A DNA stretch of 64,000 nucleotides, taken from Loxodes magnus. Taxonomy: Eukaryota; Ciliophora; Karyorelictea; Loxodida; Loxodidae. How positions within the stretch are numbered: position 1 is the first letter of the stretch; every line of letters begins with the position of its first letter. The stretch covers positions 1 through 64,000 of the forward strand of contig CAMPDV010001286.1 of NCBI GenBank assembly GCA_946699065.1, in the 5' to 3' direction. The notes beneath the pieces were generated by a model. The model was not told the origin of the DNA. It did no database searches and saw nothing but the letters and a program-made list of their open reading frames with translations. Both the position numbers and the translations under genes were made by a program. Shown here piece after piece: positions 1 through 64,000 of the stretch.

Positions 1-720
1 CGAAGCAATACTTCTGAAACTGCTATATTTAATTATTATTTTATTAAATTAAATTAAATTAAGATTTAAAAATAGAAAAAGAAACAATAATAAAATAATA
101 AAATAATAAAAGCCAAAAAAATAAAAATAAGATATAATCGGTAATTAAATTGGTTTGTGATAAATTAAAAAAAATTAAAAACAGTAATTAAAAAAAATGG
201 AGAAAAGGAATATAAATAAAAGTAAAATATTTTTAACTTAAAAAATATGTTTAAAAAATAAGGCATTTTTTAACTATTTTAAAACAATAAGTTTAGTTAT
301 TAATAGTATACTTCTTTGAAGAAGAAATTTTTAAATAAACACATTTTAATGAAGATAAAAAATTAATAAAAAAGCGAAGTTATTAATTTGATATGATGGA
401 TTACAAGGTTCAAGTTTTTCTCATTTTTTATAAGATTAACTTTTTAACTTTTTTTTTTATTTTCTTTTTTTTATTTCTAAAATTTTACTTCATATTTATT
501 ACAAAAAGAATATTGAATAAAAAATTTTTAGGTTAAAAAAAATACAATATTTAAAAGCTAGATAATATTGAATATTTTTTTGATATTTTAAGCCTACTTA
601 CTAACAAAATTATGATTTTAGTAATAAATTGGAAATAATTGTTTTAAATAAATAGCTTTTGAATTTTTTTTAACTACTATATTAAGAAAATTAACTCAAA
701 GAAATAATAAAACATTTAAA
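1..720. other. AT-rich intergenic DNA
   Basis: Mostly A/T runs with no protein-like frame in either strand under TAR=Gln, TGA=Trp. I see no gene, RNA or repeat array here. Confidence 0.6.
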
Positions 721-734
721 AAAATAGAAAAAAG

Positions 735-1115
735 ATGGATATACTAAATAAGATGAATGGCCTAATCCATTCTATGAAAGAAAGCTAATATGAAATACTA
801 ATATAACAACCATTGTTCGTTTGGGAATACAGAATTAAAGAAGTCGCCATTAAAATCGTAAATTGGGATTTTATCAAAGATAGCAAAAAATTAAGAAGAA
901 GAAATTAATTTATAAAAAGGGCTAATTAAATTAAAAAACGGATTCATATCAGTAACTTCATTTCGTTGTATTCATATAATTCAAGCTTCGTTCTTTTTAA
1001 CTTCCAACTTCTTCCCGTTGCCTCCTGTACTTTCTTGTTGTACTTCTATAGGCTCCAATTATTATTTATATTTTATCATACAATTTAAATATTTTATTTA
1101 TTAAATACCTTTTGA
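735..1115 (+). CDS. hypothetical short protein
   Basis: An ATG opens 126 codons ending at TGA under the ciliate code. The first 55 or so residues (starting MDILNKMNGLIHSMKESQ) have a balanced, protein-like composition and include the stretch LFVWEYRIKEVAIKIVNWDF. The second half is rich in Phe, Leu and Tyr and may be untranslated or a decayed tail. The local base composition is less A/T-dominated than the flanks. I recognise no family. It could be a fragment of a larger lost gene; the lack of any homologous copy in the window keeps confidence low. Confidence 0.3.
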
Positions 1116-1589
1116 AAATTTATTTGAATGCTACATTAAAAAAATTTAAAATAAGCAACTTTGGACTAAAATTGAAATTTATTCCAATTTAACCGAAAAT
1201 ATTTACTTAAATAAACATTACATCATATTAACATGATTTACATTTTCAGACAGTGTTTTAATAACATAATCTAATATGATAATGTGGTGTCACCTTTATT
1301 TGATTTATCACAAATCAAAGAGATTAAAATATTTTAATTAGCTTTGCCATTTACCTCTTTTATATCATTAAATTTTTAATTTTAAATTTATCTTAACGTA
1401 AATTTCCTCCTCTTATAGTATTTTTAAGTAATTTTTTATTTAGAAAAAAATTTGAATAAAGTAATTTTCTATTTAAACATTACGACTTATTGAATTATCT
1501 TCTTTTTGTTTTTAAAAGATTTTTTGATTTATTTACTTTTATAAAGAGATCTTGATTTCTTTAAAAGAAATATGAAAATTAAATGTCCC

Positions 1590-1850
1590 TTCAATCTACT
1601 ATTCGACTAACAATTTTTGAAATTTCAAATTTTTAAATCGTTCTATCAAACTTTCCGGATACTATATAGTTATTATCACTTGATATAGATATAGATAATT
1701 AAAGAACCCATATATCTCTAAAAAGTACTTGTTTTACTAGTCTCTTATAAAGCCCATCATCATATCGTAATATCATCACTTCCTGAGATAAATAGTTATT
1801 ATCATTTTATATAACTATGGATGTGCAGTAATTAGAGTGTTTTTGCAAGA
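1590..1850 (-). pseudogene. WD40 repeat remnant
   Basis: Two consecutive degenerate WD40 repeats can be read on the minus strand, in two different frames. One contains SSDNNYIVSGKFDRTI, the other FISGSDDITIW. These match the blade pattern (S-D-x-x-x-[IV]-[SV]-G-S-x-D-x-T-[IV]-[KR]-[IV]-W) seen in the better preserved WD40 genes of this window. The frame change between the two repeats indicates decay. It lies just downstream of the coiled-coil remnant at 2.0-4.3 kb and may be the C-terminal end of the same former gene, as in the RING-coiled-coil-WD40 gene at 54.5-56.7 kb. Confidence 0.55.
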
Positions 1851-1999
1851 TATGGGATTGGTCTAATATTATATTGGCGAGGTAGATTTTGCTCAAGTTA
1901 TAGGTAATGAATTTTTGTGCTTCGTAGGATGTAATTTTATAAAATTAACCTTAGAAAGATTACATTCTATTAGAGTAAATGGATTTCTTTTAATAATCT

Positions 2000-4284
2000 A
2001 TCACTTCTTCTTTAATATACTCAAAAATTTAGTACTCCTTACTTTAAATTCTTGGAGAAGCTTTTGATTAGATATAAATTTAAGCGTTTTTTGATAAGAA
2101 AAATAACTTAGAAGCATTCTAAATCTCCTGCAAAATTTCAAAGTGTTTAAGTTTATTTTCTTACAATTATAAATCTTAAAATCACTTTTTATTCTACTTG
2201 AATGATCTGTCAACATTCAAAATTACATTCTTCTTCAATAAGATTTGTTTAACAAATTTCTTTGTTCTTATAAATTTTGATTTTTAATAACTATCTAATT
2301 TAAAAATTTTTTTGTCTAGTTTGTATTTTCTACTATTTTGCATGAAATTCTACTGTAACTTTAGGTTTACTTCTTCATCAGGATTTGATATTTTATCTTT
2401 CTAATTAAATATAAGGTTTTTTAAGACCTCGTTCTCCAAAAATTAATTTTGTTAACTACTAAACTTAAGTTTGAATTCTATTTCCAATCTAAAACATTCT
2501 CATCTTCTGACTCTCTAGTAGTATTCTAATGAAACCTACTTTACAAATATAAAACATCAGGTTTCCTAATTATCTGTTATACAAATACAAATGCAAATCA
2601 TTCATTAGCACATCATTCTCATTTATGCCTTATTCTCTTGTCTCATTAATTGGCTTTTTTACCTCAAGAGATTAATCATTAATATTTTTTAAGTTAATAC
2701 CCTAACCACTCTCACTATACTCTTTAGTTATATTTTATTAGTTATGATAGGTTCTTAAATGAGCTTCTAACCTAAATTATATTTCTTGAAATATCTAACC
2801 TTTCAAATTTTTTAAATACTTTCAGTTTTTCTATGCCAAATCTTTACTTGCTAGTAGTTTGCCTAATCTATTTGAATTTAGTTGTTCTGCTATTAAATTT
2901 TGATTTAGTAGCTATGTAAGATTTGATTAAACAATTATTAAATTAACTAAGAATTGGTATTATTAAATATATTTTCTATCTTCTTTTTAGTATATACTTT
3001 ACTGCCTTACTATAATCTTTTATTCATTTTACATCTATTTAGCATAGTTTTAAATAAACTCATTCGTTATTATAACTTGATAACTCTAAACCTTATTATT
3101 TTATCCATTTTATCTATAAGCAGCTTTTAAATTTAATCTAGCTTATTCTAAATGCTTTATATTTTTTATTGCTTTCAATTGTATTATTCTTATCACCTCT
3201 CAATCTTCTTTACAATAACCTAAAATGAGATTTATATTAGCCTCATGATAATCATAGTAAATAAGTAGCATTTAGCAATTTTCCATCCTGATTCCATTTA
3301 TAATAATAATAATAATAACGAAATTAAAATGTTCAACAGTGCCAATCTGGACACCGTTTAAAATAAGTTGTTTTATCAGCAACACTTCTCATCATTCTTG
3401 ACTTTCTAATGAAATTATCTTCACTAAGGTCTTCTCAGTTTCTTTGATTTCTTGTTCTTATTATTTCTAAAGGTACTTCACATCATTTTCTTCTGTAAAT
3501 ATCTCCATGCTAGTTACAATATAGCCTCTAGTATTTTTCTTATTCTTTACGCCAAAATTTTCTCTTGAAATTCTAAAATTTTTAGCAATTCTTATACAGA
3601 TGTCACTTACTCTTACAGTAGTAGCATTTCTTCCTTACTTATCTGATTGGTTTTCGATTTATAACCTCTTTTTTATTCTATCTCCATCTAATTAGTTATG
3701 TTTGTGCTAATATTCTTTTGCTTAATAAACTCCAACTCTTGTTTTTATACGATATTTCCAAGCCTTGCTGTTTCTTATCTATGTTCAGTTTAAATGTTCC
3801 AATATGCTTGGAGTTCCCTTTCTTAATTAATAATTCTAATCTCTAAGTTATCTTACCCAAGCGATAATAAGTTTCTTAGTTCTTAAATTTTCCTACTTAA
3901 GCACTTTAATCTCTTCCTAGAGATTGGATATTTCAAATACAAACTGTTAAATATTAATTTCCTTTTTAATTATCTTTGATGGAAGTTCTTTTCCTGTTAT
4001 TATATTAGATTCCCTTTCTTTTTATTACTTTTAGGAGGTGGTTATTATAGTTATTAGGTTCTTTATTAGTTTTGTAAGTGAGGAGAAGAAGACTCTTGAT
4101 ATTTTTTTTATGCCTGCTTTTTCTCTAGAGCCTTTTTTCTCTTCTTTGCTCAAGAAAAAGCCGGGAACAAGATTTTAAGACTCCATTATATAACTTCTGA
4201 TTCCATTTATTACATTCTTTAATTATTACTATCTTAATAAAATAATTGCTGTAATCCCTCTATAATCTCATAATTATTTTCCAT
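2000..4284 (-). pseudogene. coiled-coil protein remnant
   Basis: Reading from an ATG at 4284 gives MENNYEIIEGLQQLFYQDSN and then a Lys/Glu/Gln-rich segment with a Pro run (QQPPPKS), followed by heptad-like coiled coil (QNILEL-type spacing, EQEIKETEKTLVKIISLE). To keep a protein-like reading the frame has to change near 3470, so it is either interrupted by short introns or decayed. Composition (Gln encoded mostly by TAA/TAG, few Gly) matches the coiled-coil parts of other genes in the window. No catalytic domain is visible. It may belong to the zinc-knuckle family listed below, but I found no CX2C pair, so I keep it separate. Confidence 0.45.
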
Positions 4285-4680
4285 TTTCTTATTATTATAA
4301 TATATCTAAGTTTATACATAGACATAAAGAAAAAATAGTTTTATTTAATAAATACTTAGAAATAATGAATAATATAAACCCTATATAAACCTAATATAGT
4401 TTTGGGTTCTATATTTAATTACTTTTCTAATAATTAACTTTATTTACTTATTTATTTTAAAGTAATAATTAATTAAATTGCAAATATATTAATAGATATT
4501 CTTTATACTATATATAATCAAATCTCTTTAACTATTTTTTACTATAATTTTTCTATTAAAACCAATTAAAGGTAATCTTATTGAGAATTTTAATAGATCA
4601 TAATTATGCTAATTTGTTATATGCCTTTATTTTTTATCTCAGAAGATTAAATATAAATTTAATTATAAGTTTAATTAAAT

Positions 4681-4970
4681 ATGAAACTGAAGGGGAATTA
4701 TACAAATAGATAAGCTCATAGTTATTATTCTGGCTAATTGCGTTATTCGGATTATTTCGCTAGGTGATATGTTTGTTAGTTATTGTTATATGAAGATTAG
4801 GCTTAGAAAGGACGATTGAAATCTAATTTTTCAAAATGTCGCATTGAATTGCAGAATCGATGGTGACAGGTACTGTCTAAAATTAGATGAAGAAGGTCAA
4901 TACTCAAACATATTTTCATTAGGATATATGATTTATACTTACTTACTTCTATAAGCCCAAAAGTCTGAAC
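4681..4970 (+). other. short GC-richer segment, possible ORF
   Basis: About 290 bases stand out from the surrounding AT-rich DNA by higher G content. An ATG at 4681 opens a protein-like frame (MKLKGNYTNRQAHSYYSG...) that uses TGA as Trp several times. It could equally be a non-coding RNA gene or a decayed exon. No family recognised. Confidence 0.2.
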
Positions 4971-4974
4971 TCCT

Positions 4975-5690
4975 AAAATAAACTAAATTTTTTAATCTTA
5001 ATCTTATAAAAAAATTAGTTTCCGCACTATAAAACATTGATTTTTTATCCTGCTTAGCGATTAAAAATTTTCAATATTAATTATTTTTATAAATTAATAA
5101 CGATCACATTACTTGTTATAATAGCATTAATTAAACATAAACATTTTTATCAATTTTTAAAAAATTCTAGCAAATTAGCTAATAATATTCACTTTATCTA
5201 TTCAATTTTAAATTTTTTAAATTTGTAATAAGAAAAATGCTACAATAAAATATTATTATTTAATGCTTTCTTAATTTTATTTAAAATTAAAAGATAGTGA
5301 ATATTATAATGATAAATTAATCTTTTTTAATGGTATTTTAATTAAAAAATTAAGAATAACTTTTAAAATATTAATAACTTAAAATACTTATTAAAATTAA
5401 AAAAACAAAGTAAAAATATTTTATTATTTTAACAGTTTTATAAAGATAAAGAAAAATACTAAGCTTATAAAAAATTTGAATTCAAGATAATAAATTCAAA
5501 TGGCTGGTTCTTTATAAATGTTTAATTTTTAATTCTAAATTTTCTAAGTGATGAATTAAGTTTTATATTTAATAAAGTAAAAATAAATATTTTTTATTAT
5601 ACTCTAGATAATAAAAAACTATTTTTAATTTATTTAGTAAGTTTAATATAATAAACTATTAATATGACTTCATTTTTTTTTGTTTTACCA
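4975..5690. other. AT-rich intergenic DNA
   Basis: A/T runs; no gene or structured repeat seen on either strand. Confidence 0.6.
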
Positions 5691-5699
5691 CGAATTAGA

Positions 5700-7008
5700 G
5701 TATATAGGGGATTTTAATAAATCAATATTTCTCGAGGTTGTATTTTTCTGGATTTTCTGAATTGTAAATCCTTATAACTTGCTTACTTTTTTCTCTTGCT
5801 AATGTTTATAAATCAAATCTATATTTTCATCTTTCGTGTCGTCTCAACACATCTTAAAATTTTCTGAGCTTCTAAGAACAGTATAAAAAAAAATTATTGA
5901 TCATTCTTCTGCTTGACGAGCAACAGATCTTTAATAGGTTTTGAATCCTCTTTCAGTTACTTAAGATTGTTTCTTCTTAAATCTATAGCACTAATTAACT
6001 TTATGTCTATAATTATTGCATTATCAACGTTTAATTTTTCTTTTATAATAGATTAAGCTTGAGTTCGGATTCCCTTCTCCTTTTGATTTCGGATATGACA
6101 GTTAATTGAGTTTGGTATGCCCCAGTTAACTGATCATCTGGTTAAAATTTTATCTTAAATTCCATTCTATTTGCCCAATCTATTTTTCCATCTCTCAGGA
6201 AATAATCTATTTATTAATTACTTACTTAGGACTTTATTCATTTATCAATTTTTTAATGATTAGCATATGAGGACCTAAGTTATTTAGTTAGGGTCTTAAA
6301 CTTCTTTGCTAGATTCTAATTTTCCAATTATAGTAAATAGAAATCGTTAGTTAAATCTGGTTATTTATTAGGTTTTGTTGGAGAATTCTATTATTTCTTA
6401 GGTGCCATTTTATCGATAATATCTCTATTTAAATATCTAGCATTAACAAAAAGATAAAAAATAATGCATCATTAATGGATATCAATTTTAAAATATTTGA
6501 CTTATTTGAATCAAATCATAAATTAAAAGTAATAAATCATAGTTTTGCTCACCTTTCAGCTTAAAAGAAAATAAGCTGATTTGTATGTATAATAATTTAC
6601 TCTTATATTTCCTTCTTATCTTGCATTTTAATCTCATTTATTTGCTATTTTTTAACTTGTATTTGAATTTGTTTCGTTCTCCAGAGTTTTCCATCTACTG
6701 AAGGATAAAATGAAGGGGCTTTTCTTTCAATTCCTAGAAGATAATATTTCGTCAGATTTTATATCTTATTATTTTTATCTTGAACATTTCCATTATAAGT
6801 TGTCCCATACAAATGTAGCATCTTATTTTGTTTTTCTGTTTCCTTAGGGTTCCATTTGGAGTTTTCTGCAAACTTTTCTTCAATTAATTAAAGTCTTGGA
6901 ATCTAAAAATACTCAATTTTTCTCGTCTTGCTCTAGCATTATTCATATATCGTTCTCTAGCCCTATCATTCGATCATTGATTTCAGCTTTAACTCTTCGG
7001 TCTTCCAT
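5700..7008 (-). pseudogene. coiled-coil / zinc-knuckle protein copy 1
   Basis: From an ATG at 7008 the minus strand reads MEDRRVKAEINDRMIGLEND, a Lys/Glu-rich coiled coil. About 60 codons further on, in a shifted frame, is IRCYICMGQ, a CX2C half-knuckle like those of the other family members. The distal part (about 6180-5830) reads smoothly as SIIKEKLNVDNAIIIDIKLI and a basic Leu-rich tail. The layout coiled coil, short Cys knuckle, C-terminal domain resembles ORF1 proteins of non-LTR retrotransposons (inference). At least one frame change is needed, so this copy looks decayed. Confidence 0.45.
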
Positions 7009-7139
7009 ATGAACCTAATAATCTTTCTTCATGCTTTATGATATTTTAACTTATTTAGAACATTTATCCCTTTTATGAGTTTAATTCCTCTTCGAGTTTA
7101 TTTTTTGATATCTTGATATATTAACTTTATCATTTTTTT

Positions 7140-8990
7140 TTGAATTAATTTGTTAAAAAATGAAGTCATTAAATAAGAAGAGTAAATATATTTAAAGAAG
7201 TTAATAACAAATTTTGCATGATTAAACTAGAAGTATGAAAAGATGAATTTTGATACATATTTATTGCTCATTACAGCTCTCTTCAAAACACTATTACTCA
7301 TCTTTTTCATTATTTTCTTTTTAAAAGTTATCTTCTTTAAACTCATTTTTCTCTTATAACAACCTTTTCCCAAATTAAAAAAGCAGATAAATTGTTGATT
7401 ATAAAAATTTTCATTTTTTTTATTTTTAAAAAGATTTGTTTAATCATATTTTTTTATTTTCACTTCGATACGCACTACTTATGTTTGGAATTTAACTTAT
7501 ATAGTTTATTCTAAATAATTTTATCTCGAAAGTTTTATTAATTGCTTCTTAATAAATTTAAATTTTCTTCTAAATAATGCTTTTTTTATCTTAGATGTTC
7601 TAGATTGTTCAAAGATTGTTTATTCTCCATGAAATCAAGTTCATTTCTCCCTCCTTTTAATTAAAAATACAAATATTTTGATCTTTCCATATTTACATAT
7701 TTTTTGTCACACTTTTAGATTTATTATATAACTGCCAAAAATAAATTTTTCTAGTTTTTTTTATTTTTTCAAAGCTTTTTTTTATTTTTTTTATGCTTTG
7801 AAGTTTCAAAAAATCAATTTATAAACTTTATTATTATTTAAAGCCCATTTTAATCATGATTTTGTAGCTTACAAAATGTTTGCTTTCTTTTAAGATTGAA
7901 AATTTAGGTTTTATGATTTTTTTTCAATTTAATCTTTAGATAAAATTTTATAGAAGTATAGATAATTAAATCTAGACTTGGAAATATTTATTAATTTTTC
8001 TGATGCATATTATTTTACCAATTAAGTATTTATTTAGTTTTATATATATTTTTATTTTTTCTTAATATTAAATTTTTAATTCTTTAAGTTTTTCTTTCTT
8101 TTTTAGTACATTTTTATATTTATTTAGAATTGAGTTTTAGAATATTCTATTTTTATTTTAAAGGTCTTTATAAGGTTTCTTAATCATAAAATTGATTATG
8201 CTTAAAAAATTTAAATGCGTTTTGTACTTACTGCTTTTTCTCTACTTAATTTTTTCTATATATTTTAAAAATTAGATCCGAAGTTGAAAATATAATTCTG
8301 CAAATCCTGCTTTTTTAATTTATTTTAATAAGTAACTTATGGTCCTCTTGTTAAATACTTTCACTCTATAATTAAATTAAGCATAGTAAAATCTTTTGTC
8401 ATTTATTTAGAATACCTTTTTATTTATAGAATGAAACATTTTTTGCTATTTTAATCATAACTTTCATTGATAATTTTTTATGAATGAACAAAAGCTTATA
8501 AGATAAAGGGTATTTCAATTTGATCTTTCTTATTTTATTCTTTATTTATACTTTTTTCAGAATTCAGAATTCAGAATTCAGAATCCCTTCACCCGTCATA
8601 TTTAACAAGTCCATCCCCATTATCCAACTCAATCCATCTCAGATGTTTAGATCAATACTTTATTACTCTTTTTATTCTTAAAATGTATTCTAAAAAAGTA
8701 ATAGGAGATTAGCATTATACCTCGTTTATTTCTATTTTGAAAAGTTAATAGTTCAGAGAAAGAAATTTTTTAAACTCTTTTTGATGTTAGTTTGTATTCT
8801 CGAAAAATTTGATTAAACCTATAAAATCTTTATTTTTAGTATTCTTATATAAACCTCTAAATTTTTCCAACTTGTTCCATCCCAAAATTTCCTGAAATGT
8901 ATCTAAGAACAGACAAAAAACAAAAAAATTTTAGATTTCATGCTTTATAAACTCTTATCTCTCATTTTTTTAGATCAGCTAAATTAAGCA
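7140..8990. other. T-rich intergenic DNA
   Basis: Long T/A-rich stretch without a convincing frame. It holds one short tandem repeat (8558-8584, listed separately). Otherwise I see nothing. Confidence 0.55.
8558..8584. repeat. 7-bp tandem repeat, about 4 units
   Basis: The heptamer cagaatt is repeated three full times plus a partial fourth (27 bases). Simple microsatellite in non-coding DNA. Confidence 0.9.
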
Positions 8991-9011
8991 AAATACAAAA
9001 AAAAATTAAAA

Positions 9012-9880
9012 ATGGTGGACAGCTTCAGAAAGGGCTTCTATACCACCTTCTAAGAGTAGAAGAGGAAGCATGAAGCGTCAATTCTTATATCCACGTTGTC
9101 TTTTAAAAAAAATGTTCTTAATAAACTTAAAACTAACTTCCCATAGACCAGAAAAAAGATAACAGAAAAGCCCCTCACCAAATCATGACTCCAGCATTAG
9201 ATGAGAACCTAGGAAATATGCTAAGAACATAATACACCAAGAAGTTGTGGAATTCACCACTGAAAAAATAATTAGCTATGAACAGCTAGTTAAAGTGGTG
9301 CAAAACCACCAGGAAGAGGTGAAAAACTAAAGAAGAGCAATAAAAATTAGAAGATACTTTATACAAGCAAAAATAACTCGATTCAGGACTCATGTCCTGG
9401 GAAAGAAATTTAAATATTTCAGAAGCATTCAAAAGATCAAAACAACCAATTTTAAAGCTAATAGTAGAACCAGGCCGAAATTGAATAGAATAGAAAAAAT
9501 GGTAGAATGTTAGCAAAAATTACAACTTCAGATTGAAATGAGAGAAACTAAAAGTGGCTCAATGTTGATTGAAGAAGAAATTATCAGAAAGTTTGTAAAG
9601 AATCAAAGATAAATAAAGATTAGGAAAAAATGCTTCTGTTGTGGAAGCTTATGGAATTTATATCGTAAATCTAGAAATTCTAGCAGAAGAAAATGAACTA
9701 TTTAATTCAAAAAAACGAAGAAAGAATCAAAAAGAATCAAGATTGAACCGAATGTATTATAGTTCGAGTAAAGAAATTTATAAAATCAATAAAGATGCGA
9801 TAAAAACAAGAACATGAAAGAAGAGGAGAGGAGAGGAAGGTATATCTTGAAAAACCCGAGTTCCCAATCTCAATAAAATT
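9012..9880 (+). pseudogene. coiled-coil / zinc-knuckle protein copy 2
   Basis: Plus-strand copy of the family. An ATG at 9012 starts MVDSFRKGFYTTFQ. A shifted frame then gives a segment (RKAPHQIMTPALDENLGNML) alignable to the start of copy 3, followed by ISYEQLVKVVQNHQEEVKN, which matches ISYDQLIKMVQDLQDEVKK in copy 3. At 9631-9639 the basic stretch KIRKKCFCCGSLWN carries a CX2C pair in the position of a zinc knuckle, with the later ligands not conserved. A Lys/Glu-rich tail follows to about 9880. Frame changes indicate decay. Function unknown; a nucleic-acid-binding LINE ORF1-like protein is the best guess. Confidence 0.5.
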
Positions 9881-9959
9881 GAAGATTCCAAACATTTTTA
9901 TTTAGCAGCAGGAAGCATTAATTACTGTCTTTCTGATGGGGTTGAAATATCTCTAATGG

Positions 9960-11080
9960 AAAACTTAAATTTTTATATTATTAATACAAAAAATTTTTAT
10001 CACAAAGTATTTTTAATTTCCCTCAAAATTAAATTTTTTTTTTCTAAATTAAAAAAATTTCTTTAAATCCAAAGCCAAAAAATTTTTCCCCAAAATCAGA
10101 AAACTTTTCCTTTTCACAAAATTCCATTAAAAAAAGATTTCCAAATTCAAATTTAATGAAAAAATATTTGTTTAATTCCCGTTTTATTTATCAAGACCCT
10201 TTATATTTTAAAATTTTTTCTTGAAGTTTTTATTCCTTTTTTACTTTTTTAATCCTGATTTTCCTACTTTTAATCCATTGGAAAAATGTTCTCTAATGCT
10301 AAACACTGAGCAAAGCACAAATTTTTTATTTTCATGAAATTTATGCCTTTATTTTCAAAAATTATGGAAAAATATACTTACTTTCAGAAAAAGCATTTTT
10401 CTAAGCGTTATAAATAACGCACATAAAAATTATAAGTTGATATTATCAAAAAAATGTTTTCAAAAATTATAAAATAAGTTTTCCAAAAAAGTAATAGAAG
10501 AAACAACTTAATTTAAAACTAGAAACTTATAAAAAAATATTTAATTTAAAGCAGCACAATAAAAATTAAATGAAACAATGAATAAAAAATTCAACTTTTT
10601 CTAAATAAAAATATGATCAAAAGATGACTTTGCCAGTCTACCTCATAAAATTTTCTTTTTATTGTACAACTCTGATAAAAATAATTAAGCAGACATAAAA
10701 TTATTACGTAACTTGAAATTTTTTACGAAATCTAAAAATAAATAAACATAAAAATAAATTTAGATTAAGTGAAAAACTTAAGTATTTTTAACTAGATATC
10801 TTTTTAGGACTTAAAGAGTATATTTAGTATAACCTATTTTTAAATCACATACACACTTCAAATGAATTAAAAAAAACGAAAAAATATAGCGCACTATAAT
10901 AACCTTTAATTTAAATTAAGAATATACAACTTTTTAATTACTAAAACAAACATAGACATATTTTTAGTAAAAATTTTATATACCACCAAATATAACTCCC
11001 ATTTAGCATTCATTTAAATGAAGCTGTCTAACTTATTCTCTTTAAAATCGAAAATTAAATTAAGTCCAAATAAAGTTACT
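9960..11080. other. AT-rich intergenic DNA
   Basis: A/T runs with no recognisable gene on either strand. Confidence 0.6.
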
Positions 11081-11086
11081 CAACTT

Positions 11087-11970
11087 TCAACTCGAGATTC
11101 TCCACTTTCGCACAGAATAATCATATCCTCCCGATACCAACCATCTATTGTCACTACTCAATACTATAGAACTTATATATGATGTATGCCCTTCTAAAGT
11201 CTATATGCACACACCCTTATCAAAGTTCCATATCTTTATAGTTTTATCAAAAGATTCAGAAAATATAACACTTGAGTCAGGACTTAACTGAATACTTGAT
11301 ACAACATGTTTATGACCTTGAAGAGTTCGATACACTAACCAGTAAGGAAGTCCCATATCTTAATTGAACTGTCAATCGAACCTGATATTATGTACCTATT
11401 ATCCTAAGACACTATTACCGATCAAACTGAACTTGAATGACCAGAAAGAGTTCGCTCAAGCTGACCAGTCTGGAAATCCGTGATCTTTATCGTTTTATCA
11501 TCAGATGCTGATATAATTCATTTCTAGTCAGGGGAGATAACTACCGAAGAAACTCAAGAAGTATGACCCGTTAAAAGTTCTTTGGAGGGTACCAGTCTAC
11601 AAGCTTCAGATCTTTATCGTGTTATCACCAGATGCTGATACAATATAACTAGAGTCTGGGAAATTACTACCGATCTAACTGCACGTGTATGTCCCAATTA
11701 AAGTTCTTAGGAGGGAACCAGTCTACGAATTTCAGATCTTGATTGTTGTATCCCCAGATGCTGAACAATATAGCTCGAGTTTGGAGAGAATACTATCGAT
11801 AAAATTCAAGAAGTATGTCCAGTTAAAGTTCTTTAGAGGGTACCTTTATGGAAATTCCAGATCTATATCGAATTTTTAGGAATATCTGAACCAGATAAAA
11901 TTCAGATCATGTCACTTGTTATGGATACCGATAAAACACGTGAAGTGTCATAAATAACCTAGTCTAAAAA
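11087..11970 (-). pseudogene. WD40 repeat protein, C-terminal fragment
   Basis: About seven WD40 blades can be read on the minus strand at a period near 42 residues. The last is best preserved: GHTSYISSIVLSSDNRW-LVSGGYDYSVRKW, ending at a TGA (11087-11089) right after RISS. Others include SSVWSV, DKTIKIW, IISGSIDSSIKIWDF and SASGDNTIKIW. Several blades lie in different frames, so the array is damaged. WD40 arrays fold into a beta-propeller that binds proteins. No RING or start is attached; the neighbouring upstream gene on the same strand is a zinc-knuckle copy, not an obvious N-terminus. Closest relative in the window is the gene at 54.5-56.7 kb. Confidence 0.8.
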
Positions 11971-12507
11971 ACATTAAAAGAAATACCCTTTACTTTGGTC
12001 ATAGCTAATCTTATTAGAAGTTTTTTTGAAACATAAGTTAGGCAGAATTTCATATTTTAAAATGAAGAAGAGATATTTTCCCTAGGGTGTGGTTTCTTGT
12101 TCTTAGGAGTTTTCTCAAAAAAAATACTTTTAGTAAATTACATTTCTTTATTCTCCATTTTTCAATTTTATAACCAACTTTAATAATTATTTAACTAAAG
12201 TAACACATTTTTTTTAATTTATTTTTGGCCTTAAATCTAGGTAAGTATAAAACTAATTTTAAATAGTCCAGCTTAAATAAGCTTTTACGATTTTAATTAT
12301 TTATATCTTTTTACTTTTTAATCAAAGGATAAATGATTATATCAAAAGTTTTATAGCAGGAGATTTATATCCTTATTATAATAACTTTTCTATCGTTTAT
12401 TGATCATAACTTATTTGAGTTTTAAATCAAAAGACTCTTAATAAGAAAACCTTATTTCTATATTGATTCTATTAAATGATAAATAAAATAAAATGATACA
12501 ATCTTTT

Positions 12508-13381
12508 TTAAAAGCTACTGTTATTAAATACAAATACAAAATTAAGTGTTTGGCGTTCTTGGAGGTATTTCATCCTCTTTCTGCCAACCTCTAGATTTCT
12601 CTTGAGTCTAAATACAAAAGTCTGAAAATCTCTACAACTCTTCTCCTTGCCATGCATGTTTTCCTTGAATTCTTCTTCCACCTTGATGCTAGATTTTTTT
12701 CTTGTAAATTTCCCCAAATTTGTTACAATAAAATCTTTCTCTTTTCTCTAGATAGCTTTAGTTATTATAGTTTCTTCCTTTTGTTATCAAACTATTTTTA
12801 CTAGTTTCAATATTCTTACTTGAAATTGAGAAGTTTCTAATATGTTTTCCGCAGATACTTTTTGAGAGTTACAATAATAGTATCTTCTTGCTTGTCACTT
12901 AGGTTTAAATCTTGAGTTATTTTCACCTTCAATTATCATTGAATCATTCCATTATTCTCTCAATTCCATTTAAAGTTGCAATTTTTACTGGTTTTCTTCT
13001 ATTTTTTCTAATTTGCTGATCAGTTCTTTCTGCTTCTATTGTTAGTTTTGAGATTAACTGCTCTAGTCTTGTGATATATTTCAAAATGCGTTAAGGTCTC
13101 TTTCTTAGATCATAAGTCTCAATTCTATTTATCTGCAAATTCAAGTTTTTCTATTAACTTCTTATTGTCTTTCTTCAACTTTTTAACCTCATCCTAAAGA
13201 TCTTGAACCATTTTAATCAGCTAATCATAGCTTATTTACTATTATGTGATGAGATTCAAGACTTCCGAGCGCATAATATTTTTAACCTATTTCTTAGGCT
13301 TTCTTCAGAGTATGGAGATTCATCCTGATGGGTGACCTTTTTGTTATCCTTTTCCTAATCCTAGCCTTTCTAGGATGCCAT
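12508..13381 (-). pseudogene. coiled-coil / zinc-knuckle protein copy 3
   Basis: ATG at 13381 begins MASQKGQDQEKDNKKVTHQD. After a frame change a strong coiled coil follows (ISYDQLIKMVQDLQDEVKK, then KLKKDNKKLIEKLEFADKQN). A degenerate knuckle RRYYCNSQ at about 12880 keeps only the second Cys of the CX2C pair. The C-terminal part (12717-12508) reads GKFTRKKSSIKVEEEFKENM and on through a basic segment without breaks. Pairwise match to copy 2 on the opposite strand is clear at the N-terminus and coil. Likely decayed, dispersed by duplication or retroposition. Confidence 0.5.
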
Positions 13382-13614
13382 TAACTCCTACTTTTTTGGA
13401 GCCGCGAAGAATCCTGGTTTGACTCCTGATATCTTTTTTTCATATCTCAAATTGCAGAAAAAATGCTTGACTTAATATAAAGAAGACTTTCATTCGATTA
13501 GGCTTAAGAGAATCAAACTACTATTGAACTTTTAAAAATCATAGAGTCATTTTATGAAAGCTAGATTCTTCATTTTATAGGGGAACGAACATTTTAACCT
13601 TATTATACTCAATG

Positions 13615-14870
13615 GAGTTTCATATGGACCACTTTTAGCACTGTTGTATTAAGACACTGTAATTAGCTATTTGGAAAGTACAATTTCTAGTTGGGATTCA
13701 AATATCATGGCTTGAATGTTAGCTTCGCTTGCAGAGGATGGGTAGATGATTTGACTCTACTTTCCAAATCTGCAAAATAGGCGTAGATTTAATAAATGAA
13801 CAAGGTAGTTTTTGCTTGAATTTATTTAGAGATCAAAGATACCAAATCTGAATGCATCCGATTCCTAAAGGAAAATGAGAAATAATAAGCCTTAAATTTA
13901 TAACTAGGAAATTAACGGTTGCTTAAAGTGAACAAATAGGAGTTATTCTACATCAGAAAAAGAAATAGAATCCCCATTGCAAAGAAGTCACGTTCAATCT
14001 ATAGCTGCAATGAAGAAAGCTGTTTTTTAACTGATGAGATATAGAATGCAGCTCCTTGACATTTAAAACTCTATGCAGACTATTAATACAAACCTAAAGT
14101 AGAATACGGAGTAGACTTATTACCATGGAGTATTCAGAAAGGAGTAACTGGAGTTTTGAATAGAATTGAATCAAACATGAGAATGATTTCGAGAAAAGCT
14201 TTTTAAGTAGCAATTTCAACATTTAAATGAGTCATACTATATAGACCTGAATTAATTACCTTTTAAGCACATAATGGCTTTAAATTACCCAGATTCTACT
14301 ATAAATGAAATAAGAAAAAATTGATTTTCCAAGACCAGCAATAGGCTTTCTTTTCATTAATATCTGGAAAAAAAGTATTTCAATACTATAATCAATTCTA
14401 GCAATTATCAGACCTTAACAATATCGATCTGCAGAGATACTAGAATAATACCAATCATAAGCATTTGCTACTCATATAGAGACAAACTACTGCATTTTTT
14501 CTATAATGCAGTTACTAGATAATTTAAAAGGATGAAAATAGCTATATTATACACTGAGCAATTTGGTAATCTTTAACTATTTCCACAAATTACTTATACG
14601 AGGTTAATCGAATAGTCTAGACGAGAAATTATCAGTATATCAAAACTAAGAGCTAATCTTTTAATTTTCATAAGGATCTTTAAGCTTGTCATTATCCTAT
14701 TGATAATCCTTATGTATGTAAGGAGTGTATGAGACCTTCGAGCATATCTTTAAATGTATATACTATCTAATATAAGGGATTGAATATCGGAAAATACCAG
14801 GAACTATGATTTAAGGTATCTCATACTATTCGATCAAGAATATATAAACTCATTTTCAAGGTTTGAATTG
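13615..14870 (+). mobile_element. LINE fragment: reverse transcriptase palm to C-terminal Cys/His motif
   Basis: The plus strand carries the 3' part of a non-LTR retrotransposon ORF2. At 13742-13750 the frame reads VDDLTLLSKSA, the reverse-transcriptase active-site motif (usually [FY]xDD) in its normal hydrophobic context. The thumb region follows with YGVDLLPWS and VLNRIESNMRMISRKAF, the pattern typical of LINE C-termini (YG-x-E-L-W, then N-x-[IL]-x-x-x-Q-x-x-x-x-R). Near 14717-14760 come VCKEC and ETFEHIFKC, forming the C-x2-C...H-x3-C motif near the end of many LINE ORF2 proteins. The 5' half (endonuclease and RT fingers) is missing, the usual outcome of 5' truncation on insertion. Frame changes exist between the segments. 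Confidence 0.75.
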
Positions 14871-14967
14871 GAGTACTTAAAATCAAAATACTTCACAAAA
14901 AGCTAAGGACAATAAGACTTAAGATTCTAGAAAAAGCAAAAAAGAAAGAAGTTTAGATGAGTAGAAA

Positions 14968-16125
14968 ATGGAGTAACTAAAGATGAATGATGAGATCAAA
15001 AAACAACTTTAAAGCATTTACTAACGTCTAGAATTGAAGGTTGCAATTCTTGCAATTAAAGACGCCTAAAAGCTCTTTTAGTTTAAATTTAAATCTAATT
15101 GCTCATTTATCTGGTTAATCCTTTGAGGCTATTCCTTTACTTCCTTGTAGCATCAGACAACTTTTGTTGGAGAGTAACTAAATTTCTGTTATGGCTGAGA
15201 TTTTTAGATCTTAGATACTTTCACTTAAAAAGCCAAGTTAGTATTAGCCCTCAAAAAGCTTGACTTAAGCCTGATATATTGAACTAGAAAATTATCTAAT
15301 ATTAATTGATCATGCTAGGTGTGACAAAAGTTGAAAGAGCTTTATCTCATCTAGCATGTTTCAGAAAATGCTGCTCTTTTAGAGTAATCTAAACTACCAA
15401 TTTATTGAAACTAGTTAAATAATTCTGAAAGGACAGGAGAGTTAGATTTAGTATATGGCTCATGGGACTTTTTACACTAAAATTGATCCTTAAAAGAAAA
15501 CGCTGGTTTAGTTGAAAAGCATGCTAGTCTTGAAAGGATAAACTACAATATATCGCTCTAATCGTAAATATTACCTTTAACTTAGAGTAGATACTACGTT
15601 TTAGAAAACAAACCAACTAAACTTTGCCAATTTAAGTAAAATATGAGTAACTGTAGAAAAGAAGAGCTTTAATGAAGCTAGTTTTAGTACAGACGGCAGT
15701 TGAAATATTTTAAAATAGAAAGCAAGGATTAAATATGATTGCATTTAAATAGAGGAAAGAGAAAAAACTACATTGAGAGTTAGCAGATTGGATAGACTGT
15801 TGATCTCTTAGGTGAGGAGGCCGGATAGCAAACTATTAGAAAGTTTGTTTGAAGAGAAATTTCTTAACTTACAGTCACTTACTTAAAGCTTTTAAATACT
15901 ATTACCTCTTTGAGTAGAATACCAGGTTAATTTACATAGATATTCAGGATTTTTCGTAATTCTAGTTGACTGATAAAATTCATTCAGCCTACAAATTTAT
16001 CATCTCATCTCTTAATTAAAAAAAAGCATCAGGATCTTAACTGCTCTGTATTGGTAAAGCTTTATCATAATCATTGCTGTGAAATATTCCGATTCATCTG
16101 AACATAATAAGACAATCTAGATTGA
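14968..16125 (+). CDS. unidentified ORF continuing in frame from the LINE end
   Basis: An ATG at 14968 opens 385 codons to a TGA at 16123-16125, uninterrupted under the ciliate code. It starts with a charged coiled coil (MEQLKMNDEIKKQLQSIYQR) and continues with balanced composition (GERTG-like, ELDLVYGSWDF, QQTIRKFVQREISQL). The same frame is open upstream through KAKDNKTQDSRKSKKERSLD and on back into the Cys/His motif of the LINE, so it may be a C-terminal extension of that ORF2 rather than a separate gene. A second frame is also fairly protein-like, so the frame assignment is not certain. No family recognised. Confidence 0.35.
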
Positions 16126-16599
16126 TTAAATAGTTAGATTCTTTATTCCAATATTAAAACTATCTAACATTTCATGCTATTTTGACTGCCATTAAATACA
16201 AATCAAACGTCTCATTCCTTTATTCTACTTCTCAGTTACTCTCAAATTGGTTAATTACTTTTCCTTTAATCCACATTCTTATATAATACCTAGATTATAG
16301 TTTTTATAGACTTTAATTATCCTTTACTAAATTAATGCTACTTTACTACTCTCTATTTCTTCCTAATATACTATTTTTCTTCCGTTCTATAAATCTTTTG
16401 CTTAATTTAAGTTTAGCTATTTTATTTAAAACTAAGCAGTTAATTTATCTACACCCAAGATATTATCATTACTATCTTTACTTAGAATCACATCTTGTTT
16501 AATTCCTTTAAAATTTACTAAAGTCTCATTTTTATTAACACTGTTAACATCATTCTATTACTCAACTTTCTTCAAATCCATCATATTTAAACGCTGCTA

Positions 16600-17340
16600 C
16601 TCTTCGGTTTTTCTGAGAAAGTTATATCAACTCAATTCTTTATTCACATAAGCTTCTGTATAATAGGAGATAGTTCGATTCATTTATTATATCTCTCGAT
16701 TATCTGGCCTAATCTATTCAAGTAACTTCAAAAGTATTGCTTATCCTACCTATTAAGCTGAAGCTAGATTTTTAGGCTTTCTCATTTTTATTTTCCTTCT
16801 AAAAGGAGTCTTATCTCCTTAAGACTTCATCATACCTAGGATTAGACATAACAGCATGAATCAAGTATTCAAATTCTTCTTCATTTCTACTTCCCATCTT
16901 AAGAATATCTCCTTTATTATACCAGCTAAGGATGGACCCAGCAGATATTTTTAAATAGTCTAACACTTCGTTATACTGCTTAGTGTATCTCCTCTTTAAT
17001 TCGAGTAAAGTAGCGTTATTAGGAACGAGCTAAAGACTACATACTAAAGTTCTTTGGATTATATAAGTTCTTCAAATTTGCTCCTTTACTTCAATAAGCA
17101 TCAACTAAATTAAGACCTAGACTACTATCATTGCTCAATAATCTGAAAGATTCTTCATGCTTTTAGATTTTGATAAAAGCAGGGACTTTTATACAATGAG
17201 CAATAGCCTTACTAGGATGTATTTTACAGCTCCACTATAGCATCTAATCTCTTCTTGAATACTTCAGCTATACTAGGATTAAGCTAGCTGACTTATTAAG
17301 ACTTTAAATAGCTTTATCATAATAAGCTAAGTAACTTAGT
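16600..17340 (-). pseudogene. TPR-domain gene remnant
   Basis: Minus-strand segments with TPR character lie in changing frames: AYYDKAIQSLNKSASLNPS near 17320, YNEVLDYLKISAGSIL with SWYNKGDILKMGSRNEEEFE near 16930, and SNPRYDEVLRRQ near 16850. The helix-turn-helix spacing (W/Y at 4, G at 8, A at 20, P at 32) matches TPR motifs of the intact genes in this window. It lies about 3.5 kb past the end of the TPR-kinase at 20.1-25.2 kb and on the same strand. I interpret it as an old, broken relative. Confidence 0.5.
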
Positions 17341-17344
17341 ACCT

Positions 17345-20130
17345 CTATACATTAGTTTTGGTGTGGATTGAAGTGTAAAATAGGTTAACGATTGCAGGGT
17401 ATTTAGAATGCTAGTTGGGTATAATATTGGTTGAATATCTCTTTTAAGCATAAGCTTTGTAACGAAGTACTTTGTTAATTGCTTGTTATTTAATAATTAG
17501 TTAATGAAGGATGGTTGTATTGTGGTTTGATTTGATTAAGCGGTTAAGTGCTAAGAAGATTGTATGCTAATTTGATTGATAATAGATCGTATTTTTGGTA
17601 ACTATATGACTATTGATTCAGACCTGGTAAGACTAATTAGCTTGCTTTGGAGTGAATCAGTCAGATTGTGAATACTTAGATGGTTCTTAATTTTCGCCCG
17701 GCTCTCTATGGAGTGTTTGCCTAGATCTGATAAATAAGAATATATCACTGAAAGCTTTATCTCTACTTACTAGACTAAATAGAAGAGATTTAAAGGGTAA
17801 TGCTAAGTAAGCAAATAGCTAGGTAAATGAGAAAGGGAAAAATATCCCTTTTCAAAGTTTCTTATAGCTGCTCTTTGTTCTTTAGTACTTTAATATCCTT
17901 TATTTAGTTCAAATTTTATCATTCTAAACTATATGAAAATCACTTAAAACCATTAGATTACTTAAGAAAAGCGGAAGTTAGAAGGAATAAAGCAGCTATC
18001 TTAGCCCTGTTCCTGCAGCTTTATTTTCATATCATAAAGTCTATTTCTTTCTCAAAGTATTCAAACTACCTTAACAACCTTGCGTTTCAACTCTTAGCAA
18101 ACTTAAATATTGAGTACTGCTTTAAAGCTTTGTCTCAATCTGGAGTTATTATAGAGGGCTTTGAAATAGGTAAATTAAGAAAAATAAATATAGTCCTGTA
18201 GAACAAGCGATCAGTATAGTCTTAGTTAAAGACCGATTTCTTTTGAATAGCATGACTATATCTAAGTTCTTACTCCCTCTAAGTTTAAAACTAAAGGCTA
18301 GTGAATTTTGATGTATCTATTTATATTAAAGGAGGAAGCAATAAGCTAGTAGTAATCTTATATCTTTGATTTAAATCTGCTTTCTATATATTTATTTAGA
18401 GTACTTAGATATTAACGTTAGCCTATTAAACTTGTTAGCCATTACCTTTAGAACTCCCTCTTCCCTTTTCTTTGTGGTTTGCATAATTTCCCTGATCTTC
18501 TTAATGCTAAAATAACAGCGTATCAGATGAGTTCCTTTTATGGTTAGTCTATGCAAACTAATACTCTTACTAAAGTAGAAAGTATTTGGGAGTTTAAAGG
18601 TAGTTTTGGATTTAAGGATAAGAGTGGATTCAAAAATCCAGAAGCAAAAGCTTAAATACTAGCTCTGTTTATTATTGATTAGATTGAATTTGGTAATAGT
18701 AATAAGCTTGATTATGGCCTGTTTCCATAAGGGAGGCTTAATATAAGTTTTGGCTATAGTTAATAATACACTTGAGGTATAAAGAAGAACATATAAGGAT
18801 AAACTAAGGAATATCTCTTATAGCAGCACTAACTATAGGCATCTACTAAAATAGCTATTCTCTACCGTATAGAGCTAATGCATATTTATCTTATTATCTA
18901 CTGCCTTAATTCCCTTAGGAATGATATTCAATTAGCTTCAGATTATACATTTAGCAAGCATTTCATTCGCTAATCACTCTATAAGCAGTCAAGTCTAATT
19001 TTATTTAACCAGTTTACTAGTTAAATATACACTCACTTACCCTCACATATCAAGCTACATTATACGTTTATTAAATAAAAGCAGTTTCTTAATTGCTCCC
19101 TTTAATACTTAATAAGCACTAATTAAAGGTTAATAATAAGGCATAGATGACTTAAATATCTTACTGGTAATAGAATAAAAATATTGCATAGCAATCAAGC
19201 AACTTACTACATATGCTGCTTAAATAATGGACTGAAGTCAATACTTTTATCTATAGCTAGTGATAGGTAAATATACTTCAACTAGTATACAAGTATTTAT
19301 CTATAACCTTAGCTTTAGAGGAAGGGCTAGGATCTGTTAGCTTAGATTAGGTATGTCTTAGAAACTATTTAAATAGGTAGGTAGAGCTAGTAATTTAACC
19401 CTAGAGCAAGGTACTTTAGTCCCCTCAAGTTTAAAAAGGAAAATAAATAACTTTGGCTATAGGGATAGAAGAAGGCATCTTGAGACTAGGAATTAGTTCC
19501 ATTTAGCATAACTCTAGTATCTTGGTACTAGGAAGGATAATAGAAAGAGTTAAACCTGTTTATAAGTGTTTAAATAGCTAAATGTTAATTCTAAAGGAAT
19601 CAACATTTTTTTAATATTGACTAGTCTTTTAGATTTTTAGTTCTCTTTCGCTCATAAAATCAATCTTATTCGCTCTTTTTTGAACTAAGATTAAAACCTT
19701 ATAGCTTTATTAATTAAGATACTAATAAATGAGCTTTCAAATATCTGCTTATATAAACTTAGAAATAGGCCTTCTTATAATGCCTAATATACAGACAGAA
19801 AAGGAAGATAATTTGATAAGTCAATTTTAATGAAAACATTTCTAAGACAATAGCTTTGCTACTAACTCTAGCAAGCTTGTCTAATTAAGCTTGCTTTTGA
19901 TTAGCTATAAGCTAATTTACTGCCTTCTCTTTATAATTAGATAAGAGTAAGACTTCACTTTTATTCTTATTAGCAAGCCTAAAAATAAGGATGGAAGAAG
20001 CTAGTCGCTTTTTAAGAAATATAGATTAGGATTAGTAAATTTGAATAGTAATACCAACCATTAGTAGAAATGGAATTTGGTAATTAATCTATTAATTTTA
20101 AGTTTTTAGTTTTTCAAAGCAAGACGTTAA
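17345..20130. other. no recognised gene
   Basis: Moderately AT-rich, with many short tagctt/aagcta words. Several frames look weakly protein-like, as expected when no codon is a strict stop, but none shows a domain. It may contain very old gene or transposon remnants. Confidence 0.4.
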
Positions 20131-20132
20131 GG

Positions 20133-23100
20133 TCAAACAATACCATCTTGATTTTTAGGAGTTGTAACATACTTAGACTGGTTTTTTAAAGTATGAATTA
20201 GATTTTCACCCAAATTTTAAATTGTTTTTGAAAGCTTCCCTTAGAAAGGTTGGTGATCTATTTCATTTATCTTTAGATCTTTTTTCTAAGTGTCTAGATC
20301 TTTTTCGCTTTGTAGATATTTGCTAGTTTTGATTAATGGATCATGCTTATGCTTTATTAGATCAATTCTCTATTTGAAAGCATTTATTTTTGGCCTTTTA
20401 TTTGGGTCAAAACTAAAGCATTCAAGCAGCAATTAATTCAAAGCAGTGTCTTATGATTTTTCTTAAGAGATGGATGGAACTAAACCTTCCAAGCAAATTT
20501 TTTTCATGATTTCTAGTTCATAAACTAGATCTGGAAAAGGTAGTGACTCGTTAAATATTTCGACTGCAACGCAAGCAAGAGACCAAATATCACTTGCTTG
20601 ATAAGCTTTTCCATCATACAATTCAGGAGCCTTTCATTATGAACTTCCCTTTCCTTCTTGAGTTTATACAGACTATCCAAAGCTAACAAGACCAAGATCT
20701 GCAATCTTAGGAGAGTCATTATCATCAAGCAAGATATTAAGAGATTTAATGTCTCTATGAATTAAGTCTTTCGAATGGATTACCTAGACTCCTTCTGCTA
20801 TTTAACTTAACAAGCATAACTTTTTGAAAAATCTAACTGATTAATCTTAGTAATCCTAGAATAACTTTTTTTAAGCAATCAAGTTGTACAGACTTCCTTT
20901 AGACTGATATTCAGTTATTAGACATAGGATAAAATCATTTTCATCTTAGTCATTAATTGATACACCAATTAATCTTAAAACTCTATCACTATTGACACTC
21001 AAGAGGGATTAGCATTCGTGATAAAAATTGTTAATTATTACCTGTCTATCAGTTGAGCTGGTTAGTATCTTTAAAGCATATTTGATGTCATCAATTTCAA
21101 TCAAGTAGACTACTCCATATGCTCCTCTACCAAGCAGTTGTAGAGATTCCAAGAATTGTTTATTTGCAATTAATTAATTATATTACCAGATACGAATTAA
21201 CGATCTTTTGTCTTCGCCAGCTCCATTTTTATGCAAAATAGCTCAGATATCCATCAAAGTTTTATTATCTGAAGAAGAAGGCTAAATTTGAATCTACATA
21301 CTGCATTCATACTTTATTTAAGGATTGAGCTTTATAGCCTTTAAAAAGCACTCCTTTGCTTCTTGGTCTCGTTTCATAGATAATAAAGCTGAGCCTTTAT
21401 TTTTATAGGCTTCAAATTTAGAAGGATCTAGTTTAATTGCGATGTCCAAGTAGCCAACTGCCTATTAATATTACCCAAAGTTTGAAATTCATGTTCCTTA
21501 AGTGTTAAATACTTCATAATAATCATGCTCTAGCTTAAGAGCATCATCTCAGCACTTATTCGCTTCCTCAATTCTTCCTAGCTCGCTAAGAGAAAGGTAC
21601 TTATTTATTAAGGGCAAGGAAAAGTTAGGATCTCTAATAGCTTAATCATAGAAATCAATTGATTCTTCAATTCTACCAGATAAATAAAGAGCAACACCTT
21701 TAGCATTATAAGCTTCAAAGTAATCTGGATTAAGTTAAATAGCAATTTAAAGGGACTCAATAACTTCCTTATATTTGCATTGCTTAAAGTAAACAGTTGC
21801 TTTCTAATTGTATATTTCATAATTACTCGGATCAAGTTTAGATGCAATGTCAAAATATTCGATGGATTTTTCGATTTGGTTTTGATTAAAAAAAATTTTT
21901 GCCTTATTTAAATATAGATCTGCATTATTCGGATCAAATTCAATTAGTTTATCAAAGCATTTGTGAGAGTCTTCGTATTTCTCTAAATTTAGAAAGGCAA
22001 TTCCATTGATTATTAGTGCTTATATTTAATTAGGATCAGTTAAGTCAATCGAATTTAATAACTCTTCAAAGTTTTCCTTATTTTCTGATTCAGAAAAGCC
22101 TCTTTCCTCTTTATTTTTAGCTTAAAACATTTTTTATTAATAATCAAGAGCCATATTTTAGCACTCTATTGCTTCCTCGTATTTGTTCATCTTTAAAAGA
22201 GCTAGTCCTTTTTAAATTTATGAGTCAACGTAATTAGAATCAACTTTCTTAACCATGTTAAAACATTATATAGCTTCTTCTTACTTTCCTAATTCCTAAA
22301 GTGCAACTCCTTTCTAAAATTAAGAATCTTCATCATTGGGATTAATCTTAATACCATTTTTATAGCTTTCAATCGCTTCTTCTTTCTTTCCTAAACCGAG
22401 CAGGCATTATCCTTTTATATAGTGAGCCTGTTCAAGATTAGGATTTAGTTAAATTGCCTTATCAAGTAATTAAACTGCTTCCTCTCTATTTCCTAAGCCC
22501 ATAAGTACTATTCCTTTCAATAGATAAGCTTATAAATGATTAGAATCAAGTTCAATTACACTGTTGAAGCTTTAAAGCGCTTCTTCAAATTTATGTAACC
22601 CACAAAGAGCCTTTCCTTTGATTATATGAGCTTGCTTACTTTTAGGATCTAAACTAATGGCCTAGTTTGAACATTCTATAGCTTCTTCATTCTTATTTAA
22701 ATCCAACAGAATACTACCTTTTAGAGAATAAGCTTCATCAAAACTTGGATTAATCTCTACAACTTTGTTAAAGCATTCAATTGTCTCTTCATTCTTACCT
22801 AGAACGGTTAAAACTATTCCTTTAACGAAATAAGCTTGTGTGAAGTTAGGCTCTAGCTCAATTGCCTTATTATAATATCCTAGAGACTCTTCTTATTTAT
22901 CTTAAAGATAAAGTATTAATCCTATTTTTAATCTTGCCTAGACATGCTCAGAATCCTATTCTATAGCAAGGTTATATTATTAAATAACTTCTTAATGTCT
23001 GTCCAAGCTATAAAAAGCCTCTCCTTTTTCATAGTAAGCTTCAGCATAGTTTCCGTCAAGATCAATTACTTTATTAAATACTTGAATAGCTTCTTCATGC

Positions 23101-25169
23101 TTGCCTAGCTCATTATTGGCAACTCCTATATGTAAAAGAATTTTTAGGTTCAAGCTCGATGATTTAGCTTCAGCACAAAAGAGCATCTTCTAACTTATTT
23201 AAACCACATAGAGCTTTCGCTTTGATAGAATACGTTTATGTATTGGTAGGTTCTAACTCAATAGCTTTGCTTAAACATTCAATTGCTTATTCTCTTTATT
23301 CCAACTCTAAATGAAGAAGTCCCTTATAAAAAAAAGCCTCAGCATTCTTACCATCAAGTTTAGCAGCCTCATTGTAGCATTCAATAGCTTATTCATTTTT
23401 TTCTTAAGCCATTAAAGTAATTCCTTTGAGAAAATGAACTTTCGCTTGGCTAGAGTCAAGCTTTATAACAGAATTATAGCATTCAACTGCCTATTCAAAA
23501 TCTCTTAGCTTTAAAAAGGTATTTCCCTTCAGAAAATAACCCTCTATATTATCTTATTCTAACTTAATTGCCAGATCTAAATTCTCAATAGCCTATTCAT
23601 ATCTTTCTAAATTAAACAGAGCGGCTCCTTTTTTAAAATAAACTAAAACTTCATTAGGTTATAGTTTGATAAACTAGTCGTAGGATTCAATTGCTTCTTG
23701 GTATTTTTCTAAATCTGAAAGTGCGAGTCCCTTTATAATATATGCTTTTTAGCAATTAGGGTCAAATTAAAATACCATATTCAGTGTTTAAATAGCTTCT
23801 TCCTTCTTGTCTAGGCTAATTAGAGCAATTCCTTTCTAAATATATGCTTCATCATCATTAGGCCAAAGTCTGATTACATTGTCATAACTTTCAATAGCTT
23901 CCTCAAATTTATTCAAATCACTGAGTATTTTCCCTTTGGTGGAATAAGCCTTCAGATTATTAGCGTCGATTTAGATAACCATATTTAGGGATTAAATAGC
24001 TTCTTGTTGCTTATCCAATTATATCAGTGTTACTGCTTTGATGAAATGAGCTTAAGCATGATAAGGATCCTTATTGATAGTAATATCCATAAATTAGACA
24101 ACTTCTTCATACTTTTCTTATTAAATAAAAGCTTTTCCTTTCAAGTAATAAGCCTCAATTTTGTTTTCATCTAGTTTAATTACTATATCTAAATTTCTAA
24201 TAGCTTCTTCAGTCTTTTCTTAATCTAAAAGAGTATAGCTCAGTAGAATGTACGCATCAATTTAATTAGGATCAATCTTAATCACCACATTCCAACATTA
24301 TATTGCCTCTTCTTCTTTTTCGGATACTGCTAAAGCTATTCCTTTGTCTATGTGAGCTTTTATATGATTAGATTCAATCTAAATTGTCTTATCATACCAT
24401 TCAATAGCCTCTTAAACCTTGCTTGAACTATATAAAGCTTTTGCTTTTGATAGTGAGCTTCGATATTCTTATGATATTTCTATAAGGCAATGTTGTAATA
24501 ATCAATAGCGCTTTCATGGTCATCTAAGCTATTTAAAACGTTTCCTAGAATAAGAAGAGTTTCTAAATGATAAGGATCTAGATTGAGCGCTGTTTTCCAG
24601 CATTCAATAGCTTCTACAAATTTTAATTGTCTAAAGAGAGAATTTCCTTTATGATGATATCCCTCAACATTTTTATCGTCTATTTAAATAGTCATGTTAT
24701 AGCAGTCTATGGACTCTTATAGTTTATCTAGCTTGAAAAGAGACTTTCCTTTAAGAAGATATGCTAGACTCTCTTTAGGGTAGGATTAAATTATTACATT
24801 ATAGCATTATATTGCTTTCTGGTGACTATCTAGGAGATTGAAAGCAACTCCCTTTGTATATTAGCTTAGTAGAACGAATTCACTTTAAGCAGGGATTTAG
24901 TTTAGGCAATTTATAGCTTTCTAGTACCATTTTAAAACACATAAAACTTACCCTTTATATAAGTACGCGTCAAAGTCTTTAGGCTTCTTCTAAATTGACT
25001 CGTTAAAGCATTAAACTGCTTAAGAGTGCTAACCTTACTTGAAAAACTAGATTCCTTACTTAACTCAGCATTTCCTTGTTTCCTCTTAAATCGTAACTCG
25101 ATCTTTTTATCACTTTTTTCAACATGCCACTGCTAATAGCTTTTTGTTAACTTCTGAAGTGAATTGCAT
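20133..25169 (-). CDS. TPR-repeat protein kinase (long form)
   Basis: Predicted cytoplasmic signalling kinase: about 35 TPR motifs followed by a C-terminal kinase domain. ATG at 25169 (MQFTSEVNKKLLAVAC) is in frame with the first repeat (QGIQFFKQGQHSQAVQCFNE); an upstream ATG at 25482 lies in another frame. TPR units of 34 residues (A-I-E-C-Y-N-K-A-I-x-L-D-P-N) run to about 21.3 kb. The kinase domain has a glycine loop GRGAYGVV, lysine in YALKIL, HRDIKSLNIL, DLG in place of DFG, and WKAPELYD, so all catalytic residues are present. The domain ends with a basic tail and TGA at 20133-20135. Two frame changes interrupt the TPR part, near 24445 (-1) and 23142 (+1), which cancel each other. Either the gene is newly damaged or these are sequence errors. 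Paralogues lie at 28.4, 40.8 and 46.5 kb. Confidence 0.85.
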
Positions 25170-25489
25170 TAATAATCCATTTCGCTCCTTTTCGCATTAT
25201 TAGTTGCGTTATTGACAATATATGAATTGAGAACTTATTTGCTTCTAGACTTCCAAGATTTCAACTCTTCAGAAACAGTTTTGCCTCAATTTTTTTCTTT
25301 ACTTGGTTGAGTTTTTTCAATTTAAACTGAATTCATGAGGCGGTCATATTTATTACTGAGTGCTAGTCTCTAGGTAAGATAATCATGGTCATGTCGAACT
25401 CATGACTAAGCAATACTTAATTTTCCGAGTACATCACTTAGAACAATTCTAAGAAATTTCTAGCTTCAATTGGAACTTTCATTTTTTAT

Positions 25490-28390
25490 AGCTATTCTAC
25501 CCTTAAACATATCAGCTAATATTTAAATTGACTATAACGAAAATAAAAGCATCAAAGAATGAATCATTTATACAGAACCTAGCTACGAAAATAATCAAAC
25601 TAGGTTTGAAATCAAGATAACTCAAGCGATTCAAACTTCTTAAAATGCCCCCAAAATAAACAGATCATTGGGTCAAGCAAACGCAGTTCGATGATTGATA
25701 GAGTACAGAAGTAAATAAATAAAGATTAGTAATTAGGAAAGAAGAAAAGAATTAGGCCAGTAAATAATCATAACTTTATAGTAATAAAAGTGATGAAATA
25801 ATTCAAATCTTAACTCTTAAACTATACTAATATAATCAATTAAGCTATTTAAAAAGCTTCAATTTAATTACAAAGCAAGACTCTAGGATAGATTTATAGT
25901 TGATAAAAGCTTTGATAATAAACCAATCTATTTATGAAATAAAAAGTGGGTAGTTGGTAGTTATTAGAATTAAAGGAATTAGTAAATCAAAGTGGCTTTA
26001 TTATACCTATATAGACATCTAAAATTATTCTAATATCTTACATTCTTTATGTTTATACTTATTAGGTAAATAGATTCTTCGTAATGAGAGTTAAGAAGTA
26101 AAATAGTGGAACTTAATAAATATTTTAGTAGTATATTTTTGGTTAAAATTCAAAGGCTTACTAGAAATGTTATCCTTTGTAATCAAATAGTTAAAGATAT
26201 GTTCTATTTGAGAGGTAAGAATTAAGGGTCATTGTTTAGTACTGTCAACTACAGTTTATCAATTTTAAAGGAATTGAATGATGAAAGTAGGACTAAGATT
26301 TGGACTTAATATGTTATCCGGTGTAATAATCTTAAAGGATTAAATGTTTTCAGACTATAGTAGACACAGTTAATAGTAGTTCTAAATTACCTTCGAGATT
26401 TAGTTATTTAAAAGCTATCGAGATTGGTAAAACAGCTGAACGATAATTTATAATGGCTAGATTTAAAGCTAGAAGATAAAAATGATATTGATATACCTAA
26501 GTGAGCTATTAGAGCCTCTAACTTATAACATTATTAAGACATATCTATAACCCTTTAGTCCTAAATGTGTGCTTTAAGGAAGAAAGTTTAATTTAAAATT
26601 ATGAAAGCAAAATCTGCTTGATCTCTTAGTCAAGCTATGAAACTTAGACTTTAAAGGAGAAGTTAAGAAAATAGATTAGTATCTTGGACAGTTTAATAAA
26701 GCTATAGATGAGTTTGCGATTCTATAGTCTAGATTAAACAAAGATAGTTCATTTAAATCAAGAATAAGTACAAGAAAAGTAACTTGAACCATTAAGTAGT
26801 ATAAGCGTATATTTCAATCAGCTACTTTAGCTATTTTTCTGAAAACAGGGAGTAGTTCTGAGGTGAAGCTGTAGTCACTGAGCAGAAGTATAGAAATTAA
26901 ATTAGAGTTCTAATAAGTTTTGGTAGTAGTATAGTAGGATATCAACTATATCTCTGTATTAATTTATTTAGAATTGCTTTATTCAGGCTTATAGTGTGTT
27001 AAGCATCTAGCTCTCCTTAAGTAATTGCAATGACACTTTTAATGTGATTACTCCCTCAGTTTAACTGGATGGATTATTTCTTCTTCATATGGATAATATC
27101 TCTATACCTATCCAATAATTCATCTAAAATCTATTTCTTTTAGTCTATGAGTTTTATTTAAATTAACGTAGTAATAATTTAAATATAGTAATTAAGGTAA
27201 CTAAGAAATAGACTATAGTAGCTACTTTATTAAATATCTTTGATGGAAAATAAGTTTAAAGATAAGAACTTAAGAAGTAGACTTCATTACCTGTAGGTAC
27301 TTTTTACTATTTGGAACTAGTTTAGCTTACTTATTTTGATACCTTTTAAATATCCTAGTAACTTAGTTAGCTTAATTATCTGCTTTATGGTATATATTTA
27401 CCCTTTATACTTCCTTACCGCTAACATTTGATTATACTCTTTTACTCTCCTTTCTAAATAGTTTAAATAACTAGGCATTTAGATTATAATCTTATAGTAT
27501 ACTTTAGTTAATGCATGGAAGAGTAGTATTAATAAACTGATTATTAGATAAGCTTAATCTAATACTAAGCTTATTACCCCTAACTCTCAATAACTATAAT
27601 AGTAGCTTATCATATCACCATGCAACTTACTTACTAGAACTTTGATTAACTATCATGATGCTTCAACTTATACTACTGTATTTATATTATACCCTAGGGC
27701 TTTAATAAGAGAATTCTTCATTAATATTAACTTTAGGGGTTCAAAAGCTACTTCCAATCTAGATTTGAGAATAAGTCTGGATGTCTCTTCTATTATTAAG
27801 CTTGCTTATTGTGCTTTACCTAGGTTTTTCCTTGCTACTAATAAGACTATTCTATCTGTTTTCCTTTTTTTGGGTCTTGACTTTTGCAGGAGATAACTTA
27901 GTATCTACTTATATAAGCTACTCTTCTCAAGAAAATATTTAGATTAGTATAAGTTCTGCAGCTGTATAAAAATAGTGCAAAGGAAATAGATAGGGGCAGT
28001 AGCTGGAGGTTTGATATGAAATGGTCTATATATAGTTAGTAGTAAAAAGTAAACAGACTGGAAGTTTAAATTTAATTAGGCTTCATAGTTAAGAATATTA
28101 CAAGATCTTACCTTTTAGTCTTTGAGTTAGAAGGATACTGAGATTTAACATAAATTTTGAAATGGAAAATCTTAACGTTAGTTGATTGAACTGTCAACAC
28201 TAAAAATCTCATGAAGTGACTAGAAATGAAAATGATATTATCAATATTAAAGTAATAAGCCTTAGCATATCTGCTTTCAGTTTAATAATCTATTGAAGAA
28301 TTATTTTTGATGTGCTAATTGTTGTCTTTTTAGTTCATATATAAATAAGAATATATTTAGTCAACCAGTATCTAAGTAATCTTACTAAAG
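25490..28390. other. no recognised gene
   Basis: AT-rich stretch without a convincing frame. The distal part (about 27.3-28.26 kb) is half of a diverged duplicated segment listed separately. A short open stretch at 27642-27896 on the plus strand falls within that repeat and shows no domain. Confidence 0.45.
27300..28260 (+). repeat. diverged dispersed segment, copy A
   Basis: This segment can be aligned by eye with 38150-39240 in the same orientation. Shared landmarks in order are ttattatactct(c)ttactc, a run of T followed by g(g)tcttgac-ttt, a g-rich ggtagtag block, an aatttaattagg block, and cttttagtctttgagtt versus cttctgtctttaagtt. Divergence is high. No frame or terminal repeats are evident. 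Copy A lies directly upstream of the shortened TPR-kinase at 28.4 kb. Confidence 0.45.
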
Positions 28391-28401
28391 TCTTTAGTCA
28401 A

Positions 28402-29765
28402 ATGCAATAATTTTACAGTAATAAAGGCTTAGTATTGAGGAATAAGGAAAGAATAACGAAGAGATTCAATGCTATGATACTGCTCTTAATTTAGATCCAA
28501 AATTTGTGACTGCTTACAATAATAAGGGTTATTTACTGAATAAGTTAAGCTATTTTTTTGAAGCCATTTAGAGTTTAAACTAAGCTATTTAATTAGATCC
28601 TAATTCCCCCAATCACTATAAACATAAAGGATTTTCTCTTTATGAACTAGGAAACCATTCTGAAGCCATCGAATCTTGTAATAAAGCTATCTAGCTTAAT
28701 CCGAATTATGTAGAAGCCTATTTTAATAAAGGCTTAGGCTTAAAAAAAACTTAAGAAGCACTTTAGTGCTTTACTCTGGCACATTAGCTTAACCCTAAAT
28801 TAGAAATTCCTTAAGTAATCTAGGTAAATCAATCTTTCACAATGCAGGATCAAATTAAATTAGAAGAGATTTGACAACTTTTATAATAAAATGGGACTGG
28901 CTAAGATATCAGAGCTTAGATAAGAATATGGAATTATAAAGAGGTGATTCCAAATAATTAATTAGCTTACAAATTTTAGGTGAAGGTGGATAAGGAACTG
29001 TTTATTTAATAAGCATTAAAGGGTCTGATTATGCACTAAAAGAAATGAACTAAAAGGAGATTATTAAAAGTTAATAGAGGCATTCTATCTTGAATGCTTG
29101 TCTCTTTTATTTGTAAATAACTTAATGGTTCTTAGACTTGTAGGAGTTGCAATTGACACTTCAGATTAAGGAAATTATTGTTTCTATCTTTTAACTGATT
29201 ACATGCCAAAGTGAAGCTTATACTAAGTAATTTAACCTTAATAATTATTAGTTGATTTCTAAGTTGGATCTCCTATAAGATCTTTTAAGAAATTTAATTT
29301 GTTAAGTTAGATAGCTGAAGGTTTATAGTCAATACATTCTCGGAACTTAACTCGTAGAGACATGAAATCTCCAAATATTATTTTAGATGCTTCAGATTCC
29401 CCCAAAATAGCTGACCTTGGATTATTACATGACTCAAGTATAAAAACTACAAAAGAATCAAAAGGCTCACCTCATTGAATGGCTCCAGAACTCTTCGATA
29501 ATAAAGTAAGTTAAAAGAGTGATATCTGATTTTTAGCTTGCATAGCAGTAGAAATATTTAATGAAAAATTACCTTTTCCAGATCTTACTACATAATACTA
29601 AATTATGATGGCAGTTTGCATAAACAGAAGAATTCCTTAATTTTCAGAAGAAATAAATTAAGAACCAGAGTTAGTTTAACTATTATAATAATGCTTTAGT
29701 TATGATTAAAGCAATAGAGCTGATATTTATAGCTTCAAAAATAGATAGATTCATTAATATAAAAG
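28402..29765 (+). pseudogene. shortened TPR-kinase copy
   Basis: Four to five TPRs, then a kinase domain, on the plus strand. TPRs include YDTALNLDPKFVTAYNNKG and YELGNHSEAIESCNKAIQL. The kinase part has a glycine loop GEGGQGTVYL, lysine in YALKEM, RRDMKSPNIIL (His of HRD replaced by Arg), ADLGLL, and GSPHW-MAPELF in which the Trp is TGA. Several frame changes separate these blocks: after the first 25 codons, before the glycine loop, and between the N-lobe and catalytic loop. It is closest to the gene at 40.8-42.5 kb (shared KAIQLN, VGVAIDTS, LPFPDL/LPYPDI). Most likely a decayed duplicate. The end is placed after the last kinase helix because no in-frame TGA follows soon. Confidence 0.75.
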
Positions 29766-29769
29766 TGAC

Positions 29770-30955
29770 AAATAATAAGTTAATAGGAAAAAGTAACTCA
29801 ATAAAGTGTAGAGACGGTCAGTTCATAAATAGTAGTTTAATTACAATATTAAAAACCTTTTAATATTTAAAAAGAAGGATAAATATAATAAGAAATAACA
29901 GAAGCATAATTTAAAATTGAGCAGTTAGAGAATTTAAAGATAAGCGAAAAGGAAGAGAAAAAGAGTTGATGAGGATTAAAATAACTTAAGACTATTTTAT
30001 TATATAACTAAAGATATTAAAAGCTTATTTAGCTATACTAAGTTTTCTAGCTATAGTATAAAAATATATTATCTTAAGTCTAATTAAAATAAATATAATA
30101 GGAATCTTACAAATATAAGTAATAGCAGTTAGATATAATTAAATCTAAATATTTGATTATTTTAGTTAAATCTAGCTGTAAGATCATTTTAGCAATGAAT
30201 CTTAAACCATCTCCCTAATTACTTATTTAGTTAACCATTAATAGCAAAAGTATTATTTCTTTTGAATAATAGGAGAGTTAAAAATTAAAGGCTAATTAAA
30301 TAGTTCTAATTTACTTTTCTATCTTTTTATCTATAAAAAGCATAAAACTAGTAGATGTATTTCTGCATCTAGAGTTTACTTTAATAGGAAGAATAAGAAA
30401 TAACTAGCAAATAGAAACTAAAATCAGTTTTAAGACTTATTTAAGCATGGAAATTATAGAATTACAAGCTACTCACTAATTAGCCAATAGAAGGTAATTT
30501 ATAATAAAGCATTTTAGTTAGATTGCTAAAGATAAAAAAGTGATATCTATAAATAAAAGGAAAGCTAATATTGATAATTTAATGCTTTGATACTCTTTAA
30601 TTCTTATATCAATCTATTATTTTTAAATATACACTTAAGAATATCCTTAGGCTTAATGGTAAGTATATCAGCACATATTGATTTAGATTTCTAACTCATT
30701 AATTTCTTAAAAACAACATTTGATTTAAATATTTTCTAAACTATCTAGCTGTGAACTAGATCTAAATCAATTTCCAGATTAATTATCTTTTACTACTAAG
30801 TAACTAAAATAGATCTAGAAAATCCTGTATTTCTAGCAAGGATTAATAACTAACTTCTTCTTATTAATCTTAAACACTTTAAAACAAAACTTTTTCTATA
30901 TAAAGGCTAACTTAAAAACTAAGTGCATAACTAATACCTTTAAATAGCTAAAAGT
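29770..30955. other. AT-rich, no recognised gene
   Basis: A Lys-rich open stretch continues for about 200 bases from the kinase copy, then only AT-rich sequence without protein character. Confidence 0.5.
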
Positions 30956-30959
30956 TAAA

Positions 30960-32548
30960 ATGAAGATATTTACTTTAGACGAAGCTATGTATAATTCATT
31001 AATTAATAAATTGGATATTATTAAGATATCAGCGCAAAGGGAAATGTTTATTAAATTTTTGTGTATAAAATGTAGAAAAATTGAATTTAAATGTAAAGTA
31101 GACTTAAAAATAGCAATCTGAGCAACTAAGGTTAGAAAAGGATAAAAATTTGAAACAATAGATGGAAATAATGAAAAGCCCTATTGGTGTAATATAGAGA
31201 AAGATAAAAACAAGAGCAACATTGAGATGATGGGAAGGTTAATACTGACTTTGTTTACTTATGTTGATATATCTGATTATAAATTTGAAAAATGAACTAA
31301 AAGGGATTTATGTAAAGTCTAAATAAACGAATATCTCGTCTACTAGTTTGCTTAAGAGTAAAATACTTTATTATTTGCAACGAAAAAGAAGAATCAAATA
31401 GCTGTTGTTCCTGCAAAAGAAATTTCTTTCCTGATTATATATCCGAACATATACCTAAAAGAAGTTGACTAGCCTAATGAGAATTTTTCAGCAAATACTA
31501 TAGAACTCTTAGATCATTCAAATTACAAGACGAGAAAAACGTATATGGGAGGGAAGCTAAAAGCTATAAATGAAATAATTAGTTTAAAAAGTCTAAGAAC
31601 GATTAATTTCAAAGATAAAGTTAAAAAGAAAAATTATCTTAGCATATAGTAAAAAAGGATATTATAATGTTTAGAAGTGTCAATCAAAATCAGAAATATA
31701 CTTTATACGTTTAAGGTAAAGGATAACAATTGAAAACTCTTTAAATAGAAAGGAAAATAGAAATAACTTAAGATATTAATAAGACTAAATTGGCAGGCTA
31801 AAAATTAAAAATTTAAACAATTAAGTTCTGAAATATAATGGAAGAAAATTAAAAGAAGCAATTTATAATTGATTTCACTAACTTTAAAACACTCTCGAAG
31901 TTCAAAAATAGAATTCTAAAAGTGCTACCCTTGGAAAATATGATAGATTAAAAGCTAAAAGATCATATTAAATATACTTAAAAAATTATTTAATTCAATC
32001 AACTTGAGAACTAGGCTAAGTTTGTATACTAAGCACAGGAGAAGATTAAATAATAAAAAGTTACTTCACATATCTTAATAAAGAAAATAAAGCAACGAAA
32101 TGTTTACCATTCCAAAGCTTCTATCAAATATATCTAATAATAGTCGATATAATACTAATAATAATTACTTAAGTTAATATTTATCAGTAATACTTATAAA
32201 AGTTAAGGAAGAATAGCTTCCTTAAATATTTAATAAGCAAATTATAACTAAAATATTAAAGAAGGTTATTAAAATTCAAGATAAGGCTAATAATATTTTA
32301 TCAACAAGAAAGAAAAACTCAATCAGGAAGCTTATGAGAACAGTTAAAAATACCTAATTCAGAAATAATAAGAAAAGAAGATAAAATATTAATTCAAATA
32401 GCTAACACTAAATATAGATTAATTTAAATTGCACTAAAGACTAAAATATTTTAGTCAAACAAGCAAAAGAAACTATCGTTAAAATATAGCAAACTAAATA
32501 CTTTAGTATCCGAGGCTATTAATTGATAAAAGAAGGACAGATAATTGA
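30960..32548 (+). CDS. hypothetical protein with coiled-coil C-terminus
   Basis: ATG at 30960 begins MKIFTLDEAMYNSLINKLDI. Roughly the first 290 codons read smoothly, with two close Cys (LCIKCRK, later FKCKVD), DISDYKFEKWTKRDL using TGA as Trp, and AVVPAKEISFLIIYPN. The protein-like reading then changes frame near 31850 to KKQFIIDFTNFKTLSKFK and a long Gln/Lys/Tyr-rich region (KASIKYIQQQ, NKKEKLNQEAYENSQKYL) ending at a TGA at 32546-32548. The single frame change may be a short intron or a break. I recognise no family. It is the only protein of this kind in the window. Confidence 0.45.
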
Positions 32549-32549
32549 A

Positions 32550-34690
32550 GAAAATTTTTTTTCATAGGAATATCTAGTTTGATTTGCTTTACTGATGAAT
32601 ATATTAATAAATCAGATTATTTTTAAGTCAAGATAAATAAAAAGAGCCTATTGAAGAAAACAACAGTACTTTAAAAATTAAACCTTCTATTATGTTGACA
32701 AAATTTAAAAAACAACAGATATAGATAATATAGAAAAATAATAAAAAGGTTATCATGGCTTGAACTTCTATAATAAAATTAATCCTAAAGCTAGTTTAAG
32801 ATAAAACAATAAAGAATATAATTTTCTTAATTTATAATTAAATAATCTTTCTTTATTCTAATTTCTTTTATCTAGAGTGTTATTTTAATCCTTTAATTTT
32901 GCAAATTTTTCTTTATTATTTTTATTGATCTTATTAGATTAATTAGTTACCTCGTCATTTCAACATTCTTGCTATTAGTTAATTATAAGAGATATATATC
33001 ACTTTATTTATATTCTGTGCAAGTCTCTTTATATTGATGTAGTAGCAAACAGTATAGATTTTGATCTATTACTCTCCAAAATTTAAGCTATTATAATACT
33101 TATTACATTTACTTTTCTAAAATATCTACCTAGTAAAATAAGAATTATTAAGACATTTATACTTTTAGAATTATTTACCCTAAATGTATCAAGAGAAGAT
33201 TAAAAAGTAAGAGATTATTATTGAACTAATATGATAAAGAAAGTTAACTAGCTTGATATAAGATTATTGTTTATATTAAAGAAACTTTGCTTTAGTTACT
33301 TAATGATTCAAATTAGTTCTTAGATTACTTATTAGTTCTTTTAACTTCTTATTTTATCTCTTTTATAACTAAAACATACTAAAGCTTAATGCCTTATGTT
33401 TTGTTAACTACTTTAATTCTAACCTATTTAAATGGAAAATCTTTTAATCTATAAAAAATTTTAAAATTAAGTAAAATTATAGTAAAAAATAGAGAACACG
33501 TTATCTCCTTTGATACCAGTTGAATAATGTTTTAGCTTATAAAAGAAATAGTTTTATAATTACTAAGCTAATATAGAATAGATACTTAATAAAGCTATAG
33601 AGCATTAATCTAAATCGCACTAGTCTTAATATTAGAGGATAACTCTTTAATATACTAGTAAAAATAAAAATAATTAGTAATGTTTAGAATATTGTTCCAG
33701 TTTCAACTTACTAACTTTTTCTTTGTTAATGAATCTGTTGAAGTTTGATTACTTCTAAGAAGAAAGATTTTAATAATGCTATAAGTTTTATTATCTAAGA
33801 ATCTTTAGTTTTACTTTTTATTTTATTTAGTTTATTTGCTTCTTGGTAGCTTTAAATTCAGTTATATAGTTGTGATTAAGGATATAACTTTACTTTAGTA
33901 GTTCTGATAGATCTTATCTTAGGCTATTTTATTTAAGAATTAAGGTATTCTATTTTATTAGCTTATTGAAGTAATTATTAATAATAAAGTAGATTAATCA
34001 AAAAAGGTAAGATTTTGTCTAAATATCAAAAGATATATAACCAAAAGACTGAATTTCACTTTTATAACTTATTTTTTATTGAAAGATTAAATTATCATTC
34101 ATTGAGTTGATTCTTTAGATTCATATATTGTAGCAATTTTTGCTTCATACATTTGCTCTAATTAAGCTTTTTATAGAGAATCACTATCATCTAGCAGATT
34201 AGTGAGTCTCCTTTAGTATTTTCAGAAATTTATAATAGCTTATTGTGTTTTTGTTAAAACTTATTAAATTATCTATATAATGTTGAAAACAACTATTATG
34301 ACTATATTATTTAAATAAAATTTCAGATTTTTCATTCGCTAGAAAGCGAAATGAATTTTATCCTTATTCACTTTCAATGATAGTTATCCCTTTCATATTT
34401 AGAACCAATTAAAAGTTGACTGATAAAAGGTTTGGAGTTAAAGTAATAGTTATATTTTTAGGTTTCCTTTTTTAAGTCCTTCTCTTTAATCATTATTCTT
34501 TCCTTTATGAATAATAGATATGTTGTACCAAATATACCTTCACCTCACATATACAAATTTAAAAAATGCTCATTAGGATTTAAATCTCTAAATTTAATAT
34601 TCAAAACTATAATCTGATATCTCAGTATCATTTCTTATTTATAGAGAGCAAAATCTATTATTAATAGAGAATTCAATGTTTAGGATTAAT
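32550..34690. other. AT-rich, no recognised gene
   Basis: No convincing frame or RNA structure seen. Weak remnants of the TPR region described next may extend into the last few hundred bases. Confidence 0.45.
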
Positions 34691-34699
34691 TAAGAAGCT

Positions 34700-37390
34700 T
34701 TTTCCGGTTCTCTATATGTCTTAACATTTTCTATCTTTCTAAATTTATCTGCTTTATTGTGTAAGTTGAAATATCCTTAGGATAAATTGCAAATGATACA
34801 TTTTTAACTTCCCTTCCACTGCATTATAAATCAGTCAGTAAAGACATCCTTTCTTATTATAGTCCTAAAGATTTCAAGTATTTTGTTTAAATATTTTGTT
34901 GAAGCTATCGATTGCCTCATAATTTCTGTCTATTTAATAAATGTATATCCTTTTTAGTAGCAGGAATCAGTAGATTTAGGATTTAATTCTATAAATTTGC
35001 TGAGCTTATCACTAAATTCGCTACATCTCTCAAGATTTCTAGATATAGTTTCTGTATTTAGTTAAGAGTTTCTATTATAAGGATCTATTTCAATATTTTT
35101 GCTGAATCTTTTGAATTTTTCTTTTGTTTACTTATTTATGTCTTATCTCTTTTATTAAATGCCAAATAGGAACTAGATTTTCTTAATGCTTTATTATATG
35201 CTCAATTTCTTAATTATAGTTTTGAAGTTCTGAAGGCCTAAACCTTTGTCTATTATGAAATATCAAAATTATTTCTAGTTTAATAACTTTGTTGAAGATA
35301 AAGAAGAAAAAAGAAATTTTATTATTCATTGCTTTGTTAAATTAGCTAAAATGTTAATAATCATTACTTTAACTATAAATTTATCCTTATTTTTCCTTTA
35401 AAAATCTAAATAAAAATTAGATTTATGTTGAGTTCTTTTTAAAATTACTCGATTGCTTCTTTTTGATTCCTCGTTTACTAAAAATAGGTCTTTTATCTTA
35501 TATGCATTTAAAAACTCAGAACCCTAATAATGCTTAATATCTCAAAGGTTCCATTTTATTTTAGAGCTTAATAAGTGTTTCAAAACTATTATAATGTAAT
35601 ACTTAATTTTAAGCATTTATTTTAGTAACGATGTTGAGATATTCTATAGTCTACTAATATTTTCTTAGTTTATTAAGAGTAATTCTTCTTTCATAGAATT
35701 CACTAAATTTTGCAACATCTTAATTTACTTAATCGCTATATTTCAGTAAGTGTGACTTAATTTATTTTATTTCACATTTTGCTTTTATATCTTTTTCAAT
35801 TCAAATTAATAAAGATCTAGTAAATAAACTGTTTAAGGCTTTTCTTTGCTTTGGTGAAATTTCTTGATTAATAAAAAATTAACTTTTCTACTTTATTGTG
35901 CGTATCAGCTAAAAGTTTATTAGACTTTGCTATTCCCATTTTTTAAGCCTTGAAATCAAATTAGAAATCATATGTTATTTTTCCTTTCAAGTTTTAGAGG
36001 AAATAATATTTGGTTAATTACACTATCAACACATATATATTTAAGTAGTTTATCATTTTTTAGTTTTTGTTCATTTATTAAAGCTTATTAAATTTTTTAT
36101 CAATAAACAATATCCATTTATATACCTATCTCTTTACATCCTTTAGTTCGTTTATCTATATTTAATTTAAAGCATTCTAGATATATCTTTAAGTATGTTC
36201 TCTAAGCTTTTATAAATAATATGCATTTATTATTCTGAATTTATCTTAGTCTTATAGGCAATATAACACCTTATAGAATCCTTTTTATATGAACTACTCA
36301 TTCTGTAATTTTTTGCTTGCTAAAAATTCTTTTTTTCAGGGAGTTAAAAACTTTAAAGTCTTAAACAGCATAGCTTTACTTTGGTAACCCCACTAAGAAT
36401 ACCACTTTAAAACTTTTGAATTATAATTTAATTACTTAATCAAGCAGTTGAGATAAATCATATGCAATGAAATAAAAATATTTAGATTAATTAGAGCTAT
36501 TAGCACTGGTACTTGTTTTACAATTTAAGATAATAGTGACAGTAAATTAAAACCCAATATAGATACTATTTATGAGCATTGGTTAGATTCATTATCTATC
36601 TTGCTTAAAAGATAATAAGTTTGAGAGAATAGTGTAGCCTAGTTCTGTGGAAATAAAATATAAATACTGATAGTAAAAATGTTTCTAGAGTTAATACTAT
36701 CAGACTGCCAAGGAAAAGCTTTCTGGTTTGCATTTAGCAGTCATACTGAACTATTTTAGTATTTTTGCAGTTTAGAATCCATTTATCCTAGCAAATAATA
36801 AAAAAGTAAATTTAGTCTTAATAGGTTCTTCATCATTAGATTAAGACTTAAGTAGGTAATAATTACTTTTAAAAGCTTTCTCTTATTTTGACATAATAAC
36901 ATTTTGCTTTATGAGATAAACTTTCCGTTTTGTTAAATTTGAGTAATAATTTTTAGAGATTGAGCTGTGTCTTATTTGTTCTTCAAATTGAATAAAACTA
37001 ATGGTTTGATAAAATGATGTTTAATTTATATAGGAATAAAGTTCTTTGGCTTTGTTTGTACATTAAGTGTTTCTTAATAATTATCTTATTGAGAGAGAGT
37101 TGGTCTACTCAGAAATGAATATAGCTATTGGCAGAATCTAAGCTAAGTTAATTCTTTTATTAAATTTCTAATATCTTCTTCAGTCTTTTCTAACTCTTGA
37201 ATAACCAAACAGAAAGTTTCAAATCTTCTAGTTTTAGCTAAACATTTCAAAAATTAAAGGCCTCATTAACAAGTAAAGTTGCTTAAATAGGCTCTAATTT
37301 TCTTCAATAGTATAATCACACTTGCTTATTATAGCAAGTACTTTCTAACGCTGAGCTTCTACACTGTCAGGATATTTGTTGCAACATGGT
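34700..37390 (-). pseudogene. TPR-domain gene remnant
   Basis: Minus-strand pieces with TPR-like helices occur in several frames. The clearest are YPDSVEAQRQKVLAIISKCD near 37360, and SEFSDKLSKFIELNPKSTDS with CYQKGYTFIKQTE near 35000-34940. Between them the sequence is rich in Phe/Leu/Lys with TPR-like 34-residue spacing but many frame changes. It was probably once part of a TPR-kinase-like gene; no kinase motifs are visible downstream. Boundaries are approximate. Confidence 0.45.
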
Positions 37391-37399
37391 AGAGCTTTA

Positions 37400-40300
37400 G
37401 TTAGTTAGAGCATTTAGGAAATTAGTTATCTAAATTCTTTTAGAAGAGATTTGAATTAGGTAGATAGCTCCTTGATGATAAATACTAGTTGCTTAAGAGT
37501 CTATATTAGTATGTTTAAAAGAGTTTGAAAGATATGGTCTCTTAAGACAACTATAGGATGATATAGTTTGTATTATGAAGTATAGTAAGTATGTTATATT
37601 GATAGGTAATATGTTATGTTTGTATTAATAGCGGTAAATAAATAGTTAATAATCTAAAGATTATAATTAATTAAATTGCTTTAGAATATTTATTCTGATT
37701 GAAGTGGATATAAGCTTAGCTAGTCATACATTTTTGAAGTGTTATAGATCTGATATAGCTAAAGTAAATAAATCTTAAAAACTATATTACTATTTTAACC
37801 TCTAGTATCTCTAAATGATTGTAAATACTTTTCAACTTAGACTTTAGTAAAATTTAGAGATATTTATTGATGGATTATGTAAACAGTTTAAGATCTTACA
37901 CATAAACATTCTATGTACCTATACTAAATTACATCCTTATATAACTATTCAAGCTAGCAGATAAAACCTTTCTATAATTACTTAATATTACATCTTTACA
38001 TGCAAATACTAAATATTACTTCATCATCTATACTTCTTCTAACTTTTAATTCCTGCTTCAATTAGATATCTATCATTTTACAAATCTCTTCTATTTAGCT
38101 TTAACTAAAATTATAAATACTATTATCAGGCTCTAATAATTGCACTTTAACCACACTTTTAAAAAGCTAATTTAGATCTAAAGAGCATTGTATAATTCTA
38201 GTGAGACTTAATATATAAGAATGATATCTAAGTTACTCTTTAATTATAATTAATCAAAAATATCTTGTATGCTTAATTATCAGTTTTATAATACTTAACT
38301 CCTTACATTTTATTATACTCTCTTACTCTTATTACTTAGTACCAAATTATTATCAAAGTAGGATTCATAATTAGATCCTAAACTACTAAGTAAATATCAC
38401 TAACTATATTACTACCAAAACTAGTTACCATATATTACCAAATAGATCTACTAAATGCCTTACCTATACCATACTAAAGAGATTCTACTAATAGATCCAT
38501 TTCTAACTTTACTTTGTTAGATATAGAAGGATTTAATAAAATACTTTACTTCTTAACATCAAATTTAAGAATTTATTCTTATCAAATTTTTAAGTTTATT
38601 ATATTAAGAAATCTATGTATTTTTAAGAAGGTTTATGTTTTGCTTATGTACTAAAGCTTTTAGGAATTGTATAAAATAAAGCTTTTTTATGTGTTTTCAG
38701 TTTAGTAATCTATAGATAATCTATTTTTGAGGCTTTATTCGTTTTCTTATTCTCCTATTTCTTGACTCAAAGCATTTCTTTTAAGAACCTTCCGTTGAAA
38801 TTTCCTTTACTAAGTATTCATTTTATTTTGAAAGATTTTTTGCTTTAATTCTAATAATTATTGATGTACCTCTGCCAAATACTCTAACCACTTTCTTTTT
38901 TAGGCCTTAACTTTTAAAGAAGATAATTTAGGTATTTTCTTGTTTAAATTATGATTCATAAGGTAATATTTAATTTATTCTAAGCAGTATAGTCTTTCTA
39001 AAATTAGGGTAAGATAAAAATGGTAATGGTAGTAGTTAGAATCTGATTAGCAATAATTTCTATATAGTTATTAGAAAAGATAGACACCATTAAATATAAA
39101 TTAATTAGGTTTTATAGTAAATAAATCAAAAATAGTTTTATCCTTCTGTCTTTAAGTTAAAATGAAATGAAGTTTTTAAGTGAGTTTTGAATTAACATCT
39201 CTAAAACTATTATGAAGAGTGTTTGATTAAACAGACAATTGTAAAAGCTTAAAGAGAATTATAAATAGTTCTTATTTATTAATATTATGCTGCTTTGAAG
39301 GATTATTATATTATTAATTCCTAACATACAAAGAAACATTTTCTTAATTAGTAATACTTAGACTAAGTTAATAGCTAAGATTAATCTTCCTTAGATACTC
39401 TTAAATAATCTAACTAAGAATATTAACTTTTTATAGCAATAATAAAAGACTTATATACTGAGAGCTAAGAAAGCACTAGACGTAAGTAGCCAATCACTTT
39501 AATAGTTTAACTAATTATTTGCTTAAGATCTGCTTAAATTTATTAGCTTGGGAATTATGCAGTTATTTTAAGTAATTTATTGATTGATCTTTATAGAGAT
39601 GATGAACTGATTTATTTTTAAGCTTTTGTGATACAATTTTTTATAAGGAAGAAAAGAAAGATAATTTAGACTTTTATAGATATTTTGTCTTTACTTTGAT
39701 TGAAATAGCAAGACAGATATAAAATGCAAATTTTGGCAAGAAACTGTTAGTATTTTCAGAGATAGAAATGTATTATAGTTCACATTCAAAACCTTTTGAA
39801 ATTAATCTTAGTCATTTTCATCTTTTTAGCTCTTCAATTCAAAACAAAAATAATCACACTAAAGAAAAATCCAGAAGCAATACTTATTTAAACAAAGTAA
39901 CTAACTAAATATTTTTAATAATTTAGTAAGCTTATAAATCTTCTATAAGTATAAAGGACATAATAATAAATTAATAGCTATAGATTAAACTTCTAAAACT
40001 ATCAGCATAAAAATAAAAAGCAGTATGCTTAATTACTTAAGTTAAATATAGGAGAGTTTGTATAATAGCGCAATTAATTCTTTATAAACTTCTTAGACTA
40101 ATAGTAATACTCAAAAATAATAGCTTAAAATATTTGCTTGATATATATTACTTAATTAATTTAAAACTCTTAAATATTGGTTAGAAGGCTTATTGGCTAA
40201 AATTAGTGCTTAAAGATCTTATACTACTATTAATTTGCATAAGCATTACTAAGCAATTATGTTATAAGATATAGCTTAAATAAGCTACTAAAGTATAATA

Positions 40301-40810
40301 TCTTTAAAGGTTTTTATATCTACCTATGCTAATAGTTGACTAATGATTATACTTGTTGCTTAAATAATTAATGTTCTTAAAAGAATGCTAACTATATTTT
40401 AATTCCTTACTTTTAGTTATTCAATTTGTAGCTTTATATTTATCAACTTTCCATATATTTAATTAGCTAGATATCTAGAAAATTAATGTGCTACTGTTTT
40501 AATTTAAGTTCTGATTATCAACTCTCATCTAGATTCATAAACCAACAGTTTTTTATTGTCAATCAAGATAAATTAATAAAATAAGCATGTATTCATAAAA
40601 TTATTGATAGAGTAAGTTGATTCTATGGCTGAAGCATCTTATAGTATAATATAATAAAACACAATAATAGTCATTATAAAGATTAACTATCTCAAACTTA
40701 TCTCAATTAAGTTTAAGATAATATTATTTGTATACAATATTAGAAAATTTAAGTTACTTAAATATATAATCCTTAAATATTTTAAACTGTATCATCAAAT
40801 GTTGTTAAGT
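37400..40810. other. no recognised gene
   Basis: AT-rich. It includes the second copy of the dispersed segment (38150-39240). Otherwise I see no domain, RNA gene or tandem repeat. Confidence 0.45.
38150..39240 (+). repeat. diverged dispersed segment, copy B
   Basis: Second copy of the segment at 27.3-28.26 kb, same orientation, with the same order of landmarks but no TPR-kinase directly downstream. Probably a relic of segmental duplication or an old non-autonomous element. Confidence 0.4.
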
Positions 40811-40814
40811 CATT

Positions 40815-42512
40815 TCATTCTCTTTTCCTCTTCACAGTTTTAATTATAATATCTAACTCCTCATTAAGATATGCTTTTGTTTTATTTTACTTCTTTTAAT
40901 CTTACACTTAAACATTAGTGGCTTCTTGCTTTTACTTCAAATCTACTATTTATGATCAAATTGTTTGATTACTTTAATTAATTTAGTTTGATTATTAACT
41001 TATTATTTCCCACTTTAGCTTTAAGGAATCTATCTTCTTTTTGAACTTATAAATATCAGGCCTATTGTTTGAATCATAGCTAAAGCATTACTATAATAGT
41101 TAAACTAACTCTGCCTCTTAATTTATTTCATTTTAAAACGAAGGAATTCTTTTATATAGATTAACTGCTTTTATAATTTATGCATATTCTTCTATATCTG
41201 GATAAGGTAATTCCTCATTAAATATCTCTACTGCTATACAAACTAAAAATCAGATATCACTCTTATTACTCACTTTTCCATCGAAGAGTTCGGGAGCCAT
41301 TCATTGAGGTGAACCCTTTTTCTCTTTCGTAGTCTTCACACTTAATTCATGTAATAATCCAAGATCAGCTATTTTGGGAGAATTTGAAGCATCTAAAAGA
41401 ATGTTAAGAGATTTAATATCTCTATGAATTAAGTTCATATAATGAATTGCCTATTAGCCTTCAGCTATCTAACTCAACAAATTAAGCTTCATACAAAATC
41501 TAATAGGAGATTCTTTTTCGAATTCCAAGAATAAAGTTCTAGACTTAATAACTTAATACAAACTTCCCTTAGGCATATAGTCGGTTAAAAGACAAAAACA
41601 GTAATTTTCTTATTCCGAAGTGTCAATTGCAACTCCAACAAGCCTAAAATTTTTGAGTTATTAACTCATAAAAGTCTTTGCATTCATGAAAGAATTCATC
41701 TATTAGCTTTTACAGATTAGTGCTTTATTTCAATTATTTAAGTGCAAAATCAGATCCTTCTATATTGATTAGATAGACACTTCCATATCTACCCTCGCCT
41801 AATTTTTATAAGTTATTAAGGAATTGAGTATTAGGGATTAAGTCCTTATAATTTCATATCCTGATTTGAGTTTTGATCTCTTAGCTAGCTCCATTCTAGT
41901 ATAAAAGTTTCCAGATATCTTCTAACTTAATTTTTGTCTATATTTGAGAAGCTTCTTTTTTAATATATTATTAAGGATCAATCTAATAGGCTTTATTAAA
42001 GCATTCAGTTGCTTCTTAATTTTGATTTAAACTTTGAAGTATTTGCCTTTGATAAAAAAAGCTTCGGTATAATTTGAATTAAGCTAGATTGCTTTATTAC
42101 AAGATTCGATGGCTTAAGAATGGTTTCCAAGTTTATAAAGAGAAAAACCTAAATGTTTGTAGGAATTAGGTAAATTAGAATCTACTTAAATAGCTTAATT
42201 TAAACTCTAAATAGCTTCATTATATCTTTCTAGACTATTAAGTGCAAGACCTTTATTACTATGAGCAGTTGCATATTTAGGATTTATTTTAAGAGCGGAA
42301 TCATAACATTCAACAGCTTCAATGTATTTTCCTAGCTATTCCAACGTAGCACCTTTGCTATAATAAGCATTAGAAGAATTTGGATTAAGTTAAAGAACAG
42401 AATCATAATATTAAATAGCTTCATTAAATTTACCTTATCTACAAAGCTTAAGGCCTTATTTATTATAATCAGTTACAGATAAAGGAGCTGATCTTTGGAG
42501 GCCACATCCCAT
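40815..42512 (-). CDS. TPR-repeat protein kinase, putatively lipid-anchored
   Basis: ATG at 42512 starts MGCGLQRSAPLSV, with Gly2 and Cys3 in the arrangement used for N-myristoylation and palmitoylation, so membrane attachment is likely (inference). Four to five TPRs follow (QGKFNEAIQYYDSVLQLNPN and similar), then a linker and a kinase domain. The glycine loop is GEGRYGSVYL, the lysine is in FALKQL, then LIHRDIKSLNIL, ADLGLL, and GSPQW-MAPELF with Trp encoded by TGA at 41301-41303. Kinase frame and start codon are in phase, but two frame changes that cancel lie near 42042 (-1) and 41660 (+1). Total length to the TGA at 40815 is 566 codons; another TGA at 40956-40958 could be the true stop or Trp. 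Closest to the shortened copy at 28.4 kb. Confidence 0.8.
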
Positions 42513-42929
42513 TTTTATTGAGATGAAGTTATTTCTCTTTTTAATTAATTTAAAATTAGTTAGCTATCAAGCACAACCTTATATTATAAATTTTCTTACT
42601 TATATAAATATATCTTACATTCTTCATTTTGACTTACTTATTTTAACTCCTTTTTTGGATTGAGTTTTTTCTTTGAGCTATTAAGTTGTGATTTAAGTGA
42701 ATTTTGAAGCAACAGAAACAAAAGTTTAAAGTAGAGAGTTTAGTTTTATCTTTATTATATGAGTATATTAATTGAAATTCATAATAAGGATTTTGTAAAT
42801 AGTTATTATAATGTAATGAATGCTAGTTTCTTTATTAGGAGATTTAAATATAGATTATTTCCATAGATTAAGATACTCAATAATTAATTATATTTATTTA
42901 ATATATTAAATTATATAGTCTTTAAGTTA

Positions 42930-44700
42930 ATGCATTATCATATATTTTAAGAAAGCAATTTAGTAGGGCTATTGGTCTTCAATTACTTCAGACACTTTTA
43001 CTTCTTTTTTAGAAGATAGGTAAAATATTAATTCTTTTCAATTAATTTGGTATAGTGAGTATTCTTAGCATGTTTTTACTAAAATTGTTACTATATTATG
43101 TAATTCCTATTCTCCATATTTAATTGATTCTGCTATTAAACCATCACTATCTGAGGCTTTGTTATTTGCTAATTGATTTATTATTTTTTTAATTTCAGAT
43201 TCTTAAAAAAGAGGCGTTTCTTATAAGAGACGGAGATCAAAATTTATAATAAAAGGTTTATTTTTATATATTTTATTAATGTTTCTATTTGAATTTTCAA
43301 TCTCTTCTTTATTCAAATTTGAATGATTGTCAAAAACTTAATTTTCTCAATTTTAAATAAATTGCTATTGTTACTCATAATTCAAATTCATCTAATTACG
43401 TATTTTCGGATTAATTAAAGTTTTTACTTATTTGAACATTATTTATGCGTTCTTATTAAAATCTCGATGCTTTTCTTTAGCTTATGTATTTTTTTAATTT
43501 CCAAAATTCGTGAAGATATTTTTATAAGATTATTTATCCTTCATAAGTTGGCAACTTCTTAATTTTGGCACCCATAAAAGCTTAAAGAATTTTATTATTA
43601 AATATTATCTTATTTAGCTCAAGAAAAGAGTTATGGAAGCTTATAATAATTGTTTTTGTACACTTGCTAACTAAGTACAATCTGAGCATTAATAGTAATT
43701 AAATCACAGATAAATTAGTACTACTTTTAGACAACTTTTTAATCTATTAGTTAAAATAGGGAGAATTATCCCCAATAAAGATTTTGATATTATCTTCTTA
43801 CATTAGAATCCTATATTATTGAAATCTTAAAGAGTAAACGATATTCTTGATATTGATGTATTCTAGTTAAATCATATTTTAGAGTAATAAATAATGGGAA
43901 ATGCTCAGTATGCAAACCCGAATTTTGAATAGCACAAAATTAGAGAAGTCATCAATATTCGAACGCTTAGTTGCTAGGAAATAAGCATTACATTAATTTT
44001 AATTGTTTACTCTATGAGCGAATGTGTTGTATTATTAGTCATTCAATACTATTAGGTTATTTGCTTTTAAGAAATCTAATGGTCTTTAAGTATTATATTT
44101 AATTTGTGATTAATTACTCCCAAAATAAGGAAATAAAGCATTTAAATTATCACAAAGAATAGTAGGCCTCTAATTGTCATTATTACTTATTATATTAGAA
44201 AGATATTCATAAGCAAGTTCTTTTTAAATGTTTGACTTTTCATTTGTAGGTAAATAACATGAAGCAACTGTTAAATACCCAATTCTTATACTAATAAAAT
44301 GTCCAGGAAGGTTTGAGAAATCTAATTAATTTTAAAAAGAATCAATTTACTTCTTTACTAATAGACATACTCCTCCTACTCCAGTATTAGCATTTTAAAT
44401 ATTTACGATACTATTCTATTATTATAGGGCTATATTAATCTTATATTCATGTTTCATTTATAGAGAAAATCTAAAAATCATTATCAATTATAAAAGACTA
44501 TAAAGATAATTATTTACTGCCAATCGATTTATATCAATGTGTTCAATTTTTTATTATTTTTGTGCTTACGATCCTGCATGTAATCCTCTTTTATAAATAC
44601 ATATTTGATTTATTCCTTTTTATCAACCTAAATATGTACTAATTCTTTTCTGGTTCCAGGGTAATAATTTCTTCAACAAATTCATTTTAAGTTGACTTCT
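42930..44700 (-). mobile_element. LINE fragment: endonuclease and start of reverse transcriptase
   Basis: Mostly one frame on the minus strand. The apurinic-like endonuclease is recognised by NTGVGGVCLLVKKQ, SIRIGYLTVASCYLPT, PTILCDNLNALFPYFGS (the GDFNAHH-type motif, with the Asp retained and Phe replaced), RPLDFLKANNLIVLN and SISHYLLL (position of SDH). After a linker come KKINKLANNKASDSDG with GLIAESIKYG and, in a shifted frame, SNWRPIALLNCFLKIYD, the classic finger motifs of LINE reverse transcriptase. The sequence stops there, just before the palm, and no 3' end or poly(A) is seen. TGA encodes Trp in SNWRP. The element lies between a tRNA gene and the TPR-kinase at 42.5 kb. Confidence 0.8.
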
Positions 44701-44890
44701 GTAAGTTGTAAAGACTCTAAATCTCTTTTTGGAAGTTTTTATGTACCTAACAGTTCTAAACTTTTGAATTTGCAGCTTCTTTATAATTAATTAAAAGAAT
44801 CACTATTTATAACTAGTGAAATATATAGCATCTATTTTCTTTTAATTATATAAATAATCTAATTTCTATTTATTCCTTTATAATCAAAAG

Positions 44891-44961
44891 TGCGCTATCC
44901 GGACTCGAACCCGGGTCAACTGCTTGGAAGGCAGTTATCCTAACCACTAGACTAATAGCGC
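44891..44961 (-). tRNA. tRNA-Gly (anticodon TCC)
   Basis: The minus strand folds as a 71-nt tRNA without encoded CCA. The acceptor stem is GCGCTAT paired with ATAGCGC, followed by discriminator A. The anticodon arm is ACTGC / loop CTTCCAA / GCAGT, giving anticodon TCC. The D-arm region has TAGTGGTTAGG, and the T arm CCCGG / GTTCGAG / TCCGG has one C-C mismatch. A run of four T just downstream (44886-44889 on the complement) is a pol III terminator. It reads GGA glycine codons, frequent in this AT-rich genome. The flanking genes are a LINE fragment downstream and a zinc-knuckle protein upstream on the same strand. Confidence 0.93.
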
Positions 44962-44977
44962 CTTAATAAACAATAAA

Positions 44978-45910
44978 TCAAAATCTTTTAAACCAAATTT
45001 AGGGAAAATCAATAAGGAAATTTAAAGTATAGTTAATTACCATTTTATAATGAATATCCATTTAATATAATAATAATATTTAACTAATATAAAAAAATAT
45101 TTGAGTACCCTAGGCTTTCAACCAGGTACAGCGGACAAGTTTTTTTTCGTGGTTGTATTCCAAGAAATTTATTATAAATGGGTGGTTACTGCAAAGGATT
45201 ACCTTAGTTTCTTATGATTAATTTTTATTTATAAACGCCTCATTCAGTTATTCATAGTTTATTTAAATTTCTTCAGGTTCTTTGCTCTTCTTTTGCTGGA
45301 GTAACTTTCATTCTTCGCAATGACTTAGTAAGTGATATTTAGATTAGCAATGCCGACAATTTTTATATTGCTTCTCTACTTTCTTTTTTGGATAAATCTT
45401 TCTTTCTAATATCTCAATTCTTTAGCTTAAGTTTAAATTAATTTGTTCAAGTCTTAGCTTTTCGTAATGCTGTTGTTAATGGAGATCTTCTTCTATAATC
45501 ATTCTTTGTGATTATTTTAAATTGGATTAAGATATTTCATAAAGTTAATTTTCTGTTAAAATATTTTTTTTTATCAGTTAACTTTTAAGAATTAACAATT
45601 CATTATTTTGATCTTCTATGCCGTTCATTTGCTCCCGGATTATTTCTCCTTGATTAAAGAAAATTTGTTCATACTTTGCAATTTATGCTTTCATTAGTTC
45701 AATTTGATTTTAGAGTAATTTGTTATTTTGAGTTCCAGGATTAACTTATTCAGTCAGATAAAACATTACTTTTCCCTTTGAAGAAGAACTAGACTTTCGT
45801 TTCTGTTTACTTTTTTAGCTCCTCATTAGTCACTTGCCTTCCTTCTTTTCTTTTCTTTTCTTATTCTTAGAGAGATAAATCTTTTATTGCATTTTCTCTT
45901 AAATATCCAT
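44978..45910 (-). CDS. coiled-coil protein with canonical CCHC zinc knuckle (copy 4)
   Basis: ATG at 45910 begins MDIQEKMQQKIYLSKNKKRK; a second ATG at 45826 is in the same frame. The frame is open for 310 codons to a TGA at 44978-44980, with only two internal TGAs (one in HCEEW-KLLQ). After a basic, Ser-rich N-terminus comes a long Gln/Glu coiled coil, then KNCRHCQSKYHLLSHCEEW, an exact CX2CX4HX4C zinc knuckle that binds single-stranded nucleic acid. A 100-residue C-terminal region has no recognised fold. Layout and size fit ORF1 of a non-LTR retrotransposon, and a LINE endonuclease/RT fragment lies downstream on the same strand, but a tRNA gene separates them. Best preserved member of the family in this window. 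Confidence 0.65.
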
Positions 45911-45919
45911 TTATGTATA

Positions 45920-46470
45920 ATGTTACTATAAAATAGTAATTAATAAATCATTTAATCAAAATTAATAATTTTGCTTATAAAGTCTTATTTAAGACTCAAA
46001 CTAATCCTTTAATCATATAATCAAAAACTAATTCTTAGTTTCTAGCAAATTAGGTAATTTTAACAACTTAAAGTGTTTTTGATACTATAGCAATTTTTAT
46101 TTAAATCTAATTTATTCAAAATACCGTAATTTTAGTAAATTAGTTACAAAAAATACTTCTAAATAAGTTTCATAAAGTAGCTAGAAATTTAAATCATTCT
46201 TTAATATTGAAATAGAAGGCGACATGCATATCTGTAGATTAAGTGAGCTTGATAATCATTTTAATCTAATCATAATATTAGGCTTTAATATTAATTTTGA
46301 TTGATTGATGGCTATATCAATAATATCTTGCTAATAAATAAAGTTAATTATAAAATTAATAGTAATATAAGAATAATAATAAAATTTTTAGATAAATAGT
46401 TTTAGTCTTTAACTCTTCTTCTTCATTTCTCATAAAATTCTGATATATTAACTAATATCTGCATATAGAT
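45920..46470. other. AT-rich intergenic DNA
   Basis: Spacer between the zinc-knuckle gene and the end of the TPR-pseudokinase. Nothing recognised. Confidence 0.6.
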
Positions 46471-46471
46471 T

Positions 46472-48643
46472 TCACTTCTATTTTATTTGCTCTAACTAAC
46501 TTATAAAAATATCTATGTCTGGTCTTATGTTCTCGTCGAAAGCTAAACACCTGTAAAATAGATCAACTAGTAAAGGTTCTTGCTATATTTCGTTTTAAAA
46601 ACTAGGAATCATTTTATCGATATAAACTATTTACTTTAACTAAGAATCTTAAACTGGATAAAGAAATCCTTCGTTAAATATCTCAATGCCTATACAACCT
46701 AAAGATCAGATATCACTTTTTTTACTCACTCTCTTTTCAAATTATTCAGGAGCCATTCATTGATGTTCACCTTTCTATTCTATTGCTCTTAATCAGTTAT
46801 CTTAATTAAATAATCCAAAAGTTAGTATTTTAGGACAATCTTAATCATCTAACAGAATATTAAGAGATTTTATTTCTTTATGAATTAAGTTTCTATTGTG
46901 AATAGCCTATAAGCCTTCTGCTATTTAACTAAGTAAGTTAAGTTTCTTATAGAATTTTATTGTAGAGTAACAGTTTTTGAATAACTACTTAGTCAAAATA
47001 ATTTAGAATACACTTCCTTTATTCTAAAAATCAGTTAAAAGAGCTATTTCTTAAGTATCGACTGCAAATCCTATAAGTTTTTAAACACTTAAGCTATTTA
47101 TTAAAATTAGTTCTTTACATTCAAATCAGAACTAATCTATTATTTTATCGTTCTATTAGTTAAATACTTTAAATCCATACATGAATCCTTAGATATTAAC
47201 CAGATAAGTCGTTCCGAAATCATCACAAGCCAATTTCTACAATTCCCCAAGAAATTAATTGTTAGGAACTAAATCTCTATATTTCCATATTCTTACTTCA
47301 CAACTACTATCAAATTACTATAAGAACTTTCTTATTTCTTCTTCTGTTATTCTATTCATTACTTAGTTTACTTAGATTATCTCATTTGTTACTGTTAGTT
47401 AGGGAATTTCTAAATGTGGATTAAGTTATCTTGCTTTACTGAAGCATTCAAATACTTCTTGATTTAGGTTTAAAGCTTGAAGGCAAAGATCTTTATTATA
47501 ATAAGCTTATTCATAATTAGGATTAAGCGAAATAGCTGCGTCGAAACATAAGATGGCATCGGGATAATTTCCTATTGTATAAAGAGATAATCCTTTATTG
47601 CAATGAGTATCTGCATCATTAGGATTTAGTTTCAGAGCTAAATCGTAGCTCTAGATTGCTTCGACGAGTTTACCTAAATCGCTCAATGCTCTTCCTTTAT
47701 TGCAATGAGTATCTGCATCATTAGGATTTAGTTTCAGAGCTAAATCGTAGCTCTAGATTGCTTCGACGAGTTTACCTAAATCGCTCAATGCTCTTCCTTT
47801 ATTGCAATGAGTATCTGCATCATTAGGATTTAGTTTCAGAGCTAAATCGTAGCTCTAGATTGTTTCGACGAGTTTACCTAAATCGCTCAATGCTCTTCCT
47901 TTATTGCAATGAGTAACTGCATCATTAGGATTTAGTTTCAGAGCTAAATCGTAGCTCTAGATTGCTTCGACGAGTTTGCCTAATTTGGTCAATGCAAATC
48001 CTTTATTGCAATGAGTAACTGCATGATTAGGATTTAGTTTCAGAGCTAAATCGTAGCTCTAGATTGCTTCGACGAGTTTGCCTAATTTGGTCAATGCAAA
48101 TCCTTTACTGCAATGAGTAACTGCATGATTAGGATTTAGTTTCAGAGCTAAATCGTAGCTCTAGATTGCTTCGACGAGTTTGCCTAATTTGGTCAATGCA
48201 AATCCTTTATTGCAATGAGTAACTGCATGATTAGGATTTAGTTTCAGAGCTAAATCGTAGCTCTAGATTGCTTCGACGAGTTTGCCTAATTTGGTCAATG
48301 CAAATCCTTTATTGCAATGAGTAACTGCATGATTAGGATTTAGTTTCAGAGCTAAATCGTAGCTCTAGATTGCTTCGACGAGTTTGCCTAATTTGGTCAA
48401 TGCAATTCCTTTACTGCAATGAGTAATTGCATGATTAGGATTTAGTTTCAGAGCTAAATCGTAGCTCTAGATTGCTTCGACGAGTTTGCCTAATTTGGTC
48501 AATGCAAATCCTTTACTGCAATGAGTAATTGCTTGATTAGGATCTAATATAATAGCAATGTTAAAATATTCAATAGCTTCTGTATAATTTTCTTCTTTGA
48601 AAAATTAATTTCCTTATCTGAAATATTATAAGGCTTCAGACAT
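46472..48643 (-). CDS. TPR-repeat pseudokinase with homogenised TPR array
   Basis: ATG at 48643 (MSEALQYFRQGNQFFKEENY) to TGA at 46472-46474 gives exactly 723 codons plus stop in one frame. It is the only intact member of the TPR-kinase family here. Residues about 1-35 are a divergent TPR, followed by nine near-identical 34-residue TPRs, two ordinary TPRs (YTIGNYPDAILCFDAAI; LQALNLNQEVFECFSKARQL), a linker ending FLGELQKL and a kinase-fold domain. The glycine loop is lost (ACDDFGTTY). HRD is replaced by HKE (46874-46882) and DFG/DLG by TFG (46814-46822), while the lysine in YGFKVF and W-MAPEQF remain. It should therefore be a catalytically dead scaffold or allosteric partner (inference). Internal TGAs encode Trp, for example in EHQW-MAPE. 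Confidence 0.9.
47609..48545 (-). repeat. nine tandem 102-bp TPR units
   Basis: The word ttcagagctaaatcgtagct recurs at exact 102-bp steps from 47631 to 48447. Each unit encodes one 34-residue TPR (core KLVEAIQSYDLALKLNPN). Three units at the C-terminal side carry GRALSDLG, six at the N-terminal side carry GFALTKLG. Identity between units is near complete even at silent positions. This points to recent expansion or gene conversion, unlike the diverged TPRs of the paralogues. Confidence 0.97.
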
Positions 48644-48649
48644 TTTATA

Positions 48650-49490
48650 AATGATAATATTAATTATTTTGAATTTTATATTTTTTTTATTTATATAGGC
48701 TTATTTTAACTTATGATGTAATTTTAATTTATTTAATTAAATTATTTTAAAATCTCAATTATTTTCTTTATCATATTCTTTTTACTTTTAAAAGATGAAG
48801 TATTTTTTTATTTGATATAGAAATTTTATCTGATTATTTTATTTTATTTCCTTAATATTTAATCTTTTTATCTCACTAAGTTACATTTTTATTTCAAAAC
48901 CTATTAAATATAAACTTATAACTAAATTTATTTTATCTTCTAACTTGGAAAGATAAAATTAGATAGTGTTTCTTAATACCTAATAACTTAATTACAATTA
49001 CTTTGCTTAATATATGTTAGATATGTTAATTTCTACTATGTTAAGCTTTTATAGCTAGTAATATAAATAAAACGTAAATAAAGCATTGTTATTATATGCT
49101 TGAATAATATATTTCTATCCTTATAAAGGATATTCCTTTAATTATTTAGGTATTTACAAATGCTAATACTAGTGGCTATACTTTATATTTTATTATTAGT
49201 ACAACCATTAAACTTTATCTCTTAAATTGTCTAATCATACAATAATCTATGGATTATAAAAAGGATTTATACAATTATCTTTTTATATTTATAAGAAAAT
49301 AATTTAAATAGTATAATCAATTTAGCTTAATGTCTACATATAGTAACTATAAGTATTTAATACCATTTAATATATCTAGTTAATAGAAATTTAATTCCTA
49401 AATTTTAAGAAAAAATTCATTTCTGTTTTTGAGCAAAAAAACAAGGTGAGGAGCAATAGAAATTAAAAATAATCGTAGCTATGTCCTAAG
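48650..49490. other. AT-rich intergenic DNA
   Basis: Likely upstream region of the TPR-pseudokinase (minus strand) and of the plus-strand gene that follows. No promoter motif recognised. Confidence 0.55.
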
Positions 49491-50640
49491 TATCAATGGG
49501 AAAGCTCTCTTAGAATATTGTAATTAAACTGATAAAGGAAGAGGCTCCCTGTGAAATGATGGAAATTTAAAAGACTATATCTAAAAGTGAAACTGCAAAA
49601 CCTAAGTAGTCCTCGGACTATGTTCTTTATAATTGCGTTAGATGACTCGAGGAGGAAATTTGTACCTTAAGGCGACAAAATGTGTCGATTATCATATTTA
49701 TTTGGAATACATCCGAGAATTGTGATAGTCGATATAATTCTACTGAAAAGGAACTGACTGACTTCTGAAATTAGATTTAAGATCTGAATCTTCTATATTG
49801 CAACAGCGAGCAGAAATTTGGACTTGCGACACTTTAACAGATAAATGTAACTCCTACAATTCAAATGTAAATAGAGGAAACTCCTCTAATTTCACTTCCA
49901 TGCTTCTCCCTAAAATAATAGATTTTAAAGATAAAAAAGAAATATTATTCTTTTATGGAGTTACAAGCATTTATTTCGATAATATTCAATATTAAATAAA
50001 ATCAAAAAGCTTACAGGGAAGAATTATATACTTAAATAAAGGACCAAAAAAACAATAACTCTGAGCAAGAAAGTAGGCATAGTAATTCAATAAATGTTCT
50101 GTGATCGCAGAATTAAATTATCAAGAGGAAATTTTTTAACTAAAAATTTAGAAAATGAGAGAGCTGGATTATTTAGGAGGATAAAACGTCTGCCCTTGTA
50201 TTGTTGCAAATCCAAGAAATAGGCAAACTTTAATTTAAACATTTTAACATATCAAATATCTTTTTACTAAGACTATATGCAAAAAATTGATTGGCAAGCA
50301 CTGACTATCCTAAAGGTATGCGTTATTATTATTACTTCAGTATTGTTGATATTTTTATATATTCCTGGTCCATTTTTAGAAGCTTGCTTAAGAATTCTTT
50401 CAGAAACATTAATATGCTGAATAGTAGACCAAACCTAAAGTCAGTTAAAACATCAAGAACATATTTAGTAATAAACAACAGTAAATGACATCCAGACTAA
50501 TGTAAGCTTAGAGAAATAATTATGAGTAAAATAATCGAATTAATTTTGAAATTCAGAGAATGACTTTATAAGTGAAACTAGTCAAAGTAAAATATTTCTC
50601 TAAGATAGAAAATCTAAGAAATCCTTGAGTAAGCATATTA
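49491..50640 (+). CDS. hypothetical protein
   Basis: ATG at 49491 begins MSQVSMGKLSQNIVIKLIKE. A second frame is more protein-like from about 49640 on (GGNLYLKATKCVDYHIYLEY, then QQRAEIWTCDTLTDKCNSYN, KIIDFKDKKEILFFYGVTSI, GGQNVCPCIVANPRN). Later segments look like a Gln-rich coiled coil. A frame change near 49640 is needed, either an intron or damage. The -YL-x-x-[IL]-E-Y-I- and FKDKKEILFF-G pattern faintly resembles kelch-type blades, but Gly-Gly and Trp landmarks are missing, so I do not assign it. Base composition is less AT-rich than the flanks, which supports a coding past. Confidence 0.35.
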
Positions 50641-50644
50641 AATT

Positions 50645-51960
50645 ATGAAAACACAGTCTATAAAAAATAATTTGAAGTAACTTGAGTATAATCAAGATAA
50701 CCTTGCCAAGATTCTATAAGTTTGAGCTATTGCTTCCATTTTTATGCTAAAGCTTAAATACCAAAAAGTCCAAAAACTATTAAAAATTAAAATATATAAA
50801 AAAAGCTAATAGCAATATGGAAAATTAAGGTTTGGCGTTGCTATTTGTTAGAGGTAAAACTTGAATCAAAAATTTTTTTCGATATCCTAGATAGTTGAGC
50901 TGAGAACTATAGCAAATCTAGACTAGCTATATCCTTCTAAAAATAAAGTAGAAGCTCTAGCTCTAATTAAGCGAAGACCTGAAATCTGTTCAAAAGCTAC
51001 AATAAATAAGCTAAATTAAATCTAATTAACTTAGCCTATGTAGATATATCAAAGAAGATTGAATCCCTAGCTGGAACAAAAAGAAGTATGCACCCTTTAA
51101 AACTTCACTCTCAAAATAGTAACTTAATTCTCAATAAAGTCAGCTGTATGAACCGATAGTTTATCTTCTAAACTCTAGTATCTTTTTCCTTAGAAACTTG
51201 ACATATTGGAAAAGCATTTGCAGACTTAAATTTTTCACTATAAAGACTAAAAGGCAAGTTAAAATAAAGTATTTAATAGATCAGAAGTTAAGAAAGTAAG
51301 TCTATAGTCCTAAAGATATTAATAACTTATTTCTTAAGTTAAGGATTACCAGAAAATTCATTATAGACAAGAAATTGCTAAATCCAATACCATTAAAATA
51401 AAATTCCTACTTATTAGATTAATATGGTTACTCCTAATATAATTCCAATGCATAGATGATAAAAAAGCATCGTAAAAAGTTGATAATAGATAAATATGAG
51501 ATTATATAGCCTAAACGATTAATAAAAATAATAAAAGAATAAGGGATATAACGTTAAGAATATACTAGTTAAGTCTTTTAATCAGTAGAGTAGAGTTATA
51601 GAGAAGTAGAAAGCATACTGTTCTAAAACTAATAACAAGCAAACATTTTAGGGTATTATGAAGAGCTTTTTATTGAGTCAAAACTATATGATAGTTAATT
51701 TTGAGTCAGAATTTTAGCTTGTAATGATTAATAAACCTATAACTAGAAATGAATCAACTTTTTGAAGATATCAGCCATATATGCTATATAAAGCTCGAGG
51801 CTTACATTTCTACACTAGACTTGTAAGAAAAAACAAGAAATAAAGTCTTCTAATCAGATTGATTGTTTAATTAATATTCTTAACGCAGCATTAGTCTTAT
51901 TAATGTCCTTGAGAGTATTTTCTCTAATAAAAGTTAAAAAACTTTGTTAAAGCCTTAGTA
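50645..51960. other. no confident gene
   Basis: Several frames are open and weakly protein-like on both strands. The minus-strand frame of the next gene stays open here past two TGAs (DINKTNAALRILIKQS, LELYIAYMADIFKKL), so that gene could be longer than annotated. Confidence 0.35.
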
Positions 51961-51961
51961 G

Positions 51962-52753
51962 TCAGCCATCTGACCTATTCTATCAGCTTGTCTCTATTAG
52001 TTTGTCTTGAATCCCTACTAGGCTTAGTTAGGCGTGTAGCACTTCATTAGTGTACCATCCTTTAATATTCGGAATAGTTTTGGTCTTACACTTAGCGTTC
52101 CTAATTATTTATCCAAGGATTAAGATTTGAATTAAAGAATTTTTTTCTATAAATTTTTCCGCTTTATGTTGGATATATCCTAAATAGTTTTCTAAAAATA
52201 TCTTATTTATTCTTTCTTTAAATTTGCTTAGTTAGTAGCAGTATTTTCATTGGCGTTATTTATTGCACACGTAGCATTTTATTCTTCTTTTAAACTATTA
52301 TTCCTGTAACACTTATTTAATTTAAATTTACTACTTATTTTAAATAAACGTTTACTGTTTATTTTAATTTGAGGCTTCATTTTCTATTTCCATAGGATCT
52401 GATTAATTCTGTTAAAACAAAAATGGCGTTACCTGAATTTATTATTAAATTTAAAGAATTCTTTGTTCCAGTTTGTTTTCTATTTCTTATGATGATTAAA
52501 TTGTTTCTAGTAAAGACGTTATTAGTTTTTCTAATTTTTCTACTTTATCAGTGAGATATCTATTTTTAAACATAAACTCTTTTAATGACTTAGATAATAT
52601 TTCTATTTGAGTTTGTATCGGAAGTTTTTTTAATTCTGGATTTCCAAGTGGTTAATGTTCGTCATATCAATCATATATTAAAGTTAAATTATGTTTATGT
52701 TTTTTTAGTTATGAAAAAATTTCGTATTATTTGCTGGTTTAAAACAAAGTCAT
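51962..52753 (-). CDS. coiled-coil / zinc-knuckle protein copy 5
   Basis: ATG at 52753 starts MTLFQTSKQYEIFSQLKKHK and one frame runs 263 codons to a TGA at 51962-51964 (an earlier TGA at 51983-51985 is also possible). The order is an N-terminal globular-looking part (YDWYDEHQPLGNPELKKLP), coiled coil (YLTDKVEKLEKLITSLLET), a Gln-rich linker with SDPMEIENEA, a knuckle KCYVCNKQRQWKYCYQ (CX2CX4QX3C, His replaced), and a C-terminal region ending KTKTIPNIKGWYTNEVL. The PM[ED][IV] linker and the [IV]P-x-IK end recur in copy 6. It has no frame breaks, so it may still be expressed. Function unknown; a nucleic-acid-binding role is inferred from the knuckle. Confidence 0.6.
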
Positions 52754-52759
52754 TATAAT

Positions 52760-54460
52760 AGATTATATTTATAGGTTTTTAAAATTGGTAAAAGTGTGTA
52801 TATCAATTTATAAATGGTCATGCTGAATTTATCCTGTAGTTTTTATTAAAAAATGGGTAATTAAAATTATCTTGTTTTTTATTTAATCCAAAATTTATTT
52901 TAATGATTAATTTATTTTTTAAGTTTCATAAAAAATTTTAGGATATATAATATTTTTAAGTCTGTTTTCTTTTTATCAGAGTTGTGCAATAAAAAAACGT
53001 TTTTGGATTGAACTGGAAAAGTTATTATTTAATTATATATTTTAATTTTATTTTGCATTTAAAATTGTTTTTATTCAGTGAATTATTTTCTGAGGGTTTT
53101 TTTGATAAAATCATCCTAAATTTTGTATTTTTATGTATATTGTAATATTTTTACGATTATAAAATTATTTTTACGATGGTAAAATTATTATATCATTCTT
53201 TCTATAATTTTTTCTGAATATTAAAGCCTGAAAATGCAAAATAATAAAAAATTTTTTTTTTCATTTTGTATTAGAGGACATTTTTCGGACTACTAAAACT
53301 AGGGAATTCGGGATGAAAAAAATAAAATTCTAAGTAAAACTTCCAAATATAAAAGGGTCTTGAGAAATAAAATGTTATGAAAAAAATATTTTTCAATTAT
53401 GTCTGAATTTGGAAATTTATTTTATAAATATTTTTTGAGAAAAATGTAAAGTTTTTGTTTTAGGGATTTATTTTGGGTTTAGGTTTAAATAAAAAAATTT
53501 CGTTTTTGAATTTTTTGTAAAAAAATTTTTTGATAATTTTTTGATCTAAAGAAAAAGGAAAGATAGGAGCACGAAAATATGAAATCGTAAAATTTTTTTT
53601 ACAGAGTTTTACACTACAGGAGATTTTCGGGACGGGTTAAATTAAAAAAAGGAATAGAGTTTTTAAAGAAGAAAAAAATTAAAAAAATGGATTTTAAAAA
53701 GCTGAGAATAAAAAAATGATTCCCGATTGAAAAAAATAAAAGCACTTTTTCTCTCCAAGTTTTATACTACAGGAGATTTTTAGAAAGGCTAAAATCTTAA
53801 AAAAATAAGGGATAATAGTGTTTTGAAAAAGAGTCTAAATTTTTTTTATAGGTATTGCTAAATTTTTCAAAAAAAAAAAGATCTAATAAGAGTTAAAAAT
53901 CTTTTTCTCTGAAAAATTAACTATACAAAAAAGAAGAAAACGACGTTTAATGCTTATGTTCATCTCTTATTTTAGAAAACATTTTAAGAATAAAAAAATT
54001 ATTAAATATTAATCTAAATAATTAAAATAAATTAAATTAATTAATAAAGATAAACGTAGAAATTAGCAAATTATTATTTCTTTACTTTTTTTAAATAAAT
54101 TTCTTAATTCATTTTTATTTATTTTCACTTTTGTATACCAGTAAATATTTTTAACTAAATCTTTTTATTTACTTAAACGTTTTCCTTATATAATATCTTC
54201 TAAAAAATGAACTCAAAATTTTCTCCTTATTTATTTACTCGTTTTGCGCAGCTGAATTCAAATTTAATGACAACAATTTTAATATCTTTTAATTATTTAA
54301 TAGCTTTTCCTTTTTAATTCTAGCTACTGCTCTTTATATATTTTTTAAGTAATAAATAAATTTTTAACATTATTTTCCATATTTTGATTTTAAATAAAAC
54401 TCTTTATTTTAATGAATCAAATTATGCCCTTTTAAATAAGGCTTTACTACTCTCTTTTTA
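52760..54460. other. AT-rich DNA with one repeated motif
   Basis: Runs of A and T with G-rich words (gggattt, ttcggga). Contains the repeated 22-mer listed separately. No gene recognised. Confidence 0.5.
53606..53780 (+). repeat. 22-bp motif repeated 153 bp apart
   Basis: gttttacactacaggagatt (53606-53625) and gttttatactacaggagatt (53759-53778), each followed by tt, differ by one base. The surrounding A-rich sequence is also loosely similar (aaaattaaaaaaagga versus aaaatcttaaaaaaata), suggesting two units of a diverged tandem repeat of about 150 bp. Confidence 0.7.
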
Positions 54461-54465
54461 TAATT

Positions 54466-56679
54466 TCAACTCTCCATTAAAAATTATTTGATAATTTTCT
54501 CTTTTTAAGATGTATCCTTCCTTTCCATTAATTATATAAAGGTTCTTTGATTCTCATTTTAATATTTATCAAATTTATAAATTTAAATTATTAAATTAAA
54601 TGCTTCTTTTTTTAATTTTTATAGTTAGAAACTTAATTATTCTTTCATCGATTCCATAATTCCTCTTTTTATAATTAAATAGCTTTGTATATATATCCTT
54701 AATTTATTTAAATTTTTGAATTTATCGTTTTTTGTCTTAAAATTCTATTTTTTTCTCATCTACTCTCCTTCTAAATTTCTCTTCCTTCAATAGATATTCT
54801 CTTTTATATCTGTACTAAAATATCTTACCTTTACTTACTTGTTCAATATGCTTTTTTCATACTTTCTTTAAATATTTCACTTTCTCACATTTTTATCCCA
54901 ACTACCTGATATTATTCACTTGTCATCACTACTTAGTGCTACACTCCTTACTTCAGCTGTATGCCCCATTAACGTATATACACATTCTCCTGTTTAGAAA
55001 TCCCATATCTTTATTGTTTTATCTCCACTTCCTGATACTATAAAACTGTTGTTGCTTGTCAATGTAACTCCTCCTATTCAACCTTAATGCCTGTTATTGT
55101 TCTTATACACTATCCAGTCTAAAAATTGCATATCTTAATCATCTTATCAGAACTTCCAGAAACGATTCATCTCTGGTCACTTGATATTACTACAGAATTT
55201 ACAGATTATGTATGTCCCTTCAGTGTACTCTTTAATTAGTTAGCTTGTAAATTTCATATCTTTATTGTATTATCTATACTTGTAGATATAATATAGTTGT
55301 TGTCACTTGAAATTGCTACAGATAAAACTTGACTCGTATGCCCCTACAAGGAACTTTTTAATTAATTAGTTTTGAAATCCCAAATTTTGATCGTGTTATC
55401 ATAACTACCAGAAACGATTCACTTCTGGTCATTTGTTAGAACTACTGAGTAAACAGAACTATTATATCCATATAAAGTACTCTTTAACTAACCAGACACT
55501 AAATCCCATATCTTTATAGTATTGTCATCACTTCCAGATATTATATAATTGCAGTCACTCGAAATAGATGCAGTTAAAACAAAACCTGTATGTCCCTACA
55601 AAGTACTCTTTAATTAGGCACTATTAAAGTCCCATATTTTTATCGTATTATCATCGCTTACTGAAACAATTCATTTCTGGTCTCTAGATATAGTTACAGA
55701 TAATATAGTTTTTGTATGTCCCTACATTATTTGATCTGTGTATAAAAATATACCTTAATCTTGAATTTCATTAAATTAATTAATAGCTTTCTATTAATTA
55801 TTTGCTGCTTTGTTTTCTATATAAATATTTTAAAATAAATACATTAAATTTAAGGCTCTTAAGAGTTTTTCCATTGCCTCTGAAATTTATATTAAACTTA
55901 CTTCTGATTTTTATAAATATTCTTGATAGAATTCTTGATTCATCTACTTTAATCAGTCTCTTTCTCAGATTTATATATTTTAAAATTTCATTAACTAACT
56001 TGATAATAGTTATATCTAACTAATTAAATGCTTAATAAACTCTTTATGCTATTCTATCTATCTACGGTAATTTTATATCTTATATCTTACATTTAAAGTT
56101 ATTGCTTAATTAAAAATAATTTTAGTCGTAGTTAATTAAAACACTATAGGCCTGCTAAGCTTTTAATATTTAATTTTAAACTATTTAAATTAGTTAGGTA
56201 TATTCTAAATTTGAAACATCATGTCATTTACTTTATTTCAATTAGCTTTATAACTCCAGTAAGTTATTTATCTCCTTTTTTGTTGTTACTTAGTGACTTT
56301 ATAGTTCTTCATATATTTTAGAACTATCTGTAAATAAATTAATTTCGAGGTCCTCTAGAAGTTTATTTACTATAGCCAGCTTTATCTTTTTTATCTTCTA
56401 TAACTCTTAACTTACTCTATTCTCTAATGATTTTAACTATATTATATTAGATTATATAAAGCTTTGCTTGGTAGTATCTAACATCAGCTTATCACTCTAT
56501 AGTTAAGTTGGGTGAGTTTTAGTATGAGTTTTGCAGTTATTACCCATACATTAGATTTATTTAGACTTTAAGAACTAGTTATGAATACATTCGTAACACA
56601 TTTAGTGAACACATTCAAGTATCATAGGAACCTTCACCTAGTCATCAAAATCTCCGTTACAAGCTTTACATTTGATGTT
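54466..56679 (-). CDS. RING finger - coiled coil - WD40 protein
   Basis: Likely E3 ubiquitin ligase-like protein. The N-terminal RING starts at 56670: CKAC, 14 residues, CVHQMCYEC, then CMGNNC, giving C-x2-C-x14-C-x-H-x2-C-x2-C-x12-C-x4-C. About 200 residues of coiled coil follow (LENRVSQELQKIKK...). A frame change near 55850 leads into seven WD40 blades (55735-54880) such as GHTSQVLSVAISSDNNY and DQKWIVSGSYDNTIKIWDF, where Trp at 55419-55421 is TGA and many Gln are TAA/TAG. A second frame change lies near 55085 (GHQGW). After the last blade (GSWDKNVRKW) a coiled-coil tail continues to TGA at 54466-54468; if the TGA in KW is a stop, the gene ends at 54877. No in-frame ATG precedes the RING, so the true start, possibly on a small upstream exon, is unknown. 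Confidence 0.8.
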
Positions 56680-56932
56680 TACGAATATTTTAATTATTAT
56701 TTTATTAATTAAAAATTAGATTTTAAATAATATCTTAAACTATTAAACTTGCTACTTTTATTTTAGCACTAAGCATCAGTTAATGCTTAAAACTTCTTTT
56801 ATTTATCAATATACTAAACATATAAAGAACTATAATTTAATGTATTAATTGAAACTCAATAATAATAATATTTAATTAATTATAAAAGTATAGCATATTA
56901 ATAAATTAGCCACTTTAGTCCTTACTTCTTTC

Positions 56933-57737
56933 TCATCTTTTACTCTTTTTGGGATTACATGCTTTGCCGTAGTTATCTGAAAAATTATGGATTTTTTCCA
57001 TTTGGTGTATTACCTTTCTCATCTCATTATTCTTTTAATTAAGCAATCCCATTATTTTGAATTTGCTTCTATTACTATTATTAATATTCATGAGCTATGA
57101 AATAACTTAACAGTTAATAGCTTTATATCGTTTGTTTAGTAAGTTTTGTATATTAGATTAATCTGGCTTGTTTTCTCTTACTTTTATTTACCTTAAAAAA
57201 TCTGCAGTTTATCATTAAATAGCCTATTTCATTTTTTTATAAGCATCTTTTAAATCTCTTTCATTCATTACTGCAAGTTGTTATTTAAGGTTCAATGTCC
57301 AAATAATTTCTTAGTGCAATTTATGGTTAATGGGTTTATTTACTTTCTGCTGAAGTTTTTCTAAGCATTTATCAATCAAGAGATTTTATTATTATGCCTT
57401 TTAATTTAATTCACAAGATTTTAACTTAAAATTTTCCTTTATGGCTATTATATTGCAGCGTGAAAAGATTGTTTAATATAAGTAGAATTTTTAATCTAAT
57501 TAATATGCACAAAAATCAAGCTTTATTTATTTATTTGTTACTTAAATCAGAAATATTTATATATCGCCTCCAAGAAAAGGCTAAATTTTTTAATTATAAT
57601 GATGAACCTTAAGTTTTATGACAGCTAAGCTCTCGTCTTGCTCATTCTCTGAAAGGCCTCTTTACGGATATAATAGATTTATTCTGCTGATCGGTTTCTG
57701 AAAACAGAGAACATCGATAAATGAATTTTTACTCCAT
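56933..57737 (-). CDS. hypothetical coiled-coil protein
   Basis: The distal two thirds read well in one frame: DFCAYQLDQKFYLYQTIFSR, LIDKCLEKLQQKVNKPIN, LAVMNERDLKDAYKKMKQAI, KIMGLLNQKNNEMRKVIHQM, ending NPKKSKR and TGA at 56933-56935. The N-terminal part, from ATG 57737 (MEQKFIYRCSLFSETDQQN), lies in another frame, so there is an intron or break near 57550. Helical, Lys/Gln-rich, no recognised domain. It sits between the RING-WD40 gene and the GC-richer island at 57.9 kb. It could be a diverged relative of the coiled-coil part of the RING-WD40 family, but I see no direct alignment. Confidence 0.5.
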
Positions 57738-57919
57738 ATTTATATACTTGAAGCCTCTATCAAATTCATATAATCTTCAGATGCGCTATTCTCAAGAAAT
57801 TTTATCCAACAATTAAACTTTCTTAGATTAGAGATATAATCAAACAATTAAAAATCTTGCTTCCACCATTTTTTTGATCATTAAAGTATAAATTTAATCT
57901 TATTATATAATAAAATAAA

Positions 57920-58250
57920 TGTCGGCCATGGTTAGAAGAACTACTAGGTAATCTGGTGCAGTTTATAATGCCTTACGAGTAATCTTGCACTAGATGCCAG
58001 CACGGGGAAGGGTGAACAAACTCAGAAGAGACAAACCTAACTTACCCGAGAACTCTTACTTGCAGTATGAACGCTTGACTAAAGAACCTACTAATGACTT
58101 AATTACTAATTCTTATTTGGACTTATTCATGAAGGATGGGGACATTTTATTCCTGATTTGAAAATAATCTTTAACAAACAGAATCCTCATTTGGAGAAGC
58201 CGAAGTGATTCATTGGAGAGCTAGAATGCTAACACGAAGTATGAGAACAA
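57920..58250. other. GC-richer island, possible non-coding RNA
   Basis: About 330 bases with clearly higher GC than the flanks, bounded by A/T runs. No frame is convincing. It begins gtcggccatggttag and includes ggtgcag...ctgcac-like complementary words and gccagcacggggaaggg. It is followed directly by hairpin repeat copy 1. I considered 5S rRNA, SRP RNA, RNase P and U-type RNAs; none fits beyond a few bases. Confidence 0.3.
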
Positions 58251-58276
58251 ATTTTAAATATTAAATATTAATATTG

Positions 58277-58314
58277 AAAGAACTGTGAACCAACGAGGTG
58301 CTACGCGCTCTATA
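58277..58314 (+). repeat. hairpin repeat copy 1
   Basis: aaagaactgtgaaccaacga followed by ggtgctacgcgctctataat. Shares a core with the copies at 60761 and 63951. The core can form a short stem (gcacc/ggtgc in the other copies) around aacga. This copy lies at the end of the 57.9-58.25 kb island. Confidence 0.85.
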
Positions 58315-58601
58315 ATAATTTTGATTGATTTATTAATTTTCGGTAGTTACATTTTTTTTTTAAAGAGATAAATAAATATTTTTTTTAAAGATAATGTTTC
58401 TTTAATTATTTGAATTAATTATTAATTTAGTCTATTTGTAATATATAATATTAATATTGTGCGAATTGAATATTTATTTTATATATTATAACTACTTTTT
58501 TATTAATGGTGTTTAAGTAATTTAAATATTAATTTCTAAGTTTAAAGGTTTAATCTAATATATTAAATTTAATATTTTTAAGTAAATAATAAAAATTTAA
58601 G

Positions 58602-59190
58602 ATGTCAGTAAAAAGCTAATGCTAAGATTGTAAGAGTGAACTTTATATTTGATTAAACAATCTAATGATCCTTCCTTGTAATTTCTAATTATTTTACGAA
58701 TGTGTTTAAAATAATTTTAGTAACTTAGAAGTGACAAAAAGTTAATAAATATCATCAAATAAAATTTAATTTAAAAAAATTTAGAATTTATGCAAATTCA
58801 GGAAAATGAGATAAATGCAGGATTATAAAACTTAAAAAGAGCAAAGCTTAATGTAGTGAATAAGTTTATGTAAGATTTAGAAAATTAGTACATAGATAAA
58901 TTTTCAGATATCTTAAGAGAGCTATAAAGTTTAGTAACTACATATAAATAAGAAAATATTAAATTATTAAATTTTTTAAATAGATTAAAAGTAAGAAATG
59001 GTAACTTTAGCATTTAGGATTTAGATTGAAATCAGTTAATTGAAAAGATGTAAAGCTAAACTAAAAGAGCCTAAATTGAAATAAAGAATCTAATGAACTT
59101 TAAGCAGAATATATTTGAGGAAAGTAACAAATATTGATGGATTTTTAAGTAAACAAAGTGATTTGATAATACTAATAAAAGATTAAAATA
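58602..59190 (+). pseudogene. damaged RING / coiled-coil paralogue
   Basis: ATG at 58602 gives MSVKSQCQDCKSELYIW, then MILPCNFQLFYECVQNNF. This aligns with the RING of the 54.5-56.7 kb gene (CKACNGDF..., MILECVHQMCYECIHNQF). The first Cys pair and two later Cys remain, but His4 and Cys5 are replaced, so zinc binding is probably lost. After a one-base frame change at about 58790 the coiled coil resumes: INAGLQNLKRAKLNVVNKFM, matching KIKKIKLAIVNKLLEDLE of the intact paralogue. No WD40 blades follow. It is on the opposite strand, about 2 kb from its relative: an inverted, truncated duplicate. Confidence 0.65.
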
Positions 59191-59199
59191 ATAATATTT

Positions 59200-60320
59200 T
59201 TAATTACTACTATTTCATTGAAACTTAATCTCTCGATTCAAGTTTAGAAAATAAAAAAAATAAGCCAGATCTGATATTTTAGTAACAAAGATTTTGGTAA
59301 AATTTATCTGGAATATAAAAAAGAAATGCATGTGAAAAAATTAGCAATGAAATAACCTTTTCGAACTTTATAAAACTTCCGCACAATTTTTTAATAGAAT
59401 ATGACTATTTTAAAATAAAAAGCTAAAAAATATAGAAACAATATATTAAATTGAATTTATTAGAGAAGAAACTTAGTTTATTGAAAGATATTTGCTAGAA
59501 TTAAATTAATTGATTCTAAATTCTAAGAAAATTAATTAGGATATAAATAATAAATAAGTTATTATGATAAGAATTTAGCAATTATAATATAATATTTAAT
59601 ATAAAAGAATAAGTAAAACAATAAAAATGTCATAATTTAATCATAAAATAATAATGAAAACAAATATATTGAAATAAATAAATACTAATTATAAATTATA
59701 CTATTAAAAATATTTAGAATCTAATAATAAAAGCTATAAATAAATAAGCATAAAAAATAAATTTAATAAGCAATAAAAATAATCAAAAATGAAATTTGAA
59801 AGAATCATATAAATTTAATTTAACTATTTGATTTATAATTTTTATTAAAATATTATTATTTATTTCTATATATAATTTAAAATTATTTAAAGCTTTACTA
59901 TGCTTAAAATGTTTAAAAATTAAATAATTTTTTTAATTGTTTAATATATTTAATAAGTATAATCATATTTTTTAAATGCGATTCTAGCATAATTTAATAT
60001 TTTCTTCTATTTCTTATTGTAGCTTAAAATAATATGATAATTTTAGTACATTTTTGATAATTTTAGAATTAAAAAATTTTAAAATTTGAAATATAAATAT
60101 TATTTAACTTATAAAGATTTTGCTAAGCTAAAAGTTTATGAAAAATTAATTAAAACTATTTTATAAAGATATAAAGCATAAAAATATATTATTTAAAATA
60201 TAATAAGAAATTAAATATTTGTATAATAGATGTAAAGAGTTCCTTAATGATCTTTATAAATTAAAATTTATTATTAATTTCTTTATTTACTATATCATTT
60301 ATCGTATAAATTTATTATAT
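59200..60320. other. AT-rich intergenic DNA
   Basis: A Lys/Asn/Ile-rich open stretch continues from the RING paralogue to about 59.6 kb without domain features; beyond that only A/T runs. Confidence 0.5.
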
Positions 60321-60360
60321 GGCTTTGCTCATTGTTCGAAGGTGAGTAGCAAGGTCATCT

Positions 60361-60568
60361 TCATCAGAGTTGGGGAAGTTAAGTACCCATAATCGACTTT
60401 ATGTCTTCCTCTGCTTTGGTTTGACCTCGAGACATAAGATTCTTAGACCTTCGGTACTGGCTTAGTTTAGATTTAATTCTGGAACGAAAAAGAAATAATA
60501 TTGCGAGCTTCATCAGAGGTGGGGAATTTAAGTACCCATAATTGACACATGTCGTCCTCTGCTTTGGT
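60361..60568. repeat. 60-bp direct repeat pair
   Basis: 60361-60420 and 60510-60568 are near copies in the same orientation, sharing catcagag-tggggaa-ttaagtaccc, ataat-gac and tcctctgctttggt. They lie 149 bp apart inside the GC-richer segment 60320-60640. Read on the minus strand both encode KAEED in the same relative position, but frames then differ, so coding is doubtful. Confidence 0.85.
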
Positions 60569-60640
60569 GATGCAATGAGACGCAACCCTGCCATTTCCTT
60601 GAACCTCCAACAAGTATTAAAGATCACGAGTATTCTGAAA

Positions 60641-60762
60641 TTATATCAGTATTGAACATTTTTATCAGTACTGAATAATTATACCAGTATTGAACAAGGT
60701 TTATCAGTATCTGATAATTTTATCAGTAACAAACATTCTTGTCAGTATGAAACATTTTTTAA
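60641..60762. repeat. about six diverged tandem repeats of 20-22 bp
   Basis: The consensus is roughly tttatcagtattgaacatt, repeated six times with substitutions (ttatatcagtattgaacatt, tttatcagtactgaataatt, ataccagtattgaacaagg and so on). It lies between the 60-bp repeats and hairpin repeat copy 2. Confidence 0.85.
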
Positions 60763-60810
60763 AGAACTGCGCACCAATGAAAGTGCTACGCGCTCTATAA
60801 TCAAATTTAT
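60761..60810 (+). repeat. hairpin repeat copy 2
   Basis: aaagaactgcgcaccaatga, then aagtgctacgcgctctataa and tcaaattt. Ends the GC-richer segment 60320-60760, as copy 1 ends its island. Confidence 0.9.
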
Positions 60811-60814
60811 TTAT

Positions 60815-62670
60815 TTATTTATTATTATTTATATATAAAATAAATTTCTTATAATGCAAAGCTTTAAAAAGTTAGTCTAATTTATTTTTTTAATTTTTAT
60901 ATATATTTGAAAATATAATAAATGAACAAACTTGCTATAATATAATTAGAAAGAATATCTATTTGATAAAAGTATAAGCTAAATTTATCAGTTTAATAGA
61001 GTTTTTAATTAATTATAAAAGAGAATTTTATAATTAATTTTGTCTGAAATGTTTAGAAAAATAAGTTTTTATATTATTTTTAATAGAAAGGAATATATTT
61101 TAACTAAAAATAAGAAGCGATTTATTCTTTATAGATATAATTTATTTTGTATATTAATAATTTAAAATTATAATTTTTTTAATATTTTGATTATTTATTA
61201 ATTTACACTTTATGATTTTTTTAGTAATATTTTTAAATAATTTTTTAGAAATTGATAGTCTCAATTAAATTATAAGTAGTTTTTATAATCATTTTTTATG
61301 AAAAAATTTATTTTTTTAATTTTTCCATTTATTTTTTTATTTAACTTTAGTTATCCTTAACATATTTTTAAAGTTAAATTCTAGATTACATAATTTTTAT
61401 ATGCTTTATCTAAACATTTAACTAAAATATTTTAAATATTTATTTAAAATATCATTTAAAAGAATAAATTTTATTAAATTTTCTCTAGTTATATTTTATT
61501 ATTTTTTCCAACATTTAGTTGGGTTTCTTATAAAATACTAATACATTTTATATATAAAATGATATTTTAAACTTTTATTCAGCAAAATGAAAAATATTAT
61601 TTTTCTTATCTTTTATTTTCATTTTTCGTATTTTTTCTTCCTTAATAAAATATGGTTTCAACTAAACTTGTTTTAAATATTAGTAATTTTTATAATTTTA
61701 ATCTTTTTCTTTCTTATTATTTAACTAATAATGATTTTTTTTATTGTTCAATTATTAAATTATTTATGTCATTCTAAATATTTCCTTTTAACATATCTTT
61801 ACTTTTATTTCCTTCATTAGTTTTGTTTTATTTATTATTTGCTAGCAGCTTAAATTTTTCCAATAATAACACTTCTAATATATTCTTTTGAAAATGCAAA
61901 AAATAATCTAAATTTTATTAAAATTAAAGTATTTTTTAATGTTTAAATCGTAGTTTTAAATTATCTTTAGAATGTTTAATAAAGAAAATATAACTTTAAA
62001 AACTAAATTTTAAATATTCTAATGAAAATTAAAAAGAATCTGATTGAAATATTTATCTTAAATCAATATTATCTAAATTTCTCTAAACTGCTTCAGAGGT
62101 TTATTTTATTTACTTTTTTCATACTGTATGTTATAACTTTATTAGAATTTTTCATAAACATTTATTATAAAAATAAATTAAATATTTGGAAAAGGCTTAT
62201 CAAATTAAACAGAGCCGAAGGTAGAATAAAAAGAGAGTGATGATGAAAGCAAGAAACGTAAAAAGCCAAATGAGAAAAAGAAATTTACATTAATAAACTT
62301 AAATTTATATAAATTGAAGTATCTGAATTAAATCGGAAGCTTTATACAGTAAATATGCTATTAAAGTGAAATAATTTATAAGTTTTATACTTTTAGGCTT
62401 ATTTAATTATTATTAAAGATTTTCTCTTAAAAAATTTAATTTATGAATTTAGTTATAATTTACTAATATAAACTTTTTATTACTTCTTATTGTTTAATTA
62501 TTATCTAGCATTTACATAGAATAAATATAAGATATTTATTCTTCTTTATACAAAACTATTTTCTAAGATTTTTTAGTTCATATTTAGAGAAGAATTTTGA
62601 CTAATATTTTTATTATCCTTTTAGTTAAAGAAACTATTTCGTATTTTATTAATTAAAATGATATATAGAA
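60815..62670. other. AT-rich intergenic DNA
   Basis: No gene recognised; a short open stretch at 62022-62240 on the plus strand is Ile/Leu/Lys-rich without features. Confidence 0.55.
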
Positions 62671-62673
62671 AAA

Positions 62674-63360
62674 ATGGAAAATTTCTTGCAAAAAATCTCT
62701 TCTAAACAGAATCCATCCCAATCGATTTATGATTAGCAAAACATACTCTAAGAACTCAAAGCTATGTAATAGGAGTATTTTAAACTTTTAAGAAACTTAT
62801 AAGAGCTTGAAGGAAAAATAACTTACCTAATTTCTAACTCATAAATACTAAAAAATAAAAATTACAAAATAGACAAACTGAGAATTGAACAAATAGAATC
62901 CAATGTCAATCAATAAGTGGAATTGACTGAAAGCTTATTTCTAAAAAATACATCAACAAATAACCCCATGGATGTGAAGCCGAATCCTCTACCAGCAAAA
63001 ATTCCGATGGTAAAGAATAGAAAGTAATGCTGGTATTGCAGGAAATATGGTAACATTTTAGGATGTTACGAAAATTCTAATAAAAATAAAAAATTGAAAG
63101 TTTTAAGTTATGAAAATCCATTAGTAATCTATACTGCATTCTAGAAGGTTTATTATACAGAAAAAAAAGATATACATAGGAAATGAACTCTTGAAGGGAA
63201 TCGTATTTGCTCATTAGAGAAGAATTTGAATATGTTTAGAATCGAACTTGATTGGAGCAAGATACCTTTAATTAAAAGGGTAAACGGAGTACTGTAAAAT
63301 ATGTATTCTAAGAAGAAGACTCAGAAGAAGATTAGAAATGGAATAAAACTTAAGACAATT
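62674..63360 (+). CDS. coiled-coil / zinc-knuckle protein copy 6
   Basis: ATG at 62674 starts MENFLQKISSKQNPSQSIYD and continues as coiled coil (NILQELKAMQQEYFKLLRNL). A linker with NPMDVKPNPLP matches the PMEIE linker of copy 5. The knuckle is KQCWYCRKYGNILGCYEN (CX2CX4NX3C). The C-terminal region includes ELDWSKIPLIKRVNGVLQN, alignable with TIPNIKGWYTNEVL of copy 5. The frame is open throughout; a TGA at 63184-63186 would be Trp (HRKW-TLEG) or an early stop. The end is approximate. Function unknown; probably the same nucleic-acid-binding, LINE ORF1-like family. Confidence 0.55.
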
Positions 63361-63364
63361 TTAA

Positions 63365-63950
63365 ACTTTAAACTTTTTTATTAGTGGCAAACCAAATAAA
63401 GGTAACGCCACGTTAATAAATTATGTTATGTTATAGTTTCTAAAATTATCTAATAATTATTTTTCAAATATCGATGTATTGAATGCCTCTTTTTTAATTT
63501 TGGCAAAAAAATTTAAATAGTTAAGAATAAATAATTTTTTTTTATAAGATGTTAGATTATAACTTTTTATTTATTTTTTATTGACTTTTTTATAATTTAC
63601 GCTATAATAAAATAAAATAAAATAATAGTTATTTAGTATACAATCCTTATTAATTTATTAAAATAGCTATTTTATTAATTATTAATCTTTTAATTTTGCA
63701 ATTTATTAAGCTTTTAACTACATATATCTGGATCCTACAATTTTAAATATTTGCTGTTTTTAATTAAGTAATTTTTATTTATCTTTTTTAATTATTTGAT
63801 ATTATCATTTTAGTAAAGATATTTTGATTTACAATTTATTAATTTTAAAATTACTATTAATAAAGGATTTAAATTTTTTTAAATTTAATATGAATAAATT
63901 AAAATAGCTTAGTTATTAATAATTTATCATGTATTTTTCTTTTTATTATA
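63365..63950. other. AT-rich intergenic DNA
   Basis: A/T runs only; ends at hairpin repeat copy 3. Confidence 0.6.
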
Positions 63951-64000
63951 AAGAGCTGCGCACCAACGAGGTGCTACTCGCTATATAATCAAATTTATTT
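63951..64000 (+). repeat. hairpin repeat copy 3 (reaches window edge)
   Basis: aagagctgcgcaccaacgag followed by gtgctactcgctatataatc and aaatttattt. Closest to copy 1 in its core and to copy 2 in its tail. Unlike the other two copies, no GC-richer island precedes it. Confidence 0.9.

Follow-up and report, generated by a model that had tools for sequence, protein, structure and literature searches.

A TPR-pseudokinase gene of Loxodes magnus and its clustered family: a probable non-catalytic adaptor or recognition protein

Gene A and the other kinases of the window

The window analysed here is the stretch of 64,000 nucleotides at positions 1 to 64,000 of one contig of the Loxodes magnus assembly (C1286:1-64000); the assembly as searched comprises 705,730,643 bases in 7,843 contigs. 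It represents the macronuclear genome, described as repeat-rich and 706 Mbp in size, with short introns (mode 17 bp) and with genetic code 27, in which UGA is either Trp or stop (PMC11441545). All translations were made accordingly, with TAA and TAG as Gln and TGA as Trp or stop. This reading is supported by the gene family itself, because the conserved Trp of the motifs QWMAPE and SDIWSLG is written TGA (in 52 of 54 and in all 54 distinct pseudokinase copies, respectively), and in-frame TAA, TAG or TGA codons are present in nearly all kinase matches listed by the genome search. As code 27 rarely closes a reading frame, the continuity of the frame and dN/dS, rather than its openness, have to serve as the measure of a gene's health.

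Gene A consists of 11 tetratricopeptide repeat (TPR) units, a linker and a kinase domain, in this order and in a single frame (Table 1), which agrees with the earlier note, in which a full reading frame had been claimed for this copy. The TGA at 46474 was read as Trp, since the similarity to related copies extends past it. The array matches the Pfam family TPR_1 (PF00515, E=1.5e-103) and shows the tandem 34-residue units that characterize TPR proteins. Gene A belongs to the protein kinase superfamily, as its residues 573-798 match the Pkinase profile (PF00069, E=7.6e-27, 94.8 bits against a cut-off of 31.7) over most of the domain.

All four kinases of the window (A, B, C and D) were aligned. 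Alignment and translation bear out the earlier observation that the glycine loop, the HRD Asp and the DFG Asp of gene A are replaced, while the ATP-binding lysine and the APE motif are kept; the alphaC-Glu and the catalytic-loop Asn are retained as well. A domain counts as a pseudokinase once the VAIK Lys, the HRD Asp or the DFG Asp, or more than one of them, is missing (PMC4718504), and gene A, having lost both Asp residues and kept the Lys, is classed as one on its sequence. The interval from 46472 to 46900, to which the pseudokinase had originally been assigned, starts shortly ahead of HKE and covers the remainder of the domain; the glycine loop and the Lys are located outside, and the gene lies on the minus strand. 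A structure prediction with four sequences reached a pLDDT of only 39 and a pTM of 0.30 and was rejected. Among PDB sequences, LCK, CTR1, IRAK4 and IRAK3 rank with the best matches of gene A, as do an EGFR-named construct and TAK1 with those of paralogue C, and both domains appear to be TK/TKL-like.

Table 1. Coordinates of gene A, its motifs and the paralogous kinases in the window
Feature	Position	Strand	Remark
Gene A, TPR-pseudokinase	46430..48643	-	Met at 48643 to probable stop TGA at 46432-46430
Gene A, N-terminal TPR region (11 units in one frame) and spacer	47360..48643	-	Pfam, unit scan, translation
Tandem repeat, 102-bp unit, 9.4 copies, 97% matches (homogenised TPR units)	47589..48543		tandem-repeat scan
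Gene A, kinase domain from VAIK region onward	46481..47182	-	match range of the genome search
Degenerate glycine loop LACDDFG	47213..47233	-	alignment and translation
beta3 (VAIK) Lys, kept	47168..47170	-	alignment and translation
HKE replacing HRD	46874..46882	-	alignment and translation
TFG replacing DFG	46814..46822	-	alignment and translation
APE motif, kept	46745..46753	-	alignment and translation
Paralogue B, HRD/ADLG	40998..41931	-	linker 41931-41668 in one frame, kinase 41663-40998 in another; TPR-like text farther upstream
Paralogue C	20343..25100	-	GRGAYG, Lys, HRD, ADLG; kinase 21206-20343 and about 15 TPRs in one frame
Paralogue D	29065..29760	+	kinase match; TRRDM for IHRDI, ADLG kept; preceding glycine-loop part out of frame

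The three paralogues share ADLG, and paralogue D reads RRD at the position where B and C read HRD. Paralogue C was at one stage regarded as fully intact; this was rejected, as two frame changes (near 23140 and 24470) lie in the TPR array upstream of the kinase and the approximately 15 TPRs that are in frame with it. The change near 23140 does not represent an intron, as bases are lost within a TPR unit.

Further features of the window were recorded alongside. A tRNA-Gly (TCC) gene is found at 44890-44961 on the minus strand, 1.5 kb downstream of gene A. Tandem repeats with units of 126/252 bp occupy 55122-55726 and likewise 11482-11844, the latter according to the tandem-repeat scan alone. The minus-strand translation of 54500-57200 matches WD40 (E=1.5e-51), and another repeat-protein gene thus lies near the TPR-kinase genes. 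Near 43002 on the minus strand, there is a short string that may resemble a LINE reverse transcriptase motif; the three frames of 183 amino acids at this place gave no Pfam match at 0.001.

The family across the genome

A protein search of the assembly with the gene A kinase domain returned at least 150 scored places from 3,817 candidates, with identities to the query from 85% down to 61% on a scale on which gene A scores 90% to itself, since TAA, TAG and TGA were read as stops in this search. Among the matches listed, the pseudokinase places are often clustered (e.g., at least 11 on C587 and at least 9 on C1084), and many of these contigs were also recovered with a TPR-linker query. Because some contigs are near-copies of each other, the number of distinct loci is smaller than the number of places. 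In total, 68 loci were fetched, namely the best 30 matches (L009-L038, with L009 being gene A itself), the next 20 (L039-L058) and 18 picked lower among the 150 to cover more distant groups (L059-L076). With gene A's second name excluded, seven pairs of loci have identical linker-kinase DNA.

The altered motifs of gene A are common to the whole set. HKE is found in 66 of the 68 loci (HKQ and HKK in the remaining two), the DFG Asp is absent in all 68, the catalytic-loop Asn is present in 67, and the beta3-Lys and the alphaC-Glu are present in all 66 loci that cover these positions. The APE Glu is changed to Gln in 4 of 54 distinct copies, which we count against the interpretation preferred below. 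The nearly invariant Glu at the HRD position and the retained Lys, alphaC-Glu and Asn would also suit an atypical kinase that transfers phosphate by an unusual route, with Glu standing in for the HRD Asp and other residues holding the cation; CASK and WNK are active despite lost motifs (PMC4718504). However, both Asp residues (of HRD and of DFG) and the initial glycines of the loop were lost together, and the DFG-Asp position is variable among the pseudokinase loci (T, I, A, N or P), so that we consider such an activity highly improbable.

Many of these copies are continuous. When approximately 3.3 kb of upstream DNA was included, a single frame could be followed in 15 of 20 long copies from a Met close to the first TPR across 7 to 26 units into the kinase, the five others being L039, L043, L053, L056 and L057. 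Of three shorter loci scanned, L018 and L034 are single-frame and L010 is not, and a frame change within the linker or the kinase part occurs in 7 of the 68 loci (L017, L064, L065, L072, L074, L075 and L076); since the loci rank by similarity to a query, these break rates are not unbiased. An apparent case of identical kinase domains with swapped TPR arrays was rejected as an artefact of listing the best runs; the identity between L012 and L014 is 99.9% over 3.7 kb. Behind the constant kinase domain, the C-terminal tail varies from copy to copy, in part through its frame (21 loci from L010-L070 and the window). Beside L017, a pseudokinase with a frame change in the linker, TPR-unit matches extend over 6.6 kb on the minus strand (G000:C1278:81875-88519, among the matches listed), which offers room for approximately 65 units.

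A second search with the paralogue C kinase gave 146 scored places from 4,289 candidates, from which ten HRD/ADLG loci were chosen (L077-L086). All ten read HRD and either ADLG or ADFG, and the beta3-Lys is present in eight of the nine that cover it, with Gln in L079; L086 contains an internal frame change. L079 also has a gap before the C-lobe Arg and may be an HRD-side kinase that has lost its activity as well. Three of the ten loci were extended upstream (L082, L081 and L078, as L087, L088 and L089, respectively), and each continues in a single frame from its TPRs into the kinase, with 7, 10 and 21 units detected and with the start of L089 outside the DNA fetched. Paralogue C itself is found in near-identical form on eight contigs (C1286, C1939, C2197, C5826, C627, C3277, C6136 and C1272; the best 8 of 146 matches), several of which also carry pseudokinase places, as would be seen with large duplicated blocks or uncollapsed haplotypes.

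From the frame scans of both classes, it follows that open copies exist among the pseudokinases as well as among the HRD/ADLG kinases. The earlier note had described gene A as the only intact family member, which is refuted by the many single-frame pseudokinase copies and HRD/ADLG paralogues in the genome. It had further contrasted an open dead copy with broken catalytic paralogues. Inside the window this is accurate, as B, C and D each change frame, but it does not hold genome-wide, where HRD/ADLG paralogues are open and some pseudokinase copies are broken. The contrast is a sampling effect of one window.

A protein tree of 54 pseudokinase and 12 HRD-side sequences unites all pseudokinases in one clade with a split support of 100 and a stem of 0.55. 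With L085 as root, this clade is nested within the HRD side, beside B and D; this root was chosen, and the nesting depends on it, whereas the split into two groups is independent of rooting. Because the pseudokinases form one well-supported clade, a single loss of the catalytic residues appears probable.

Selection on the kinase domain and variation in the TPR array

For the codon model (code 27), ten of 72 named sequences were dropped, namely winB, winD, L009 (identical with gene A) and the seven that change frame. Of the 62 retained, 55 are distinct including winC, which served as root and was then pruned. For the remaining 54 distinct copies and 269 codons, the M0 model gave an omega of 0.203, with a log-likelihood of -7876.4 compared to -8181.2 at an omega of 1 (lower by 305); this and the following omegas are approximate, since the nucleotide tree that supplied the scaled branch lengths is weakly supported at its inner nodes and the copies have probably undergone gene conversion. 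By segment, omega was 0.147 from HRD to APE, 0.227 in the N-lobe, 0.175 in the C-lobe after APE and 0.36 in the linker. Pairwise Nei-Gojobori dN/dS of the kinase part lay between 0.24 and 0.31 in every dS bin (1,431 pairs, which are not independent). On the terminal branch of gene A, omega was 0.181, and a value of 1 was rejected (2dlnL of 11.0, p=0.00091). All terminal branches together gave 0.189, which differs little from the 0.226 of the inner branches (log-likelihood of -7875.41 versus -7876.37 with one omega), and again an omega of 1 was rejected (p=7e-87). The same is true for terminal branches shorter than 0.02 substitutions per base (omega 0.219, p=1e-13).

The dN/dS ratio had been put forward in the earlier note as a check, with a value near 1 speaking against a maintained domain, and the ratios of the domain and of the gene A branch are far lower. 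Purifying selection on a kinase that reads HKE in 66 of 68 loci and lacks the DFG Asp in every one supports the maintenance of a dead kinase fold coupled to a TPR array, as judged from its substitution pattern. This selective part of the earlier proposal stands; the scaffold role that it suggested for the protein is one possibility, and the variation of the TPRs points rather to recognition or an adaptor function.

These data also bear on the idea that the family is a segmentally amplified repeat of little function, whose low dN/dS was inherited from a few functional sources and most of whose copies, including gene A, are decaying. Broken copies do exist, near-identical blocks occur on several contigs, and the window paralogues B, C and D carry frame changes. 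Nevertheless, the terminal branches, which record change after each copy arose, show the low omegas given above, including the short ones and that of gene A, and three-quarters of the long copies (15 of 20) are single-frame, which renders general decay unlikely.

The TPR array behaves differently from the kinase domain, as its variation is concentrated at known ligand-binding positions of the repeat. Positions 2, 5, 9, 12, 13, 33 and 34 are described as the most variable in TPRs and are located on the concave face (PMC1261162). Among 459 units of 50 genes (227 distinct), entropy was highest at positions 9, 13, 34, 12 and 2, followed by 18, 5, 26 and 17, with positions 8, 20 and 32 fixed by construction through the unit filter. 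Departures from the published list are position 33, which is nearly invariant, and positions 18, 26 and 17, which vary much though they are not part of the list as given there. The ratio of entropy at the seven binding positions to that at the others was 2.26 (2.03-2.58) in pseudokinase genes (262 distinct units, subsampled to 56), 1.60 in the HRD/ADLG paralogues (56 distinct units) and 5.29 among 115 units close to those of gene A, with the caveats that the binding positions vary most in TPRs generally, that the ratio tends upward in more similar sets and that the filter used here fixes position 20 and restricts position 8.

A recount of changes on a minimum spanning tree gave a per-site N/S at the seven positions of 1.71-2.18 by events and 1.16-1.49 by unique changes, compared to 0.28-0.44 at the other TPR positions. 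It replaced a pairwise pN/pS of 3.4 at the binding positions, which was rejected as it counted shuffled variants many times. By unique changes, the difference between binding and other positions had Fisher p values of 0.30, 0.097, 0.0077 and 0.0020 at four cut-offs. Strict positive selection at the binding positions is not proved, because the N/S of unique changes is just 1.16-1.49. The arrays also differ in length between close relatives, as L045 and L058 are 98.7% identical over 2.8 kb and yet have 12 and 16 TPR units, respectively.

Part of this evidence would also fit a plain pseudokinase scaffold or allosteric partner that regulates an active TPR-kinase paralogue, with the TPR variation reflecting drift and homogenisation at generally variable positions and no recognition role. 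The kinase omega of 0.20, the presence of HRD/ADLG paralogues of the same architecture in the same genome and the low N/S of unique changes agree with it, and we regard it as a serious though lesser possibility. It accounts less readily for the multiplication and clustering of the copies, for arrays of 7 to 26 units, for the differing unit numbers of the near-identical L045 and L058, and for variation that is more confined to the binding positions than in the HRD/ADLG paralogues.

Interpretation and comparison with known systems

Taken together, gene A probably encodes a non-catalytic adaptor or recognition protein, in which a constant pseudokinase is coupled to a diversifying TPR array, and which belongs to a family that was amplified in clusters in L. 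magnus. A selected non-catalytic role thereby appears better supported than could be known when the earlier note was made from the window. In the proposed scenario, the catalytic Asp residues and the greater part of the glycine loop would have disappeared from an ancestral TPR-kinase that retained its C-lobe, the catalytic-loop Asn and the beta3-Lys/alphaC-Glu pair, and multiplication would have followed. The kinase domain may serve as a constant docking or switch module that works without phosphotransfer, and the TPR array would bind variable partners via its concave face, which we infer from where the variation lies. The protein would then most likely recruit a chosen target or sense a ligand, and the signal could be passed on by binding an active kinase, perhaps an HRD/ADLG TPR-kinase paralogue.

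A more far-reaching version, which we offer as speculative and doubtful, is an NLR-like recognition repertoire without NLRs in a karyorelict ciliate. It would comprise many clustered genes in which unequal exchange and selection diversify the ligand-binding face of the TPR array, each with a constant pseudokinase that relays through catalytic TPR-kinase paralogues, in the service of defence or of self/non-self recognition. A dead kinase that is multiplied in clusters, kept by purifying selection and linked to a binding array of variable sequence would make the pseudokinase the constant part of a repertoire and, if true, would provide a testable candidate recognition system in a single-celled eukaryote.

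The words 'kinase' and 'tpr' do not occur in the main text of the L. magnus genome paper (PMC11441545), and no paper on a ciliate TPR-pseudokinase family was found among open-licence PMC papers. Pseudokinases as such are widespread, making up approximately 10% of human kinases and a predicted 20% or so of Arabidopsis receptor-like kinases, and IRAK3, MLKL and similar pseudokinases likewise have an altered HRD, DFG or glycine loop (PMC4718504). Their relation to gene A is at the level of the superfamily only. To our knowledge, TPR arrays are absent from these proteins.

The nearest known architecture is that of the plant BSKs (BSK3 and BSK8), which combine TPRs with a kinase whose DFG is altered (CFG in BSK8); BSK8 binds nucleotide, and activity was not detected (PMC4718504). 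A scaffold function is possible for BSK3, whose TPRs contribute to dimerization (PMC6336344). However, BSK3 has the kinase first, three C-terminal TPRs and N-myristoylation, and its family is described as having twelve members. In gene A, the N-terminal kinase and C-terminal TPRs of a BSK are found in the reverse order, and its family has 7 to 26 units in single-frame long copies, is far larger and contains homogenised units.

With regard to the repertoire, the fungal NLR-type proteins (Podospora HET proteins and TPR NLRs, with highly conserved WD, ANK or TPR repeats) are alike in their near-identical repeats, differences in repeat number and variation on the concave face (PMC4986451). They differ in that the constant module in L. 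magnus is a pseudokinase, with no NACHT, NB-ARC or other STAND NTPase domain in gene A among the 24 Pfam families listed (E up to 0.1), and in that the variation is known here from the copies in one assembly. The Tetrahymena family with 90-bp exons is built of LRRs instead of TPRs, its units are separate exons, and no pseudokinase family is described in the parts of PMC6564038 considered here. Nevertheless, it is the closest ciliate parallel found, as it combines species-specific amplification, variable repeat number and ectopic recombination with purifying selection (PMC6564038).
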